NCBI RefSeq assembly: GCF_034424525.1
Contig: NZ_CP139979.1
Coordinates: forward strand, 3,187,001-3,251,000
Direction: 5' to 3'
DNA from: Sphingobium yanoikuyae
GTDB taxonomy: Bacteria; Pseudomonadota; Alphaproteobacteria; Sphingomonadales; Sphingomonadaceae
Length of the DNA: 64,000 nt
Below the pieces are notes generated by a model that was not told the origin of the DNA, did no database searches, and worked only from the letters and a program-made list of their open reading frames with translations. The position numbers were made by a program, and so were the translations under genes. Shown piece by piece: positions 1-64,000 of the stretch (within the stretch, counting starts at the first letter, position 1; the number at the start of each line of letters is the position of its first letter).

Positions 1-657
1 ATTGGTAAAATAAACGTTATCGACACCGCCATAGCCGGTCTTCTGCTTGAGTACATCGTTGATGATGCCCCGGATTTTTCCTTGCAGCATGCGCTTGCCG
101 TCGGGCGTGACCAGCTGCTCCTCGGGCTGTTCGGCGAGCATCATCAGCACCTGGCTGCGAATCGCCATCTCGTGCATCTTGATCGCGGCAATCACGCGAT
201 AGTCATAATAGGTCGACACCGCGACGGTGATCTGGGCGAAGGCGTCGGTGTCCGTCATGTTCGACGTGAAGGGCGCCTGGAGCTGGAAATAGGTGGCCTG
301 ATAGGCAGTCGGATTGCTTGGTGCCGGCAGGTCGATGCCCTTGCCGGGCGCATGGGCGGCCGACGGGGCATGCCCCTCGCCACCGGCGCTCGCATGGCCA
401 CCGCCTTCGCCACCACCGCCGCCGCCTTCACCGGCCCAGCCATGGGCGGTGGCGACAGCCTGCGCATCCTCGCCCGCCAGGACGAGTACGGGCTTGTTGG
501 GATCTTCCTTGGGGCCTTCGGCCTTGGGGCTGAAGAAGCCGGCGGCGTACAGCCCGCCCGCAGCGCCGGCACCGCCCACCACCATGGCGACGGCGACCAG
601 CAGGATGAGCTTCATCCCCCCACCCTTCTTCTTCTTCGCCTTGGGTTCATCGCTCAT
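1..657 (-). CDS. fliL: flagellar basal body protein FliL (3' end cut by window)
   Basis: Reading leftward from the ATG at 657 gives at least 219 residues with no stop. The start is MSDEPKAKKKKGGGMKL, a basic cytoplasmic tail. A single membrane helix follows (about residues 15-35), then a Gly/Ala/His-rich linker and a FliL periplasmic domain. The last codons in the window encode VYFTNF, which matches the usual FliL ending, so only a few residues are probably missing. FliL sits at the inner membrane around the MS ring and supports stator function. It lies 34 bases downstream of fliK, at the distal visible end of the flbD-fliEFGHIJKL operon. Confident from domain layout and position. Confidence 0.9.
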   Translation of the reverse strand, partial: MSDEPKAKKKKGGGMKLILLVAVAMVVGGAGAAGGLYAAGFFSPKAEGPKEDPNKPVLVLAGEDAQAVATAHGWAGEGGGGGGEGGGHASAGGEGHAPSAAHAPGKGIDLPAPSNPTAYQATYFQLQAPFTSNMTDTDAFAQITVAVSTYYDYRVIAAIKMHEMAIRSQVLMMLAEQPEEQLVTPDGKRMLQGKIRGIINDVLKQKTGYGGVDNVYFTN

Positions 658-691
658 CGTTCACGTCCCCTGGAATATCCCGTCCCGGCCG

Positions 692-2806
692 TCAGGCGTA
701 GCGCGCGCGGCGGACGTCACCGGCGCTATCGCCGGTGTCACCATGGTTAAGAACGGCCGGATCGCTCCCGGCTTTATGGCCAAGGCCATTATTTTCACGG
801 CCCTGCCAGCGGCTCTGCGACGAGGATTGGCCCATCGACTGGCCCGCCATCTGGCCCGCACCCTGCCAGGCGCCCTGCTGCTGGGAGGCATTGCCCTGCT
901 GGCCGTTCGACTGGCTGCCGGTCTGACCATTGGCATCGGCCTTGGCCGCTTCAGCAACATGCGGCGCGCGTTCGATCTTCACTTCATGGATGCGCACCGC
1001 GGCAAGGCTCGCGTCCAGCTTCAGTCGGTCGCTATCCTGGCGCAGCGCCATTTCCGCCGCCTCGCTGGCGACAGTCAGGCTGACCGCCGCGCCATCGCCA
1101 TCCTGGCGGATATCGACCTGGATCGGGCCAAGCTGGTCGGCATTGATCTGGAACCGGCCCTGCGCGCCATTGGCCGACAGGCCGGCAATGTCGCGGGCCA
1201 GCCCGTCAATCCACTGTCCCGACACGCCCATATCGACCACCTGCTGGCCAAGACTGGCCGACAGGTCGACCGTCGGCATCGCCGCCGGGGTGACCGAAGC
1301 GGCTTGGGGTGCTGCGGCCTGTGGCACGGAGGCTTCCGAGCCATGATGGGGTGCGGCCGGGGTGGCAGCGACCAGCGGATCGACGGCCGTGGCCGCCTTG
1401 TCCGGCGTGTGATCGCTGACCGGCGCTGCCGCTTCGGCGCTGTCGCGCACCGGCGTCGCCCGGCGGTTCATATGGTCGCGCACCAGTTGCAGCAGCGACA
1501 GGGCTTCCGCCTTGGCCGGCTTGGCGGCCACGGGCGCGGCCGGAAGGTCGGTGCCGGCGGATGCGATCTCTACATCACCCTCGTCCGGGCTGCTGGTCGC
1601 AACCACCGGTGCGGTCTTCTCGGTCGGCATGTCAGGGTTGACCTCCGGCGCCGCCGCCACGGCGGGCAAGACCTGCTCGACCGGGCGCGGTGCCATCGCG
1701 GGCTGCGGGGCGGCCTGGACCGGGGCCTGCACGACATTCGGGGCCGCCTTGGCAGCTGGCGCAGGCTGGGCCGGGATCATCGAAGCGACCAGTTCGGGCG
1801 TCATTGCAGGCGCCGCCACGGGCGTTGCAACAATCTGGTCATCCTGCCCATCCGCGCCGACCACCGGGGCCGTCACCGCTTCCTGTCCCACGGCCGGTTT
1901 CGAAGGGGCCTGGGTTTGGGACGATGAAGGTGACAGCGAAGGAGACACGCTCAAAGGCATCTCCCGGGTCGGCGCGGATGGAGCCGAAGATGCGGGGGCA
2001 TCGATCGGCGCCTGCGGCAAGGGGGGGAGTGCAGCAGGCAAGGAATGGGCAATCGGATCGGTGACAATCGGCGCGTCGCTGTCGACGGGCGCATCGGCCG
2101 TCACCATGTCAGCTTCGCTGTCAACATCGGCGATGTCGTCGGCCTCGGGCGCGGCCATCGCAGCCGGCAGAGGCTGCGGCGCGGGCGTCGGCGTGGTCTT
2201 GATCGGCGCGTCGGCAAGCGCGCGCGCGATCGGCCCTTCGGCGTCGACCGGCAGCGGCAGGGCCACATCGCTGGTCGGAACCGGCGCCGGCGTCCGGATA
2301 TCGGCAGGCGCAGGCGCGACCGCCGGCGCCGGGGTCGGCAAGGGCAGCGGAAGGGCTTCGGCGACAGCCTCGCCCTCCGGCAGGACGATTGGCGCAGGCT
2401 CGGCCGATCCGGGCGCGACGGCCACCTGATTCTGGACTGGCGCAGCGATGGGCAGGACCGGTTCGGCAACCGGCGCGGCCTCAGCGACCGGCAACGCCGG
2501 TTCTGCGGCCGGCTGGACCGGCATGGCCCGCTGGGTCAGAAATTCGGCAGTATCCGGCAGAGCCGGCGCCTCGATTGCTTCGGGCATCACGACCGGCGCA
2601 TCACCCTCGATCGTCGCTTCCACCGGCAGGGCTGGCACGCCCATGGTCGTGGCAGGCGCAGCCGGCTGCGGCGCGCCATCGACATCGCCCAGCAGTGCGG
2701 CGAAGTCGGCCGCACCCTCGACCACGGCCGAAGCAGCGGCCGTCGTCGCACCGGCCAGCGGCGTCGAGGAGAAGAGCAGCGATTTGAGGCTGGCGAGCAT
2801 GGTCAT
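692..2806 (-). CDS. fliK: flagellar hook-length control protein FliK
   Basis: About 704 residues, beginning MTMLASLKSLLFSS. The ATG at 2806 was chosen because a GGGGG stretch lies 8 bases upstream and fliJ stops at 2808; a longer reading frame to 2857 would run into fliJ. Most of the protein is low-complexity Pro/Ala/Val-rich sequence. The C-terminal 200 residues hold the conserved Flg_hook domain (QGRFQINADQLGPIQVDI, then a helix rich in Leu/Arg), followed by a Gln/Gly-rich tail. FliK is the secreted ruler that measures hook length and switches the export gate (FlhB) from hook to filament substrates. It is long for the family because of the linker. Fourth from the end of the fli operon. Confidence 0.88.
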   Translation of the reverse strand: MTMLASLKSLLFSSTPLAGATTAAASAVVEGAADFAALLGDVDGAPQPAAPATTMGVPALPVEATIEGDAPVVMPEAIEAPALPDTAEFLTQRAMPVQPAAEPALPVAEAAPVAEPVLPIAAPVQNQVAVAPGSAEPAPIVLPEGEAVAEALPLPLPTPAPAVAPAPADIRTPAPVPTSDVALPLPVDAEGPIARALADAPIKTTPTPAPQPLPAAMAAPEADDIADVDSEADMVTADAPVDSDAPIVTDPIAHSLPAALPPLPQAPIDAPASSAPSAPTREMPLSVSPSLSPSSSQTQAPSKPAVGQEAVTAPVVGADGQDDQIVATPVAAPAMTPELVASMIPAQPAPAAKAAPNVVQAPVQAAPQPAMAPRPVEQVLPAVAAAPEVNPDMPTEKTAPVVATSSPDEGDVEIASAGTDLPAAPVAAKPAKAEALSLLQLVRDHMNRRATPVRDSAEAAAPVSDHTPDKAATAVDPLVAATPAAPHHGSEASVPQAAAPQAASVTPAAMPTVDLSASLGQQVVDMGVSGQWIDGLARDIAGLSANGAQGRFQINADQLGPIQVDIRQDGDGAAVSLTVASEAAEMALRQDSDRLKLDASLAAVRIHEVKIERAPHVAEAAKADANGQTGSQSNGQQGNASQQQGAWQGAGQMAGQSMGQSSSQSRWQGRENNGLGHKAGSDPAVLNHGDTGDSAGDVRRARYA

Positions 2807-2807
2807 G

Positions 2808-3233
2808 TCAATTGTCCCCCGTGCGCTGCATGCGGCGATAGCGCGGCAGCGCGGCAAGCTTGTTCTCGCGCCATTCTTCCAGCGCGACGCGGGCCCGATC
2901 CTTCAGGCGCGCGGCAATTTCCTTCTCGCGGTTGGCCACGATGCTGAGCCCTTCCTTCGCCTCCACCTTGCGGCGGGCGTCGTAGAGCGCGCCGTCGAGC
3001 TGGCGACCGGCCTGCTCCAGACGGCTGGCCAGTTCCTGCATCGATGCAAAGGAGGCACCGGTGGCACCGCCCTGGACACCGAACAGCTCGCCCCGCACCC
3101 GGCGCAGACGTTCGAGGTTGGTGGCGATCCCCTCCGCCTCGTCACGGGCGCGCGCGGTCTCGGCCATGGCCATGGCATGCTGGACATGGCGCACGCGCAG
3201 CACGCGGTGACGGCGGGACACCAGCCCCTTCAC
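2808..3233 (-). CDS. fliJ: flagellar export protein FliJ
   Basis: 141 residues, predicted almost entirely helical and charged, as expected for the coiled-coil stalk that sits in the FliI ATPase ring and helps dock chaperone-cargo complexes. The start is a GTG whose last two bases form the fliI stop (GTGA overlap at 3230-3233), which implies translational coupling. Sequence similarity in this family is weak. The call rests on size, helix content (EAEGIATNLERLRRV, KEIAARLKDRARVALEEW) and its fixed place between fliI and fliK. Confidence 0.85.
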   Translation of the reverse strand: MKGLVSRRHRVLRVRHVQHAMAMAETARARDEAEGIATNLERLRRVRGELFGVQGGATGASFASMQELASRLEQAGRQLDGALYDARRKVEAKEGLSIVANREKEIAARLKDRARVALEEWRENKLAALPRYRRMQRTGDN

Positions 3234-4558
3234 GCGCCGAACTCCGCGATGAGCGCGTTGGCGCTGGTATCAAGGTCGATCCGGCTCTTCTGGTCCTGGC
3301 GGATGAAGTTCAGGATTTCCTGGCGACGCTGCACCGCCTCATCGATCACCGGATCATTGCCGGGGCGATAGGCGCCCATCAGGATGAGATCGCGATTTTC
3401 CTCATAGGCGGCCCAGAGGCGGCGATAGGCGGCGGCTGCCTGGCGATGCTCGTCCGGCACGACGTCGGCCATCACGCGCGACAGGGACTTGCCGATGTCG
3501 ATCGCCGGGAAGATCGCCTGTTCCGACAGGCTGCGCGACAGCACGAAATGTCCGTCGACAATGGCACGGGCGGCATCGACGATTGGATCGTCGGTGTCGT
3601 CGCCATCGGCGAGAACGGTGTAGAGCGCGGTGATCGAGCCGCCGGTGCGGGCGTCGACGCCGGCGCGTTCGACCAGACGCGGGATCAGCGCCAGCGCCGA
3701 GGGCGGATAGCCCTTCATCGCCGGCGGTTCGCCGAGCGCCAGACCGATCTCGCGCTGGGCATGGGCGCAGCGCGTGAGGCTGTCGATCAGCAGCAGCACC
3801 TTCTTGCCGCGGGCGCGGAAATATTCGGCGATGGCGGTGGCGCGGGCAGCGGCGCGCAGGCGCAGCACCGGCGGATGGTCGGCCGGCACGGCAACCACGA
3901 TGCTCTTGTGCATCGCATGCTTGAGCTTGGTTTCGAGAAAGTCGCTAACCTCGCGGCCACGCTCGCCGATCAGGCCGGTGACGACGATATCGGCTTCCGC
4001 GCCGGCGATCATCTGGCCCATCAGCACCGACTTGCCGACACCCGAGCCGGCGATGATGGCGATGCGCTGACCGCGCCCGGCGGTCAGCAGCGCGTTGACG
4101 GCGCGCACGCCGAGGTCGAACGACTCGGTCACGCGGCCGCGATCGAGGACATTGCCCTTCACCCCGTTGAGCGGCCAGACGCCGCCGGCGATGATCGGCC
4201 CCTTGCGGTCGAGCGGCTGGCCCATGGCGTCGATGACGCGGCCGATCAGCCCCTCGCCCACCTGCACCATATTGGCCTGGCTGTCGGGTTCGACACGAAT
4301 GCCATTTTCCAGCGGCGCGTCAGCGTCGAGCGGCACCAGCAGGGTGCGTTCCCCGCGAAAGCCGACGACTTCGGCGCGACAGACCGATCCGTCGCTGGCA
4401 AGGACGCGGGCGCCCGAACCGATCGGACGGCGGAAGCCGGTGACTTCCAGCATGCCGGCATCATGGCTGACCAGACGGCCGACATGGCGCGGCTGGCGAT
4501 TCTGGACCTGAAGATGCTCGAACAGGGTTTCGGCCTGCGCCAGTTCGGCGCGGATCAT
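3230..4558 (-). CDS. fliI: flagellum-specific ATPase FliI
   Basis: 442 residues, normal for FliI. The Walker A motif GSGVGKS is near residues 171-177 and the Walker B strand VLLLIDS near 254-260, followed by LTRCAHAQREIGLALGEPP, typical of the F1-beta-like export ATPases. It energises unfolding and delivery of rod, hook and filament proteins to the flagellar type III gate at the cytoplasmic face. The start ATG overlaps the fliH stop by four bases and its stop overlaps the fliJ GTG, so H-I-J are tightly coupled. Confidence 0.96.
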   Translation of the reverse strand: MIRAELAQAETLFEHLQVQNRQPRHVGRLVSHDAGMLEVTGFRRPIGSGARVLASDGSVCRAEVVGFRGERTLLVPLDADAPLENGIRVEPDSQANMVQVGEGLIGRVIDAMGQPLDRKGPIIAGGVWPLNGVKGNVLDRGRVTESFDLGVRAVNALLTAGRGQRIAIIAGSGVGKSVLMGQMIAGAEADIVVTGLIGERGREVSDFLETKLKHAMHKSIVVAVPADHPPVLRLRAAARATAIAEYFRARGKKVLLLIDSLTRCAHAQREIGLALGEPPAMKGYPPSALALIPRLVERAGVDARTGGSITALYTVLADGDDTDDPIVDAARAIVDGHFVLSRSLSEQAIFPAIDIGKSLSRVMADVVPDEHRQAAAAYRRLWAAYEENRDLILMGAYRPGNDPVIDEAVQRRQEILNFIRQDQKSRIDLDTSANALIAEFGA

Positions 4559-5196
4559 GCCTTACCCTCCATGTCGTCCATCAGGGCGCGCAGGCGCGCC
4601 AGACGAACGTCCGGGCCATCCTCGACCCAGCCATCGGCGGTTTCGAGGCGCACGCAGCCGCGCTGCATGTTCTTGTCCGACACCAGCGGCACGCCGATCT
4701 GCTCGCCTTCGAGCAGGGCGACGTCGTCAGGATGCAGATGCAGCGCACTCTTGTCGCTGCTGTCATCGATGAAGGCGGCGACCGCTTCGCAGCGCTGGGT
4801 CAGCCGGTCGAGATCGATCTGCACTTCTCCGACAATCTGTTCGACCAGGCGGACGACCGTGGCCGACAACATGGTCGACAGGCTGCCGCTGGGCGCCGGC
4901 GCCAGCATTTCAAGCGCGGCGGTCAGGCGGTTGCGCGCCTCGATCTCGTTCGCCTGATCCTCACCGGCAGCGCGATAGCCTTCCTCGAAACCCTGCGAGA
5001 AGCCCGCCATATGGGCTTCGTCGATCGGATCGGTTTCCGGTTCGGCATGGATCGGCGCGCGGGCGGGCGCCGCGACGACGTCGCCGGGCAGCGCCGAATA
5101 GAGGCTGCGGAAGCCGTTGCTGGCCACCTGGCCAACGCCGATCATCGGCACGCTCGATACGTCGTGACTGGCTTCGGCGGCCCAGATCTTAGACAA
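4555..5196 (-). CDS. fliH: flagellar assembly protein FliH
   Basis: FliH binds and restrains the FliI ATPase and tethers it to the C ring. The start proposed here is a TTG at 5196 (protein MSKIWAAEASHD, 213 residues). It lies just inside the end of fliG and is preceded by AAGGGG at a good distance. An upstream ATG at 5235 in the same frame would overlap fliG by 47 bases and add 13 residues. The middle shows the Gly/Ala/Glu-rich amphipathic segment (GFSQGFEEGYRAAGED) typical of FliH. The C-terminal region resembles the FliH/V-ATPase subunit E fold. Confidence 0.85.
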   Translation of the reverse strand: MSKIWAAEASHDVSSVPMIGVGQVASNGFRSLYSALPGDVVAAPARAPIHAEPETDPIDEAHMAGFSQGFEEGYRAAGEDQANEIEARNRLTAALEMLAPAPSGSLSTMLSATVVRLVEQIVGEVQIDLDRLTQRCEAVAAFIDDSSDKSALHLHPDDVALLEGEQIGVPLVSDKNMQRGCVRLETADGWVEDGPDVRLARLRALMDDMEGKA

Positions 5197-6205
5197 AGTC
5201 GTTCCCCTTGCCACCCAGCATGATGGTGCCGGCATCCGCCATGCGGCGGGCGGTGGCGATGATCAGCTTCTGCGCGTCGATGACTTCGGCCAGGCGGATC
5301 GGGCCGCGTTCCTCGATCTCGTCGGCGATCGCCTGTGCGGCGCGGGCCGACATGCAGCTGAAGATCTTCGCCTTGAGCATGTCGTTCGCGCCCTTGAGCG
5401 CCACGACCAGCACCTGGCTGTCGACGGTGCGCATCAGCGTGCCCAGATTCTTGTCATCCATGTCGATCAGGTTATCGAAGACGAACATTTCCTCTTCGAT
5501 GGTCTGGGCGATCATCTTGTCGCGCTTGGCGACGGCCTTCATGATCCGCTGCTCATTGTCCTTGCGGACATTGTTCATGATCGCGGCCGCTTCGACCGTG
5601 CCGCCGCGCTGCGACGCCGCACCCTGCTTGTTCACCGGACCGCGCAGCAGCAACTGCTCCAGATCATCCAGCGCCTCGTTCGACACCGGGCCGAGCGTGG
5701 CGATGCGATAGACGATCTCTTCCTGATATTCGGTCGGCAGCAGTTGCAGCACGTCGGCGGCAACCGGCGCTTCCAGATGCGCCAGAACGATCGCCATGAT
5801 CTGCGGATGCTCCATCTCGATCAGGACGGCGATTTCCTTGGCGTCCATCCACTTCAGCATTTCCAGCTGGGTGGAGCGGGTCGGCGGGGTGATGCGGGCC
5901 AGGATGGTTTCGGCCCGCTCCTCGCCCAGCGCCTTGGTCATCGCGCCGCGGATATGGCGGGTCGCGCCATAGCCGATGGTGGTGCGCTTCTTGGCCTTGG
6001 TGACGAAATGGTCGAGCGCCTCGTTCACTTCCTCCGGATCGACATCCTGCACGTCATACATGGCATAGCCGAGCTGACGGACTTCTTCGGGCTCCAGGCG
6101 CGACAGGATCTGGGCGGCCTCATCCTCATCGAACAGCATCAGCAGGACGGCGGCGGCGGCGCTGCCCTTGAGCGCCTCGGGACGGCCGGGGACGATCTCA
6201 GGCAT
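5189..6205 (-). CDS. fliG: flagellar motor switch protein FliG
   Basis: 338 residues. N-terminal, middle and C-terminal armadillo-like domains are all present. The EHPQ motif of the middle domain is visible (EMEHPQIMAIVLAHL), and the charged C-terminal helix ends in RMADAGTIMLGGKGNDFV. FliG joins the MS ring to the C ring and receives torque from the MotA cytoplasmic loop. It overlaps the end of fliF by 8 bases. All expected domains are present, so a functional rotor is likely. Confidence 0.96.
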   Translation of the reverse strand: MPEIVPGRPEALKGSAAAAVLLMLFDEDEAAQILSRLEPEEVRQLGYAMYDVQDVDPEEVNEALDHFVTKAKKRTTIGYGATRHIRGAMTKALGEERAETILARITPPTRSTQLEMLKWMDAKEIAVLIEMEHPQIMAIVLAHLEAPVAADVLQLLPTEYQEEIVYRIATLGPVSNEALDDLEQLLLRGPVNKQGAASQRGGTVEAAAIMNNVRKDNEQRIMKAVAKRDKMIAQTIEEEMFVFDNLIDMDDKNLGTLMRTVDSQVLVVALKGANDMLKAKIFSCMSARAAQAIADEIEERGPIRLAEVIDAQKLIIATARRMADAGTIMLGGKGNDFV

Positions 6206-7946
6206 TTTCCTTCTTCCCTTCCTTCAGAAGGTCGCGGACCACCAGGGCGGCGCGATCGGGGTCCTGCTTCACGAAGTTGCGGATCAGGTCGGCGCGCTGG
6301 GCATAGTCATAGGTGGACGAGATCATGTCGAGCGTCACCGGACGGCTGGGATCGGGATTTTCGGTCGCCTGCTTGGTCAGTTCGCCCGAGATTTCGCGAC
6401 CCAGGCGCTGCCCGGCTTCGGCGGTCTCCACGACCTTCGCTTCCTGGGCGGCGGCGCGGCGCTTGAGCAGCGGGCGACCGATGCCGAAGATCACCAGCAG
6501 CGCGACCAGCAGGGCCGAGACATTGCGGATCAGCGGCGACATCCAGTCGGCCTCATACCAGGGGGCCTTGACCTCTTCGGCCTTGGCGAAGCTGCGGGCC
6601 GACAGGGCGACGACGTCGCCACGGGCCTGGTCGAAGCCGACGGCGCCCTTCACCAGCGCTTCCAGCGCGGCGATTTCCTGGGCGGAGCGCGGCTTGCCAT
6701 CGGCGCCGGTGTCGAGCGCGACGGCGACCGACAGGCGCTTGACCGTGCCGACCGCATCCTTCGTGACCGACACTTCACGGCCCAGCTCGAAGCTGCGGTT
6801 GAAGGTTTCCTCGGTCTTCATCGGCGGCAGGCCCGGCGTGGCCGGCTGCTGCTGTTCGGCCGTCTGGCCCTGCGTCACGGCCTGGCCGTTCGGGTTGGTC
6901 TGGGTCACGGTCGGGTTGACCGGCGCCTGGTTGCTGAGCGCGCCGGGGATGCCCGAAGCCTCGCCAGCCTTCTGACCACGCTCGTCCGACGACCAGCTGC
7001 CCTGCTCTGCACGCAGGCGCGCCTCGTCCTGGGGGAAGCTTTCGCGGGTCGCCTGGCGTTCGGCGAAATTCAGTTCGGCATGGACCTCGGCCGAGAATTT
7101 GCCGTCGCCCAGGATCGGGGTCAGCAGCGCAACCACCGACTGGCGATAGCGATCCTCGATCCGGGTCTGGATGGCGAGCTGGCGATCGTCGGCTGCATTG
7201 CCGTCATTATTGCTGAGCAGGCGGCCATTCTGGTCGACGACCGAAATATCTTCCGGATTCAGTTCCGGGATCGAAGAGGCGACGAGATGAACGATGGCGC
7301 TGACCTGTGCGTCAGTGAGCGTGCGGCCCTGCGACAGGCGCAGCATCACCGAGGCAGACGGCTTGGTGCGTTCGCGCAGGAAGACGCTGGGCGCTTCGAC
7401 CGCGAGATGCACCTTGGCGCTCTCGACGCTGTCGATCGCCTCGATCGTGCGGGCGAGATCGGTCTCGCGGGCGCCGCGCAGCTTCTCATTCTCGACCGCG
7501 CGGCTGGCGCCCATCGGCAGGCTGTCGATCATGCTGTTGCCGTCGGGCGCGCTCTTGGGCAGGCCCTGGGCGGCGAGCATCATCTTCGCCTTGAAATAGT
7601 CGCCTTCGCCAACGGTCATGCCGCCAGCGTTATCGAAGTCGTACTTGATGCCATTCTGGTCCAGCACCTGGGCGACGGCAGACTTGTCGCCATCGGGCAG
7701 GCCGCGGAACAGGTCGCGCTGCGGCGGTTCGCGCAGGGCCAGCCAGGCCGCGCCAGCCACCGCGACGGTGCCGAGCAGGCCGAGCAGCGGCAGGCTCTTG
7801 GCCACGGCCGGCTGCTTGATGAAGCCGGCGAAGCGTGCCTTGAGCGCGTCCACGCCCTTGGCATTGCCGAAGCTGGCACCGGTGACGGCCGGGAGGGCCG
7901 GGGCAGCGGCCGAGCCGCCATCGATGGTGAGTGCGTTCTCGCTCAT
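6198..7946 (-). CDS. fliF: flagellar MS-ring protein FliF
   Basis: 582 residues. The first membrane helix is near residues 52-70 (LPLLGLLGTVAVAGAAWLAL) and the second close to the C-terminus (ALLVALLVIFGIG). Between them lie the YscJ/FliF ring-building domains, with the FliF signature VHLAVEAPSVFLRER. The last residues are the cytoplasmic FliG-binding tail (DPDRAALVVRDLLKEG). FliF forms the membrane ring on which the motor and export gate assemble. It follows fliE with a 3-base gap. Confidence 0.96.
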   Translation of the reverse strand: MSENALTIDGGSAAAPALPAVTGASFGNAKGVDALKARFAGFIKQPAVAKSLPLLGLLGTVAVAGAAWLALREPPQRDLFRGLPDGDKSAVAQVLDQNGIKYDFDNAGGMTVGEGDYFKAKMMLAAQGLPKSAPDGNSMIDSLPMGASRAVENEKLRGARETDLARTIEAIDSVESAKVHLAVEAPSVFLRERTKPSASVMLRLSQGRTLTDAQVSAIVHLVASSIPELNPEDISVVDQNGRLLSNNDGNAADDRQLAIQTRIEDRYRQSVVALLTPILGDGKFSAEVHAELNFAERQATRESFPQDEARLRAEQGSWSSDERGQKAGEASGIPGALSNQAPVNPTVTQTNPNGQAVTQGQTAEQQQPATPGLPPMKTEETFNRSFELGREVSVTKDAVGTVKRLSVAVALDTGADGKPRSAQEIAALEALVKGAVGFDQARGDVVALSARSFAKAEEVKAPWYEADWMSPLIRNVSALLVALLVIFGIGRPLLKRRAAAQEAKVVETAEAGQRLGREISGELTKQATENPDPSRPVTLDMISSTYDYAQRADLIRNFVKQDPDRAALVVRDLLKEGKKENA

Positions 7947-7949
7947 GGG

Positions 7950-8309
7950 TTAGACCGGCATGCTCATGATGTCCTTGTAGGCGGACAGGAGTTTGTTGCG
8001 GACCTGGAGGGTCGCCTCGAAGCTGACCGATGCCTGCTGCTTGGCCAGCATGACCGCAGCGATATCGGTGGTTTCGCCCCGTTCGAACGCCGAGGCGGCA
8101 TCGCCGGCCTGGGTCTGCAGGCCGTTGACCTGCTGGAGCGCGTTGTTGAGCGCGTCGGTGAAGCCGCCGGGCGCGGTGTCCTGCGTTGCGCCCGCGCCGC
8201 CAGCCGAACCGACATTGCCGGTCGAGGCGACGTCGCGCAGCGCGGCGTTCTTCTGCAGGATGGCATTGCGCATCGCCATCACGCTGTCGGTGGGAGAGAT
8301 ACCGGTCAT
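7950..8309 (-). CDS. fliE: flagellar hook-basal body complex protein FliE
   Basis: 119 residues, normal for FliE, the small helical adaptor between the MS ring and the proximal rod. The conserved C-terminus is clear (ERGETTDIAAVMLAKQQA, then SFEATLQVRNKLLSAYKDIM). It starts 13 bases after flbD ends, so it is probably cotranscribed with the regulator. Confidence 0.94.
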   Translation of the reverse strand: MTGISPTDSVMAMRNAILQKNAALRDVASTGNVGSAGGAGATQDTAPGGFTDALNNALQQVNGLQTQAGDAASAFERGETTDIAAVMLAKQQASVSFEATLQVRNKLLSAYKDIMSMPV

Positions 8310-8322
8310 GCCCTAACCCTCC

Positions 8323-9600
8323 TTATGCCGCAGCCAGCTCGCGCATCTCGGCGAGCCGATAGCGCAGCGTGCGTTCGGAAATGCCCAGCTTGCGGGCGGC
8401 GGCGGCGCGATGGCCATCGGTCTCGCGCAGGGCGGTGCGGATCGCTTCCAGCTTGGAATGATGGGCGACGTCGCGCAGGCGGATCGGTTCGGCCGGCGCG
8501 GCAGCGACTGCGGCCACCGGCGCGGCCGAAACGATACGCAGCGGCTGCGGCGCGCCAGCGACATGCAGGTCGTCGGCCTCGATCCGCTCGCCGTCGCGCA
8601 GCACCAGCGCGCGCTGCAGCACATTGCCCAGCTCGCGGGCATTGCCCTGCCAGCGATGGGCGGCCAGCTTGTCGAGCGCGGCGGCGGTCGGCCAGACAAA
8701 GCCGTCCTTGCCGGCATCCTGGTGGCGCAGCAGCATGGCGGCGGCGATCGCGGCGATGTCGCCGGGACGTTCGGCCAGCGGGCGCAGTTCGAGCGCCATG
8801 ACATTGAGGCGCCAGTAAAGGTCTTCGCGGAAGCGACCGGCAGCGACTTCGTCGGCCAGATTGCGGTTGCAGGCGGCAACGATGCGGACATTGACCGGCA
8901 CCGGATGGGTGGCGCCGACCGGCAGCACTTCGCCTTCCTGGAGGGCACGCAGCAGCTTGGCCTGGAGCGCGAGGGGCAGCTCCGCGATTTCGTCGAGGAA
9001 CAGGGTGCCGCCGTCCGCGGCCAGGAACAGGCCGTCCGAAGCATTGGATGCGCCGGTGAAGCTGCCCTTCTTGTGACCGAACAGCATGGCTTCCATCATG
9101 GTTTCGGGCAGCGCGGCGCAGTTGACGGCGATGAAGTCATGGGTGACCCGGCCGGACTGGGTATGAAGGAAGCGCGCCATGCCTTCCTTGCCGGTGCCGG
9201 TATCGCCCTGGATCAGGACGGTGGCATCGCTGCGGGCCACGCGGCCGGCCAGCGTCATCAGGCGGGCGCTGGCGGCATCGCCAACCGCCGGCACCGAAGC
9301 CGGACGGGCCAGTTCGGCGATCAGCGCGAAGGCAAAGCCCATGTCTTCGAGGCCAAAGGCGACGCGGGCGGGCAGGCCATTGGCCGCCGGCACCAGCGAC
9401 GGCTTGCCGTCGACCAGGTTGATGAGGATATCGCGATGGGTGGCATGGCCGATCTCGGTCGCGAGAAGGACGCGGCGGCTATCCCGCTCACGCGGGCTCT
9501 GCGCATCCACGATCCGCACCGTGTACAAGGCATTTTCGAGCCAGTGCTGCAAGCCCGGAACGAGCGCGCAGACCCCACGGCTCACGTCAAGCGATGACAT
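8323..9600 (-). CDS. flbD: sigma-54-dependent flagellar transcriptional activator, FlbD/FleQ type
   Basis: 425 residues. A degenerate N-terminal receiver-like region (1-100) is followed by a complete AAA+ sigma-54 activation domain: Walker A GDTGTGKE at 132-139, GSFTGA sigma-54 contact loop at 179-184 (Ser in place of the usual Ala), Walker [10 protein letters not shown] near 198-206, and arginine fingers in [11 protein letters not shown]. It ends in a Fis-type helix-turn-helix ([20 protein letters not shown]). Being first in the fliEFGHIJKL operon and among sigma-54 promoters points to FlbD, the class II/III flagellar activator of alphaproteobacteria. No clear phosphorylatable Asp is seen in the receiver-like part. 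Confidence 0.9.
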
Positions 9601-9680
9601 GAACTGTCCCCAGTGTCTTGGCAGGTTTGTGCCCCCGCACGCCCCTACCCCCTTCGATGACTTAAATTTACGCCAGCGTG

Positions 9681-9696
9681 GTTATTAGATGGTTAA
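9681..9696 (-). promoter_or_regulatory. possible CtrA binding site upstream of flbD
   Basis: On the minus strand this reads TTAACCATCTAATAAC. It contains the TTAACCAT octamer known for CtrA and approximates TTAA-N7-TTAA (second half ATAA). It is about 85 bases upstream of the flbD start, fitting CtrA control of the top operon. CtrA itself is not in the window. Confidence 0.5.
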
Positions 9697-9709
9697 CGCG
9701 GCCATTAAC

Positions 9710-9726
9710 TTGCCGGTGACCGGCAA
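9710..9726. promoter_or_regulatory. palindromic CGGCAA site upstream of fliC, possible FlbD operator or terminator
   Basis: TTGCCGGTGACCGGCAA is a perfect 8-1-8 inverted repeat followed by seven T. The half-site matches those clustered before flgB, so a FlbD-like site is favoured. The hairpin plus T run could also act as a terminator, but no plus-strand gene lies upstream. Confidence 0.5.
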
Positions 9727-9826
9727 TTTTTTTCCGCTCCGCCGGCAGAAAAATCGCACTCTATATATACGCGCACGCGTAGAGGGCTGTTTTTCCGTCT
9801 TTTTCCAGAAAAATCGCATCGCCCCC

Positions 9827-9853
9827 TAAAAGCTTTTCGCGGCCCGCCGTTAT
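9827..9853 (+). promoter_or_regulatory. sigma-28 (FliA) promoter of fliC
   Basis: TAAA at 9827-9830, exactly 15 bases, then GCCGTTAT at 9846-9853, against the FliA consensus TAAA-N15-GCCGATAA (6 of 8 in the -10). Predicted transcript start is about 9861, some 50 bases before the fliC ATG. The same box type precedes flgM and motA. Confidence 0.7.
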
Positions 9854-9912
9854 CCCCTTTCGAGGCCGCAAGCGTCAGACGACAGCGACCTGATGAACGG
9901 AAAGGGAATATC

Positions 9913-10776
9913 ATGACTGTTATCGGAACCAACTCGTCGGCGCTGCGGGCCACCAATGCTTCGGCCGCCTCCAGCAAGGCTCTGTCCACCGCCATGGAGC
10001 GCCTGTCGACCGGCAAGCGCATCAACTCGGCCAAGGACGACGCCGCTGGCCTGGCCATCGCTTCGTCGATGACCTCGCAGATCAAGGGCATGACCCAGGG
10101 CATCCGCAACGCCAATGACGGCATCAGCCTGGCGCAGACCGCAGAAGGCGCACTGGGCGAAGTCACCAACATGCTGCAGCGCATGCGTGAACTGACCGTC
10201 CAGGCCGGCAACGACACCAACGACGCCACCGCCAAGGGCAACATCAAGTCGGAAATCGACCAGCTCGCCACCCAGATCGGCAAGGTTCTGACGGACACCA
10301 GCTTCAACGGCATCAAGCTGTTCGACGGTTCGGCCGGCCCCGCCGCTGACGGCAAGATCAACATCCAGGCTGGCGCCAACTCCAGCGACGCGATCGAAAT
10401 CGACCTGGGCGACGTGCAGGGTGACGCGGATGTCGCCGCTGTGGTGACCGCCGCTGGTGCGGCCACCACCGCCCTCGACGTCACGGCCACCACCTTCGAT
10501 GTCGGCGCCGCCCTGGATCTCTATGACGACGCCCTGAAGGCTGTTGACACCTCGCGCGCCAATCTCGGTGCGGTGCAGAACCGCCTGGAATCGACCGTCA
10601 ACACGCTGACCGCGAACGTCACCAACCTGACCGACGCCAAGAGCCGCATCGAAGACGCCGATTTCTCGACCGAAACCACCGCGCTCGCCAAGGCCCAGAT
10701 CCTGAGCCAGGCATCGACCGCGATGCTGGCCCAGGCCAACCAGAGCCAGCAGAACGTCATGAAGCTGATCCAGTAA
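9913..10776 (+). CDS. fliC: flagellin
   Basis: 287 residues, the compact alphaproteobacterial size with little variable D2/D3 insert. The N-terminal D0/D1 helices are classical ([20 protein letters not shown], then [14 protein letters not shown]), as is the C-terminal coiled coil ending in [11 protein letters not shown]. It is exported through the FlhA/FliI machine and forms the filament. It stands alone on the plus strand behind a sigma-28-type promoter and a strong ribosome site. Only one flagellin gene is present in the window. Confidence 0.97.
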
Positions 10777-10799
10777 TCCGGATCAGACACCGAAAATGA

Positions 10800-10874
10800 C
10801 GGGTTGAGGTATTGGTCACCGGCAACCCGCCATGTCACCCCCGGCACATCAACAGTCCCCACCGTGCCGGGGGT
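10800..10874. terminator. two hairpins downstream of fliC
   Basis: The first stem is CGGGTTG (10800-10806) with CAACCCG (10823-10829). The second is an 11-bp perfect stem (10837-10847 with 10864-10874, core CCCCCGGCAC) with a 16-base loop. They lie 24-98 bases after the fliC stop. There is no T run, so they may protect the flagellin mRNA or act with Rho rather than terminate alone. Confidence 0.45.
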
Positions 10875-10989
10875 AACACCTTCGATCAAACGGCCAAATT
10901 CGAAGCCTCCGTCCCCCCGGGCGGGGGCTTCATCGCGTTTGATTACAGGCACATCTTGCAATGCCGCGATCAGCACCCATGATGGACGC

Positions 10990-12477
10990 ATGACCATGAT
11001 CGACCGGCGCGCCTTGATCGCTGCTTCGGGCGCAGCGCTGCTGCTCCCCCGCCCTGCCCTTTCCCAGACCCGAAACGACCGTTTCTCGTGGGACGGCATC
11101 ATCGCCATGGCGCAGAAGCTGGCGCGCAGCCCCTTTGCCGAAACCCCGCCCAATCCGGTCGCCGCCAAGGTCGGTTATGACCAGATGCACCAGGCCCGGT
11201 TCCGCGACGAGAAGACGATCTGGGGCGACCTGCCCGGCGATACCGGCGTCCGCCTGTTCCCGCTGAGCGGCACGGCCCAGCAGCCGGTGCAGATCGCGTT
11301 GGTGGACAAGGGCGTGGCGACGCCGCTGCGTTATGATCCGGCCATGTTCGAGACGCCCGACGGCAATGCCGTCGCGGACCTTGGCCCGGACGCAGGCTAT
11401 GCCGGCTTCCGCATCATGAATGCCAGGCGCGACGGCGACTGGCTGTCCTTCCTGGGTGCCAGCTATTTCCGCGCGCCCGGCCCGACCAAGCAGTTCGGCC
11501 TGTCCGCCCGCGCGATCGCGATCAACACCAGCATTCCGGGCAAGGAGGAATTTCCCCGCTTCACCCATTTCTGGCTGGAGCGGACCGGCGACAACAGCGT
11601 CACCGTCTATGCCCTGCTGGACGGGGCTTCGATCACCGGTGCCTTCCGCTTCGTCAACCGGCTTGGCCCCAAGGGGGTGACGCAGGACGTGACCGCCGCC
11701 CTCTTCCCGCGCCGGACGATCCCCGAACTGGGGCTGATGGCGATGACCAGCATGTTCTGGTATGACGAGGCGCACCGGACCAAGGGCACCGACTGGCGCC
11801 CCGAAATCCATGATTCCGACCTGCTCTCCATCGCCAGTGCCGATGGCAGCGCGCAGGCCCGGCCGCTGGTGAACCCGTCCGTCCCGCGCGTCGATGGCTT
11901 TGCCGAAACCAGCCCCAAGGGCTTTGGCCTGTTGCAGCGCGACCGCAATTTCGACCATTATCAGGATGACGGCGTCTATTATGACCGTCGCCCCTCGCTA
12001 TGGGCGACCCCGTCTGCGCCGCTGGGCGCGGGACAGGTGCGGCTCTACACCTTCCCGACCGACAGCGAATATACCGACAATGTCTGCGCCTATTGGACGC
12101 CGGCCAAGGCCGTGCGTCCCGGCAGCCGGATCGATGCCGCCTATCGCCTGGACTGGACCGCGGACCGGGCACCCGCCGGCAGCAATCTGGCGATCGTGCA
12201 GGCGGTCTGGCGCGGTCGTGGCGACGAAGCCGGGGTCGAACGACTGGTGATCGATTTTGCCGGCCTGCCCGCCGATGCGAAGCCCGAACTGTGGACCGAT
12301 ATCGGCAATGGCACAATCGTCAAGAAGGGCGGATATCCGGTGCTGGGCCAGGCGGGATTGTATCGCGTGGCGATCGACATCCGCAAATCGGGCGACAGGG
12401 CGGCGGATATCCGGGTCCAACTTCGCTCTGGCAATCGCGCGTTCAGTGAATATGTGCATTATCCGATAGGCGCATGA
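10990..12477 (+). CDS. opgG: periplasmic glucan biosynthesis protein, OpgG/OpgD family
   Basis: 495 residues from the ATG at 10990 (or 10996). The N-terminus MTMIDRRALIAASGAALLLPRPALSQ carries an RR pair and a hydrophobic core, so it could be a Tat signal as in OpgD. The mature part shows the MdoG fold: YDQMHQARFRDEKTIWGD near the start, then DYLSFLGASYFRA-like and FEEFPRFTHFWLER-type blocks. It shapes the beta-glucan backbone in the periplasm. Directly followed by opgH. An in-frame extension to 10804 lies in the hairpin region and is unlikely to be translated. OpgG versus OpgD cannot be settled by eye. Confidence 0.88.
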   Translation: MTMIDRRALIAASGAALLLPRPALSQTRNDRFSWDGIIAMAQKLARSPFAETPPNPVAAKVGYDQMHQARFRDEKTIWGDLPGDTGVRLFPLSGTAQQPVQIALVDKGVATPLRYDPAMFETPDGNAVADLGPDAGYAGFRIMNARRDGDWLSFLGASYFRAPGPTKQFGLSARAIAINTSIPGKEEFPRFTHFWLERTGDNSVTVYALLDGASITGAFRFVNRLGPKGVTQDVTAALFPRRTIPELGLMAMTSMFWYDEAHRTKGTDWRPEIHDSDLLSIASADGSAQARPLVNPSVPRVDGFAETSPKGFGLLQRDRNFDHYQDDGVYYDRRPSLWATPSAPLGAGQVRLYTFPTDSEYTDNVCAYWTPAKAVRPGSRIDAAYRLDWTADRAPAGSNLAIVQAVWRGRGDEAGVERLVIDFAGLPADAKPELWTDIGNGTIVKKGGYPVLGQAGLYRVAIDIRKSGDRAADIRVQLRSGNRAFSEYVHYPIGA

Positions 12478-12537
12478 AGGGAACCACGCGGGTAGCGAAA
12501 GGTTCTAGCGCTCGGGTTAACCAGGAATGGGTCTGAC

Positions 12538-14424
12538 ATGACATCGACAGGAGGCACGAACGTGGCCGATGGGGCCACGGGGTCGCAAGCGCTTGTCCGA
12601 GCGTTCGAAAGCGTGCCGGCAGAGGCGCCGCTTGCCATGCCGGTGCAGGATTTCGCGACCGCACCGGGTCGGATCCATCGGCCGCTGAACATCGACCTGT
12701 GGGCCCGCCGGCTGCTGGTCGTGCTGTTGGCGCTATTGCCCGCCGCGCTTGCCGCGCACGAGATGCGCCGGTCGATCGGCCTGGACGGCATTTCCTTCTG
12801 GGAGGGCGTCTATCTTGCCCTGTTCATCCCGCTCTTTGCCTGGATCGCCTTCGGCTTTGCCACCGCCGCGATCGGCTTCCTGCTGCTGACGGTCGGCAAG
12901 GGCAAGGGCGTTCGCCCCTATATCCCGCGCGACCGCACACCGCTCAAGGCGCGCACCGCGATCCTGCTGCCGGTCTGTAATGAAGATTTCCTGGGCGTGC
13001 TCGGCCGCCTGTCGATCATGGAACGATCGCTGTCCCAGGTGATGGGTGGCGAGCGCTTCGAATTCTTCATCCTGTCGGATTCCAACCCGGAAAATGGAGA
13101 GACCGAGCGCAAGGCCTATCTGGAAATGCGCAAGGCCTTCTCGCGCCCGGTCCATTATCGCCGCCGCGCCCGCAATATCGGCCGCAAACCAGGCAATATC
13201 GAGGAGTGGGTGACCCGTTTCGGCGGCGCATATGACCATATGATCGTGCTGGATGCCGACAGCGTGATGAGCGGCCAGACCATGGCGCGCCTGTCGGTCG
13301 ACATGGAACGCCACCCGCATCTGGGCCTTATCCAGACCGTCCCGACGGTGATGGGCGCCGCCACGCTGTTCGCCCGCTGGCAGCAATTTGCCAGCCGCCT
13401 GTTCGGGCCGATCTCGGCCGCCGGCATGATCTGGTGGGCCGGGTCCGAAGGCATGTTCTGGGGCCATAATGCGATCGTCCGGGTGCGTGCCTTCGCCGAA
13501 AGCTGCGGCCTGCCCGAACTGCCGGGGCGTGCGCCCTTTGGCGGCCATATATTGAGCCATGACATGCTGGAAGCGGCGCTGCTGCGCCGGCGCGGCTGGG
13601 ACGTCCACATGGTCACCGCCGACGACAGTTTCGAGGAATTTCCGCCGGCCATGCCCGACCTGTTCACCCGCGATCGTCGCTGGTGCCAGGGCAATATCCA
13701 GCATGTCCCGCTGCTGGCGAAGATCAAGGGGCTGCACCCGGTCAGCCGATTCCAGCTGTTCGTCGGCGCATCGGCCTATTGCACCTCGCCGCTATGGCTG
13801 GCGATGATGCTGGTGGTGCTGGGCGGCGTCGCCACCGGCGTCTGGCCGCCGGCCGCCGTGCTGCCGTCCAGCACGCTGCTGACGGTGACCGCCGTGCTGC
13901 TGTTCGGTCCCAAGATATTGGCGATCGGCTGGGCCATGGCCGACCCGTCGCGGCGGATCGGCTTTGGCGGCGCAGTGCGGATGACGCGCGGCGTGATCGC
14001 CGACATCCTTCTGTCAATCCTGATGGCGCCGGTCGCGATGCTGACCCAGACGATCAACCTGTTTTCCATCCTGATGGGCCGCAAGGCGAGCTGGAACGGC
14101 CAGACCCGCGACCGCGACGGCATGGCGATCCTGGGCGCGATCTGGCTGTTCAAATGGCATATCTTGCTGGGCGTCGGCCTGGCCGTGCTGGCGGTGCGCG
14201 CCAATGCGATCGGCTGGATGAGCCCGGTGCTGGCCGGCCTGTTCGCCGCGCCCATCCTGGCCGCGCTGACCGCACGCAAGGATCTGGGCCAGCGGGCGGA
14301 AAATAGCGGCCTGTTCCAGGTGCCCGAACCCTGGTGGCGGACACAGAATTACCGGCCGCTGCGTTTCCGCTGGCCGGTTCCGGGTCGCAAGGCATCGGTA
14401 TCGCGTCCCGCCAACGACGGTTGA
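12538..14424 (+). CDS. opgH: glucans biosynthesis glucosyltransferase OpgH
   Basis: 628 residues. It is an inner-membrane GT2 enzyme that polymerises UDP-glucose into periplasmic glucans. A first pair of membrane helices (about 57-125) precedes the catalytic domain, with the DxD-type LDADS at about 238-242 and the acceptor motif DRRWCQGN near 377-384. Four or more C-terminal helices follow, from about 410. It is shorter at the N-terminus than the E. coli protein (about 850). It forms a pair with opgG. A TTAACC motif sits just before the gene. Confidence 0.92.
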   Translation: MTSTGGTNVADGATGSQALVRAFESVPAEAPLAMPVQDFATAPGRIHRPLNIDLWARRLLVVLLALLPAALAAHEMRRSIGLDGISFWEGVYLALFIPLFAWIAFGFATAAIGFLLLTVGKGKGVRPYIPRDRTPLKARTAILLPVCNEDFLGVLGRLSIMERSLSQVMGGERFEFFILSDSNPENGETERKAYLEMRKAFSRPVHYRRRARNIGRKPGNIEEWVTRFGGAYDHMIVLDADSVMSGQTMARLSVDMERHPHLGLIQTVPTVMGAATLFARWQQFASRLFGPISAAGMIWWAGSEGMFWGHNAIVRVRAFAESCGLPELPGRAPFGGHILSHDMLEAALLRRRGWDVHMVTADDSFEEFPPAMPDLFTRDRRWCQGNIQHVPLLAKIKGLHPVSRFQLFVGASAYCTSPLWLAMMLVVLGGVATGVWPPAAVLPSSTLLTVTAVLLFGPKILAIGWAMADPSRRIGFGGAVRMTRGVIADILLSILMAPVAMLTQTINLFSILMGRKASWNGQTRDRDGMAILGAIWLFKWHILLGVGLAVLAVRANAIGWMSPVLAGLFAAPILAALTARKDLGQRAENSGLFQVPEPWWRTQNYRPLRFRWPVPGRKASVSRPANDG

Positions 14425-14440
14425 CGGGCGCGCGGGCTGG

Positions 14441-15178
14441 TCAGTTCCAGTCGTTGAGCTTGCCGCGCAGCTTGTCGAGCGCCGACTTCTTGATCTGGCA
14501 CACGCGCGCGGCACCAATGTCCAGCGTCTGGCCGATTTCCTCCAGATTGAGTTCCTCGACGAAATAGAGTTGCAGCACCAGCGCCTCGCGCTCGGGCAAT
14601 TCGCCGATGCATTTGGCGAGCGCGCCCTTGAGCGATTCGCGCTCCATGATGTCGTCGGCGCGATCCTCGACATCGGCGAACCACATGGACTGGTCGGAAT
14701 AGACCTCGTCCATGCTGGTGTGCTGGACCATCTCGGCGCCATCGGCCGCCTCGCGATAGTCGGCGGCATCCATGCCCAGTTCAGCGGCCATTTCCGCTTC
14801 CAGCGGCGTCCGCCCTAGCTTCTGTTCCAGCTTCGCACGGGTGGCGGCCAGCTTCTTGCGGGTCGCCATGGCGGAGCGGCACAGGGTCGAATGGCGCCGC
14901 AGATGATCGATCATCGCGCCGCGCACGCGCAGCTGCGCATAGGAGGCGAAGCCCAGGCCGCGATCCTCGAAACTGTTGGCAGATTCCACCAGTGCGACCA
15001 TGCCGATCTGCAGCAGATCCTCCACCTCGATCGCGCTGGAGACGCGGCCATGGACATGCCAGGCGATCTTGCGCACCAGCGGCATGTAGCGGCGCGCCAG
15101 CTGTTCGGGGGAATTGGCAAGCCCTGCCCGTCCATAGGTGAGGACATCCGAGCCTGCAGCGACCTTATTCATATACAT
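14441..15178 (-). CDS. fliA: flagellar sigma factor FliA (sigma-28)
   Basis: 245 residues. Region 2 (YMPLVRKIAWHVHGRV, then IEVEDLLQIGMVALVES), region 3 (GRTPLEAEMAAELGM) and region 4 (LPEREALVLQLYFVEELNLEEIGQTLDI) are complete. FliA directs RNA polymerase to class III genes. Candidate targets in the window have TAAA-N15-CCG boxes before fliC, flgM and motA. The likely start is the ATG at 15178 or 15172. It is last in the slt-flhA-fliA operon and convergent with opgH. Confidence 0.95.
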   Translation of the reverse strand: MYMNKVAAGSDVLTYGRAGLANSPEQLARRYMPLVRKIAWHVHGRVSSAIEVEDLLQIGMVALVESANSFEDRGLGFASYAQLRVRGAMIDHLRRHSTLCRSAMATRKKLAATRAKLEQKLGRTPLEAEMAAELGMDAADYREAADGAEMVQHTSMDEVYSDQSMWFADVEDRADDIMERESLKGALAKCIGELPEREALVLQLYFVEELNLEEIGQTLDIGAARVCQIKKSALDKLRGKLNDWN

Positions 15179-15190
15179 TGGTCAGTCTCC

Positions 15191-17308
15191 TCAGGCGACG
15201 CGTTCACGCGGCAGCGGATCGTGCCGGGGCGTGGGACGCTGCTCGCCACCGACGACGGCGACAACCTCGACACCCTTGCCGTCCGGGATTTCCAGGAAGG
15301 ACAGCACCGGGGTCTCGGGCAGATGGGGTTTGAACAGCCGGGCGAGCGCGCGGCGCGCGACCGGCGAGGTAACGATGGCGAAATTGCGCGCCTGGCCCAG
15401 CATCGGCCGGGCGGCATGCACGACCGATTCGACGATGCGATTGCCCAGGCTCGGCTCGATCGGATGCTTGGCGTCGCCCGCGACACGCATCGCCTGCGCC
15501 AGCATCGCTTCCAGATCGCCGTCGAGGGTGATGACCGGCAGCGGCATCTTCACCGGGACGAGGCCCTGGATGATGAGTGCGCCGATGCGCTGGCGCACCG
15601 CTTCGACAAGCTGTTCGTGGTTCATGTCGGGGCGGGCCGCATCGACCATCGCCTCGCAGATGCGGCGGAAATCCTTGAGCGCGATCCCTTCCGACAGCAG
15701 CGCGCGGCAGAGCGCGGAAATCTGCGTCAGGCTGAGCGTGCCGGGGGTCAGGCCGTCGACCAGCTGCGGCGCGACATCCTTCAGGTTGTCGAGCAGCTTG
15801 CGGGCTTCGTCCAGACCGAACATCTCGGCCGCATTCATCGCGATCAGCTGGTTGAGATGGGTCGCGACCACCGTCGGCGGATCGACGACGGTATAGCCGG
15901 CGACCACCGCCTCGCTGCGCTTGGCCGGGGAAATCCAGACGGCGTCGAGGCCGAAGGTCGGATCCTTGGCCGGGCGACCGGCGACCGTGCCTTCCAGCAT
16001 GCCGCTGTCCAGCGCCAGCAGATCGTCGGGCCAGATATCATCCTCGCCCACGACGACGCCGGCGATGGTGATGCGATACTGATTGGGTTCGAGCGCCAGA
16101 TTGTCCTTCACCCGGACCATCGGCACGACAAAGCCCAGTTCCTTCGACAGCTGGCGACGAATACCGGTGATGCGAGCCATCAGCGGCGCGCCCTTGCGCT
16201 CGTCGACCAGGCCGATCAGGCCATAGCCGATCTCCAGACCCAGGATCGCGCCATCGGACACGTCGTTCCATTCGATGATGGCCGGGTTGGGCGGCGGGGC
16301 GACCGGTTCGGGTTCGGCGGCCTTGCGCTGGCCGGCCTTGCGCAGCTGCCAGGCGATACCACCGGCGATGGCGGCGGCCGTCAGGATGATGAGATGCGGC
16401 ATGCCCGGCAGGATGCCGAGGAAGCCGAGGATCGCGGCCACGGGCACCCAGGCCTTGCCCGTGCCGAACTGGCCGGCGACCTGCGCCGACAGATCCTGTT
16501 CGGACTTGACGCGGGTCACGATCGAGGCGGCGGCGATCGACAGCAGCAGCGCCGGGATCTGCGCGACCAGCGCGTCACCGATGGCGAGCAGGATATAGGT
16601 CTGGGCCGCATCGCCCATCGCCAGGCCATGGCTGACCACGCCCAGGATGATGCCGCCGATGATGTTGATCGCCAGGATCAGGATGCCGGCGATCGCGTCG
16701 CCCTTCACGAACTTGGACGCACCGTCCATCGAACCGTAGAAATCCGCCTCGGTCGCGACTTCGGCACGGCGCAGCTTGGCTTCTTCCGGCGTCATCAGGC
16801 CGGCATTGAGGTCGGCGTCGATCGCCATCTGCTTGCCCGGCAGGGCGTCCAGGGTGAAACGCGCCGACACTTCCGACACGCGGCCGGCGCCCTTGGTGAT
16901 GACCACCAGGTTGATGATCATCAGGATCGCAAAGACGAAGATGCCGACGACATAGTCGCCGCCGATCAGGAAGTGGCCGAACGCTTCAATCACCTGGCCC
17001 GCGGCGTCCGAACCCTCATGGCCCGACACCAGCACGACGCGGGTCGAGGCGACGTTGAGCGCCAGGCGCAGCAGGGTCGCGAACAGCAGCACCGTCGGGA
17101 AGCTGGAAAAGTCGAGCGGCTTGGCGGCGTTCAACGCCACCATCAGCACGGCAAGGCTGATCATGATGTTGGTGATGAAGCCGATGTCCAGCATCACCGC
17201 CGGCACCGGCACCATCATGAACAGCACGACCATCAGCGTGGCGAACGGCAACACCGCCCCCTTGGCGGCGCTCATCCAGATCTTCGCTTTGACTTGGGTG
17301 GGAGTCAT
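15191..17308 (-). CDS. flhA: flagellar biosynthesis protein FlhA
   Basis: 705 residues, standard for FlhA. About eight membrane helices occupy the first 330 residues, including the conserved FHIPEP-family segment LRLALNVASTRVVL and KGDAIAGILILAINIIGG. A large cytoplasmic domain follows, which forms the nonameric ring that docks export chaperones. The gene sits between the transglycosylase (9-base gap) and fliA (12-base gap). flhB, fliP, fliQ and fliR are not in this window. Confidence 0.96.
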   Translation of the reverse strand: MTPTQVKAKIWMSAAKGAVLPFATLMVVLFMMVPVPAVMLDIGFITNIMISLAVLMVALNAAKPLDFSSFPTVLLFATLLRLALNVASTRVVLVSGHEGSDAAGQVIEAFGHFLIGGDYVVGIFVFAILMIINLVVITKGAGRVSEVSARFTLDALPGKQMAIDADLNAGLMTPEEAKLRRAEVATEADFYGSMDGASKFVKGDAIAGILILAINIIGGIILGVVSHGLAMGDAAQTYILLAIGDALVAQIPALLLSIAAASIVTRVKSEQDLSAQVAGQFGTGKAWVPVAAILGFLGILPGMPHLIILTAAAIAGGIAWQLRKAGQRKAAEPEPVAPPPNPAIIEWNDVSDGAILGLEIGYGLIGLVDERKGAPLMARITGIRRQLSKELGFVVPMVRVKDNLALEPNQYRITIAGVVVGEDDIWPDDLLALDSGMLEGTVAGRPAKDPTFGLDAVWISPAKRSEAVVAGYTVVDPPTVVATHLNQLIAMNAAEMFGLDEARKLLDNLKDVAPQLVDGLTPGTLSLTQISALCRALLSEGIALKDFRRICEAMVDAARPDMNHEQLVEAVRQRIGALIIQGLVPVKMPLPVITLDGDLEAMLAQAMRVAGDAKHPIEPSLGNRIVESVVHAARPMLGQARNFAIVTSPVARRALARLFKPHLPETPVLSFLEIPDGKGVEVVAVVGGEQRPTPRHDPLPRERVA

Positions 17309-17317
17309 GAGAGGCCG

Positions 17318-18139
17318 TTACCTTCCGAGGGTGGCGAGCATGAGATAGGCGAGACGCGCGGTCTGCGGTTCCGGGCGGACGGTGACGTCGGCCTGGGTCG
17401 CAAGGCGCTGGGTTTCGATCCGCACATAATCGGCGGGAGCGACGGTCTTCGCGCCACTGGGCAACGAAGCATCGGCATATTGAACATTGCCGGTGCCGAT
17501 CGAATCGACACCCTTTTGCAGCTTGCTGGCGAAGCGATCGCGAATATCGGCGAAGCTGCGGGCATTGCCCTGCTTGTCATAGAAGATCGAGCGATTGGCG
17601 CGGGCCGCCGCCGGGAAGATCGAGGCAGCCGTTGCGCCAGGCGCGCGATCATTCATCGACAGGAATTTGGAAGCACCACCCACGCCCAGGAAATGGGCGA
17701 GGTAGAGATCGACCGGCTCGGCCTCACGGCCCAGGCGGCTTTCCAGATAGGCCTTGTTGTCGGCGGCATGTTCCGCCGCCATGACCGAGGCGGTCTCGGG
17801 ATGCTTGCGCAGGTCCAGGATCTGCTGGCGCAGGTCCGGGTCCGACACATAATAGCGGCCATTGCTGCCCTTGCTGATCGCGTCAGCCGCCCAGCCCAGC
17901 CCATATTCGGCGCCATGCTTGTCGACGACGGCGAGCCAGCTCTGGTCGACGAACTGATAGAGGCCGGTGGCGGAAGAGGTGGCGGCACGCGCGCTGGGGT
18001 TCAGGCTGGATTCGATCTTGGCCTGACCAAGCAGGTAGGAGAAGTCCACGCCGGTACGGCGGCTCGCCATCGCAATCGCGTTGGTGACGCGATTACCGGC
18101 CGAAGCTCCCGTTGCTGAAATGTCTGCAAGTGCCGACAC
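17318..18139 (-). CDS. flagellar-associated lytic transglycosylase (SLT domain)
   Basis: 273 residues. An SLT goose-lysozyme-like domain is recognised by AKIESSLNPSA (catalytic Glu at 43), SSATGLYQFVDQSWL and the YLAHFLG motif. It would cleave peptidoglycan to let the rod pass. FlgJ in this cluster lacks the usual muramidase domain, so this gene probably supplies that activity, as in other alphaproteobacteria (inference). No clear Sec signal peptide is seen, suggesting export by the flagellar apparatus itself. First gene of the sigma-54-driven slt-flhA-fliA operon. Confidence 0.85.
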   Translation of the reverse strand: MSALADISATGASAGNRVTNAIAMASRRTGVDFSYLLGQAKIESSLNPSARAATSSATGLYQFVDQSWLAVVDKHGAEYGLGWAADAISKGSNGRYYVSDPDLRQQILDLRKHPETASVMAAEHAADNKAYLESRLGREAEPVDLYLAHFLGVGGASKFLSMNDRAPGATAASIFPAAARANRSIFYDKQGNARSFADIRDRFASKLQKGVDSIGTGNVQYADASLPSGAKTVAPADYVRIETQRLATQADVTVRPEPQTARLAYLMLATLGR

Positions 18140-18175
18140 TGACCCACAATCCCCATTTGGTACCGTGGGCTATTA

Positions 18176-18193
18176 GAGCAATGCTTGTGCCAA
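18176..18193 (-). promoter_or_regulatory. sigma-54 promoter of slt-flhA-fliA
   Basis: On the minus strand this reads TTGGCACAAGCATTGCTC, an essentially perfect -24/-12 element (TGGCAC, ten bases between GG and GC, TTGCT). The predicted start near 18166 lies 27 bases before the gene at 18139. Confidence 0.85.
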
Positions 18194-18200
18194 GATTTGG

Positions 18201-18213
18201 TTAACGCGGTTAA
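18201..18213. promoter_or_regulatory. paired TTAA motif near the slt promoter
   Basis: TTAACGCGGTTAA carries two TTAA halves separated by five bases, within a TTAACC context on the minus strand. It resembles a CtrA site but has short spacing. It lies just upstream of the sigma-54 promoter. Confidence 0.3.
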
Positions 18214-18229
18214 ACAAGATTCTGCGTAA

Positions 18230-18256
18230 AACGAAAAACGGCGCCGATTGGCGCCG
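18230..18256 (-). terminator. intrinsic terminator after flgN
   Basis: A perfect 7-bp stem CGGCGCC/GGCGCCG with a four-base loop (18239-18256). Read on the minus strand it is followed by TTTTTCGTTTTAC. It ends flgA-flgM-flgN transcription just before the next minus-strand promoter. Confidence 0.8.
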
Positions 18257-18285
18257 CTTTAGCCCGAAAGCAAAATTTATTTTTG

Positions 18286-18597
18286 TCAGCGCCGACCGTA
18301 GGTGAGCGGCGCATTGCGCGCGCCGTTGGAGGTCAGGATCGCGAGTCGCTGGCTGGTATAGTCCGCCAGCACATTGGTGCGGACGCGCGCCGCTTCGATC
18401 AGCGGCAGGAGGCGGTTGAGCCGTTCGACCACATCGGGTTCGGAACGCCAGGCGCCGATCGCACGGGCGGCGGCCGCCGCCGTGCTGACCCTGGTGCTGG
18501 CAGCTTCGATCGCGGCCGCATCATTGCCGTCCAGCGCAGCGCGCAGGTCGTCAAAGGCGGCGAAGAGACCATCCAGTGCAGCAAGGCCGAGGGGCAT
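18286..18597 (-). CDS. flgN: putative FlgN-type flagellar chaperone
   Basis: 103 residues, all-helical and Ala/Leu/Arg-rich, ending in YTSQRLAILTSNGARN. It sits directly after flgM, as in the flgA-flgM-flgN order of many bacteria. FlgN escorts the hook-filament junction proteins FlgK and FlgL to the export gate. Sequence similarity is weak, so the call relies on size, helix content and position. It ends at a strong terminator. Confidence 0.6.
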   Translation of the reverse strand: MPLGLAALDGLFAAFDDLRAALDGNDAAAIEAASTRVSTAAAAARAIGAWRSEPDVVERLNRLLPLIEAARVRTNVLADYTSQRLAILTSNGARNAPLTYGRR

Positions 18598-18612
18598 GAA
18601 GGAATGTCCTGT

Positions 18613-18888
18613 TTAGGCGGGAAGATCGAGCGCCATCATCCGGTCGGCGATCACCGACGGGTTGACGGGGTAATTGCCCGAAGCGATCGCAGCCTTGATG
18701 GCGGCGATGCGGTCCATGTCGACAGGCGCGCCTTCGGCCGCCATGCGCGCCGCCGGGCTGGCCGACGTCGATGCCGACGCGGTGGTGCCGGTCGATCCGG
18801 TTGCCGATGCGGCGCGGGTCTTGCCCCCTTCGCGCAAGCGGTTAGCCTCGATTGCCGAACTGATGCTCTGGCCGACTGAGTTGATCAT
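18613..18888 (-). CDS. flgM: anti-sigma-28 factor FlgM
   Basis: 91 residues. A disordered Ser/Thr/Ala-rich N-terminal half is followed by the conserved sigma-binding helices (VDMDRIAAIKAAIASG, then YPVNPSVIADRMMAL). FlgM holds FliA inactive until the hook is complete and is then exported. A candidate sigma-28 promoter lies upstream, giving the usual feedback circuit. Confidence 0.9.
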   Translation of the reverse strand: MINSVGQSISSAIEANRLREGGKTRAASATGSTGTTASASTSASPAARMAAEGAPVDMDRIAAIKAAIASGNYPVNPSVIADRMMALDLPA

Positions 18889-18920
18889 TGGTTCATTCCT
18901 TCACTCGTCCCTTGAACGCT

Positions 18921-18947
18921 ATAACGGACAAGTTCAAAAATTATTAA
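18921..18947 (-). promoter_or_regulatory. sigma-28 (FliA) promoter of flgM
   Basis: On the minus strand: TTAA (18947-18944), exactly 15 bases, then TCCGTTAT (18928-18921). The -10 is nearly identical to that of fliC. Predicted start is about 18914, 26 bases before the flgM ATG. It overlaps the end of flgA. Confidence 0.6.
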
Positions 18948-19482
18948 ATCCCGGAATGCGCACTACGCCCATGTCCACGATCTGGGCAAGTACAGGCGAT
19001 GACTTCTTGTCTTCGCGCACGCGAATCGTCTCGCCAATTGCGCCATCTTCATCGGCGATCATCATGCGCGATACGCTGAAACTGGCATTACCAGCCATGA
19101 GCTGGACCGGATCGCCGCGTTTGACGACCGATTGCTTGGCGACCGGCCGCGCGGCCGGGGCATAGCGGCCGACCGGACCGGAGGCAGCTGCGGCGGCGCC
19201 CGCGACCAGCGGCACGCGGATGCGCCAGCCCAGTGCATCGCACTTGACCATGGCGGCGCCGAAGATCGGCCCTTCGACGCTGGGCGTGGTCGGGCAGGCG
19301 GCGAGGCGGAGGCGACGATCGACCGGCGCCAGCGGGCCACCGGGCTCACCCATGTTCGCGCCGACGGTCATCGCGACCAGGCTGTCGATGCGATCCAGAT
19401 TCTCGAACTTCTGCTGCGCCAGCGCGGGCTGCGCAGCGGCGCAGGCCAGGGCAATGGCGAGGAACTGGACGGGTCTGGTCAC
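18934..19482 (-). CDS. flgA: flagellar P-ring assembly chaperone FlgA
   Basis: 182 residues with a Sec signal peptide (MTRPVQFLAIALACAAAQPALA). The C-terminal SAF-type domain (AVKRGDPVQLMAGNASFSV-like; here VVKRGDPVQLMAGN) and the closing GVVRIPGF fit FlgA. It helps FlgI form the P ring in the periplasm. Two Cys (in LAACPT and VKCDAL) may form a disulphide. GTG start, with a sigma-54 promoter about 40 bases upstream. Confidence 0.88.
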   Translation of the reverse strand: MTRPVQFLAIALACAAAQPALAQQKFENLDRIDSLVAMTVGANMGEPGGPLAPVDRRLRLAACPTTPSVEGPIFGAAMVKCDALGWRIRVPLVAGAAAAASGPVGRYAPAARPVAKQSVVKRGDPVQLMAGNASFSVSRMMIADEDGAIGETIRVREDKKSSPVLAQIVDMGVVRIPGFNNF

Positions 19483-19512
19483 GGCGTTTCTCCGAAAATG
19501 CGGACTTTCGCC

Positions 19513-19520
19513 ATGGTTAA
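19513..19520 (-). promoter_or_regulatory. TTAACCAT octamer (CtrA-type half site) at the flgA promoter
   Basis: On the minus strand this reads TTAACCAT, directly between the -12 of the flgA sigma-54 promoter and the predicted start. A regulator bound here could block or modulate the promoter. Confidence 0.4.
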
Positions 19521-19521
19521 A

Positions 19522-19537
19522 AGCAATTACCGTGCCA
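19522..19537 (-). promoter_or_regulatory. sigma-54 promoter of flgA
   Basis: On the minus strand this reads TGGCACGGTAATTGCT, an exact match to TGGCACG-N4-TTGCT. Predicted start is near 19509, 27 bases before the flgA GTG at 19482. Confidence 0.85.
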
Positions 19538-19545
19538 GTTGAGGA

Positions 19546-20058
19546 TCAGGACTTCACGGCCTCACCCGGCGCGATGCGGATCAGCTGCCCCTGCCCGTCG
19601 GCGCTGTCCGCCTGATCCAGGCCGCGGATGAGCAGCCGATCGCCGCCTATGCCCTGCGCCTTGAGCGCACGCGCCACGGCGCCAAGCCGCGCCGCCGCCA
19701 GATCCCAGTCGTCGAAACGCTGTCGCGCCCGGTCCTGCCCCTGACTGCGCAGTTCGATCATGCGGTCATCCTGCATGTAGGGCCGCACCGCCGCGCGCAG
19801 ACGCATTTGCCCCTGCGGCGTCAGCATCGCCTCGCCCGGCGCAAACAGCTCTGCCGCGCGCAGTTCGATCGCGGTGCGGGCGGGGCGGCCGCCAAATTGG
19901 CGACTGACCTCGGCCAGCATCGCATCGCGGCGCTGGCTGCCGGTCGCCTGGAGCAGCACGAAGAAGCCGAGCAGCAGCATCAGCAGATCGGCAAAGCTGA
20001 CGGCCCAGCGATTGCGCCGGGCCGCCGTTGCTGCCGATGGGATTGCGGGCGCGGTCAT
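19546..20058 (-). CDS. short MotB-like stator protein
   Basis: 170 residues. A basic N-terminal tail is followed by one membrane helix with the plug/ion-binding Asp (SFADLLMLLLGFFVLL, Asp24), as in MotB/PomB. The C-terminal part is a reduced OmpA-like region (DWDLAAARLGAVARALKAQG, then RLLIRGL). It is much shorter than the other MotB in this window (351 residues) and its peptidoglycan-binding domain is weak. It overlaps the MotA-like gene by ATGA, so the two are translated together. Confidence 0.75.
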   Translation of the reverse strand: MTAPAIPSAATAARRNRWAVSFADLLMLLLGFFVLLQATGSQRRDAMLAEVSRQFGGRPARTAIELRAAELFAPGEAMLTPQGQMRLRAAVRPYMQDDRMIELRSQGQDRARQRFDDWDLAAARLGAVARALKAQGIGGDRLLIRGLDQADSADGQGQLIRIAPGEAVKS

Positions 20059-20723
20059 GCGACTTCGCGGATCGATGCGCGGCGCAACGGCGCATTTTCG
20101 CGCCGTGCGATCGCCAGCATGCGCGCCACCGCCTCCTGCTGCCAGGCCAGTTCCTGTTCGGAGAGGGTCGCCAGCCGCGCGGCGATCGGCGCGGCGAGCA
20201 GGTTGGCGATGACCACGCCATAAAGGGTTGTGAGCAGCGCAAGCGCCATGGAAGGACCAAGCGCGGACGGATCATCCATCGCCGCGAACATGCCGACCAG
20301 CCCGATGATCGTGCCGGCCATGCCCAGCGCCGGCGCCGCATCGGCAACCGACAGCCAGACGTTGCGCACGCTGGCGTGGCGCTGGGCCCGATCGGCCAGC
20401 GCCTGCGACGCCCAGGTTTCGAATTGTTCGACGCGATCGCAATTGGCGAGGCGCCGCGCGGCATCGACCATGAAGCCACTGTCGCTCTTCACGCGGTCGA
20501 TGCACATCAGGCCGCGCAACTGGGCTACCTGGTCGATCTGGAGCAGGGCCGTGCGCGCCGCATCCCGGTCGCGCAGCGGATCGGCGCGCAGCAAAGGCCG
20601 CAGCGCCACGCAGGCCCGACCGACCGCCTGGACGCCATTCTGCGCCAGCGCCACGACCGCGACGCCACCCAGCATCGCGGCGAGCGTGAGCGGATCGAAC
20701 AGATGCGCCAAAATCCCGATCAT
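20055..20723 (-). CDS. MotA/PomA-like stator protein
   Basis: 222 residues from the ATG at 20723. In-frame coding extends further upstream but runs through the flgB control region. The blocks DAAPALGMAGTIIGLVGMF and MALALLTTLYGVVIANLLA correspond to the two conserved inner helices of PomA/MotA. The short size matches the PomA class rather than the long MotA at 29396. With its MotB-like partner it forms a second stator, or a specialised ion channel driving the same rotor. Ion specificity cannot be read from sequence. Divergent from flgB. Confidence 0.78.
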   Translation of the reverse strand: MIGILAHLFDPLTLAAMLGGVAVVALAQNGVQAVGRACVALRPLLRADPLRDRDAARTALLQIDQVAQLRGLMCIDRVKSDSGFMVDAARRLANCDRVEQFETWASQALADRAQRHASVRNVWLSVADAAPALGMAGTIIGLVGMFAAMDDPSALGPSMALALLTTLYGVVIANLLAAPIAARLATLSEQELAWQQEAVARMLAIARRENAPLRRASIREVA

Positions 20724-20751
20724 GCCACCTTCCGTTCCGCCATCCTGACCG

Positions 20752-20838
20752 GGCGGCAAAAGATTGCCGCCACCCGGCAAATTTTTGCCGCCCTTGCCGC
20801 CCGATGCCGCGAAAGCCCGGATTTCCGGCAGTTTGCCG
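20752..20838. promoter_or_regulatory. cluster of palindromic CGGCAA sites upstream of flgB (putative FlbD enhancer)
   Basis: Three inverted repeats: GGCGGCAA-N4-TTGCCGCC (20752-20771), CGGCAAA-TT-TTTGCCG (20775-20790), and CGGCA-GTT-TGCCG (20826-20838). A single TTGCCG lies at 20794-20799. They sit about 50-140 bases upstream of the predicted flgB transcript start, the usual place for an activator enhancer. They resemble the FlbD (ftr) boxes of Caulobacter and recur before fliC. Confidence 0.65.
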
Positions 20839-20864
20839 CGCCATCCTGCGTCACCCACGCAAAT

Positions 20865-20880
20865 TGGCACGGTCCTTGCG
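20865..20880 (+). promoter_or_regulatory. sigma-54 promoter of flgBCDEF
   Basis: TGGCACGGTCCTTGCG matches TGGCACG-N4-TTGC exactly. Predicted start is near 20891, about 90 bases before flgB. Confidence 0.88.
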
Positions 20881-20981
20881 GATATCCGGCTGGATCGCTC
20901 GCATCGAACGCCATCAGGCAGGAGAACGGCGGGACGATCGAAAGCTTTAGGCCCGAATGGGCAAAAAGGGACTGACGGGAA

Positions 20982-21350
20982 ATGTCGCTGGAAGACGGTT
21001 TGTTCGGGATCCATGGAAAGGCGCTGGCGCTTCGCTCGCAGCGCCTGTCCCTGCTCGCGTCCAACATCGCGAACGCTTCGACCCCCAATTACAAGGCGCG
21101 CGACATCGACTTCGATGCCGCGCTCAAGGAAGCGACCGCCCAGAGCGACCGCGGCCCGGCCGATGTCGGCCAGGCGGTGGACGATGCCATGGGCTATCGC
21201 GTGCCGTTGCAGCCCAGCCTTGACGGCAACACCGTCGAACTGAGCACCGAACAGACCCTGTTTGCGGAAAATGCGGTGAAATATCGCACCACCCTCTCCT
21301 TCCTGGAGGGCCGCATCAACACCATCAACCGCGCGCTGAAGGGAGAATGA
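20982..21350 (+). CDS. flgB: flagellar proximal rod protein FlgB
   Basis: 122 residues. The rod/hook family N-terminal motif (RLSLLASNIANASTPNYKARD) and the C-terminal helix (ENAVKYRTTLSFLEGRINTI) are both present. FlgB is the first rod segment above FliE. First gene of the flg operon behind a sigma-54 promoter and a GACGGGAA-type ribosome site. Its stop overlaps the flgC start. Confidence 0.95.
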   Translation: MSLEDGLFGIHGKALALRSQRLSLLASNIANASTPNYKARDIDFDAALKEATAQSDRGPADVGQAVDDAMGYRVPLQPSLDGNTVELSTEQTLFAENAVKYRTTLSFLEGRINTINRALKGE

Positions 21351-21763
21351 GCATGAGCGGTTCAGGCCCCATGAATGTGTTCGACATCGCCGGCCGCGCC
21401 ATGAGCGCGCAGCTGGTGCGTCTGAACGCCACCGCATCGAACATGGCCAATGCCGGCAATGTCACCGGCAGCGCGGCCGAAGCCTATCGCGCGATCAAGC
21501 CGGTTTTCCAGTCGGTTACCGACAGCCCCGGCGTGTCGACGGTCAAGGTCGCCAATGTCGTGACCACCAATGCGGAACCGACCAAGCGCCACGACCCCAA
21601 TCATCCGCTGGCCGACGCCAATGGCGATGTCTGGGAATCGGCGGTCGATAGCAATGCGGAGATGGTCGACATGATCGAGACCGCCCGCATGTACCAGAAT
21701 AATGTGCAGGTGCTCAACACCGCCAAATCCCTGATGCTCGAAACCATAAGGATCGGCAAATGA
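21347..21763 (+). CDS. flgC: flagellar proximal rod protein FlgC
   Basis: 138 residues with the FlgC pattern: MNVFDIAGRAMSAQLVRLNA, then TASNMANAGNVTGS, and at the end AEMVDMIETARMYQNNVQVL. Two ATGs compete: 21347 overlaps the flgB stop, while 21353 has better spacing to GGGAGA and may be the real start. It is a rod component exported before the hook. Confidence 0.94.
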   Translation: MSMSGSGPMNVFDIAGRAMSAQLVRLNATASNMANAGNVTGSAAEAYRAIKPVFQSVTDSPGVSTVKVANVVTTNAEPTKRHDPNHPLADANGDVWESAVDSNAEMVDMIETARMYQNNVQVLNTAKSLMLETIRIGK

Positions 21764-22419
21764 CGACGACGTCTACCGTCACCGATAGCGCAGGCCTTTC
21801 GGTCTACAACCCGAATGCCAATGTCGGCACGGGCAGCGCGACCATGGACCAGTCGAGCTTCCTGACGTTGCTGACCGCGCAGATGCAGTATCAGGATCCG
21901 TTCGAACCGGTCGACAATACCGAGATGGTGTCGCAGATGGCGACCATCACCCAGTCGACCGGCATTGCCGAAATGAACCAGTCGCTGAAGTCCCTGGCTT
22001 CGGAACTGAGCGGCACGCGGCTTGGCGATGCGGCCAGCTGGATCGGCAAGTCGATGCTGGTCCAGAGCAATGTCGCGGTGCCCGATTCCAGCGGCTATTA
22101 TGCCGGCCAGATTACGCTGAGCGGCGCCAGCGATGCTGTCAGCGTCGACCTGGTCGATGGCGACGGCAATGTCGTCAAGTCGATCGACCTGGGCGCGCAG
22201 AGCGCCGGCGAAGTCGCCTTCTACTGGGACGGCAAGGATGATGCGGGCGAGACCGTTTCCTCCTCCGCCCTGCAGGTCAAGGTCAATGGCGGCACCACCA
22301 GCCAGGTCGCGACCTGGGCCACCATCGCCGCCGTCCAGTCACCCGCCGACGGTTCCTCCTCCAAACTGATCACCGCGCTCGGCAGCTATGCGCCGACCGA
22401 CGCGATCAGCCTGATGTAA
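21760..22419 (+). CDS. flgD: flagellar hook assembly scaffold FlgD
   Basis: 219 residues. The N-terminal export/capping segment QSSFLTLLTAQMQYQDPFEP with PVDNTEMVSQMA is diagnostic of FlgD. A Tudor-like/FnIII core follows (YWDGKDDAGETV). FlgD caps the growing hook and is discarded when FlgK arrives. It overlaps flgC by four bases. Confidence 0.95.
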   Translation: MTTTSTVTDSAGLSVYNPNANVGTGSATMDQSSFLTLLTAQMQYQDPFEPVDNTEMVSQMATITQSTGIAEMNQSLKSLASELSGTRLGDAASWIGKSMLVQSNVAVPDSSGYYAGQITLSGASDAVSVDLVDGDGNVVKSIDLGAQSAGEVAFYWDGKDDAGETVSSSALQVKVNGGTTSQVATWATIAAVQSPADGSSSKLITALGSYAPTDAISLM

Positions 22420-22453
22420 TTTCACCCATCCTTTTCACCCAAGGAGCTACGCC

Positions 22454-23299
22454 ATGTCCTTCTATGTTTCGCTTTCCGGCCTCAAGGGCGCACAGGCCGA
22501 CCTGTCCGCCGTCTCGAACAACGTCGCCAACGTGAACTCGACCGCCTTCAAGAAGAGCAAGGCCCAGTTCGGCGACATCTTCGCCGCTGCGCCGATGCAG
22601 ACCACCCACCAGGTCGCCGGCCAGGGCGTGCGCGTGCAGGGCATCACCCAGCAGTTCACCCAGGGCACGATCGAAACCACCGACAAGACGCTGGATATGG
22701 CGATCTCGGGCGAAGGCTTCTTCACCGTGAAGGGCGAAGACGGCACCATCAGCTATACCCGCAACGGCGCCTTCTCGGTCGACAATGACCGCTATGCCGT
22801 CGACACCACCGGTTCGCGCATCCAGGTGTTCGCGGTCGACCCCGACACCGGCGAGATCACCACCCCGCCGACCAATTCGACGACGCCCAACGACCTGACC
22901 GACCTGCAGATCCCGACCACCTACAAGGGCGAGGCCGATGGCGCGCAGCTGACCAGCGTGGGCGTGGGCAAGGACGGCCTGGTGTCGGCCATCTATGCCG
23001 ACGGTTCGACCGTCTATCTGGGCCAGGTCGCGATGGCATCGTTCAACAGCCTGGAAGGGCTGCGCCAGCAGGGCGACGCGCACTGGACCTCGACCGTGGA
23101 GAGCGGCAGCGCGATCATCGGCACGCCCAACCAGGGCATGTTCGGCGCCGTCAACTCGGGCTCGCTGGAACGTTCCAACGTCGACATCACCGACGAACTG
23201 GTCCAGCTGATCGCTGCCCAGCGCAACTTCCAGGCGAACTCGAAGGCGATCGAGGCGGCCAACACGCTGACCACCACCATCGTCAACATCCGTAGCTAA
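22454..23299 (+). CDS. flgE: flagellar hook protein FlgE (short form)
   Basis: 281 residues. The N-terminal FlgE motif (GLKGAQADLSAVSNNVANVN) and the C-terminal helix (LVQLIAAQRNFQANSKAIEA) are intact. The middle is much shorter than the roughly 400 residues of enteric FlgE, so the outer hook domain appears reduced. AAGGAG lies before the ATG. It could be confused with FlgF/FlgG, but both are present separately just downstream. Confidence 0.88.
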   Translation: MSFYVSLSGLKGAQADLSAVSNNVANVNSTAFKKSKAQFGDIFAAAPMQTTHQVAGQGVRVQGITQQFTQGTIETTDKTLDMAISGEGFFTVKGEDGTISYTRNGAFSVDNDRYAVDTTGSRIQVFAVDPDTGEITTPPTNSTTPNDLTDLQIPTTYKGEADGAQLTSVGVGKDGLVSAIYADGSTVYLGQVAMASFNSLEGLRQQGDAHWTSTVESGSAIIGTPNQGMFGAVNSGSLERSNVDITDELVQLIAAQRNFQANSKAIEAANTLTTTIVNIRS

Positions 23300-23323
23300 G
23301 GCTTAGGGTAGAAGGGGTAGCCC

Positions 23324-24067
23324 ATGGACCGGCTCGTCAACACGGCACTGACCGCGATGCGCGGTGCGATGGCCCGCCAGGCGTCGATCGCGAACAATCT
23401 CGCGAACGCCAACACGGTCGGCTTTCGCGCCGAAATCGCCAATGCCGAGACGCGCTGGATCAAGGGCGATACCTTCGATACCCGAGCCCAGGCCTCCGAA
23501 CAGGTGATCGCCGCCGACATGGCGCAGGGGGCGGTCACCGAAACCGGCAATCCGCTGGACGTGGCAATGAACGGCGACGCACTGCTCGCCGTTCAGGCCC
23601 CGGACGGACAGGAAGCCTATACGCGCCGTGGCGACCTGAAGGTCAATGACAGCGGCCTGCTGACCACCGGCGACGGCCTGGCTGTGCTGGGCCAGGGCGG
23701 CCCGATCACCCTGCCCCAGATGGACAGCGTGTCGATCGCCCAGGATGGCAGCATCTGGGGCGTGCCCCAGGGCGGCGATCCGGCCAATCCGCAGCAGGTC
23801 GACAAGCTGAAGCTGGTCAATGCCGCCGGTTCCAGCATCGCCAAGGGCACCGACGGGCTGTTCCGCGAAGTGAATGGCGGCGCCCTGCCCGAAGATCCGA
23901 TCGCGACCGTCACATCGGGATCGCTGGAAGGATCGAACGTCAACGCGACCGCCGCGCTGGTCCAGATGATCGAGGCCAGCCGCGCCTGGGAAACCCAGAT
24001 CAAGATGATCGACACCGCCAAGCAGATGGATGACGGCGGCGCATCGCTCATGAAACTGGATGGTTAA
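23324..24067 (+). CDS. flgF: flagellar rod protein FlgF
   Basis: 247 residues. It begins MDRLVNTALTAMRGAMARQAS and carries the rod motif IANNLANANTVGFRAE. The C-terminal helix VQMIEASRAWETQIKMIDTA is typical. It is a proximal-rod subunit. It precedes flgG, from which it is separated by a sigma-54 promoter. Confidence 0.93.
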   Translation: MDRLVNTALTAMRGAMARQASIANNLANANTVGFRAEIANAETRWIKGDTFDTRAQASEQVIAADMAQGAVTETGNPLDVAMNGDALLAVQAPDGQEAYTRRGDLKVNDSGLLTTGDGLAVLGQGGPITLPQMDSVSIAQDGSIWGVPQGGDPANPQQVDKLKLVNAAGSSIAKGTDGLFREVNGGALPEDPIATVTSGSLEGSNVNATAALVQMIEASRAWETQIKMIDTAKQMDDGGASLMKLDG

Positions 24068-24070
24068 TTT

Positions 24071-24086
24071 TGGCACGTATCTTGCT
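24071..24086 (+). promoter_or_regulatory. sigma-54 promoter of flgGHIJKL
   Basis: TGGCACGTATCTTGCT is an exact TGGCACG-N4-TTGCT element in the 68-base gap between flgF and flgG. Predicted start is near 24097, 39 bases before flgG. Confidence 0.88.
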
Positions 24087-24135
24087 GTGAACGACGCATG
24101 AGCATCCTTTCGGGGAGCCGCACGGAGATTGAACG

Positions 24136-24924
24136 ATGACCAACGCCGCCCTTCATGTCGCCCGCACCGGCCTTGACGCGCAGAACACGAAGATGCGCGT
24201 GATCGCCAACAACCTGGCGAACGTCAACACAACCGGCTTCAAGAAGGACCGGGCCGACTTCGAGACGCTAGCCTATCAGCAGATCGTCGCCGCCGGCGCC
24301 AACAGCGACAGCCAGAACAAGTTCGCCACCGGCCTCAATCTGGGTTCGGGCGTCTCGGTGCAGGGCACCAGCAAGATCAACACGCAGGGCACGTTGCAGG
24401 AAACCGGCAATGCGCTGGACATGGCGATCGAGGGATCGGGCTATTTCCAGGTGCAGCAGGCCGACGGTTCGACCGCCTATACCCGTGCCGGCAATTTCAG
24501 CGTCACCGCCGAAGGCACCGTCGTCACCAGCGACGGCCTGCCGCTGATCCCGCAGATCACCGTGCCGCAGGGCGCGACGTCGGTCACCGTCGGCAATGAC
24601 GGCACCGTGTCGGCGACGCTGCAGGGTGAGAGCGAACCGACCCAGCTGGGCCAGATCGAACTGGCGAGCTTCATGAACCCGGCAGGGCTTCAGTCGATCG
24701 GCGGCAACCTGCTGGTCGAAACCGCCGCCAGCGGCACGCCGCAGGTCGGCACCGCAGGCCTCGAAGGCCGCGGCCTCATCCGCTCGGGCAATCTGGAAAC
24801 CTCGAACGTCAACATCGTCGAGGAACTGGTCGACATGATCGAGACCCAGCGCGCCTATGAGGTCAATTCCAAGATGATCAAGGCGACGGACGAAATGCTC
24901 CAGTACGCCAACCAGAATATGTGA
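24136..24924 (+). CDS. flgG: flagellar distal rod protein FlgG
   Basis: 262 residues, the standard length. It has the N-terminal RVIANNLANVNTTGFKKDRA motif and the C-terminal VDMIETQRAYEVNSKMIKAT. It is the distal-rod subunit passing through the P and L rings. It has its own sigma-54 promoter, so flgG-L can be expressed as a separate transcript. Confidence 0.96.
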   Translation: MTNAALHVARTGLDAQNTKMRVIANNLANVNTTGFKKDRADFETLAYQQIVAAGANSDSQNKFATGLNLGSGVSVQGTSKINTQGTLQETGNALDMAIEGSGYFQVQQADGSTAYTRAGNFSVTAEGTVVTSDGLPLIPQITVPQGATSVTVGNDGTVSATLQGESEPTQLGQIELASFMNPAGLQSIGGNLLVETAASGTPQVGTAGLEGRGLIRSGNLETSNVNIVEELVDMIETQRAYEVNSKMIKATDEMLQYANQNM

Positions 24925-24932
24925 GCTGACTG

Positions 24933-25613
24933 ATGCGCGCGCTCTCCACCTCGCTCGTCGCCCTCGCCATGGTCTCCATGGCCGCGTCGCCCGCCTTCGC
25001 TGCCAAGAAGAAGCGCGAGGTCGAGCGCGAATATTATGCGCCGACCGTCATCGCCCAGCCGCAGGCCCCGCAGGCCAATGGCTCGATCTTCCAGGTGTCG
25101 ACCGGCTATACGCCGCTGACCAGCGGCGCGCGCGCCGGCAATGTCGGCGACATCATCACCATCGTGCTGGTCGAACGAACCCAGGCGACCAAGAGCAACA
25201 GCGCGGACACCAACCGCAGCGGCTCGATCGGCCTCAACCCGCCGACCACCGGCCCGCTGTCCAAGCTCTTCTCGTCCAGCGACATCGCTATGGGTGGCAA
25301 CAACACGTTCACCGGCAAGGGCGCAGCGACCCAGTCGAACGCGCTCAACGGCGAGATCACCGTGACGGTCGCGGCCGCCTATCCCAACGGCACCATGCTG
25401 GTGAAGGGCGAGAAGGCGCTGACGCTCAATCGCGGCGACGAGTTCATCCAGATCAGCGGCCTGGTCCGCCAGGCCGATATCGGCCCGGACAACCGCATCC
25501 TGTCGACCCGCGTGGCCGACGCCAAGATCATCTATACCGGCAAGGGCGAAATCGCCCGCGCCAGCCGCCAGGGCTGGCTGCAGCGCTTCTTCTCGATGAT
25601 CAGCCCCTTCTGA
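24933..25613 (+). CDS. flgH: flagellar L-ring protein FlgH
   Basis: 226 residues with a signal peptide (MRALSTSLVALAMVSMAASPAFA). The FlgH core is clear: VGDIITIVLVERTQATKSNS, TFTGKGAATQSN, and the C-terminal GEIARASRQGWLQRFFSM. It forms the outer-membrane L ring. Unusually the protein has no cysteine at all, so it cannot be lipidated as enteric FlgH is. It overlaps the flgI frame at TGATG. Confidence 0.93.
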   Translation: MRALSTSLVALAMVSMAASPAFAAKKKREVEREYYAPTVIAQPQAPQANGSIFQVSTGYTPLTSGARAGNVGDIITIVLVERTQATKSNSADTNRSGSIGLNPPTTGPLSKLFSSSDIAMGGNNTFTGKGAATQSNALNGEITVTVAAAYPNGTMLVKGEKALTLNRGDEFIQISGLVRQADIGPDNRILSTRVADAKIIYTGKGEIARASRQGWLQRFFSMISPF

Positions 25614-25630
25614 TGGAGACCCGGACCGCC

Positions 25631-26728
25631 ATGACACGCCTGTTCCGCTTCCTCCTGCCGCTGCTGGCGCTGATCGCCGCGCCGGCCCATGCCGAACGCG
25701 TCAAGGATCTGGGCACCTTCCAGGGCGTCCGTCCCAACCAGCTGACCGGCTATGGCATCGTAGTGGGCCTGGCTGGCACCGGCGACGACAGCATCGAATA
25801 TACGGTGCAGGGCATGAAGGGCGTGGTTTCGCGCTTTGGCCTGACCCTGCCCGCCGGCGTCAACCCCGCGCTCAAGAACGCCGCCGCCGTGCTGGTGACG
25901 GCCGACCTGCCCGCCTTTTCCAAGCCCGGCCAGCGGCTGGACGTCACCGTGTCGGCGATGGGCAAGGCCAAGTCGCTGCGTGGCGGCACGCTGATCATGA
26001 CGCCGCTGCGCGGTGCCGATAACGAAATCTATGCGATGGCGCAGGGCAATCTGGCCGTTGGCGGCCTGGGCGTGTCCGGTGCCGATGGCAGCCAGGTGTC
26101 GGTGAACATCCCGTCGGCCGGCCGCATCCCCGAAGGGGCGACGGTCGAGCGTGCGGTCGCCACCGGCTTCGACACCGCGCCGACCCTGACCTTCAACCTG
26201 TCCGAAGCCGACCTGACCACCGCGCTGCGCGTGGCCGACGGCATCAACAAGACCTTCGGCGATCGCCGCGCCCGCGCGATGGATGCCGTGTCGGTCGCGA
26301 TCGACGCAACGCCGGGTGCCGAGGAGCGCATCCTGATGATGGGCATGATCGAGAATATCGAGATCACGCCCGCCGATGCCCCGGCCCGCGTGATCGTCAA
26401 CGCCCGCACCGGCACCGTCGTCATCAACGGCGCGGTGAAGATCCATCCGGCCGCCGTCGCCCATGGCAAATTGACCGTCAGCGTCAATGAAAGCCCGCGC
26501 GTCGTCCAGCCCGCGCCCTTCAGCCAGGGCCAGACCGCCGTCGAGCAATCGTCGAACATCAGCATCGACGAACAGAAAAAACCGATGGTCAATTTTAAAG
26601 GTGGGGCGTCGCTGGCCGATATAGTCAAGGCGGTCAACGCCATCGGGGCATCCCCGGCGGACATGGTCGCGATCCTTGAGGCGCTGAAACAGGCAGGCGC
26701 GATGAAAGCGGAACTGGTGGTGTTGTGA
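25631..26728 (+). CDS. flgI: flagellar P-ring protein FlgI
   Basis: 365 residues from the ATG at 25631, chosen because GGAGA lies upstream and it starts a clean signal peptide (MTRLFRFLLPLLALIAAPAHA). An ATG at 25613 overlapping the flgH stop would add six residues. The mature protein opens ERVKDLGTFQGVRPNQLTGY, diagnostic of FlgI, and ends in the usual ADMVAILEALKQAGAM segment. It forms the peptidoglycan-level bushing ring around the rod, with help from FlgA. Confidence 0.95.
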   Translation: MTRLFRFLLPLLALIAAPAHAERVKDLGTFQGVRPNQLTGYGIVVGLAGTGDDSIEYTVQGMKGVVSRFGLTLPAGVNPALKNAAAVLVTADLPAFSKPGQRLDVTVSAMGKAKSLRGGTLIMTPLRGADNEIYAMAQGNLAVGGLGVSGADGSQVSVNIPSAGRIPEGATVERAVATGFDTAPTLTFNLSEADLTTALRVADGINKTFGDRRARAMDAVSVAIDATPGAEERILMMGMIENIEITPADAPARVIVNARTGTVVINGAVKIHPAAVAHGKLTVSVNESPRVVQPAPFSQGQTAVEQSSNISIDEQKKPMVNFKGGASLADIVKAVNAIGASPADMVAILEALKQAGAMKAELVVL

Positions 26729-27072
26729 TGCAGGTATCGAACGCAACCGCGGCGAGCGGCACGTCCAACCCCTTCGAGACCAAGGCTGCGCTGCAGAAGG
26801 CGGCGCAGCAGTTCGAAGCGGTGTTCCTGCGCCAGATGATCGGCGCGATGCGATCGGCCAGCCTGGCCGAGGGCATCACCGATTCGAGCGCGACCCAGCA
26901 ATTCCAGGACATGGCCGATGCGCGCACCGCCGACGCCATGTCGACCAAGGGCGCGATGGGCATCGCCGAACTGCTGATGCACCAGTTCGGCGCCCGCGTG
27001 AAGGACGACAGCCCGGCCCAGACCGGCAGCACGGCCGCGACCGGCACGGCAACCACGGCTGAGGGCGCATGA
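26728..27072 (+). CDS. flgJ: rod-binding protein FlgJ (N-terminal domain only)
   Basis: 114 residues from the ATG at 26728, which overlaps the flgI stop. Only the rod-binding part of FlgJ is present (QQFEAVFLRQMIGAMRSAS, then GAMGIAELLMHQF), followed by a Thr/Ala-rich tail. The C-terminal peptidoglycan hydrolase of enteric FlgJ is absent. The separate SLT gene at 17318 probably takes that role. Confidence 0.88.
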   Translation: MQVSNATAASGTSNPFETKAALQKAAQQFEAVFLRQMIGAMRSASLAEGITDSSATQQFQDMADARTADAMSTKGAMGIAELLMHQFGARVKDDSPAQTGSTAATGTATTAEGA

Positions 27073-28409
27073 GCGACCTGTTCATCATCGGTGCGTCGGG
27101 CACCAAGGCCTATCGCACGGCGATGGCCGCCATTTCCGAGAATATCGCCAATGCCAGCACCGACGGCTATGCCCGCCGGTCGGTGACGACGGTGGAATCG
27201 GGATCGTCGACCGCGACCATGGCGACCTATGTCGCCAAGGCGAATTTCGGCGGCACCCAGGTCGCCAGCATCAATCGCGGCACCGACCCCTATCTGGATG
27301 CGTCGGTGCGCATCACCGCCATGGCGCTGGGCAGCGCGAACGCGCGCGTGCGCTGGCAGACCGACATCGAAACCGCGCTCAATGACACCGCCACCGGCGT
27401 CGGCCAGCTGATGACGACGATGTACCAGAATCTGGACAAGCTGGCGGCGAGCCCCAGCGACACGTCGCTGCGCGTCACCACGCTGGACAGCATCGGCCGC
27501 GTCGCCGAATCCTTCCGCCAGACCGCCGCCGATCTGGAAACCATATCGACCGGCATCAATACCGAGGCGCAGGCGTCGGCCCAGACGATCAACCAGCAAT
27601 TGTCGTCGCTGGCCGCGATCAACAACAGCCTGCTGCGCGCGCAGCCGGGCACGTCGGCCTATGCCCAGTTGCTCGACAGCCGCGATTCCGCGCTGCAGAC
27701 GCTGTCTTCCAACCTGAATGTGACGATCAGCTTCGGCGCGCATGACAGCGCCGAGGTCAGCTATAACGGCACCACTTTGGTATCGGGCGACACCGCCGCG
27801 TCGGTCGCGGTGACCGCGTCCGCCACCGATGGGCGCCTGTCGCTGGCCCTGTCCGACGGCACGGCGCTCGCCGCCCCGTCGAACGGCACGCTGGGCGGGC
27901 TGTTCGCATCGGCCGACACCACCGCCGAACGCCGTGCCAGCCTCGACACGCTGGCCGAGCAATTCGCCACCGACGTCAATGAGTGGCATGCGCAGGGCTA
28001 TACCGATACCGGCGCCAGCGGCGTGCCGCTGCTGTCCTATGGCGGCAGCGCCGCGACGCTGGTCGCGCTGGACGTGGAGCCGGATGCTCTCGCGACCAAG
28101 TCGGCCGACGGCACGCTGAACGGCAATCTGCTGACGGTGTCATCGACCCTGCGCGGCAGCGGCAGCGTCGAACAGGGCTGGACGACCCTGATCACCAGCA
28201 ACGCCAATCTGCTGACTGCCAGCACGGCGGAAAAGACCACGGCCCAGAGCCGCAGCGACCAGGCGGTCGCCGCGCGCGAAGCGGTAAGCGGGGTCGATCT
28301 CGACATGGAGGCGGCAGACCTGCTGCGGATCCAGCAGGCCTATTCGGGCTGCGCCAAGATCCTGCAGGTCGCCAAGGACACGGTCGATTCGATCCTGCAG
28401 ATCATGTGA
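27069..28409 (+). CDS. flgK: flagellar hook-associated protein FlgK
   Basis: 446 residues. The N-terminal motif SENIANASTDGYARRSV and the C-terminal VDLDMEAADLLRIQQAY match FlgK, the first hook-filament junction protein. Overlap with flgJ is four bases. It is on the short side for FlgK, with a reduced central domain as with the hook and flagellin here. Confidence 0.92.
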   Translation: MSDLFIIGASGTKAYRTAMAAISENIANASTDGYARRSVTTVESGSSTATMATYVAKANFGGTQVASINRGTDPYLDASVRITAMALGSANARVRWQTDIETALNDTATGVGQLMTTMYQNLDKLAASPSDTSLRVTTLDSIGRVAESFRQTAADLETISTGINTEAQASAQTINQQLSSLAAINNSLLRAQPGTSAYAQLLDSRDSALQTLSSNLNVTISFGAHDSAEVSYNGTTLVSGDTAASVAVTASATDGRLSLALSDGTALAAPSNGTLGGLFASADTTAERRASLDTLAEQFATDVNEWHAQGYTDTGASGVPLLSYGGSAATLVALDVEPDALATKSADGTLNGNLLTVSSTLRGSGSVEQGWTTLITSNANLLTASTAEKTTAQSRSDQAVAAREAVSGVDLDMEAADLLRIQQAYSGCAKILQVAKDTVDSILQIM

Positions 28410-28426
28410 CGGAAGGACGCTGAGAC

Positions 28427-29272
28427 ATGGTAGGCATCACCAACAAGATCATGCTCGCCGAGATCCGCCGGCAACAGCAATTGTCGCAGAGCATCGTCGA
28501 CGGACAGACCTCGATTTCGACCGGCATCACCCTGAACAAGCCGTCGGACGACGCGCTCGCCTGGGTCCAGGTGTCCGACATCGGCCGCGCTCAGGCGCAG
28601 CAGTCGGCCTGGCAGACCAATGTCAGCTATGGCACGACCCGCGCCGGCAATGCCGAAGCCAATCTGGAAGAAATCAACAATCTGATGACGCGGGCGCAGG
28701 AACTGGTGACGTCGGCGCGCAACGGCGCGCTGAACGACACCAGCGCCGCCGCCATCGCCGAGGAATTGAAGACGATCCGCACCACGGTCGGCGAATTGCT
28801 GAACCAGAAGGATTATCAGGGCGTGTCGGTGTTCGACGACGGCCAGAGCGTACTGGTGCCGGTGAGCCGCGGCCTCAACCTGGCAGTGGTCGGCACCAAG
28901 CAGGAAATTTCCGAGAATATCGACGTCAACGGCACATCGATGTCGCTGGACGATATCTTGGGCAAGGCGATCGACGCGGTCGAGGGCGGCAATGACACCG
29001 ACCTTGCCAGTTCGCTGGATGCGATCCAGATCGGCCAGAATCGGGTCGTGGTGGAGCGCGCCAAGCAGGGCGTGCGCGCCGACCGGCTGGATGTGATCGG
29101 CACGCGGCTGACCGATGTCGACATCAACCTGTCGGAACGGCGCGACACGCTGGAATCGGCCGATCTGACCACGGTCATTTCGAACGTGAAGGCGCAGCTG
29201 CTGCAGCTGGAGGCGGCCCAGTCCGCCTTTGCGCGGATCAACCAGCAGACCCTGTTCGACCTGATCAGTTAA
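28427..29272 (+). CDS. flgL: flagellar hook-filament junction protein FlgL
   Basis: 281 residues, flagellin-like. N-terminal TSISTGITLNKPSDDALAW and C-terminal LQLEAAQSAFARINQQTLFD identify FlgL rather than flagellin. It is the adapter between FlgK and the filament. It is last in the flg operon, with AAGGA before the start. Confidence 0.92.
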   Translation: MVGITNKIMLAEIRRQQQLSQSIVDGQTSISTGITLNKPSDDALAWVQVSDIGRAQAQQSAWQTNVSYGTTRAGNAEANLEEINNLMTRAQELVTSARNGALNDTSAAAIAEELKTIRTTVGELLNQKDYQGVSVFDDGQSVLVPVSRGLNLAVVGTKQEISENIDVNGTSMSLDDILGKAIDAVEGGNDTDLASSLDAIQIGQNRVVVERAKQGVRADRLDVIGTRLTDVDINLSERRDTLESADLTTVISNVKAQLLQLEAAQSAFARINQQTLFDLIS

Positions 29273-29297
29273 AGGCGGCGAAAAAGCGTCGCCGTCC

Positions 29298-29324
29298 TAA
29301 AGGGGACGGTAACCAGTCCGTATT
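29298..29324 (+). promoter_or_regulatory. possible sigma-28 promoter of motAB
   Basis: TAAA (29298-29301), exactly 15 bases, then TCCGTATT (29317-29324). The spacing is right and the CCG core is kept, but the -10 is weaker than in fliC and flgM. Predicted start is about 65 bases before motA. A 6-bp hairpin (29292-29309) and a TTAACC motif overlap it. Confidence 0.4.
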
Positions 29325-29395
29325 AACCAGAAAGGGACTGGCGCCACGGGGCGCCGACGGAGCCACCGCCTCCAGGCGCATTTTCGGGGATCAAC

Positions 29396-30259
29396 ATGTT
29401 TGCAGTCATCGGCCTTGTCGTGCTTTTGAGCATGGTCTTCGGTGGGTTCATCTTCACCGGGGGCGACATCGGACCGGTGCTGCACGCCCTGCCCCACGAA
29501 ATGATCATCATCGGCGGCGCCGCTGTCGGCGCGCTGATCATCGGCAATTCGGGTTCCGACCTGAAGGCGCTGGGTGGCGGCCTGGGCAAGGTGTTCAAGG
29601 GGCCGCAGTACAAGAAGCAGGACTTCCTGGACTGCATCTTCCTGGTCAGCAAGCTGATGAAGACGCTGCGCGTCGAAGGCCCGGTGGCGCTGGAACCGCA
29701 TATCGAGGATCCGGGCACCTCGCCCATCTTCGGCGAATATCCCAAGCTGATGAAGGACAAGACGCTGATCCACCTGATCAGCGACACGCTGCGCCTGGTC
29801 GTGGTGTCGTCCGGTACGCTCGATCCCCACGCGGTCGAGGAAGTGATGGATAACAGCCTCAAGACCCATCATCATGAAGCGCTCAAGCCCGCCGACAATC
29901 TCCAGGGCCTGGCCGACGCTCTCCCGGCCCTCGGCATCGTCGCCGCGGTGCTGGGCGTGGTGAAGACCATGGGCTCGATCGACCAGCCGCCTTCGGTGCT
30001 GGGTGCGATGATCGGCTCGGCGCTGGTCGGCACCTTCCTGGGCGTGCTGCTCGCCTATGGCATGGTCAATCCCTTCGCCAATCGCTGCCGCGCGGTGATC
30101 GAGCAGGACGGCGCCATCTATCATGTCGTCAAGCAGATCATCATCGCCTCGCTGCACGGCCATCCGCAGCCGCTGGTGATCGAGGCCGCCCGTTCCAGCC
30201 TGATCCATGCGAACCAGCCCGGCTTTGCCGAAGTGTTCGACGGCATGCGGAACAAATAA
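29396..30259 (+). CDS. motA: flagellar motor stator protein MotA
   Basis: 287 residues, the long proton-type MotA. There are four membrane helices (about 1-20, 32-50, 170-190, 200-222). The torque-generating cytoplasmic loop lies between helices 2 and 3. PADNLQGLADALPALGIVAA and the Pro of helix 4 region (GTFLGVLLAYGMVNPFA) are conserved. It forms the MotA5MotB2 channel with the next gene. Confidence 0.95.
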   Translation: MFAVIGLVVLLSMVFGGFIFTGGDIGPVLHALPHEMIIIGGAAVGALIIGNSGSDLKALGGGLGKVFKGPQYKKQDFLDCIFLVSKLMKTLRVEGPVALEPHIEDPGTSPIFGEYPKLMKDKTLIHLISDTLRLVVVSSGTLDPHAVEEVMDNSLKTHHHEALKPADNLQGLADALPALGIVAAVLGVVKTMGSIDQPPSVLGAMIGSALVGTFLGVLLAYGMVNPFANRCRAVIEQDGAIYHVVKQIIIASLHGHPQPLVIEAARSSLIHANQPGFAEVFDGMRNK

Positions 30260-30262
30260 GCC

Positions 30263-31318
30263 ATGGCGGAGAAGAAGCGCGGCGCGAACGAGCCCGAACC
30301 CCGGCCGATCATCGTCAAGAAGATCATCGTCGAAGGGCATGGCGGCCATCATGGCGGCGCCTGGAAGGTGGCCTATGCCGACTTCGTGACGGCGATGATG
30401 GCCTTCTTCCTGCTGATGTGGCTGCTGGGTGCGACCACCGAAAAGCAGCGCAAGGCGCTGGCCGACTATTTCACGCCGACGCTGGTCGAGCTGAAGATGA
30501 ATTCGGCCGGGTCCACCGGCATGTTCGGCGGCGACAGCCTGATGGCGAAGGAAAATTACCCGACCACCGGTGGTCAGGGCAACCTGGCCATCACCATCCC
30601 GCGCGACGCCACCGGTACCAAGGACCAGGGCGGCAAGGCATTGCGCGCGGCCGACCGGCAGAAGTTCGAGAATATCAAGAAGCAGCTCGAGGAGCGCATG
30701 TCCAAGAAGGGCCTGGCCCGGCTGCGCAAGAATGTCCGCTTCACCGAAACTCGCGAAGGGCTGCGCATCGACCTGATCGACGAAGCGGATTTCGCGATGT
30801 TCCGGTCGGGCACCGACCAGTTGCTGCCCGAAGCCAAGGCGCTGATCGCCGAGGTCGCAGACGCACTGGCGACCATGCCCAATCCGCTGATCGTGCGCGG
30901 CCATACCGATGGCCTGCCCTATGCGTCGGGCCGGAGCATGAACAACTGGATGCTGTCGTCGGCCCGTGCGGAATCGACCCGCAAGGCGCTCGCCGAAACC
31001 GGCATTCCCAATGCCCGCTTCGCCCGGATCGAGGGGGTCGCCGATCGCGAACCGTTCGTGAAGACCGACGCCTATGATCCGCGCAACCGGCGCATGTCGG
31101 TCATCCTGGGCTGGACCCGTGGCGGCAATGCCTCGGCCGACGAGGATGACGCGCAGGATCCCGAAACCCAGGCGGCGATCAAGGAGCGGGACGATCCGCA
31201 GCGGGTCGCGCGGGAACAGGCGCAGAAGCTGGACATGGGCGGCACCGGCCTGCCCAGCGGCGCGGCGCTGATCAACCCGACGGCGGCCGGGACATCGTCC
31301 AAGCCGGGCAAGCATTGA
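30263..31318 (+). CDS. motB: flagellar motor stator protein MotB
   Basis: 351 residues. A basic His/Gly-rich N-terminus precedes the membrane helix with the proton-carrying Asp (WKVAYADFVTAMMAFFLL, Asp40). A complete OmpA-type peptidoglycan-binding domain follows (IRGHTDGLPYASGRSMNNW, here VRGHTDG; then DPRNRRMSVILG). It anchors the stator to the cell wall. It lies three bases after motA. Confidence 0.95.
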   Translation: MAEKKRGANEPEPRPIIVKKIIVEGHGGHHGGAWKVAYADFVTAMMAFFLLMWLLGATTEKQRKALADYFTPTLVELKMNSAGSTGMFGGDSLMAKENYPTTGGQGNLAITIPRDATGTKDQGGKALRAADRQKFENIKKQLEERMSKKGLARLRKNVRFTETREGLRIDLIDEADFAMFRSGTDQLLPEAKALIAEVADALATMPNPLIVRGHTDGLPYASGRSMNNWMLSSARAESTRKALAETGIPNARFARIEGVADREPFVKTDAYDPRNRRMSVILGWTRGGNASADEDDAQDPETQAAIKERDDPQRVAREQAQKLDMGGTGLPSGAALINPTAAGTSSKPGKH

Positions 31319-31353
31319 GGCGGACAGTCGGGGCGGCAAAATAGGAAATCACC

Positions 31354-31378
31354 GCCTTAACTTCCCATATTTCCCGCA
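31354..31378. repeat. 25-base exact repeat, copy 1
   Basis: The core TTAACTTCCCATATTTCCCG is found identically at 37729-37753, in the same orientation. Both copies are intergenic. Two TTCCC blocks spaced nine bases apart suggest a protein binding site. Function unknown. Confidence 0.7.
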
Positions 31379-31395
31379 CATTCGGCAATTTTGAT

Positions 31396-31428
31396 GCAGG
31401 GGTTGGAAATCTTGTTTCCAACCCCTGC
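31396..31428. terminator. strong hairpin downstream of motAB
   Basis: A perfect 14-bp stem (31396-31409 with 31415-31428; arm GCAGGGGTTGGAAA) with a five-base loop. It lies 78 bases after motB. Only two T follow, so it may be a Rho-assisted terminator or an mRNA stabiliser. Confidence 0.55.
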
Positions 31429-31696
31429 TTCGTCATGTCCGCCCGAAATCCCATCGCGACGCAGCATAAGCCATGATGCGCCAATAGGACAGGCCGGGGT
31501 CGGCTCACCCCCATGCGGGCACGGCCTGCCCCTTTGTTGCACCTTTTTGCGGGCGATTGCCTATATGGGGCCCTCCTCGCTTGATGCCCCATGCGGCGTC
31601 GCAACGTTCCAAGGCCCTGATTATCGGCCGACATTGCCTGTCCGATGGCTGTGAGGCGCGCCCCGCGTGCCCGCCTGGACGGGCCGGGAGATTACT

Positions 31697-33214
31697 GTGT
31701 CCACATCTGCCGCGCATGCCGCGCGCCACACCCATTTCGGCTGGTTCAAGCGCCGCCGCGACCTGGAAGTCGATGATGTCACCGTCGTCGACCGGTCCCT
31801 GCTGAACCGCGCCGTCGGCGCCGCAGCACTGGGCAATGCCATGGAATGGTTCGATTTCGGCGTTTACGGCTATATCGCCGTTACGCTGGGCCATGTCTTT
31901 TTCCCGTCGAGCGATCCGGCGCTGCAGCTGATCGCGACCTTCGCCACTTTCACCGTCGCCTTCCTGGTCCGGCCGCTGGGCGGACTGGTGTTCGGGCCAC
32001 TGGGCGATCGCTATGGCCGGCACAAGATATTGGCGATGACCATGATCCTGATGGCGGTCGGCACCTTTTCCATCGGCCTCATCCCCTCCTATGCCCAGAT
32101 CGGCATCGGTGCGCCGCTGATGCTGCTGGCCGCGCGGCTGGTGCAGGGTTTTTCGACCGGCGGCGAATATGGCGGCGCGGCGACCTTCATCGCGGAATAT
32201 TCGACCGATCGGAAACGCGGCCTGATGGGCAGCTGGCTGGAGTTCGGGACGCTGGGCGGTTATATCGCCGGTGCCGGCACCGTCACCGCGTTGCAGATGG
32301 CGTTGAGCGACGCGCAGATGCTCGAGTGGGGCTGGCGTATTCCCTTCCTGGTCGCCGGGCCGCTGGGCCTGCTTGGCCTCTATATGCGGCTGAAGCTAGA
32401 GGAAACGCCGGCATTCCAGGCCTATAGCGAACAGATCGACGCGCGCGAAAGCGAGCGGCCGGGGCTTGGCACCCTGTTCCGCGTGCATTGGCGGCAACTG
32501 CTGAAGTGCGTCGGGCTGGTGCTGGTGTTCAACGTCACCGACTATATGTTGCTGACCTACATGCCCAATTATCTCAGCGTCACCATGGGCTATGCCGAGA
32601 CCAAGGGGCTGCTGCTGATCATCATCGTGATGCTGGTGATGATGCCGCTCAATGTCGTGGGCGGGCTGTTCAGCGACCGGCTGGGCCGGCGGCCGATGAT
32701 CATCGGCGCCTGCGTCGCGCTGATGCTGTTGTCGGTGCCCTGCATGTTGCTGATCGGCACGGGCAATGACGCGCTGATCTTCCTCGGGCTGATGCTGCTG
32801 GGGATTGCGCTGGTCTGCTTCACCAGTTCCATGCCCTCCACCCTGCCCGCGCTCTTCTACACGCCGGTGCGCTACAGCGCGCTGTCGATCGCGTTCAACA
32901 TCTCGGTCTCGCTGTTCGGCGGCACGACGCCGCTGATCACCGCCTGGCTGGTGCAGAAGACCGGCGATCCGCTGGTGCCGGCCTATTATCTGATGGGTGC
33001 GGCGCTGATCGGCCTGCTGACCATGCTGACGGTGCGCGAGACGGCCGGCATGCCGCTGCGCGGATCGCCGCCGGCGGTGGCGAATGAGGCCGAGGCGATC
33101 GCGCTGGTCGAAAGCGGCGAGCCGGTGACGGTGGACAAGGCGCTGCCCGACCTGCCCCCGGTGGCGCCGGTCGCGGTGGAGACTCCGGCGATGATCCGGC
33201 CGCTGGCGAGCTAG
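31697..33214 (+). CDS. MFS transporter, metabolite:H+ symporter (ProP-like) family
   Basis: 505 residues from a GTG at 31697, preceded by GGGAG. The MHS family signature is visible: GNAMEWFDFGVYGYIAVTLG, the RPLGGLVFGPLGDRYGRHK loop, and RLVQGFSTGGEYGGAATF. Twelve membrane helices are expected. Substrates in this family include proline, betaine, citrate, alpha-ketoglutarate and shikimate; none can be assigned here. The C-terminal tail is long and Pro/Glu-rich. It stands alone, with a terminator after it. Confidence 0.87.
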   Translation: MSTSAAHAARHTHFGWFKRRRDLEVDDVTVVDRSLLNRAVGAAALGNAMEWFDFGVYGYIAVTLGHVFFPSSDPALQLIATFATFTVAFLVRPLGGLVFGPLGDRYGRHKILAMTMILMAVGTFSIGLIPSYAQIGIGAPLMLLAARLVQGFSTGGEYGGAATFIAEYSTDRKRGLMGSWLEFGTLGGYIAGAGTVTALQMALSDAQMLEWGWRIPFLVAGPLGLLGLYMRLKLEETPAFQAYSEQIDARESERPGLGTLFRVHWRQLLKCVGLVLVFNVTDYMLLTYMPNYLSVTMGYAETKGLLLIIIVMLVMMPLNVVGGLFSDRLGRRPMIIGACVALMLLSVPCMLLIGTGNDALIFLGLMLLGIALVCFTSSMPSTLPALFYTPVRYSALSIAFNISVSLFGGTTPLITAWLVQKTGDPLVPAYYLMGAALIGLLTMLTVRETAGMPLRGSPPAVANEAEAIALVESGEPVTVDKALPDLPPVAPVAVETPAMIRPLAS

Positions 33215-33281
33215 GGCCACATTTTCCGACGCTGCGCCATCGGGCCTGTGCCCCTCCACCACTCGCTACGCGACCGGTCCC

Positions 33282-33305
33282 CCTCCCCAAGCACGCTTGG
33301 GGAGG
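33282..33305. terminator. bidirectional hairpin between transporter and histidine kinase
   Basis: A perfect 10-bp stem CCTCCCCAAG/CTTGGGGAGG with loop CACG, between convergent genes. It is preceded by CTCGCTACGCGA, a combination seen in dispersed intergenic palindromes of many GC-rich genomes, so it may be a repeat copy as well as a terminator. Confidence 0.55.
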
Positions 33306-33315
33306 AATGGCCTAG

Positions 33316-34689
33316 TCAGGCGGGGAGGACGAGGCTGGCTTCGAGGCCGCCGCCGGGGCGGTTGGCGAGTTGGAGCGCGCCGCCATGTTCGGCCATGATC
33401 GCGCGGACGAGGGCCAGGCCGAGGCCAGCGCCGCCGGTCTCACGGTTGCGCGAGCCTTCGAGCCGGGTGAAGGGCTCCATCATCTCGCCCATCTTGTCCT
33501 CGGCAATGCCGGGGCCTTCGTCGGCAACGATGATGCGGATCATGCCGTCCTGATGCTGGACGCTGACATGGGCGCGGTCGCCATAGACGATCGCGTTTTC
33601 GATGAGGTTGCGCAGCGCGCGGCGGATCTGCTGGGCACGGACGAAGGCGACGGCGCGATCGCTGTCGATCATGTCGACCGGCGATCCCAGCTCGATGAAA
33701 TCCTCCACGACGGCATCGGCGAGCGAGGTCAGGTCGACCTTCTGCGCCATCTCGCTGCTGCGGCCGGCGCGGGCGAGCGAGAGGATGTCGTCGAGCATCC
33801 GGTTCATTTCCTCGATCGTTTCCGACATGCGGGCGCGTTCGCCCTCATCCTCGACCGATTCGGTGCGGACCCGCAGCGAGGCGAGCGGGGTGCGCAGATC
33901 ATGGCCGATGGCACCCAGCATCCGGTCCTTCTCGTCCAGCATGGCGATGATGCGCGCGCGCATGGCGTTGAAGGCGGTGGTGAGCTGGCGCACGTCGCCC
34001 GGCCCGCTTTCCTCGACCGGATCGGCCGCGCCGGTCTTCGCGAACTGGCGGGCGGAGCCGGTCAACTGCTTGAGCGGGCGGGCAAAGCGGCGGCCCATCC
34101 AGAGCAGCGGAATGAGGACGATGACGTAGAGGATCAGCGTCTGGGCCACCAGCCAGCCGCCAAAACGCGGCGGGCGGCTGCCGATGCGGGCCATCGCGGT
34201 CACCCATTTGCCCGGTTCATATTCGACCGCCAGAGAGAGACGGCCGAGACGACGATCGCCCGGCTGCTCTCCCGTCGCGCGACGGCGTATCTGTTCCCAG
34301 CGACGCTGCGGCATGATGCGACTATCTTCCGTCGCGACCACCGAATGGACGGTCAGGCCGATATCCTCGAACATGGCGACGGCTCGCGTCTCGACATCTG
34401 GTCGAGGCTTGCCGGCAAGGACGGGCCGCGTCGTCGAAAATTCCACATTGCGCCGGTCACGTTCCTCTTCCTGCTCGTGATCGCCGCGCCTTGGCCGACG
34501 GTCGGGCCGGATATCGAGTGCGTTGATCACCCGATAGACGACCGGCGCGGTCTGGCTGGTCAGTTCGACCCGATTGCGTTCGCGCAGCAGCAGGCCGAAA
34601 TTGATCGCCTGCGCCACGAACAGCGCGATCGCGACCAGGATGATGATCTGCCCGACCAGACTTTGCGGCCAGAGGCGCAGTTGCTTCAC
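33316..34689 (-). CDS. sensor histidine kinase, EnvZ type
   Basis: 457 residues. Membrane helices at about 12-34 and 180-198 flank a periplasmic domain rich in Arg/Glu. HAMP, then HisKA with the phospho-acceptor in IGHDLRTPLASLR (His263), then HATPase_c (NLIENAIVYGD, DEGPGIAEDKM, GGAGLGLALV). It overlaps the response regulator gene by four bases, so the two are a cognate pair. The signal sensed is not evident. Confidence 0.92.
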   Translation of the reverse strand: MKQLRLWPQSLVGQIIILVAIALFVAQAINFGLLLRERNRVELTSQTAPVVYRVINALDIRPDRRPRRGDHEQEEERDRRNVEFSTTRPVLAGKPRPDVETRAVAMFEDIGLTVHSVVATEDSRIMPQRRWEQIRRRATGEQPGDRRLGRLSLAVEYEPGKWVTAMARIGSRPPRFGGWLVAQTLILYVIVLIPLLWMGRRFARPLKQLTGSARQFAKTGAADPVEESGPGDVRQLTTAFNAMRARIIAMLDEKDRMLGAIGHDLRTPLASLRVRTESVEDEGERARMSETIEEMNRMLDDILSLARAGRSSEMAQKVDLTSLADAVVEDFIELGSPVDMIDSDRAVAFVRAQQIRRALRNLIENAIVYGDRAHVSVQHQDGMIRIIVADEGPGIAEDKMGEMMEPFTRLEGSRNRETGGAGLGLALVRAIMAEHGGALQLANRPGGGLEASLVLPA

Positions 34690-35405
34690 AGTTTGCGAAC
34701 CTCCGACGACAGGGTGTAGCCGCCGCCCCAGACCGTCTTGATCAGCGTCGGGTTCTTCGCATCGGGCTCGATCTTCTTGCGCAGGCGGCTGATCTGGTTG
34801 TCGATCGCCCGGTCGAAGGCGTTCGCTTCGCGCCCCTGGGTGATGTCGAGCAACTGGTCGCGGCTGAGCACCTGATTGGGCCGGGTGGCGAAGGCGAGCA
34901 TCAGATTATATTCGGCGGTGGAAAGCGGCAGCGACACCCCCTCGGCATCGACCAGGGTGCGTTCCTGCGTCTTCAAGAGCCAGCCGGCAAAGGCATAGGT
35001 GGCGCCGTCGGGCGCGGTGACGCGCTGACCGCCGGTGGCGACGCGGCGGAAGATCACCTTGATGCGGGCGACCAGTTCGCGCGGCGAAAAGGGTTTGAGC
35101 ACATAATCGTCGGCGCCCATTTCCAGCCCGACGATGCGGTCGGTCTCTTCCGACCGGGCGGTGAGCAGGATCACCGGAATCTCGCTGGTCTCGCGGATAT
35201 GGCGGCACAGCGACAGGCCGTCCTCGCCCGGCATCATGATGTCGAGGATGACGAGATCGATGGCATTGGCGGCCAGACGCAGCCGCGCCTCCGCCGCATT
35301 CTCGACGGCGGTCACGCGGAAGCCGTTGCGGGAGAGATATTGGGCCAGCGGCTCGCGGATCGATCGCTCGTCATCGACGAGCAGGAGATGGGGTCGTTCG
35401 CTCAT
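34686..35405 (-). CDS. response regulator, OmpR family
   Basis: 239 residues. The receiver domain has the acidic pair DD (11-12), phospho-acceptor Asp55 (LVILDIMMPGEDG) and Lys in VLKPFSPREL. A winged-helix DNA-binding domain follows (LLDITQGREANAFDRAIDNQ, then PTLIKTVWGGGYTL). Partner of the EnvZ-type kinase. Its leader contains two strong hairpins. Regulated genes are unknown; the EF-hand gene next door is one candidate. Confidence 0.94.
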   Translation of the reverse strand: MSERPHLLLVDDERSIREPLAQYLSRNGFRVTAVENAAEARLRLAANAIDLVILDIMMPGEDGLSLCRHIRETSEIPVILLTARSEETDRIVGLEMGADDYVLKPFSPRELVARIKVIFRRVATGGQRVTAPDGATYAFAGWLLKTQERTLVDAEGVSLPLSTAEYNLMLAFATRPNQVLSRDQLLDITQGREANAFDRAIDNQISRLRKKIEPDAKNPTLIKTVWGGGYTLSSEVRKL

Positions 35406-35436
35406 GGTGCCTGTCTGTCATGCCGGGGGACGGGTT

Positions 35437-35521
35437 GGAAGGGCGAAGGCAGGGGAACCTTCGCCCTTCCCCCTTGGGACGATCGACTGGAGCGGGGCGC
35501 TAGGGGGAAAAGCCCCGCTCC
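35437..35521 (-). terminator. two long hairpins between the EF-hand gene and the response regulator
   Basis: The first stem is a perfect 13 bp (35437-35449 with 35458-35470; arm GGAAGGGCGAAGG). The second is a perfect 10 bp (35489-35498 with 35512-35521; arm GGAGCGGGGC). On the minus strand they follow the EF-hand gene and lie 32-116 bases before the regulator start. They may end the first gene's transcript or act in the regulator's leader. Confidence 0.55.
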
Positions 35522-35544
35522 GGATCGTCGGCGCTGTCAGCCGA

Positions 35545-36201
35545 TCAGTTGGCCGGCGGCGGGGGCGGACCCTTGCGGTCCTGCCACTGACCACGCATCG
35601 CCTGGCGGGCGGCCTTCATTTCCTCCGCCGTGACCTTGCCATCCTTGTTGGCGTCGGCCTTGTCGAACATGGCGAGCGGGCCGGCCATGAACTCTGCCTT
35701 CGTCACGGTGCCGTCCTTGCCGGCGTCACCGAGGCCGGGACCGCCTGAGCCACGATGCATCATGCCGCGGCCGGGACCGCCATGGCCACGCCCGCCCCAG
35801 CGCTTGCCGTCGGGGCCGCCGGGCTTGCCAGCTTCCGGGCCGCGATCCGCGCGCGGCTGATGACCGGCCTGATACTCGGCCTTGCTGATCTGGCCATTCT
35901 TGTCGGTGTCGAGCGCGGCGAAGCGTTCGTCCAGACGCTGCTGGCGGCGGATGTCACGATCCTCCTTGGTCAGCTTGCCATCCTTGTTGGCGTCGAGCTG
36001 GGCAAAGCGGGCTTCGAGCGAGGCGGTCAGTTCCGCCTTGGTGATGGTGCCGTCCTTGTTGGCGTCGGCCATCATCATGGGACCACCGCGCATGCCGCGC
36101 GGACCCGGACCACCATCCTGCGCGAAGGCGACATGGGTGGCCGCCAGCCCGCCGACGAACAGCGAACCGACCGCGACGGTGGCGAAGAAATTGCGGAGCA
36201 T
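35545..36201 (-). CDS. secreted EF-hand calcium-binding protein
   Basis: 218 residues from the ATG at 36201, which has GGAAGGAAAG upstream. A Sec signal peptide (MLRNFFATVAVGSLFVGG, cleaved after VAFA) precedes five EF-hand-like loops: DANKDGTITKAE, DANKDGKLTKED, DTDKNGQISKAE, DAGKDGTVTKAE and DANKDGKVTAEE. A Gly/Arg/His-rich linker separates the third and fourth. Likely a periplasmic calcium-binding or sensing protein. It is next to, and transcribed toward, the OmpR/EnvZ pair. No enzymatic domain is seen. Confidence 0.85.
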   Translation of the reverse strand: MLRNFFATVAVGSLFVGGLAATHVAFAQDGGPGPRGMRGGPMMMADANKDGTITKAELTASLEARFAQLDANKDGKLTKEDRDIRRQQRLDERFAALDTDKNGQISKAEYQAGHQPRADRGPEAGKPGGPDGKRWGGRGHGGPGRGMMHRGSGGPGLGDAGKDGTVTKAEFMAGPLAMFDKADANKDGKVTAEEMKAARQAMRGQWQDRKGPPPPPAN

Positions 36202-36335
36202 TGGGTCTTTCCTTCCAAGTTCAGTCGTGGATGGCGTGTCGACCATCCTTGACGTCGCTTATCGGCAAGACTTGTCCCGCAACTTTGTCATGTCACCCAA
36301 TAGTTTGTCGCAATTTGTATCGGGGAGGAAAGAGA

Positions 36336-36371
36336 AAGGCCCCGGCCCGCTCATGTGCGGACCGGGGCCTT
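36336..36371 (-). terminator. terminator of argG
   Basis: A perfect 10-bp stem AAGGCCCCGG/CCGGGGCCTT (36336-36345 with 36362-36371). On the minus strand it is followed by TCTCTTTCC. It lies 26 bases after the argG stop. Confidence 0.75.
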
Positions 36372-36397
36372 CCCCGAAACATCAGTGCCGCGCTGAA

Positions 36398-37618
<1,221 letters not shown>

Positions 37619-37728
37619 GGTGGGCGACTCTTCTGCAGGCCAATGATGGCGTGGGATATAAACCGCGCGCCGGTAACAGGCGGGACGGGCAAGCGCAACA
37701 GCGCGGGGGTGCCTGTGGGAGACTGCGA

Positions 37729-37753
37729 GCCTTAACTTCCCATATTTCCCGCA
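37729..37753. repeat. 25-base exact repeat, copy 2
   Basis: Identical to 31354-31378 over 25 bases and in the same orientation. The flanks differ, so this is not a longer duplication. Confidence 0.7.
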
Positions 37754-37857
37754 GATTTTGACATAATCTTGCTGGACGCTGATCCTATCGGAAAGGGCGA
37801 TGTCCTCCCCTACCCCGCACTTCTATCAGGAAGACATGGTTGTAGGACAGGCAAGAC

Positions 37858-37886
37858 AAAGGGGACGATGGCGGGCCACCGTCCCC
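37858..37886 (-). terminator. terminator of the Pro/Ala-rich protein gene
   Basis: An 11-bp stem with one mismatch (GGGGACGATGG, 37861-37871, with CCACCGTCCCC, 37876-37886). On the minus strand it is followed by TTTGTCTTG. It lies 25 bases after the gene stop. Confidence 0.65.
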
Positions 37887-37910
37887 TTCATTGTCAGCTC
37901 AGGGCGCCGA

Positions 37911-38909
37911 TCAGCTGGTGCGCGGCTTGAACAGGCCCGGACGGGCGCGGTCGCTGCCGAAGCGATAGACGGTCTGGCTGCGATCGGTCGCCGCGGCGCT
38001 GGCCGGGGTTGCCACCGGTGCGGCGCGGGCGACCGGATCGGCCGTGCGGAGCGCCTGCCGCTGGGCGAGCAGGAAATGGGCGCGGCGACGGCGGTTGCGC
38101 TGGGTCAGGAAGGGATTGTCGCGGCTGGGGGCAGCGGCGACCATCGCTTCGACATCGCTGGCCGGCATGGGGCTGGCGGGAGCCGTGGCGGCGGCCAGCG
38201 GGGTGCGTGCCGCAATCGGAGCAGCAGGCGGAGCAGCCGGGGCGAGGGGCATCGGTGCCGGGGCCGGGCCGGTTTCGATCGGCGCGATCGCTTCGCGCTC
38301 GGCTTCGACACGCTGGCGGCGGCGACGGACGATGGCAGTGGCGCCAAGGCCGACCAGCAGCAGCGAACCGCCGCCCAGCGCCAGCAGCAGCGCCGGATCG
38401 ATCAGGGCCGAGGGCTGTTCGGCCGGCGCGGCAGCCGGGGCCGGTTCGGCAACCGGGGTGACGGCAGCCGGTTCCGGAGCCGGCGTTGCGGCCGGGGCTA
38501 CGGGTGCCGGCGCTTCGGTACGTTCAGCCGCGACCGGGGTCGGAGCAGGCGCCGGGGCGGGTTCGGAAGCACGTTCAGGCTGGCGAGCTTCCGCGCGGCG
38601 CGGTGCCGGGGTGGCCGGGGCAGCGCGGCTTTCCTGCGCGGCGGGCGCTTCAGGCTGCGGCTCCGGGGTCGGCGGCGTCTGTTGCACGACTGGCTGGCTG
38701 GGCGCGAAGACCGGCGCCGCCGGGGTTGCAGGCGCTGTGACAGGCGCTGCGGGTGCGGACTCTGCCGCCGGCACCGCGGGGGCGATGTCAACTGGCGCGG
38801 CCGGCGGGGGCGTCATCCCCTCCTGCGCAAGCAGGGGCGTTGCGGACAATGCCAGGACAGCGGCGATCGCGGCCGAGGCGGGACGGATGGATCGAATATT
38901 CTTGGTCAT
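37911..38909 (-). CDS. Pro/Ala-rich membrane protein with signal peptide, function unknown
   Basis: 332 residues. A signal peptide (MTKNIRSIRPASAAIAAVLA, then LSATPLLAQ) is followed by about 130 residues of Pro/Ala/Glu repeats that could span the periplasm. One membrane helix comes next (LIDPALLLALGGGSLLLVG), then RRRRQR and a disordered, Arg-rich cytoplasmic tail. The layout is like TonB-type or wall-spanning linkers, but no known domain is recognised. Codon use is normal for the genome. Confidence 0.65.
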   Translation of the reverse strand: MTKNIRSIRPASAAIAAVLALSATPLLAQEGMTPPPAAPVDIAPAVPAAESAPAAPVTAPATPAAPVFAPSQPVVQQTPPTPEPQPEAPAAQESRAAPATPAPRRAEARQPERASEPAPAPAPTPVAAERTEAPAPVAPAATPAPEPAAVTPVAEPAPAAAPAEQPSALIDPALLLALGGGSLLLVGLGATAIVRRRRQRVEAEREAIAPIETGPAPAPMPLAPAAPPAAPIAARTPLAAATAPASPMPASDVEAMVAAAPSRDNPFLTQRNRRRRAHFLLAQRQALRTADPVARAAPVATPASAAATDRSQTVYRFGSDRARPGLFKPRTS

Positions 38910-39013
38910 AGCGATAGATCAACCGCCGACCATCTCCATTGGCCTCAAACATATCGTCAAATGCGGGACGATCTGTTTTTCAATATCGATGAATTGAAAA
39001 ATCCCACTTCAAT

Positions 39014-39029
39014 ATGAACAGATGTTCAT
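39014..39029. promoter_or_regulatory. 16-base palindromic operator, TetR-like
   Basis: ATGAACAGATGTTCAT has perfect 7-base arms around GA. It overlaps a second inverted repeat, ATGTTC-N5-GAACAT (39022-39038). Such TGAACA/TGTTCA palindromes are typical TetR-family operators. It is about 105 bases upstream of the Pro/Ala-rich protein gene, in an AT-richer stretch. No TetR gene is in the window. Confidence 0.5.
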
Positions 39030-39070
39030 TCCGAACATGAACAACAGATTTATATCATGACTTCACAGCA

Positions 39071-39271
39071 TCAGACATCGTCGCCGGACTCTTCCTTGCG
39101 CTCAAGACGCACACCATCCAGCAGAGCCGACTTTCGACGTTCTTCTTGCTGATCGGCAAGTTTCTGCGCCTTGGTCCGGCCGAACTTGGCGCGATTGCTG
39201 TCTGCCGCCTGCGCCTTGTCGGCCCGATCCCTGGCCTTGCGCGCCAGACGAAAATTAATGACGTTGCTCAT
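39071..39271 (-). CDS. DUF4169 family small protein
   Basis: 66 residues, highly charged: MSNVINFRLARKARDRADKA followed by a Lys/Arg/Glu-rich helix (RTKAQKLADQQEERRK). This is the pattern of DUF4169 proteins found in alphaproteobacteria, function unknown. A GGAAG ribosome site precedes the ATG. Divergent from the LacI-type regulator. Confidence 0.78.
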   Translation of the reverse strand: MSNVINFRLARKARDRADKAQAADSNRAKFGRTKAQKLADQQEERRKSALLDGVRLERKEESGDDV

Positions 39272-39356
39272 CTTCCATCCTTGGTCCTATGGGGAATAGT
39301 GCCACAAAGATCCGGGGCAGCACCAGTCGCCTTCGGCCCGGCCCTATAGGAAAATC

Positions 39357-40352
39357 ATGCCCAGCATCCATGACGTCGCCGCCCTTGCCAAAGTCTCGAT
39401 CAAGACGGTGTCCCGCGTTGTCAACAAGGCGCCGAACGTCAGCGACGAACTGCGCGAGCGGGTGAACGCGGCGATCGAGCAACTGGGCTATCGCCCCAAC
39501 CAGTCGGCGCGGCGGTTGGCCGGTGGCCGGTCCTTCATGATCGCCTATCTCTACAGCAACCCCGCCCCCGCCTATACCGGCGGCATCCAGTCGGGCGCAG
39601 CGGCGCGCTGCCGCGACCTTGGCTATCATCTGGTGGTGGAGCCGATTTCCGACGGCGGCGAGGAGCGGATCGAAGTGCTGGACCGGCTGGTCGCGGCGCT
39701 GCGCCCCGACGGCGTGTTCCTGGTGCCGCCGCTGTCCGACGATGCGCTGCTGCTCGACCGGCTGGCGGAAATGAACCTGCCCTGCGCACGGATCGCCGGC
39801 ACGGCGGACGCATCCAGGGGCGGCATCAACATGCCGACGCCCGAACATGCCGCCGGGCGGATGGTGGCCGATCATCTGGCGTCATTGGGCCATAAGCGGA
39901 TCGCGGTGATCACCCCGCCCCCGACCCACAAGGCGGCGCTGCAGCGTGTCGAAGGCTTTCGCGAGGGGATGGCGGCGGCCGGCCTGCCGATCGACGACAG
40001 CCTGTTCATGCAGGGCAGTTTCGATTTCGCGTCCGGCATTGCCTGCGCAGAGGCGCTGTTGCAGCGGGACGACCGGCCGACCGCGATCTTTGCGACCAAC
40101 GACCCGATGGCGCTGGGCGTGCTGACGCTGGCGCATGATCTGGGCCTGCGCGTGCCCGAGGATCTGTCGGTGGCCGGGTTCGACGATACGCCCGCAAGCC
40201 GCACCAGTTGGCCGCCGCTGACCACCGTGCGCCAGCCGCTGGACCATATGGGCCGCGCCGCGATCGACGCGCTGATCAACGGTCCGGGCGAACCGCCGCG
40301 CTTCACCTTCTCGCTGGTCGCGCGCGGCAGCACCGGCGCGGCGACTCCGTAA
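39357..40352 (+). CDS. LacI-family transcriptional regulator
   Basis: 331 residues. The N-terminal helix-turn-helix and hinge are clear (SIHDVAALAKVSIKTVSRVV, then LGYRPNQSARRLAGG). A periplasmic-binding-protein-like sugar-sensing domain follows (FATNDPMALGVL, SVAGFDDTPASR). Usually represses carbohydrate uptake genes in response to a sugar. No sugar operon is adjacent, so its target is unknown. Confidence 0.92.
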   Translation: MPSIHDVAALAKVSIKTVSRVVNKAPNVSDELRERVNAAIEQLGYRPNQSARRLAGGRSFMIAYLYSNPAPAYTGGIQSGAAARCRDLGYHLVVEPISDGGEERIEVLDRLVAALRPDGVFLVPPLSDDALLLDRLAEMNLPCARIAGTADASRGGINMPTPEHAAGRMVADHLASLGHKRIAVITPPPTHKAALQRVEGFREGMAAAGLPIDDSLFMQGSFDFASGIACAEALLQRDDRPTAIFATNDPMALGVLTLAHDLGLRVPEDLSVAGFDDTPASRTSWPPLTTVRQPLDHMGRAAIDALINGPGEPPRFTFSLVARGSTGAATP

Positions 40353-40498
40353 AACGAAGGCAAGGCCCGGCATTGCCAGCGAAAAATCCGTCAGCCCGTC
40401 CCGGCGCAGGGAACCGAAAGCGGCGCGGGCCGTCATGCTCATTCGCGCCCCTATCGTTCATGCGCGCCCTGCCCCGTCGACCTGCCTGGAGCATCATC

Positions 40499-41644
40499 AT
40501 GGCAAAATCTTTCGGACCCGCGGCCATCGCCATGACGGCGATGCTGGCCCCTCTCATCGCCGCGCAACCGGCAAGGGCGGCGGCCGCGCCGCCCGAGATC
40601 GTCGACTTTCTGGTCCAGGATGTGTGCCTGAACGATAACGGCAACATCATCGTCGGCATGATCCCCACCGATGCGCGCTGCAAGAAGCGGCGCGACCTGA
40701 CGTCGGCGGACCGGATCCCCTATCACCTGACCAAGGTGGTGCCCCAGAACGCTGTGGACTGTGGCGCCCGGCGGACGATCCGCGACAATATCCTGTGGCA
40801 ATATCAGGGCAATGCCCGTGTAGTCGGCGCCGTCCAGATCCAGAAGGACGCCTGCAGGACCGAGGGTTTCATTCCCGCCTATTTCTCGGTGCGCTGGTAT
40901 GATGACCAGTTCGCCTTCATCATGGGCTGGTGGTCGCGCGGCAAGGACGGCGGAACGGTCGGCGGAGGGATTTCGTCACAATGCCCCAAGGGGCCGCACA
41001 GTTCGGTCCGCTATTTCCGCAACTGGCTGCTGACGTCTCGCACGGTGCCGGCCAATGGCGCGATCGGCATCGCGGTGAACCAGAAGAAATCGTCCAATAT
41101 CGGCCTGTCGCCGATATCAGGGCCATGCCCCGACGATTATCCGTCGAAAGTTCTGGCGCTGTGGACCAGGGGCGATTTCACCTATAGTTCGGGCAAGCGA
41201 CTGAACACCATATTGTCCCACCCCTATTCGCAGGTCGATCCATCCGGCCTGACGCCCGGCAAGGCGCGGCAGATGGAGCGGACCTACTGGACCCGCGAGT
41301 TTGGCCAGGTGCGCTGGGAAGCGTGGAAGCGGGACGATTATACCCGGTCGCGCGACGGCAAGTCGGCATCGGAAATGGCGGAAAGCTTCGCCGATGTTGG
41401 CACCTGCTCCAAGCCGTTCGAATTGAAGGGCGCCGTGACCAAGGGCCTGACGTTGGGCCCGGTGGAGCAGATCAACGGCATATATAGCCAGGTCGCGACC
41501 GACGTGCGCACTGGCGAAAAGCACCGGTGGATCATGGCCACCTGCCAGGACATGACCGCCACGATCGTTCCGCAGGACCCCAAGGGCGACCCGATGCCTG
41601 CCGTCCAGGGCATCACGCCGCGATACTGGGACTTCTGGCGCTAG
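40499..41644 (+). CDS. secreted protein of unknown function
   Basis: 381 residues from the ATG at 40499, which has GGAG eight bases upstream. A frame extension to 40208 lies inside the LacI gene and is spurious. The signal peptide is MAKSFGPAAIAMTAMLAPLI, cleaved after PARA. The mature part is rich in Trp, Tyr and Arg and has at least six cysteines, suggesting disulphides in the periplasm or outside the cell. No known family is recognised. Some blocks look structured (YFSVRWYDDQFAFIMGWWSR, WTREFGQVRWEAWKRDDY). Confidence 0.7.
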   Translation: MAKSFGPAAIAMTAMLAPLIAAQPARAAAAPPEIVDFLVQDVCLNDNGNIIVGMIPTDARCKKRRDLTSADRIPYHLTKVVPQNAVDCGARRTIRDNILWQYQGNARVVGAVQIQKDACRTEGFIPAYFSVRWYDDQFAFIMGWWSRGKDGGTVGGGISSQCPKGPHSSVRYFRNWLLTSRTVPANGAIGIAVNQKKSSNIGLSPISGPCPDDYPSKVLALWTRGDFTYSSGKRLNTILSHPYSQVDPSGLTPGKARQMERTYWTREFGQVRWEAWKRDDYTRSRDGKSASEMAESFADVGTCSKPFELKGAVTKGLTLGPVEQINGIYSQVATDVRTGEKHRWIMATCQDMTATIVPQDPKGDPMPAVQGITPRYWDFWR

Positions 41645-41683
41645 ACGGGGTTTTCCCTGGTTTGTCCGGGACCGGCCCGATGG

Positions 41684-43150
41684 CTAGTCCAGCGCCAGCC
41701 CGTCATAATAAGCGAGAAATTCGTCCAGCGTGATCGACCAGTCATCCTGGACCGCGAGAAACTGCTCCTCCACCCAGGCGCGATATTCGAAGCCGCGCAG
41801 AATGGCCAGACGCGCATAGTTCCAGCGCAGGAGATAGGTGCCCATCGCGATGGGCAGGAGTTCGATGATCTTCACGTCCGCACTGGCCATCAGCATATGC
41901 GCCAGCCCCGCGCCATGCGGCGCCACGATGACGCGCGCCGAATTGACCAGCGCGATCTGGTGCCAGAGCGGAATATCCTCGAACCGGTAGATGCGCACGC
42001 CGCGCGCGGCCAATGCCTGTTCCAGCGCCTCTTCGTTGCGCATCGACCGTCGCGCCGCCGCGGCGCGGGAAATGTAGATACGGGGCGGCAGTTCCACCTG
42101 ATGCCTGGCCGCCTCTGCCAGCGCGGCGTTCACGATCGTCTGGAACATGGGCACCATGTGCGACCAGCCGGTCATGCCCTCGAACCCGCAGACGACCTTC
42201 AGCAACCGCTCTACAAACACCGGTTTGTCCACCGCGACCAGCCGGTCCGGCCCGAAACCGGCCAGATCCAGCAGCGCGCGCTCGAACGCCTTGCCCCCTG
42301 CATTCGTCAGCAGCTTCACGTCCGGATCAGCCCCCTGCTGGAACAGGAAGGCCAGCCTTGGCAGATGGTCCACCATGAAATGATAGATGCCCTTGGTGTG
42401 GGCAACGACGCTGGTTGCTACCGCGACATGCCCACCCGCACCGGCTTCGTTGAAATCGATCGGCTTCCCGAGGCTGACGATGACCTTGCCATCGGGCGTC
42501 CAGATCTGACCATGGCGATCGACCACGACATTGGCATATTCGACGATATAGCCGGGCGCGGGCTTCTGCATCCTGGCGAGGAATTTCGCGGTATCGCCCG
42601 TCAGCCGGTCGATATGCCGGCGATCCAAGCCCGGCGCGGGAACGATCTGCACTGGCGGCCCCATCAGGGCCGGCAGCGGCGCGGGAAAATGATGGGACGA
42701 GGGCTCGCCCTTCATGTCCCAGCCGCCATTTGTCGCGGCATTGAGCGCCGCCTCCAGCGTGGCTGTGCGCCCCTCGTCACCACGATTGAGGCTGATCGCG
42801 CGGCGCAGGAAAACGGCATAGCGCGGATCGGCCGCCGCATTGGCGCGCCCCAGCAGCATGTCGGCCCCAATATCGCCATGGCCGCTGCGCTGTATCTGTC
42901 CGACCAACGGATAGAAAAGCGGATGGCCGTCCGGCAGGTCGATGATTTCCGGCGCGAGTGCAGCAAGCAGCGTCTTGTCGTTAAGGGCGCAGGCGGCAGT
43001 GACCTTCATCCGCAACAGCGCGGGATTGACCTCTTCCAGTTCCACCGAGGTCGCCAGCGTGTAGACATCATGCCAGCGCACATCCAGGCAGAGTGCGCGA
43101 CAGCTTTCGATGATCCGGTCAATTGCCGCCGCATTGTCCACCATATCCAT
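41684..43150 (-). CDS. glycosyltransferase family 61 protein
   Basis: 488 residues. The C-terminal half has the GT61 (DUF563) pattern: PPRIYISRAAAARRSMRNEE and LVNSARVIVAPHGAGLAHML, a likely nucleotide-sugar binding segment. The N-terminal part (about 170 residues) is helical and may be a TPR-like or accessory domain. Members add sugars to capsule or surface polysaccharides. No polysaccharide cluster is next to it. Start ATG 43150 or 43144. Confidence 0.82.
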   Translation of the reverse strand: MDMVDNAAAIDRIIESCRALCLDVRWHDVYTLATSVELEEVNPALLRMKVTAACALNDKTLLAALAPEIIDLPDGHPLFYPLVGQIQRSGHGDIGADMLLGRANAAADPRYAVFLRRAISLNRGDEGRTATLEAALNAATNGGWDMKGEPSSHHFPAPLPALMGPPVQIVPAPGLDRRHIDRLTGDTAKFLARMQKPAPGYIVEYANVVVDRHGQIWTPDGKVIVSLGKPIDFNEAGAGGHVAVATSVVAHTKGIYHFMVDHLPRLAFLFQQGADPDVKLLTNAGGKAFERALLDLAGFGPDRLVAVDKPVFVERLLKVVCGFEGMTGWSHMVPMFQTIVNAALAEAARHQVELPPRIYISRAAAARRSMRNEEALEQALAARGVRIYRFEDIPLWHQIALVNSARVIVAPHGAGLAHMLMASADVKIIELLPIAMGTYLLRWNYARLAILRGFEYRAWVEEQFLAVQDDWSITLDEFLAYYDGLALD

Positions 43151-43347
43151 CGACCGGTCTTGCCCCTGTAATCAGATCGAACCCCAGCACCCATTGGCAC
43201 TTCGCCCTGCACAGCCGCATATTGCCGCTTGCAGCGCTTCGGACAATCCCCCGTGTTCACGTCGGCATGTCACAAGATGGCAGCGTCATCCAATTGAAAT
43301 GCCTTGGTCATCAAACTGACCGCAGCGCCCGCTAAGCGGCCGGTCGC

Positions 43348-43854
43348 ATGAGCGAGCATCCTTCTGAACAGGCGCTGCGGGCGCCGCGGCGGCTATGGAC
43401 CGGCTGGGCCGGGCTGCTGGCGCAGGTCGAGCGGATGACCCGGCGTTCCGACAGCGAGGATCTGTTGCACGATGCCTATGTCCGCATGGCGGCCCGGCCC
43501 GAACGGCCCGACAATGAGGAAGCCTTTCTGGTCCGCGCGGCGGTCAACCGGGCGCGGGACAGCTATCGGCGGGAAAAGGTGCGCGGGCCGGCAGGCGGCG
43601 AGGATGCGCTGGCGCTGCTGCGCGACGGCGCGCCGTTGCAGGACGAGGCGCTGATGGCGCAGGCGCGGCTGCGGCGCGTGTCGGAAGGGATCGACAGGCT
43701 GCCGCCACGCACCCGCGAGGTGTTCCTGCTGCAGCGGATCGACAATCTCAAATATCGCGAGATTGCCGAACGGCTGGACATCAGCCAGAGCGCGGTCGAG
43801 AAGCATATGGCCAGGGCGATGAGTTTCCTTGGCGAATGGACGAAGGATTGGTGA
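43348..43854 (+). CDS. ECF RNA polymerase sigma factor, FecI-like
   Basis: 168 residues. Region 2 (MTRRSDSEDLLHDAYVRMAA) and region 4 (LPPRTREVFLLQRIDNLKYR, then EIAERLDISQSAVEKHMARA) are present. It is the first gene of a four-gene unit with an anti-sigma/signal protein, a TonB receptor with an N-terminal signalling domain and a phosphatase. The sigma factor probably turns on the receptor gene when ligand is bound. The end overlaps fecR-like by 19 bases. Confidence 0.92.
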   Translation: MSEHPSEQALRAPRRLWTGWAGLLAQVERMTRRSDSEDLLHDAYVRMAARPERPDNEEAFLVRAAVNRARDSYRREKVRGPAGGEDALALLRDGAPLQDEALMAQARLRRVSEGIDRLPPRTREVFLLQRIDNLKYREIAERLDISQSAVEKHMARAMSFLGEWTKDW

Positions 43855-44783
43855 GCCCCGACATGCCCGGTGAGCGCCCCATGGCCCGGACCGCCGCCGA
43901 GTGGATTGCAAGGCTGAATGCGGACGAACGGACGGTGGACGACGAACAGGCCTTTCGCGCCTGGATCGCCGCCGACCCCGCGCATGCGGCCGATTTCGAG
44001 CGGGCGACCGATATCTGGGCGCTGGTGCCCGGCACCGATGCTGCCGTGCGCCCTGCGCCGGCGTCCGCACGCCCCCTTTCGCGCCGGCGGATGATGGCAG
44101 CCTGCGCCGGCACTTTGGTGGTGGGCGGCGGCGGCATGGCGATCATGCAGACGGCAATGGCGGGCACCCGTTATCGCACCGGCATCGGCGAGCAACGCCG
44201 GCTGACCCTGCCGGAAGGGTCGGCGCTGTTCCTGGATGCCGATACCGATGTCCGGGTGCTGGCGAGCGCCAGCCGGCGGCGGTTGTGGCTGGAACGGGGG
44301 CGCGTCGCGCTGACGGTGAAGCCGTCCGCCGTGCCCTTTGCGATCGATGCCGGCCGGGGGCGTTTCGTCGCCGGCAGCGGCCGGTTCGATGTGCGGCGCG
44401 ACAGCGATGACCGGCTGGCGATGACGGCGCTGGCGGGACAGGCCGATGTCGCGGTCGCCGGCGGGCAGCGCAGCCTGTCGGCCGGGCAGCGCATCCGCAC
44501 CGATGCCGCCAATGTCGTGCAGCTTGATCGGCCCGATGTCGAAACTACCCAGGCCTGGCTGAGCGGCCGGGCGGCCTTTCATGACGACCGGCTGGATGCG
44601 GTGGCGGCGGAGGCCAATCGCTACAGCCTCACCCGGCTGGTGATCGCCGATCCCGTCACCGCTGCGCTGCGGGTGAGCGGCATGTACCGGATGGGCGACA
44701 ATGTCGCGCTGGGCCAGGCGCTGTCGCAATTGCTGTCCGTGCCCGTCCGCCAGGTGGACGACCGGGTGCTGCTGGGCCGCTGA
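43836..44783 (+). CDS. FecR-family anti-sigma factor / signal transducer
   Basis: 315 residues. A DUF4880 N-terminal region (TAAEWIARLNADERTVDDEQ, then FRAWIAADPAHAADFERA) precedes one membrane helix (MMAACAGTLVVGGGGMAIMQ) and a periplasmic FecR domain (YRTGIGEQRRLTLPEGSALF). It relays the occupied state of the TonB receptor to the ECF sigma factor. Alternative starts are the GTG at 43851 or the ATG at 43881. The overlap with the sigma gene supports coupled translation. Confidence 0.9.
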   Translation: MDEGLVSPDMPGERPMARTAAEWIARLNADERTVDDEQAFRAWIAADPAHAADFERATDIWALVPGTDAAVRPAPASARPLSRRRMMAACAGTLVVGGGGMAIMQTAMAGTRYRTGIGEQRRLTLPEGSALFLDADTDVRVLASASRRRLWLERGRVALTVKPSAVPFAIDAGRGRFVAGSGRFDVRRDSDDRLAMTALAGQADVAVAGGQRSLSAGQRIRTDAANVVQLDRPDVETTQAWLSGRAAFHDDRLDAVAAEANRYSLTRLVIADPVTAALRVSGMYRMGDNVALGQALSQLLSVPVRQVDDRVLLGR

Positions 44784-44867
44784 AAAAAAATGGCCGACGC
44801 CGGGGTGGGGTAAAATCCCGCTGGCGCGTCGGGGAGGCGCGGCGCCTTCTGCCGCTGTCCACGGGGG

Positions 44868-47759
44868 ATGATCGTGACCGTTTCTTCTTCGCGCACTTTG
44901 CGCCGCTCTCTGGTGCTGGGCGCCGCTCTTGCCGCCTTCTGCGCGGTTCCGGCCCAGGCGCAGCCGCGCCAGGCGACCGTCCAGATCGCCGCGCAGTCGC
45001 TGGGGACCGCGCTGGAGGCGCTGGCCCGCCAGACCGGCACCGACATCTTGTTCGCGCCGCAACTGGTCGCGGGGATGAGTGGCCCGTCGCTCAGCGGCCG
45101 GATGGACGCCATGGCGGCGGTCGAGCGGCTGATCCAGGGCAAGCCGCTGGCGGTGCGGCGGCAGGGCAATGGCGCGCTGCTGGTCGTGGCGGCGCCGGCC
45201 GCGCCGCAGGAGACGGTGGCCAGCGGCGGCGTCGAAGTCGCGCCCGACATCATCGTCACCGGCTACGCCGCCAGCCTGTCCGGCGCGCTGGCCGAAAAGC
45301 GCAAGGCGACCAATGTCGTCGACGTGGTGAAGGCCGAGGATATCGGCAAATTCCCCGCCCAGAACATCGCCGAAGCGCTGCAGCGCGTGCCGGGCGTGTC
45401 GATCGTGCGAGATCGCGGCGAAGGCGTGTTCGTCCGCATCCGCGGCCTGGGCGCCAATTTTCAGGTCGTGACGCTCAATGGCCGGTCGGCCGCGGTGAAC
45501 GAGAATGTGCGCGACAGCGGCCAGAGCGGGCGCCAGTTCCGTTTCGACACGCTGCCGTCCGAACTCATGTCGGCGGTCGAAGTCATCAAGAGCCCGCGCG
45601 CGGACCTGGCCGAAGGGGGCATCGGCGGGATCGTGAACCTGCAGACCTTCCGCCCGATCGACCTCAAGAAGCCGGTGCTGGCGCTGTCCGCCACCGCCAG
45701 TTCGCCGCGCCTGGCCGACACGGTCGATCCGCGCCTGTCGGGCATGGCCAGCTGGGTCAATGAGGAGGGCACGTTCGGCGCGCTGATCGCGGCGGTCTAT
45801 GACGAGCGCACCACGCGGCAGGATCGTGTCACCGGTGTCGGCTGGGCCGACGGTCGGATCGACACGGATGGCGACGGCACGCTGGACAGCGACACCATAT
45901 TGGTGCCGACCAGCACGCGCCCGACGCTGGAGCGCGAGAATCGCGACCGCATCGGCCTCAATGGCGCGATCCAGTGGAAGCCCGACGACCGGTTCGAGCT
46001 GAATGTCGATGGCCTGTGGAGCCGGCTCAACATCGATTATGACGAGCTGACCTATTCGACCGATTTTTCGGCGACCACGCCGGGCGCGATCGTGCCCGGC
46101 ACGGCGGTGATCGAAAATGGCGTGCTGACCGCTGCGACCGTCAATACATCGACCCAGATCGGGCGCGAAACGTCGCGGCTGGAATATGAGAATTGGCTGA
46201 TCGGCGCGAACGCCAAATGGTCCGCCAATGGCTGGACGCTGGCCGCCGACGCGAGCCTGGGCCGGGCCTATTCCAACACGCCCACGCCCATCTATCGCAC
46301 CCGCCTGCTCGGCAGCGTGGGCCAGGTCGCGTTCGATTATGGCAAGGTGGGCGAGCGCTTGCCGAACCTGGAGTTCCTGACCGCCGACCTGACGGAATCG
46401 ACCACCTTGCCCGGTCGCCGGATCGAGTATCGCGTCAATGACTCGCTCGATCGCCAGCGGGCTGCGACCTTCGACGTGACGCGCGAGCTGAGCGGCGTGG
46501 TGCACGCGCTGCGCTTCGGCGCCAAATATGAAAAGCGCGACCGCACCTATAATCGCCGCGACATCAACTTCACCAGCGGCATCGCCGGCCAGCGCTTCGA
46601 CGACAGCTATTTCGAGGCCTTTCCGGTCGATGATTTCCTGAACGGCGTGGGCGGCAACCTGCCGACGAACTGGGTCATGCCCGATCCCGACCGTTTCTGG
46701 GACGCGGCGACCGGCAAGGAAGCCTTGCTCGACGCGCCGCTGACCCGTGGCGACCGGCGCAACAGCTATGCCATCGATGAACGGATCATCGGCGGATATG
46801 GCATGGCGGAGTTCAGCCTGCCGCTGGGCGGCGTGACCATCCGGGGCGACGCGGGCCTGCGCTACGCCTATACCCGCCAGACATCGTCGGGCTATGCCGA
46901 CAATGGCAGCGCGGCGCTGCCGGTCAGCTATGAGCGCAATTACGGGAATTTTCTTCCCTCGCTCAATCTGGTCGCGGAGTTCACGTCGAACCTGCAGATG
47001 CATCTGGCCGCGTCCAAGGTCATCACCCGGCCGTCGCTGGCCGACCTGGCGCCGCGCCTGACGATCAATTCCAACCCGACCGTGCTGACGGCGGTGGGCG
47101 GCAATCCCGAACTGCGGCCGTTCGAGGCGTGGCAATATGACGGCACGGTCGAATGGTATTTCGCGCCGGGCAGCGCGCTGATCGGGGGCGCCTTCTACAA
47201 GGACATCACGACCTTCGTCTTCCAGCAGACCCGCAATTTCGACCTGGATGGCCAGATCTATCGCCTGACCGCGCCGCAAAATGGCGGCAATGCCTATGTC
47301 GCGGGGATCGAGATCGCTTATCAGCAACTGTTCAAGATGCTGCCGGCGCCGTTCGATGGCCTGGGTTTCCAGGCCAATTACACCCATACCAAGAGCAAGG
47401 GCACCTATGCCCTGTCCGACGGCACCACCTTCCGCGACGACCTGACCGACGTGGCTGGCGATAGCTTCAACCTGACCGCCTTCTACGAAAAGGGACCGGT
47501 CGGCGCACGGGCCAGCTATAGCTGGCGCGGCAAGGTGCTGCGCGATGTCGGCGGCGCGGGGCTGGCCGCCAACAACGACGCGGCGTTCGGCAGCCTGGAC
47601 TTCGATATTTCCTACAAGGTCACGCCCAATGTCACATTCGTGGTGCAGGGCATCAACGTGGCCGGCGGCGTCCAGTGGCAATATGTCCGGGACGATCGCT
47701 TCGCGGGCTACACCGATTATGGCACCACGCTGATGGCCGGCGTGCGGGCCCGTTTCTGA
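44868..47759 (+). CDS. TonB-dependent receptor with STN signalling domain
   Basis: 963 residues. Signal peptide (about 1-36, ending PAQAQ), then a secretin/TonB short N-terminal domain (about 37-108; AAQSLGTALEALARQTGTDI). The plug starts near IIVTGY and continues through AEDIGKFPAQNIAEALQRVP to EGGIGGIVNLQTFRP. The beta-barrel ends in the outer-membrane terminal Phe (GVRARF). It resembles the TonB-Xanth-Caul receptors. The STN domain and its FecI/FecR neighbours make it a ligand-induced transporter. The adjacent phosphatase hints that the ligand is a phosphate ester, but the substrate is not established. Confidence 0.92.
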   Translation: MIVTVSSSRTLRRSLVLGAALAAFCAVPAQAQPRQATVQIAAQSLGTALEALARQTGTDILFAPQLVAGMSGPSLSGRMDAMAAVERLIQGKPLAVRRQGNGALLVVAAPAAPQETVASGGVEVAPDIIVTGYAASLSGALAEKRKATNVVDVVKAEDIGKFPAQNIAEALQRVPGVSIVRDRGEGVFVRIRGLGANFQVVTLNGRSAAVNENVRDSGQSGRQFRFDTLPSELMSAVEVIKSPRADLAEGGIGGIVNLQTFRPIDLKKPVLALSATASSPRLADTVDPRLSGMASWVNEEGTFGALIAAVYDERTTRQDRVTGVGWADGRIDTDGDGTLDSDTILVPTSTRPTLERENRDRIGLNGAIQWKPDDRFELNVDGLWSRLNIDYDELTYSTDFSATTPGAIVPGTAVIENGVLTAATVNTSTQIGRETSRLEYENWLIGANAKWSANGWTLAADASLGRAYSNTPTPIYRTRLLGSVGQVAFDYGKVGERLPNLEFLTADLTESTTLPGRRIEYRVNDSLDRQRAATFDVTRELSGVVHALRFGAKYEKRDRTYNRRDINFTSGIAGQRFDDSYFEAFPVDDFLNGVGGNLPTNWVMPDPDRFWDAATGKEALLDAPLTRGDRRNSYAIDERIIGGYGMAEFSLPLGGVTIRGDAGLRYAYTRQTSSGYADNGSAALPVSYERNYGNFLPSLNLVAEFTSNLQMHLAASKVITRPSLADLAPRLTINSNPTVLTAVGGNPELRPFEAWQYDGTVEWYFAPGSALIGGAFYKDITTFVFQQTRNFDLDGQIYRLTAPQNGGNAYVAGIEIAYQQLFKMLPAPFDGLGFQANYTHTKSKGTYALSDGTTFRDDLTDVAGDSFNLTAFYEKGPVGARASYSWRGKVLRDVGGAGLAANNDAAFGSLDFDISYKVTPNVTFVVQGINVAGGVQWQYVRDDRFAGYTDYGTTLMAGVRARF

Positions 47760-47773
47760 ACGGAAGGACGGCA

Positions 47774-48904
47774 ATGACGATGCGATCGATCGGGATCATG
47801 CTGGCGGCGGGCGCAATGCTCGCCGCCGCTCCAGCGCAGGCCCGCAATGATGACGGGGCCGCGCCGCAGCGGGCCCGCAACATCATCCTGTTCCTGGGTG
47901 ACGCCGGCGGCGTGCCGACGCTGAACGCTGCGGGCATCATGGCGCATGACCGGCCGCAGTCGCTGTTCATCCAGTCCATGCCCCATGTCGGCCTGTCCGA
48001 CACGTCGGCACTCGACAATTGGGTGACGGATTCGGCGGCGGGCATGAGCGCGATCATGACCGGGCACAAGACCAACAGCGGCATGATCTCCGCGTTGCCG
48101 GCGGCCGATGGCGCGATCACCCCGGTCAAGAGCTTCCTGGAATATGCCGAGCAGCGCGGCCTTTCCACCGGCGTCGTCACCAACATGCCGATCTGGGATG
48201 CGACCCCGGCGGCCTGCTTTGCCCATGTCGCCACGCGCAAGGACAAGGACCAGATTTTCCGCCAGATGCTGACGCCCCGCTTTGGCAATGGCGTCGACAT
48301 ATTGATCGGCAAGGGGCAGGCCGATGCGGTCGCGTCCTTCGCCAAGGATGGCACCACCCCGCAAGCGGCCTTTGCCAGGGCGGGCTATCGGTTCGGGGAC
48401 GATCCGGCACTGGTGAAGGATAGCGGCCGGGCGGCGGTGCTGCGCGATGCCGACTATGCGCCGATCCCGGCGGTCGAGGCGACGATCGGCCAGCTTGCCC
48501 GCAATCCCAAGGGCTATTTCCTGATGGTCGAATGGGACATGCACACCGACAAGCCGGAAAATGGCCTGAAACATGTGATCGAGATGGACGAGATGATCCG
48601 CCGGGTCAGCGCGATCGCGGGCAAGGATACGCTGATCCTGTTCACCGCCGACCATAGTTTCGGCCTGCGCATGACCAGCGGCAAGCGCAACGCGCCGATG
48701 GCGCAGCAATATGCGGCGGCCGCCGCCAAGCCGGGGGCAACGGTCGCCAGCAATGCGATCATCGGCGTCGAGGACAGTCACACCGGCGAGGAAGTGATTG
48801 CCGCCGCCGCCGGGCCGGGCGCCGATCAGGTCCATGGCTTCTTCGCCAACACCCGCCTGTTCGATGTGATGCTGAAGGCGATGGGCTGGACGAAGGAGGA
48901 TTGA
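47774..48904 (+). CDS. secreted alkaline phosphatase
   Basis: 376 residues from the ATG at 47774, with GGAAGGA before it. Signal peptide MTMRSIGIMLAAGAMLAAAP, cleaved after AQA. The PhoA-superfamily metal and nucleophile motifs are visible: NIILFLGDAGG near the start, the nucleophile in WVTDSAAGMSAIMTGHKTN, EWDMHTDKPENGLKHVIEMD, and LFTADHSFG. It would hydrolyse phosphate monoesters in the periplasm. It follows the TonB receptor by 14 bases, so it is probably cotranscribed and processes the imported ligand. Confidence 0.9.
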   Translation: MTMRSIGIMLAAGAMLAAAPAQARNDDGAAPQRARNIILFLGDAGGVPTLNAAGIMAHDRPQSLFIQSMPHVGLSDTSALDNWVTDSAAGMSAIMTGHKTNSGMISALPAADGAITPVKSFLEYAEQRGLSTGVVTNMPIWDATPAACFAHVATRKDKDQIFRQMLTPRFGNGVDILIGKGQADAVASFAKDGTTPQAAFARAGYRFGDDPALVKDSGRAAVLRDADYAPIPAVEATIGQLARNPKGYFLMVEWDMHTDKPENGLKHVIEMDEMIRRVSAIAGKDTLILFTADHSFGLRMTSGKRNAPMAQQYAAAAAKPGATVASNAIIGVEDSHTGEEVIAAAAGPGADQVHGFFANTRLFDVMLKAMGWTKED

Positions 48905-48910
48905 ACGCCG

Positions 48911-48956
48911 CAGCGGCACCCGGCCCGATCCTGCGGATCAAGCTGCGGTGCCGCTG
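48911..48956 (+). terminator. hairpin after the phosphatase gene
   Basis: A perfect 10-bp stem CAGCGGCACC/GGTGCCGCTG (48911-48920 with 48947-48956) enclosing a second palindrome GATCC-TGC-GGATC. It begins 7 bases after the stop. No T run follows. Confidence 0.5.
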
Positions 48957-49095
48957 ATATGTCGGGGATGACGGACTGGAGCGGGTAGCGGGGATCGGGC
49001 CTGCGGCTGGTCGATCGGCGATTTCATCATGAACATGGCGATGCATGGGTGGGATCGTTGCCCGACGTGATCGGGGCGTCAACGGGTCTGCTATT

Positions 49096-49569
49096 TCATC
49101 GGCCGCGATATGGCTCGCAGGCGATGCCGTCGTGGTCCCCGTCCATGTGCTCGCCATAACCCGGCTCCCCAGCGTAAAGCGGCGCGGCGCCCGCTGCGCG
49201 TGCCGCTCGGCAGTTCGGATAGGACCAGGAAGGTTGAACGGGAGCAGTGGTCCGGGCAGGTCGGTTCGCTGCTAGACCTGCGGATGGTTGTTGTGCGTCG
49301 AGATCGGCCGCACTGGCCCCCCGATCATATTGGGGCAACTGACCTGCGCCAGTCGAGGCGAGGAGATGAGGGGCGTCGATCGGGCTGGTTTCTGCGGATG
49401 AACTTTCTGCCCGATCGAGTGCATGCAAGGCCAAGGCGGCGACCAGGCCGAAGCCGACCGCGCCACCCAGGAGCTTGACGGTCGCGAGGTCATCCCGGCG
49501 TTTCCGCTTTGCCTGATAGTGTGGGCCTGGTCTGACCGGCGCCGCGCGAAAGGGCTTCTTGAACGACAT
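49096..49569 (-). CDS. Excalibur-domain protein (copy 1)
   Basis: 157 residues. A basic N-terminus (KPFRAAPVRPGPHYQAKRKR) and one membrane helix (VKLLGGAVGFGLVAALALH) are followed by a disordered linker. The C-terminal Excalibur calcium-binding motif is intact (PNCRAARAAGAAPLYAGEPG, then HMDGDHDGIACEPYRGR). Likely membrane-anchored with the domain outside the cytoplasm. A close relative lies at 54267-54671 in the opposite direction. Excalibur domains occur near nucleases and surface proteins; the role here is unknown. Confidence 0.85.
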   Translation of the reverse strand: MSFKKPFRAAPVRPGPHYQAKRKRRDDLATVKLLGGAVGFGLVAALALHALDRAESSSAETSPIDAPHLLASTGAGQLPQYDRGASAADLDAQQPSAGLAANRPARTTAPVQPSWSYPNCRAARAAGAAPLYAGEPGYGEHMDGDHDGIACEPYRGR

Positions 49570-49609
49570 TGTGCGACGATATCTCTCGCCGGTGAATCAA
49601 TCGTTCCCT

Positions 49610-50152
49610 TCAGGCGGCCAAAGCACGATAGACGCTGGCCCTGCCGATCCCCATCTTCCTGGCGATCGCGGCGGCGCCCATACCGGCGTCCTTGAGTTCC
49701 TTGACCTTGGCCGGGTCGATGGACGGCGGCCGCCCCTTGTATTTCCCCGCTGCCTTAGCCTTCGCTACACCCTCCATCTGGCGCTCGTGCCGGATGTCAG
49801 CCTCGAAGGCCGCGACCGCGCTCAATACGCCGATGAGCAGACGGCCCATGCTCGTGTCGGTATCGACGCCGGACTGGTTCAGGCACCGGAATGCCACCCC
49901 CTTCGCCGTCAGCTTCTCGATGATCTGGTGAAGATCACCGACGCTCCTGGCAAGACGATCCAGGCGGGTGACGACCAGGGTATCGCCTTCGCGGACAAAA
50001 TCGAGGGCAAGGGCGAGTTGATCACGATCGGTGGTTGAGCGCCCGGACATCTTTTCGGCGAAGATTTTCTCGCACCCGGCGGCGGTCAGTGCCTCCTGCT
50101 GGATGTCGAGCGACTGACTATGAGAGCTTACTCTACCGCATCCGACCAGCAT
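49610..50152 (-). CDS. serine recombinase (resolvase/invertase family)
   Basis: 180 residues. The catalytic Ser is in GRVSSHSQS (residue 9 or 10) and the active-site arginines in TRLDRLARSVGDLHQ (63-70). The C-terminal helix-turn-helix is present (ELKDAGMGAAAIARKMGIGR, then ASVYRAL). The first motif reads GCGRVSS where most relatives have GYARVS. It is Tn3-resolvase or DNA-invertase sized, so it can invert or resolve a segment. It marks the left part of the putative island. Confidence 0.92.
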   Translation of the reverse strand: MLVGCGRVSSHSQSLDIQQEALTAAGCEKIFAEKMSGRSTTDRDQLALALDFVREGDTLVVTRLDRLARSVGDLHQIIEKLTAKGVAFRCLNQSGVDTDTSMGRLLIGVLSAVAAFEADIRHERQMEGVAKAKAAGKYKGRPPSIDPAKVKELKDAGMGAAAIARKMGIGRASVYRALAA

Positions 50153-50373
50153 GGCGCCTCTTGTCTCGTTTGATCCTAGCGTTGCTCTATCACATGTCTC
50201 GGATTTCGGACATCGATACTGTCGAGACGCGTCATCTGTCTCAGGCGAGTTCCCGTGCGGGTTTACCCATCAGGGACAGATTCTCACTTCCGTGGAATCG
50301 GTTCAAGCACTTCATTTACTTCGATATTTTTGATTCTGGAGTATCATCGAGCATCAATGATGGGAGGCCGACG

Positions 50374-50661
50374 ATGGACCTGCACGATCTTAGAATCGGC
50401 GACTATGTCATCCGCGAAGATGCGCATGAAGGGCGGCTTATCGGCGAAATTTTGCACATCAGAGCGCGGGTGCAATACCTCAATGTCGACTACCCCTGCC
50501 GAGATTGGATCGAAATCAGCACTGCCACGGCATATCCCTACCGGCTCGATGATGCGGACAAGCCGGTGATCTACAAAGCCAGCGCCGAGGATGTCCGGCG
50601 ATATGGTCTGACGGATCGTCCGCGCCGAACCCTGCCCGCAATCAATGGTGGACAGCCATAG
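50374..50661 (+). CDS. hypothetical small protein
   Basis: 95 residues from the ATG at 50374, which has GGGAGG at ideal spacing. Begins MDLHDLRIGDYVIREDAHEG and continues with short beta-rich stretches (GEILHIRARVQYLNVDYP), so it may be a small beta-barrel or SH3-like fold. No family recognised. The in-frame extension to 50035 overlaps the recombinase start and is unlikely. Confidence 0.55.
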   Translation: MDLHDLRIGDYVIREDAHEGRLIGEILHIRARVQYLNVDYPCRDWIEISTATAYPYRLDDADKPVIYKASAEDVRRYGLTDRPRRTLPAINGGQP

Positions 50662-50728
50662 CCACTTCATATCGTGAATGGGCATCGTCGAAGGAAATCG
50701 TTCTGGAAATATCGTTGCGCTAGTGGTC

Positions 50729-50790
50729 GTTGACGATCGTCAGGGTGAGATCATCGACGACCGTCACGGCTGAGATCGTTGATGACATCG
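50729..50790. repeat. imperfect tandem repeat of about 25 bases
   Basis: Unit 1 at 50729-50752 (core GACGATCGTCA, ending GAGATC), unit 2 at 50753-50777 (GACGACCGTCA, ending GAGATC), then a partial unit. The GAGATC ends are identical. It may be a protein binding array or iteron-like. Confidence 0.5.
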
Positions 50791-50803
50791 GTTCAGTGGA
50801 ACA

Positions 50804-51022
50804 TCAGTCAGATGGCTTCGGAGAACGGCGCTTCCCCTTTGGTTCCGGAGGCAATGCCGGTGCCGGTGGCGTAAATTTGGGGCATGGAGCAAGCCCTCGG
50901 AGGAACGCGATGAGATCATCGGTCGGCGTTCGAAAGGGAGAGCGAGGCTGCTGAACCAAAGGGCCATTGTCGACGACGAGGCGGAGCGCAGGGCGCGCTG
51001 GTGGGGATGATGGTTTTTTCAT
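50804..51022 (-). CDS. hypothetical small protein
   Basis: 72 residues, Pro-rich and basic (MKKPSSPPARPALRLVVDNG, later TDDLIAFLRGLAP). No domain recognised and only a weak ribosome site. The opposite strand also has an open frame (50730-50954), but its composition is less protein-like. Kept with low confidence. Confidence 0.4.
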   Translation of the reverse strand: MKKPSSPPARPALRLVVDNGPLVQQPRSPFRTPTDDLIAFLRGLAPCPKFTPPAPALPPEPKGKRRSPKPSD

Positions 51023-51284
51023 GATCCAACCGGAGGAAACCGGGTTTCGGGAAATCCATTTGTTTCATCATTGGCAGCGTGATGCAGCGAAATATCGGGG
51101 CTTTAGGGCTGCCGATCGTGGAAATACCGCATCGTTGAAGTGAACAGAGGGTCCCTTCAGGAATATGACGGCGGGCGACGGCACGGGTCAGGTGGCGAAA
51201 GTGATCTAGGACAGCGCGGGCGAAACATATGGGTAAAGAAACTGAGCGGGTGAAAGGGGCAGCCTTGACTGCCCCCAGCTTTGG

Positions 51285-51614
51285 CTAATCGATCTGCTTT
51301 GCCCAAATGAGATCGGCATCCTTGAAAGCGGATTTCATAGTCTCCAAGAAGCGCTGACTAACGTCGAGGATAGCATCAGCTAATTCGTTAACACTTGCTC
51401 CAAACACACCTCGACGCACTCTGTCTGCGCCAAAGTGGTCATAATATAGCTCCGCCACATACTGGTTCCCAGCCGTTTTATAAACTTCAACTGAATGAGT
51501 GAATCCATTTCGCTCATGATATGCCTCACCTAGCTTTTTACCGCAAAAAGAGATGTCAGCATCATAATCGTCGTGGACGATAATTTTATCAAAAATTTTT
51601 AATTCATTACTCAC
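51285..51614 (-). CDS. hypothetical protein of low GC content
   Basis: 109 residues, acidic, with mixed alpha/beta character (VEVYKTAGNQYVAELYYDHF). Codon use is much more AT-rich than the surroundings, consistent with recent acquisition. No family recognised. Its promoter would lie in the AT-rich block upstream. Confidence 0.6.
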   Translation of the reverse strand: MSNELKIFDKIIVHDDYDADISFCGKKLGEAYHERNGFTHSVEVYKTAGNQYVAELYYDHFGADRVRRGVFGASVNELADAILDVSQRFLETMKSAFKDADLIWAKQID

Positions 51615-51977
51615 TCAAAATCTCCAATTCTGATTCGGAGTGATAATACAGGATTACATATTGGAAAAAAGCATTTTTTTCATACTACGTTTTATCATTA
51701 TGCGCGATATATTGATGATTACATCATTTTATTATTATACTACCTTTTATGATTAATTGTAATTATGATATATAAATAAAAATAACGGTAATTATTACTA
51801 TATATTGATGCAGGAGTTTGGATTTGTAGTAATCGAAAACGATTGATGGTGCAGCCAAAAGCGAAGGCCAGTGAGTTTCAATTGAATTGCTGGCAGCAAA
51901 TAATACCGAAGGCATAAGCGCAAAGCGCCCCATGGCGGGATATGGGGAGCGAAGTAAATCACTCCCCCTCCATCACT
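51615..51977. other. very AT-rich non-coding block
   Basis: 363 bases with no credible gene. From about 51640 to 51830 the sequence is mostly A and T, with long runs such as ATTATTATACTACC and GATATATAAATAAA, in a genome that is otherwise about two-thirds GC. It could be a promoter or silencer target, or a melting region of an acquired replicon. There are no evident inverted repeats longer than six bases. Confidence 0.6.
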
Positions 51978-53474
51978 TCATTTCTGATCAGGCAACTCGA
52001 ACTTTGCAGCCCCTCGCTGCCGCCGTTTTCGCAGCCTATCCTTCTCCCTCTGGGCTTTTTTCGCCGCTTCGATCTCCTCATTCGTCCGCACTTTTGCTTT
52101 GCGCCCCGGCATGCTGTTGCGCTCATATTCGGCGATACCCATGCCGGGAATGTCGATTAGCTCGAGGGTAACATCGCAATATCCGGTGCTCTGGAAATAC
52201 GCCTCCAGATGTCGAGCTTGCACCTCATCATACACGTAGAGGTGGACGGTTTCGGTGCTCTCTGCGACCCGAACGCTGGTGCGGCACGCGAACTGGACCA
52301 TGATGTCGAGTTCGCGGGTCTCGATGATCGCCTCGGGAGAAATTCCGATGAGCTTGGCTACGCTGATGTCGGCTGCGGACGGCTTTGCGGTGTAAAGTAT
52401 CGCCGCTTCATTGGATGCCTGCCAGCGGTTCGAACCTTGTTGACGAGGTGTCAGGAAGCGCCCCGGCATCAGTGGTTCGTCATCGTCCATCCCCATAAAC
52501 ATGTCGCGCTCTTCGCTGTTGCATGTCCAGATAAGCCGTTCAGGATCGACGCGCCTTGCGATGTCCTGTCCGATAGCCAAGAGGAAGCGGCGGCCAACAG
52601 GGCTTCCCCAGAGGGTTCGGCTCGCCTGATGGGCTTGAGCATAATAGTGCACCTCCACACGACGATGTGCGTGCCGAAGCTTTGTTTTGCGATTGAGGTT
52701 TACCCATTCGATATCAGGCCAGTTGGCTTGCATGACGCGATAGGTAATCGAGGCAGTCAGCGCATGGGCCAGAACCGTCACGCGCTCGAAGACCAGAAGC
52801 GCCGTCGGTTTCCAAATCGACCACCATTCCCACCGACGATCGGTGTCGAGTTGGTCAAATGAAGTGAGCCGCGTGGCGACGATGCACCGATCCCCAATTA
52901 TGCGTTGAGACAGAACCGCCAATGGGCTGCCGCAGGTGTCTTCGTCGAAATCCTTCGCCGTGGCGTCGGATGCCGACACGATCCGGTTAATCGTTTCACC
53001 ATCGGTCACTTCAAGTTCTTCCAGCCGGAAGTGCTGAGTCAGCAGCCCCTTGCTCAGCCTGCACGACAAGCTCTGCCGATCCCAGATGGAAGGGCGCTCA
53101 TCAATGACAAGTTGCCATCCGTGGAAACCCGACAGGTCCGCTGCCTTGAGGGCCTCATGGGTGATCACAACAACGACATGACCGCCTGTATAAGTGTTGG
53201 GGAGCCCCTGAACGCGAACCCGGACGCTCGGAGAACGGAGTCCGATCAGGTCAGGATCGCGATATCCGTTCCGACCAGTGCTACAAATCGTAGCGACCTT
53301 GACGTTCACGCCCGCCTCGGCTGCCATTTCCCGAATTTCCTTGGCCCGCTCTTCTACCGCCGCTTTGCGCTCAACCGCATAGAGGTAAAGACCAGCATTA
53401 TTGATGATATTAAGGCATTCGTCGTAAGATTTTCCCGCTCCACATGGGCGGTCGTCATAATAGAATTTCGTCAT
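51978..53474 (-). CDS. P-loop helicase-like protein of a mobile element
   Basis: 498 residues. Begins MTKFYYDDRPCGAGKSY, a Walker A (CGAGKS, 11-16) very close to the N-terminus. VVVITHEAL (102-109) looks like helicase motif Ib and LVIDERP (122-128) like a DExx Walker B. The tail is highly basic and charged (KKAQREKDRLRKRRQRGAAK). The arrangement suggests a superfamily-2-type helicase or nucleic-acid ATPase of plasmid or phage origin. The usual C-terminal motif VI arginines are not obvious, so activity is uncertain. It starts with a plain ATG. Confidence 0.6.
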   Translation of the reverse strand: MTKFYYDDRPCGAGKSYDECLNIINNAGLYLYAVERKAAVEERAKEIREMAAEAGVNVKVATICSTGRNGYRDPDLIGLRSPSVRVRVQGLPNTYTGGHVVVVITHEALKAADLSGFHGWQLVIDERPSIWDRQSLSCRLSKGLLTQHFRLEELEVTDGETINRIVSASDATAKDFDEDTCGSPLAVLSQRIIGDRCIVATRLTSFDQLDTDRRWEWWSIWKPTALLVFERVTVLAHALTASITYRVMQANWPDIEWVNLNRKTKLRHAHRRVEVHYYAQAHQASRTLWGSPVGRRFLLAIGQDIARRVDPERLIWTCNSEERDMFMGMDDDEPLMPGRFLTPRQQGSNRWQASNEAAILYTAKPSAADISVAKLIGISPEAIIETRELDIMVQFACRTSVRVAESTETVHLYVYDEVQARHLEAYFQSTGYCDVTLELIDIPGMGIAEYERNSMPGRKAKVRTNEEIEAAKKAQREKDRLRKRRQRGAAKFELPDQK

Positions 53475-54266
53475 TTCGCTCCGTTAGGACGGGTCCCAAT
53501 CGCGCTACTCGATGTATGCGTGTCCCGTCTCTTTCTCTCTTTTAGAGATATGGGTGGGACAAAGGCGAAATTAAAATTAGATTACTTGAACAAATCAATC
53601 CGATTTGCCGTCCTTATGCGCGTAAAGGGCTTGTTTATAGCAAGGGCGACGAAGTAATTTCAAATCGGTGCTTTTGGTGTTCACATCGACGAGGGCTCGC
53701 AGTCGAGGTGGGCAGCAAAAGCGCCGGTTTGTTCTGGCGTCCTACCTCTGGGAGGGCGCAGACGTATATCCATATGCCTCCAATGCGGTAGCAGGCCTCA
53801 AGTCGATCACAGGTTATAGCCGTCGAGGGATGTGATCTGTTGAAGTGAGGCATCTGCCTTTCTTTTCAGCAGCCAGACCTGCTGACTTCATCGAACCGAC
53901 ACCTGACGGAAGATGTCGATATTGCAGGTGGCAATGAAGGAAATACGCGGGAAGCGATCGGCGATCCCTCCCCGGAGCCAAAAGCCAACGTCGTCGACGA
54001 GCCGCCGAGCCGTTGGCCTCTGGCTATCCATATAGCTGCTGACATCTCGATCAGAGCAGTTTTCCTGCCCCTCACTTCAAAGGCAACGACATCTCTGCGA
54101 TCTCTTCAGGTCAGCCAACGGAGAAAAGGCCCTCAAGGCCGCGAACAACCCCACCGCCGTGCGCAGCGCGGTTCCCACCGAAGCTAGTAGCGCCAAGTGG
54201 GACGTCGGATCGACGCCGCTCTCGTATGCAAACCGATCCTTTACCCTGATCGGCGATACCTCTCGC
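53475..54266. other. 792-base region without a convincing gene
   Basis: Short open frames on both strands lack ribosome sites and protein-like composition. Near the helicase start there are several GGGAC/GTCCC elements (around 53489-53500, 53521-53526, 53554-53559), including ACGGGTCCC and TGTCCCGTC, which may be operators. The region 53846-54190 is open on the plus strand but has no ATG, and could be a decayed gene. Confidence 0.5.
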
Positions 54267-54671
54267 ATGCGTAACAATTTCGCTCTGAAGTCGCTCGTGG
54301 TCGCCGGGCTCGTCGGCGTCGCCGTGGGCGGTGGTGGCCGATATCTGTCATCACCATCGACAACCCCCGGAACCAGCGTCACCGATGGATTGACATCGGA
54401 GTGGCGACCAACCCGGAACACCATCCGGGATCGCCCGATGTCGGCGGCAGAACTGGATGCCCAGCAGCCCGCCGATCGCGGTTCTACATCTCGCCCCCAA
54501 CCCCAGACCGTCGCCACTTCAACGAACACCTCAACATGGTCGTATCGCAACTGTCGGGAAGCAAGGGCAGCAGGTGCTGCGCCGCTTCATCGGGGGCAGC
54601 CGGGCTACGGCGCGCATATGGATGGCGACGGCGACGGGATCGCGTGCGAGCCATATCGAGGGCGATATTGA
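54267..54671 (+). CDS. Excalibur-domain protein (copy 2)
   Basis: 134 residues from the ATG at 54267. An N-terminal hydrophobic segment (FALKSLVVAGLVGVAVGGGG) anchors or exports the protein. The C-terminal Excalibur domain (YRNCREARAAGAAPLHRGQP, then HMDGDGDGIACEPYRGRY) closely matches copy 1 at 49096-49569, and a linker motif (AAELDAQQPADR) is shared too. Frame extension upstream to 54159 is possible but lacks support. Confidence 0.82.
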   Translation: MRNNFALKSLVVAGLVGVAVGGGGRYLSSPSTTPGTSVTDGLTSEWRPTRNTIRDRPMSAAELDAQQPADRGSTSRPQPQTVATSTNTSTWSYRNCREARAAGAAPLHRGQPGYGAHMDGDGDGIACEPYRGRY

Positions 54672-54889
54672 TGTTGGACAGTCATGACGATCTGATTCGA
54701 AACTTCAATTCAGCAGCGATCATCAGGAAGTGATTGATCATCAGGCCACTTAGAGAATATTCGGTTGGGCCTGATGCGATGAGGATGATTGGAACCGATA
54801 TTGTGGCGGGAATAGGTGGTTTTAGAAATTTACTTCACAAATTTAGATATGGTATGATCGCCGATGCCTGCATTTAGGACTGTGGTCCG

Positions 54890-55402
54890 ATGATGGAGAA
54901 CAGCGCTGCGCAGCGCGCCGAAACGACCTATCAGGTTTACTTATGCCTACATGGCGCGCGCGATGCTTACCCGGAGAAAACGCTGCGCGTTGTTATATCA
55001 GAGTTAATGTATTCGGAAATTTATGCGTGGCGGGCCGTCGGGATCACCCGTGCAGCGCTAGACATCTACCATCGCGCGGGCCGCAATCGAGTAAAAGGCA
55101 TCGAGCGCGCCCACCTTACTGATCGGGCCGTGATGGTGCGCCACATCCTGTATCGAGAAGCACCGTTACCAAAGGACGACCTGTTCACCTACTGGCGCGA
55201 AACTGATCGAGTTGTGATCGCAGAAAAGCGCGAAAACCGCAGCAACACGCTCGGCGACTGGATACCCTTCGACAATGACGATGCGCGGTTTTTCCCGCCT
55301 ATGAATATTGGATTTCGCTATCGCTCCGCAATCGAAGGCGAGTTGGTAAGGGTTTTGGTGCACAGACAACTTCGCGGGGCAAGCCCATCGCCTGCGAGGT
55401 GA
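54890..55402 (+). CDS. hypothetical protein
   Basis: 170 residues, beginning MMENSAAQRAETTYQVYLCL. Soluble, mixed charge, with several Trp/Tyr. The stretch ISELMYSEIYAWRAVGITRA looks helical. No family recognised. An AT-rich promoter-like stretch (54830-54860) precedes it. Part of the island's orphan genes. Confidence 0.55.
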   Translation: MMENSAAQRAETTYQVYLCLHGARDAYPEKTLRVVISELMYSEIYAWRAVGITRAALDIYHRAGRNRVKGIERAHLTDRAVMVRHILYREAPLPKDDLFTYWRETDRVVIAEKRENRSNTLGDWIPFDNDDARFFPPMNIGFRYRSAIEGELVRVLVHRQLRGASPSPAR

Positions 55403-55454
55403 GACGCTAACGGCTATTAGTGTTCGCTTTGCGCCGGGCAGCTTTTCCCAGACA

Positions 55455-55748
55455 TCAATCCCGCAGCCGCCGGACCAACCGTCGCCACTGATCTTCGCTA
55501 TTCATCCAATCCGGCCTGTCCGCCTGTCGAGACGTTGGATCAAATCGCACAGGATGTCGCCTACAGGCCGAGCAGCGCAGGTGCGCTCCGACAGCCTCCA
55601 TGGCGACACGCCAGCAGCGACAGGTGAAATAGCGCGCGAGTTTCTGTGCATCGATTACTCCTCCGTGGCCACAGCGGCATGTGATGAGCAGATTGACCTG
55701 TCGACGAACATAGTCATCGAGAGTGCGGAAGCGGTTATCCTCAACCAC
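55455..55748 (-). CDS. hypothetical small Cys-rich protein (possible zinc ribbon)
   Basis: 97 residues. Cys pairs CRCGHG (24-26), CRCW and CSACRRH suggest metal binding of the zinc-ribbon type. The rest is basic (Arg-rich), so it may bind nucleic acid. It is one base from the next minus-strand gene and likely in one operon with it. Confidence 0.6.
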   Translation of the reverse strand: MVEDNRFRTLDDYVRRQVNLLITCRCGHGGVIDAQKLARYFTCRCWRVAMEAVGAHLRCSACRRHPVRFDPTSRQADRPDWMNSEDQWRRLVRRLRD

Positions 55749-55749
55749 C

Positions 55750-55944
55750 TCACAGTGACATCGGCAGGATCAGTTGATTTCGATCCACCACCACCGCTGG
55801 CTCGATCTCCCGAACGATGAGCCCGGCAAGTTCTGCGGCCGCAGCTTCGCGCATCTGGTCATCACGCATCGTCAACCCGATAAGCGCCCACGCTGGCGCT
55901 CTGAGCAGGGTATCCGTGATCTGGGCAGCATTGATTCGTTCCAT
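55750..55944 (-). CDS. small protein, DUF6771-like
   Basis: 64 residues from the ATG at 55944: MERINAAQITDTLLRAPAWA, then IGLTMRDDQMREAAAAELAG. This pattern is common in small sphingomonad proteins of unknown function (DUF6771-type; recognised by pattern only). It precedes the Cys-rich gene by one base. Confidence 0.6.
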   Translation of the reverse strand: MERINAAQITDTLLRAPAWALIGLTMRDDQMREAAAAELAGLIVREIEPAVVVDRNQLILPMSL

Positions 55945-55983
55945 ATGCAAAAGAGAACATATAAGGAACAAAACTTCAACTGG

Positions 55984-56205
55984 TCATGCGACGACCCGCA
56001 ACGATGCTGCCGATGACATGGTAGATGGCGGTATTGTATGGCGGTGCCAGAACAAAACTACATGGCCATCCTGAACGCATATCTGGCGGCGTTCGACCAT
56101 CAATTTCAACGTGATAGCGAGATCATCGGAATTGATATCGTCGAGGTCCGCTATTGAAATAGGACCGGCCCCAAGCCGCTGGAATATGTGGTGCTCTATC
56201 GTCAT
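55984..56205 (-). CDS. hypothetical small protein, winged-helix-like
   Basis: 73 residues: MTIEHHIFQRLGAGPISIAD, then DLAITLKLMVERRQICVQDG. The spacing of a short helical start, a recognition-like helix and a beta wing resembles small winged-helix proteins. No family recognised. First of three minus-strand small genes. Confidence 0.5.
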   Translation of the reverse strand: MTIEHHIFQRLGAGPISIADLDDINSDDLAITLKLMVERRQICVQDGHVVLFWHRHTIPPSTMSSAASLRVVA

Positions 56206-56511
56206 CGGCGGGGGAATGCCGTGGCGTTGTCGAGCGTTCCATGGCGCAACATGTTAACCCTGCTTCTTGCAATGAGCGGAAATGAAACGGCCCCGCCAGA
56301 CTGGCGGGGCCGAGGGCAGACGAGTGCGGGGGGCAGATTGCTCGTCCGAGGGCACAACCTAACGAAGTGACGATGGGTTCCAAGCCGGATTGATGGTTGC
56401 CCGGCGTTAACGGCAATGATGGCAGCGATTGTCATGAAGTGCACCCCACCGAAGCCGTCGGTGGAGAGCATCCGGCTTGCCATCATATCTAGTTCATTTA
56501 GTGGGCGCTGG
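56206..56511. other. 306-base gap with hairpin and direct repeat
   Basis: Contains a perfect 11-bp hairpin (56288-56298 with 56302-56312; arm CGGCCCCGCCA, loop GAC), which on the minus strand is followed by TTTCATTT. It also contains the first of two 13-base direct repeats AGTTCATTTAGTG (56491-56503; second at 56518-56530). An open frame on the minus strand (56202-56540) is judged not coding. Confidence 0.5.
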
Positions 56512-57411
56512 ATGTCGAGTTCATTTAGTGCGGCGCGCACCTATCGCCCCGGAATCGTAGCCAGCAGAAACCAGCGTATCGCCAATGCCCACAGGCGCGC
56601 GAAACCTCTGCTGGAGGTGATCAAGGGCATGACAGGTGCGACGGTCCGCGAAATGGCCAACGCTCTCAATGAAGCTGGATATCGAGCCTCTCGTGGCGGT
56701 CCGGTCACCTATAATACTGTCACGCGAGCACTTGCGCGCGCCGGTCTGGAAGCGCCGATCATGCCTCGTCCGAAGAAACCCACGAAGCCGAAATCCCGGA
56801 AGAGCATCCGCGCCCGCGCCAGACGCTATGAAGTGTTCCGGACGCCTGAATATGCCTACACTTCATTGTTCGATTACTGCCCGGATTGGTTCGTCGGGCA
56901 CGGTTTCGATCCTGCTGCCGGAGACGGCAGGATGATCCGGGAAATCATCCAGCGTGGAAATCCCGGCCCTCACTTCGTCAATGACATCCGCGATGAGGAA
57001 TTAGCGACCCTGTCGGACTGGGGGCAGGCCACGATCAGCGATTACCTCACGATGGGCGATCCGCCCGTATGTAACTTCATGGTGACGAACCCGCCGTTTA
57101 CGAAGGCCGTGGAGTTCGTCCAGAAGGCGCGGGCACACGTGTCTGGGCCGATCTGCATCCTTCAATCGACTCGGTGGCAGTCCACGCAGAAGCGGAGTGA
57201 GTGGCTGCGGACCGCCGGGCTGGCGTTGGTGCTCAATTTGCCCCGGCGGCCGCAATGGGAAGTGGATTCCGGCGACGTAGTGAAGAACAACGTCATGGAT
57301 TTCGCATGGTATATCTTCCTGCCCGGCTACGATGGACGGCCGGAGATGGACTGGCTGGTCGACAATGCGGCAAACCCGGATCGGGCTGGCTGTCATTTCG
57401 GCGATGGGTAA
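56512..57411 (+). CDS. DNA adenine methyltransferase with recombinase-like N-terminal region
   Basis: About 299 residues from the ATG at 56512; the true start is uncertain and the open frame continues to 56416. Residues 21-80 (NQRIANAHRRAKPLLEVIKG, then EMANALNEAGYRASRGG) resemble the Recombinase-domain helices of large serine recombinases. The C-terminal part is a SAM-dependent methyltransferase: motif I GFDPAAGDGRM (about 131-141) and catalytic VTNPPF (191-196), the NPPF form of N6-adenine enzymes. It stands 58 bases before hsdM but may be older phage cargo. A second possibility is two genes fused by decay. Confidence 0.7.
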   Translation: MSSSFSAARTYRPGIVASRNQRIANAHRRAKPLLEVIKGMTGATVREMANALNEAGYRASRGGPVTYNTVTRALARAGLEAPIMPRPKKPTKPKSRKSIRARARRYEVFRTPEYAYTSLFDYCPDWFVGHGFDPAAGDGRMIREIIQRGNPGPHFVNDIRDEELATLSDWGQATISDYLTMGDPPVCNFMVTNPPFTKAVEFVQKARAHVSGPICILQSTRWQSTQKRSEWLRTAGLALVLNLPRRPQWEVDSGDVVKNNVMDFAWYIFLPGYDGRPEMDWLVDNAANPDRAGCHFGDG

Positions 57412-57469
57412 TGGCGGGTTGTAACCCCATCGCAATCCCATATTAATGCCGATTCGGTAGGGGGATATT

Positions 57470-59305
57470 GTGAACCATCAAGCGCTTGCATCTTTTATCT
57501 GGTCGGTCGCCGACCTTCTTCGCGGCGATTATAAGCAGTCGGAATATGGGCGCGTCATTCTCCCATTCACGGTGCTGCGCCGCCTCGATTGCGTGCTGCA
57601 ACCAACAAAAGCTGCGGTTCTGGCGGAGCTTGAAGCCAAGACGGCAATGGGCCTGAACCCTGAGCCCTTCCTCCTGCGTGCCGCCAAGCAGGGCTTTTAC
57701 AACACCGATCCGCTCGATCTCAGCAAGCTGATGGGCGATCAGGACAACATCCGCGCCAACCTCATCCGCTATGTCGAGGGCTTCTCCCCTGCGGTGCGCG
57801 ACATCTTCGAGCAGTTCGAGTTCCATGCCCAGATCGACCGGCTCGCCAAGACTGGGCTACTCTATCAGGTCACTGAACGCTTCGCTCGCATCGACCTTCA
57901 CCCGGACAGGGTGGACAATGCCGCGATGGGCCTCGCCTTCGAGGAACTCATCCGCAAGTTCGCTGAAATCTCGAACGAGACGGCGGGTGAGCACTTCACA
58001 CCGCGTGAGGTGATCCGCCTCATGGTCAACCTGCTGTTCGTTGAGGACGACGACGCGCTGACCAAGCCGGGGATCGTCCGCACCATCTATGATCCGACTG
58101 CGGGCACGGGCGGCATGCTGTCGATCGCGGGCGAGTATCTCACTGAGCACAACCCGCAGGGGCATTTGACCATGTTTGGTCAGGAACTGAACCCTGAGTC
58201 CTATGCCATCTGCAAAGCCGACATGCTCATCAAGGGACAGGCGATCGAGAACATCGCCCCCGGCAACACCCTGTCAGATGACGGGCATCCCGGTCGCACC
58301 TTCGATTATATGCTGTCGAATCCGCCTTTCGGCGTCGAGTGGAAGAAGGTCGAGAAGCAGGTCCGCGCCGAGCACGAGCAAAAGGGCTACGATGGTCGTT
58401 TCGGCCCCGGCCTGCCGCGCGTATCGGACGGCTCGCTGCTGTTCCTCATGCACCTGCTGTCGAAGATGCGCCCACTCAATGAGGGGGGCTGTCGGTTCGG
58501 GATTGTCCTCAACGGCTCGCCCCTGTTCACGGGCGGCGCGGGTAGCGGCGAAAGCGAAATCCGCCGTTATGTGCTGGAGAACGACCTCGTTGAGGCGATT
58601 ATCGCGCTGCCGACCGACATGTTTTATAATACGGGCATCTCGACTTATGTCTGGATCATCAGCAACCGGAAGCCGGAGGCACGCCGGGGCAAGGTCCAGT
58701 TGATCGATGCCTCCTCCATGTGGCGCAAGATGCGCAAATCCTTGGGCTCGAAGCGCAAGGAAATGTCGGACGCCCAGATCGCCACGGTGACCAAGCTGTT
58801 CGGCGGGTTCAATGAGGCGCAGCTTGCCATCAGCTTCGACGCGGACGGCCGGGAGATTGCGCGCGACGTGGTGATCGAAGGCGAGCCGGTGCCCCCAGCA
58901 CCGGAGGGCGGCAAGGTTAAGCTCGCGCCGCTGTCGCGCATCTTCCCGAACAGCGCCTTCGGCTATCGAACCATCACCGTCGAGCGGCCGCTGCGCGACG
59001 ATGCGGGCGAGATCGTGCTGGGCCAGCGTGGCAAGGCGAAGGGCAAGCCGCAGGCGGACAGCGCCCTTCGCGACACCGAGAATGTGCCGCTCAGTGAGGA
59101 TGTCGAGACCTATTTCGCGCGTGAGGTGCTGCCGCACGCGGACGATGCGTGGATCGACCACGACAAGACCAAGGTCGGCTACGAAATCCCGTTCACCCGC
59201 CACTTCTACGTCTTTGAGCCGCCGCGTCCGCTCGCCGAGATTGACGCCGATCTTGAGGCCGTCACTGACCGGATCAAGGGCATGCTGGAAGGGCTCGCGG
59301 CGTGA
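57470..59305 (+). CDS. hsdM: type I restriction-modification system methyltransferase HsdM
   Basis: 611 residues from a GTG at 57470 preceded by GGGGGAT. N-terminal helical HsdM region, then [14 protein letters not shown] (173-186), SAM-binding DPTAGTGGM (208-216) and catalytic SNPPFG (283-288). It methylates adenine in the recognition site and forms the M2S core with HsdS. The GTG follows an AT-rich spacer. Its stop overlaps the hsdS start by four bases. Confidence 0.96.
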
Positions 59306-61254
59306 GCTTTCCGTCATATTCATCATATCAAGACAGCGGGGTGGAATGGCTTGGTGAGGTGCCGAGCCATTGGACAGTCACCGGACTAAAGCGCGCATTT
59401 TCCATCGCGGGTGGTTCCACGCCTAAGTCAGATATCGAGGATTATTGGGGTGGTGATATCCCATGGATCACCCCCGGTGATCTCAGCAAGCTGAGCACTA
59501 AGTTCATTTCCGATACGGCGAGGAAGATCACAGCCAGTGGGCTGGCGTCATGCGCGGCATCGCTAAGCCCAGCGGGTAGCATTGTTATTTCGACACGCGC
59601 TCCCATAGGATCGCTTGCCGTCACTGAGATCGGCGCAAGCACAAATCAGGGCTGTAAAACGCTCGTCGTTAAGGACGGCGTAAGCGCTACCTTTGGATAT
59701 TATGCTCTGTCGATCGCAACCGAGCAGTTGAATGTTCGCGGGAAGGGATCGACGTTTCTTGAGATTTCAGCGGATGATCTCGGCGCATTCGCGCTGCCGT
59801 TCCCGCCTCAATCTGAACAGATCGCCATCGCCGCCTTCCTCGACCGCGAAACCGCCAAAATCGACGCGCTCATTGAGGAGCAGCGGCGTTTGATCGCGCT
59901 GCTGAAGGAGAAGCGACAAGCCGTCATCTCCCACGCCGTCACCAAGGGCCTCGATCCGCACGCCCCTTTGAAGGACAGCGGTATCGAATGGCTCGGCAAG
60001 GTGCCCGCGCATTGGACTGTCACCAAGTTCTCACGCGCTATCGCCTTCCAAGAAGGCCCGGGCATTATGGCCGCTGATTTCCGCGAAGAAGGCATTCCAC
60101 TGATGCGCGTCGCTGGGGCGTCAGGTCGATGGGCATCGCTGGATGGCTGCAACTACCTCGATCCTGAAAAAGTGGCGACCAGATGGAAGCACTTTCGGCT
60201 CGAACTTGGCGACCTGATCATCAGCGGCAGCGCAAGTATGGGCACCGTGTGTGAGGTAGGCGCTGAGGCCGTTGGTGCTGTGCCATATACCGGGCTGATC
60301 CGCCTCACTCCGGTTGATGGAGCAACTACCCGCGACTTCGTGCGCGCAGTGGTGGGTTCATCAATGTTTTTTACGCAGATCGATCTCCTGAAGGCTGGCG
60401 CTACGATCCAGCACTTCGGCCCCACTCATCTCCGTCAGATGATCATCGCGTTGCCGCCTCTCGCCGAACAGGCCGCAATCTCAAGCCACGTTGATAAGCT
60501 GAACAGCCGCTGTTCCGATTTGATGCAGGAAGCCGAACAGACGATCGCGCTGCTCAATGAGCGCCGCGCCGCTCTCATTTCCGCAGCCGTCACCGGAAAG
60601 ATCGATGTTCGCGCCTCCGCCAAGGTGCTGCCGTTCCCGATTGAGCGCGCACGGGCACGCGGGCTTGTAGGCACCGAGATCATTGAGCGATCTGCGGGTC
60701 AGCCGACCTTCGGTCGCGTGAAGTTCCAAAAGGTGGTGTTTCTCGCAGAGGGGCATGTCGGCATCAGCGAGCTTGAAGGCTCTTACCTGCGTGAAGCCGC
60801 TGGTCCGCTCGATCGCGCTCTCATTGACGACATGGAGAGCGGCGCTCACCGGCTCGCTGGGATCGAGCGCGATCAACCGGGCGGCTCCGGCACCACCAAC
60901 ACCTACCGCCTTGGCCCAGAGCGCCGCGCGCACCGCCAAGAGCTTGCCGACTGGCTTGGCCCCGACCGCACAGCCAAGCTCGACAAGCTGATCACGGACT
61001 TCGCTGACTTGAGCACAAGGGGCGCTGAAGCTGTCGCTACTCTCTATGGCGTGTGGAACGACGCGCTCGCTGAGGGTGCCTCGCCGTCCGATGACGAGAT
61101 CATCAACGGCTTTCTGAACGATTGGCACAATGAGAAGCGCAAGAAGTTTCGTGCCAGTGATTTACCTGAGTGGCTGGGGTGGATGCGCCGCCACGGCATC
61201 GTGCCCAACGGCTCCGGTCCCAAGAGCGCGCGACAGATTGGAGCGCTGCTGTGA
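59302..61254 (+). CDS. hsdS: type I specificity subunit HsdS with extra C-terminal domain
   Basis: 650 residues, much longer than the usual 400-450. Two target-recognition halves each begin with the family motif: [16 protein letters not shown] (11-26) and [16 protein letters not shown] (225-240). Each is followed by a conserved helix ([40 protein letters not shown]). After residue 441 there is a 210-residue extension with [17 protein letters not shown] (471-487) and [10 protein letters not shown] (498-507), reminiscent of the Panacea/phage-associated (SocA-like) fold. The extension could add a regulatory or protein-binding function. ATGA overlap with hsdM. Confidence 0.9.
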
Positions 61255-62183
61255 GCCCAGTGGTCGGCCGCTCGTTGGAGCTTTACTACATCGACGGCCG
61301 CCCGGACGGCATGGTCACCGCCGAACTGTTCAACTGGACCGGCCACGTCCTGCTGTTCCCGCGCACCCAGTTGAGCGCGGCGCTTGCCCGCAGTGAGGCC
61401 AGCTATGCAGGCGTCTACCTGCTGCTGGGCGACCAGAACGGCGAGCCCTTCGCCTATATCGGTGAGGGCGAGGACATCGGCGCGCGCATCCGCCAGCATG
61501 ACGTGCGCAAGGAATGGTGGACCAGCGCCGTGCTCGTCACCGCCTCCGCCAACAAGCTCAACAAGGCGCATGTCCGCTACCTCGAAGCGCGGCTGATCGC
61601 GCACGCCAAGGCGATTGGGCACACGCCGCTCGACAATCTGACCGCGCCGGTGCTGCCGATCCTCAGCGAAGCCGATATCGCCAAGATGGAGGCGTTTCTC
61701 GAAAACCTGTTGATTGTTCTTCCGGCCGTGCGGGTGGACATGTTCATACAGCGCGCTCGTTCCCATCGGCCCACCGCTCCGGCGACGCCGGGTCGGACGA
61801 TCGCCGATCCGCAGACAATCAGCGCAGGCGGCACGCGCTTCGTGCTGGAAGCGCGGAAACATGGTCTGCGCGCATCGGCGGTTCTCACTGATGGTGAGTT
61901 CGTCGTTGAGGCTGGATCAATGGGCAGACGCGAATGGACTGGTCTCGACCACCATACCTACGCCTCGCTCTATGCGGAGCTTCGCCGGTCGGGCGTGCTC
62001 ACTGAACAGGGTGCGCATTGCGTGTTCACGCAGGATTACGCTTTCCGCAGCCCGAGCGCCGCAGCAGCGGTTGTCAATGGCAGGGCATCGAACGGCCAGA
62101 TCGACTGGCGCACCGCTGACGGTGGCCTGACCTACAAGGACTGGGAAGCGCGTCAGGTCGCCGCGCCCGAGGGGACAGCCTGA
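61251..62183 (+). CDS. GIY-YIG nuclease family protein with DUF4357 domain
   Basis: 310 residues from a GTG at 61251 that overlaps the hsdS stop (GTGA) and has GGAG eight bases upstream. A GIY-YIG-type core is at about 53-82 (AGVYLLLGDQNGEPFAYIGE, then GARIRQH) and the supporting Glu is in YLEARLIAHAK. The C-terminus (VNGRASNGQIDWRTADGGLT) matches DUF4357. Such proteins occur in type I restriction loci. The role is not settled; it may nick or guard DNA. Confidence 0.82.
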   Translation: MSPVVGRSLELYYIDGRPDGMVTAELFNWTGHVLLFPRTQLSAALARSEASYAGVYLLLGDQNGEPFAYIGEGEDIGARIRQHDVRKEWWTSAVLVTASANKLNKAHVRYLEARLIAHAKAIGHTPLDNLTAPVLPILSEADIAKMEAFLENLLIVLPAVRVDMFIQRARSHRPTAPATPGRTIADPQTISAGGTRFVLEARKHGLRASAVLTDGEFVVEAGSMGRREWTGLDHHTYASLYAELRRSGVLTEQGAHCVFTQDYAFRSPSAAAAVVNGRASNGQIDWRTADGGLTYKDWEARQVAAPEGTA

Positions 62184-63268
62184 TGCCGGTCTACGAGGTC
62201 AATGACGGAACGCTCATCGCGGCGAACCCGACCCGCTTCTATGTCGAGGGCCTGCGCGAGCGTCAGGATATCCAGCGGATGCTGCGGGATCAGATCGCGG
62301 TGTTGGGTGAAGACCTGCTGGTGCTGTCAGACGAATATGGCGGGTGGATCGACAGCAACAGGCGTATCGACCTGCTCTGCCTCGACCCTGAGGCCAACCT
62401 CGTCGTCGTCGAACTCAAGCGCGATGATGCGGGCCACATGGAGCTTCAGGCGATCCGCTACGCAGCGATGATCGCGCGCATGACTTTCGCTGAGGCGGTC
62501 GATGCCCACACGCAATATCTGCGGCGCTGCGGCCAGAGCGGCGAGGATGCCGAGGCCAAACTGCTCGCCTACCTCAACTGGCAAGAGGCCGAGCAGGAGG
62601 AGTTCGGCAGCAGCGTTCGTATCATCCTTGCCTCAGCGGCATTTAGCAAGGAACTGACGACCACGGTGCTGTGGCTCCGTGAGCAAGGGCTCGACATCAG
62701 TTGCATCCGGCTGAGCCCATACAAACTCGGCGACGGGCGATTGCTGCTGGATGTGCAGCCGATCATCCCGCTGCCCGAAGCAACCCAGTTCCAGACGCAG
62801 ATCGGGCTCAAGCGGCAGGCCGAGCAGAAGGCGAAGGTGGAGCGGCACGAGGTTCGATATGAGTTCTGGCAGGGCCTGCTCGCTCTCGCGGCTGAGAAGA
62901 CGCCGCTGCATGCGGGGCGCAGCCCGTCGAAGGACAACTGGATTTCAGCCTCAGCGGGGCTGGCAGGTTTCACCTTCGTCTACACGATCCGCCAGCGCGA
63001 TTCTCAGGTCCACCTGTGGATCGACGACAATCAGGCGTTCTTCCTCAAGCTCGAAGCCGATCGTGCTCTCATTGAAGGCGAGTTTGGCGGCGATCTCATC
63101 TGGAAACGCGAAGAAGGCCAGCGCGGCACATTGATCGGCGCGTTGGTTGAGGGCGGATATCGTTCCGACCGGGAGGATTGGCCCAAAGTGCAGCAGGCCC
63201 TCGTCGATGCGATGTTGCGACTTGAGCGGTTGCTGAAGCCCCGCCTCAATCAGTTGAAGCAGGGGTGA
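62183..63268 (+). CDS. PD-(D/E)XK nuclease-like protein with DUF4268 domain
   Basis: 361 residues, overlapping the previous stop by one base (TGATG). The nuclease core is RRIDLLCLDPEANLVVVELK (60-79) with Asp63 and Glu77-x-Lys79, followed by Gln89 in QAIRYAA. This is the NucS/RecB-like arrangement. The C-terminal third (YEFWQGLLALA to LIWKREEG) matches DUF4268. Predicted DNA cleavage activity next to hsdR suggests an added effector of the locus. Confidence 0.8.
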   Translation: MPVYEVNDGTLIAANPTRFYVEGLRERQDIQRMLRDQIAVLGEDLLVLSDEYGGWIDSNRRIDLLCLDPEANLVVVELKRDDAGHMELQAIRYAAMIARMTFAEAVDAHTQYLRRCGQSGEDAEAKLLAYLNWQEAEQEEFGSSVRIILASAAFSKELTTTVLWLREQGLDISCIRLSPYKLGDGRLLLDVQPIIPLPEATQFQTQIGLKRQAEQKAKVERHEVRYEFWQGLLALAAEKTPLHAGRSPSKDNWISASAGLAGFTFVYTIRQRDSQVHLWIDDNQAFFLKLEADRALIEGEFGGDLIWKREEGQRGTLIGALVEGGYRSDREDWPKVQQALVDAMLRLERLLKPRLNQLKQG

Positions 63269-63272
63269 GGCG

Positions 63273-64000
63273 TTGAGCATCCATAAGGAAATCCGTTTCG
63301 AGGACGAAATCTGCGCTCACCTCGCGGAGCATGGCTGGCTCTACGAACCCGGCAGCGCCGCGTTTTACGACCGCAAGCGGGCACTGTTCGCGCCCGATCT
63401 CGTCGCGTGGGTGCAGGAAACGCAGCCGAAGGTCTGGGAGTCACTGAACCGCAGTCATGGCGCAGGCGCTGAGTCCGCGCTGCTCGATCGGGTGCGCAAG
63501 CAGATCGACGATCGCGGCACGCTGGATGTCATCCGCCACGGCGTGGAGATGGTCGGCGTGCGGGGCATGATCTCGCTGGCCCAGTTCAAGCCCGCAATGG
63601 GCATGAATCCCGACATCATCGCCGCCTATCAGGCGAACCGCCTGCGCGTTGTGCGGCAGCTTCGCTACTCAGTGGCGAATGAGAACTGCTTCGATCTGGC
63701 GCTGTTCCTCAATGGCGTTCCCGTCGCGACCGCCGAGTTGAAGACGGACTTTACCCAGTCGATCACGGACGCCATCGATCAGTATCGGTTCGATCGCCTA
63801 CCCCGACCAAAAGGCGGCAACGCTGAGCCGTTGTTGACCTTCCCCAGCGGGGCGCTTGTCCACTTCGCAGTGAGCAACAGCGAGGTGCATATGACCACCA
63901 AGCTGGCAGGGCCGACCACGCGCTTCCTTCCATTCAATAAGGGCGATGCAGGCGGCGCGGGCAATCCGCTCAATGAGCACGGGCACCGCACCGCCTATCT
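63273..64000 (+). CDS. hsdR: type I restriction subunit HsdR, N-terminal part (cut by window end)
   Basis: 242 codons are visible, from a TTG at 63273 (MSIHKEIRFEDEICAHLAEH) with GGGGTGAGG just upstream. The N-terminal endonuclease fold is clear: CFDLALFLNGVPVATAELKT (139-158), with Asp141, Glu155 and Lys157 as PD-(D/E)XK residues, then DAIDQYRFDR. The ATP-dependent translocase part lies beyond the window. Four bases separate it from the previous gene. Confidence 0.9.
   Translation, partial: MSIHKEIRFEDEICAHLAEHGWLYEPGSAAFYDRKRALFAPDLVAWVQETQPKVWESLNRSHGAGAESALLDRVRKQIDDRGTLDVIRHGVEMVGVRGMISLAQFKPAMGMNPDIIAAYQANRLRVVRQLRYSVANENCFDLALFLNGVPVATAELKTDFTQSITDAIDQYRFDRLPRPKGGNAEPLLTFPSGALVHFAVSNSEVHMTTKLAGPTTRFLPFNKGDAGGAGNPLNEHGHRTAY

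Follow-up and report, generated by a model that had tools for sequence, protein, structure and literature searches.

The junction between hsdS and hsdR in a type I restriction-modification operon of Sphingobium yanoikuyae appears to be an accessory slot, which here would hold two autonomous nuclease genes, one for a GIY-YIG/DUF4357 protein (hereafter, the GIY protein) and the other for a PD-(D/E)XK/DUF4268 protein (the DUF4268 protein). Comparison of related loci suggests that the two products are probably separate restriction nucleases co-expressed with the type I enzyme and not fixed parts of it. The operon occupies the end of the analyzed window, a stretch of 64,000 nucleotides (Table 1).

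Table 1. Genes and domains of the type I restriction operon (window coordinates)
Feature	Position	Strand	Size and start	Basis or remark
hsdM, type I N6-adenine methyltransferase subunit	57470..59305	+	611 aa, GTG start	Pfam, PADLOC
hsdS, specificity subunit	59302..61254	+	650 aa, GTG start	Pfam Methylase_S, PADLOC Specificity_I
HsdS C-terminal extra domain	60622..61227	+	residues 441-642	optional among relatives
Predicted GIY-YIG/DUF4357 nuclease gene	61251..62183	+	310 aa	PADLOC PDC-S14, Pfam DUF4357
DUF4357 domain of the GIY protein	61977..62123	+	residues 243-291	Pfam PF14267, E 5.7e-18
Predicted PD-(D/E)XK/DUF4268 nuclease gene	62183..63268	+	361 aa	PADLOC PDC-S11, Pfam DUF4268
DUF4268 domain, exchanged module	62852..63244	+	residues 224-354	Pfam PF14088, E 1.6e-22
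hsdR, cut by the window end	63273..64000	+	TTG start	genome sequence, Pfam

By gene content, this locus is a complete type I restriction-modification operon, with HsdM, HsdS and HsdR all predicted from open reading frames. HsdM contains the Pfam domains HsdM_N and N6_Mtase and matches PADLOC MTase_I (E 2e-272); HsdS consists of two target recognition domains, matched by Methylase_S in two stretches, followed by a C-terminal extra domain; and HsdR, which in the genome sequence (L002) is 1040 aa long and extends to window-equivalent position 66395, contains HSDR_N, SWI2_SNF2 and T1R_D3-like domains. All five frames are open and lie on the same strand, with junctions of -4 (hsdM/hsdS), -4 (hsdS/GIY), -1 (GIY/DUF4268) and +4 bases (DUF4268/hsdR), and the GTG start of the GIY gene sits in the GTGA at the hsdS stop. 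The coordinates and the Pfam and PADLOC matches thus agree with the succession of five genes joined by tiny overlaps or gaps that was given in a preliminary description of this locus. In the surveys reported below, ORF starts were taken as the earliest possible, and overlaps such as -85 are artefacts of that choice.

A search through the ORFs of 81 loci detected the extra domain of HsdS in 13 proteins, each of them an HsdS. The domain has no Pfam match and resembles the C-terminal ends of the PADLOC profiles PDLC03196 (Specificity_I) and PDLC03039 (MTase_I); against solved structures, all matches had E values of 0.4 or above. A role of this domain as a docking site for the GIY protein is unsupported, given that it is present in 13 of 42 loci with a slot and never as a separate ORF.

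The GIY protein matches the PADLOC profile PDLC04923 (PDC-S14) over nearly its full length (residues 2-305, E 3.6e-112). The active site of GIY-YIG nucleases is formed by the tyrosines of the GIY and YIG motifs together with Arg, His, Glu and Asn, and the predicted active site of the GIY protein contains all of these: G54, Y56, Y69, G71, R79, H83, E112 and N129 are invariant wherever the alignment has a letter at these positions (80-81 of 83 rows, the rest being gaps). The Pfam GIY-YIG model PF01541 does not reach the window protein, and a search of its own genome with this model omits it too; 19 of the 30 aligned relatives match the model at E values up to 1 (best, 1.8e-5). DUF4357 is the only Pfam match of the window protein, which has no match to RAMA, a domain weakly matched by 11 of the 30 relatives at E values up to 1 (best, 0.0011). 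When the GIY alignment was compared by hhalign with two GIY-YIG proteins encoded in the same genome, the match was weak (E 0.0062, probability 6%; DUF4268 control, E 0.32). Searches against solved structures by sequence gave no match at E values up to 10, and a profile match to a branched-chain aminotransferase structure (E 0.11) was taken as chance. In 130 of 1063 close pairs, C-terminal identity fell 30 points or more below that of the N-terminal part; the reverse count was 0, a weak control, with no pair having an N-terminal identity under 60%.

The DUF4268 protein is similarly covered by PADLOC PDLC04909 (PDC-S11; residues 1-356, E 6.6e-109, nearly full length). Residues E51, D63, E77, K79, Q89 and Y93 are invariant in 121 of 121 relatives, so that the putative active site comprises Asp63 and Glu77, as originally proposed, with Lys79 to be added; together, the three residues form the D...E-X-K triad expected of PD-(D/E)XK nucleases. 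By sequence, no solved structure was matched at E values up to 10. There is a Pfam match to NucS_C below the cut-off of that model, and in a profile alignment to NucS (PDB 2vld; E 0.28), D63, E77 and K79 align with residues 160, 174 and 176. The C-terminal DUF4268 domain gets exchanged between relatives: of 264 pairs that share 90% identity or more in the nuclease part, 110 drop by 30 points or more in this domain, and the reverse pattern, with the nuclease part lower by 15 points or more, was found in 23 of 7260 pairs. Both proteins are most likely active nucleases, each of which would combine a catalytic domain with an accessory one, GIY-YIG with DUF4357 and PD-(D/E)XK with DUF4268.

The content of the slot varies among close relatives. 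An HsdR-anchored survey yielded 25 records of a close HsdR subfamily, own locus included and with near-duplicates (H10-H13; H1 and H2). Both intact nuclease genes were present in 5 of these records, GIY without an intact DUF4268 gene in 4, DUF4268 without GIY in 4, and neither in 12; altogether, eight kinds of content were found. Roseomonas mucosa plasmids with HsdR proteins 95.5-100% identical have an empty slot, GIY alone, DUF4268 alone, or RhuM, the latter located between hsdM and hsdS, and HsdR and HsdM more than 92% identical were found with and without either nuclease. Locus L019 is the same operon as that of the window, with 81-89% DNA identity outside the recognition parts of hsdS, and carries another gene in place of DUF4268, both edges of the swap falling 10 bases or less from the adjoining GIY stop and hsdR start. 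In several relatives, close and distant, the slot is empty. The genes in the window locus are thus embedded ones, located inside the operon and swappable with other genes. A third recurrent gene occurs in the hsdS-hsdR slot besides GIY and DUF4268. Among the other inserted genes, Pfam matched 4 of 14 (DarT between hsdM and hsdS; Mrr_cat, AAA_21 and TIR in the slot) and PADLOC 2 of 9 (PDC-S18 and PDC-S02), and annotation of further ones includes AbiEii and VapC. Because most of the scanned genes could be assigned to no family (Pfam, 10 of 14; PADLOC, 7 of 9), the slot cannot be called defense-only.

A GIY-anchored survey, which covered the 80 best of the 144 loci confirmed and so leans to close relatives, shares organisms with the HsdR-anchored one (L015 = G458, L028 = G362, L087 = G438, L033 = G430). 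Of these 80 loci, 41 have GIY in the hsdS-hsdR slot, and 9 of the 41 also contain a near-full-length DUF4268 gene; the exact five-gene layout with nothing else inserted was found in 4 (L011, L012, L014 and L087), the order of the two genes is reversed, with DUF4268 before GIY, in L046 and L064, and 35 have no same-strand hsd gene nearby by the profiles used, although in one of these, L067, an hsd set is present on the opposite strand about 2 kb off. Among five further plasmid hits, hand-picked from 35, four are in type I loci with varied gene orders, two of these from Actinomycetota, and one is outside. The fixed five-gene order put forward in the preliminary description, and with it a distinct defense architecture, is therefore rejected, as is the constancy of the extra genes in related hsd loci. 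What holds is that both genes are intact and of nuclease type and that GIY recurs within type I loci.

The proximity of the genes is likewise uninformative about a shared complex. In 35 of 44 HsdR-anchored loci with hsdS, some of them near-duplicates, the next ORF starts at -4 on the hsdS stop; this ORF is GIY in 3 loci, DUF4268 in 1, hsdR in 13 and an ORF outside the five profiles in 18. The -4 junction is common whatever comes after hsdS, so translational coupling, previously taken to imply that the nucleases work with the HsdRMS complex, was dropped as a sign of such a complex. It appears unlikely that both nucleases serve their own HsdRMS complex as dedicated additional subunits or effectors. 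The tight junctions, the frequency of GIY in the slot and its presence in type I loci of differing order in the further plasmids would fit this possibility, as would the correlation of GIY distances with those of HsdR (Mantel r 0.50) and HsdM (0.38; 0 of 199 shuffles as high in either case), which points to some co-inheritance; for comparison, HsdM-HsdR gave 0.76, and GIY-HsdS 0.21 (3 of 199 shuffles). This possibility is countered by the near-identical HsdR and HsdM without nucleases in R. mucosa, the close HsdR records that have neither gene, the use of the same junction by hsdR and ORFs of other families, and the GIY loci that lack a same-strand hsd gene.

Of the 80 best GIY loci (144 confirmed), 12 have a GIY ortholog, assigned to the same PADLOC family, within a trp-moa-lexA locus. 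The twelve orthologs form one well-supported group in a quick maximum-likelihood tree; their stretches contain trpC, moaC and moeA, with lexA in 11 of the 12, surroundings that give no hint of defense. All catalytic residues are kept in the 11 orthologs checked, and the PDC-S14 profile matches this gene about as strongly as the window GIY gene. In the same tree, well-supported branches force at least 6 changes of context label; the L063 row in both the tree and the Mantel comparisons is a mis-picked minus-strand ORF (the longest carrying the label), and its branch is very long. Conceivably, GIY could be a nuclease of general DNA repair or maintenance that accompanies restriction loci and, for example, processes HsdR-made ends, with DUF4268 alone acting in defense. 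The trp-moa-lexA group is consistent with such a role, as is the lack of a link between PDC-S14, unlike PDC-S11, and phage resistance in one strain panel (PMC10855318). We nevertheless consider it improbable, because elsewhere the family occurs in restriction or other defense-like loci, has moved frequently between contexts and has a patchy distribution within the host family, being present in 7 of 199 genomes. That both genes are passengers without a defense role, kept by the translated operon as selfish nucleases or neutral inserts, is very unlikely: the empty slots and the reduction of the DUF4268 gene to a 110-aa remnant in L015/L135 would fit, but invariant catalytic residues are unexpected of neutral inserts, and several other inserted genes belong to defense families.

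As separate nucleases in an accessory slot, the two proteins would be made together with HsdMSR, most likely by co-expression from the operon, yet each would be acquired, lost or shifted in order without regard to the other or to HsdM and HsdR. Most likely, they act autonomously in defense, each as a restriction factor against phage DNA beyond the reach of HsdRMS, for example, modified DNA. DUF4357, with its weak resemblance to RAMA, and the DUF4268 domain, with its exchange between relatives, may serve as the recognition parts. The least certain element is the trigger, for which we only tentatively suggest DNA modification. More doubtful than any of the readings above except that of passengers is an effector bay, in which GIY would read the adenine methylation by its own HsdM as a second, R-independent cutting arm, and the DUF4268 proteins would be target-swapping nucleases with HsdS-like domain exchange.

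The R. mucosa plasmids, as well as L019 and the window, represent natural pairs with and without these genes. Within such pairs the restriction enzyme is similar and the differences lie mainly in hsdS and the embedded gene, which makes the contribution of two uncharacterized candidate defense families testable. Two cautions follow: compact operon structure within a restriction locus should not be taken as evidence for a common complex, and the PDC-S14 profile also picks up the trp-moa-lexA gene.

The PDC families come from a guilt-by-embedding survey (Payne et al. 2024, as described in PMC10855318 and PMC12988326), and the window proteins match the PDC-S14 and PDC-S11 profiles nearly end to end. 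The embedding of candidate defense genes in restriction loci has been published, and both families are PADLOC candidates. PDC-S14 is said to overlap GAO_29, which appears restriction-like in action; in Pseudomonas aeruginosa, PDC-S11 is found mostly in phage-resistant strains (90% of 10), whereas PDC-S14 is spread over susceptible ones (57% of 14) (PMC10855318). PMC12988326 describes several PDCs as candidates that consist of a single gene, whereas the window has two PDC families side by side in one operon, an adjacent pair for which no description was found in the parts of the PDC literature covered here. The catalytic D..ELK block of NucS (PDB 2vld) aligns with the DUF4268 protein, but the matches cover only about 35-75 residues, score below curated cut-offs and leave out the C-terminal DUF4268 domain. 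In homologs of GmrSD, both DUF4268 and DUF4357 have been found as additional domains (PMC4619093). Fusions of GIY-YIG with RAMA, which have been put forward as possible type IV restriction enzymes (PMC11037411), share the GIY-YIG domain with the window protein, of which some relatives match RAMA; these matches are weak, however, and the window protein itself has DUF4357 only. In the RptR-RMS island of enteropathogenic Escherichia coli, DarTG2 similarly places defense genes between hsdS and hsdR (PMC12255303), but is a toxin-antitoxin and not a nuclease pair. The TgvAB genes of Vibrio cholerae VPI-2 are likewise two extra genes within a type I operon, and protect against modified phages independently of HsdR restriction activity; TgvAB alone provides protection 10-100 fold below that of the whole cluster, which the authors attribute to expression (PMC11411939). 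TgvAB is described as a separate restriction system that does not need the HsdR nuclease; it consists of mutually dependent DUF262/DUF1524 proteins, whereas the two families in the window are others, each found without the other.

The five genes of the operon are real, all lying on the + strand in open frames, and their junctions are as the preliminary description gave them (see table). A resolvase gene is located ~4 kb downstream of hsdR, which suggests a mobile segment. The 202-residue C-terminal domain of HsdS has no Pfam match and is present in 13 HsdS proteins across the loci surveyed; judging from a PADLOC profile, some HsdM proteins end in a similar domain.

Coordinates of the operon genes and of related features (window positions unless a stretch or record is named; L, opened DNA stretches; GIY, GIY-YIG/DUF4357; L002, own genome)
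Feature	Location	Strand	Remark
hsdM	57470-59305	+	4-base overlap with hsdS
hsdS	59302-61254	+	stop overlapped by GIY start
HsdS C-terminal domain	60622-61227		
GIY gene	61251-62183	+	GTG start inside GTGA at hsdS stop
DUF4268 gene	62183-63268	+	1-base overlap with GIY end
DUF4268 C-terminal domain	62852-63244		
hsdR	start 63273 (TTG)	+	cut by window end; 1040 aa in genome
Resolvase gene	L002:17378-17920		window-equivalent 70378-70920
Third slot family	L013:8335-8868; L019:6295-6870; L024 and L028:9456-10004; L137, L138, L141, L142, L143		
trp-moa-lexA GIY loci	L075:6972-12880; L074, L076-L079, L084-L086, L088-L090		domain names from L075; adjacency seen in L075 and others
hsdM, hsdS and DUF4268 gene, Roseomonas mucosa plasmid pSKB0092-2	L198:6495-9195		as annotated
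DarT toxin gene, Roseomonas rosulenta	L021:6937-7587		between hsdM and hsdS
Long GIY ORF	L031:8636-10903		~755 aa
GIY with PLDc protein and large helicase	L067:9986-17934		
GIY relatives in phages	MT835479.1:38621-39541; PV036410.1:52664-53494		39% and 28% identity

HsdR was chosen as the survey anchor because loci should not be picked by the gene in question. The sample of 25 records, each of which was opened, comprised 10 from a search of 396 genomes of the order (70-100% identity, counting the own genome), 2 more from 385 genomes of the class (67-68%) and 13 plasmid records (60-80%). The five-gene order had been proposed to be fixed, but GIY together with an intact DUF4268 gene was found in only five of the 25 (genomes G000, G426, G438, G430 and G362), and the contig of G430 ends short of hsdS, its hsdR being interrupted by stop codons. 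The other records hold GIY with a DUF4268 remnant (G458), GIY alone (plasmid H8), GIY between hsdM and hsdS (H1, H2), DUF4268 without GIY (four: G314, G449, G701, H9), other genes only (six: G447, G493, H3-H6), RhuM between hsdM and hsdS with an empty hsdS-hsdR slot (four near-identical records, H10-H13), or nothing (G657, H7). At 39-47% HsdR identity there were 22 further matches in the order. Of these, 21 were opened; neither GIY nor DUF4268 was found in the slot of these 21 loci, the hsdS-hsdR gap having no ORF in eight and other ORFs in 13. One of the distant loci, G361, carries a DUF4268 gene directly after hsdR. DUF4268 matches, counting partial ones, occur in 14/396 genomes of the order.

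The overlap at the hsdS stop had been read as a sign that the two nucleases work with the HsdRMS complex, but an ORF of ~100 aa or more starts at -4 on this stop in 35 of the 44 HsdR-anchored loci with hsdS (none in nine), whatever gene comes next: hsdR in 13, ORFs outside the five profiles in 18, GIY in three and DUF4268 in one, a count that includes some near-duplicates and, among the 18, perhaps a few chance ORFs. Because a -4 start is common after hsdS, mostly with hsdR or other ORFs, the overlap implies co-translation at most, and coupling belongs to the slot itself.

A contig scan with the GIY protein alignment confirmed 144 stretches, the best 80 of which were used for counting, with neighbours labeled by profiles built on the window's own proteins. 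GIY has hsdS on one side and hsdR on the other, all on the same strand, in 41/80; hsdR only or hsdS only was near GIY in 2/80 each, and no same-strand hsd gene was detected with these profiles in 35/80, including L067, where the hsd set is on the opposite strand. Of the 42 slot loci, own included, 35 have an in-frame start codon that overlaps the hsdS stop at -4. Eleven of the best 80 loci have DUF4268: after GIY in L011, L012, L014, L015, L021, L028, L033 and L087, as well as in L013, with an extra gene between, and before GIY in L046 and L064. The L015 copy is a 110-aa remnant without residues 68-317, and that of L046 is a distant relative; among the 41 slot loci, nine have a near-full-length DUF4268 ORF and one a remnant. 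The window layout without any other insertion is limited to L011, L012, L014 and L087 among these 80. In the host family, GIY matches occur in 7/199 genomes. Other arrangements were also seen: GIY between hsdM and hsdS in Azospirillum brasilense (L172, L184), the order R-M-hypothetical-GIY-S in a Sphingobium yanoikuyae stretch (L197), and, in the R. rosulenta locus, a DarT toxin gene alongside GIY and DUF4268.

Closely related loci differ in what the slot holds. In seven R. mucosa plasmid records, HsdR is 95.5-100% and HsdM 92-100% identical (one HsdM is truncated at the edge of its record), HsdS is 40-45% identical unless identical throughout, a relaxase gene follows 52 bases downstream, and the passenger is nothing, GIY, DUF4268 or RhuM. 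DNA similarity, compared in four records, falls at the hsdM end and returns at the hsdR start, with only short stretches of hsdS conserved in between. Such a pattern would follow from recombination in the conserved flanks that swaps hsdS together with its passenger, which we infer to be the case. In plasmid pSKB0092-2, as annotated, a short hypothetical ORF and a transposase of IS5 are all that follows at the expected place of hsdR. The DNA of the window operon and of Sphingomonas zeae (L019) aligns up to the GIY stop and again from the hsdR start, in both cases to within 10 bases, with another gene in place of DUF4268. This gene is a member of another recurrent slot family, the third, with 10 ORFs in nine loci, two of these loci being from the same organism. 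Seven of the ORFs measure 173-191 aa and the other three 247-274 aa; they occur on either side of GIY and also ahead of DUF4268, with no Pfam match in the five ORFs scanned and no PADLOC match in the four scanned.

Among the six closest relatives, identity to the window proteins is 80-99% for HsdM, HsdR, both GIY domains and the nuclease domain of the DUF4268 protein, where present, vs 19-33% for the HsdS recognition domains, save one at 81% (L012). The DUF4268 C-terminal domain is 100% identical in L012, 91% in L014, 80% in L011 and 33% in L013, where the nuclease part is at 95%. Across 121 DUF4268 sequences, 264 pairs share 90% identity or more in the nuclease domain, and 110 of these are at least 30 points lower in the C-terminal domain; the reverse, a C-terminal domain at least 15 points above the nuclease domain, occurs in 23/7260 pairs, from 18 sequences. 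The same measures for GIY give 130/1063 and 0/7021, the second being a weak control, because the N-terminal parts are at least 60% identical in every pair. Such reverse pairs speak for exchange of the DUF4268 C-terminal domain, beyond fast change alone. This is the pattern that a target-recognition part would show, with no indication of the target itself.

PADLOC assigns the GIY protein to PDC-S14 (E 3.6e-112) and the DUF4268 protein to PDC-S11 (E 6.6e-109); the PDC families are presented as largely unvalidated candidates detected by embedding within known defence systems (PMC10855318, PMC12988326). The eight GIY motif residues are invariant wherever the letter is present (80-81/83 aligned rows, the remainder gaps). 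DUF4357 is the sole convincing Pfam match of the window protein; at E up to 1, 30 aligned relatives match DUF4357 (30/30), GIY-YIG (19/30, best 1.8e-5) and RAMA (11/30, best 0.0011). In the DUF4268 protein, E51, D63, E77, K79, Q89 and Y93 are invariant in all 121 sequences, which bears out the proposal of Asp63 and Glu77 as active-site residues, and the catalytic block aligns with NucS at E 0.28 (the Pfam model NucS_C gives E 8e-4, which falls short of its cut-off). Given the invariant motifs and the GIY-YIG and NucS matches, both proteins are likely nucleases. The long GIY ORF of L031 may be a fusion or have an over-long start, and 2/50,697 phage records encode GIY relatives.

GIY is also found outside restriction loci. 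In 12 of the best 80 loci it accompanies trpC, moaC and moeA (trpD and lexA in 11/12 each); these copies, under Roseobacteraceae or Paracoccaceae labels, form one well-supported tree group (99). They are full-length, with all motif residues in the 11 of 12 checked, and the L075 copy scores E 3.8e-111 against the PDC-S14 profile. A PDC-S14 call in hosts of this kind may thus point to a housekeeping gene. Other surroundings of GIY are defence-like: a PLDc protein and a large helicase in L067, genes of matching size in L068, a helicase and a DUF4391 gene in L054, and an N6_N4 methylase a few genes off in L027. The GIY tree shows 11 changes of slot label, at least six of them forced by well-supported branches, and GIY distances correlate with those of HsdR at 0.50, HsdM at 0.38 and HsdS at 0.21, compared with 0.76 for HsdM-HsdR. 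By these measures, GIY is more mobile than the core genes, yet not independent of them.

The useful outcome is a set of natural with/without pairs around similar restriction genes, along with two unexpected side results, the DUF4268 domain exchange and GIY in the trp-moa-lexA locus. No description of the GIY/DUF4357 and DUF4268 pair was found in the paper listings and passages searched, including passages of PMC4619093, PMC12813430, PMC12255303, PMC11411939, PMC10855318, PMC11090510, PMC12988326, PMC11037411 and PMC12839542. In principle, the window operon, real and with open genes, belongs to a known class, that of genes embedded in restriction loci.
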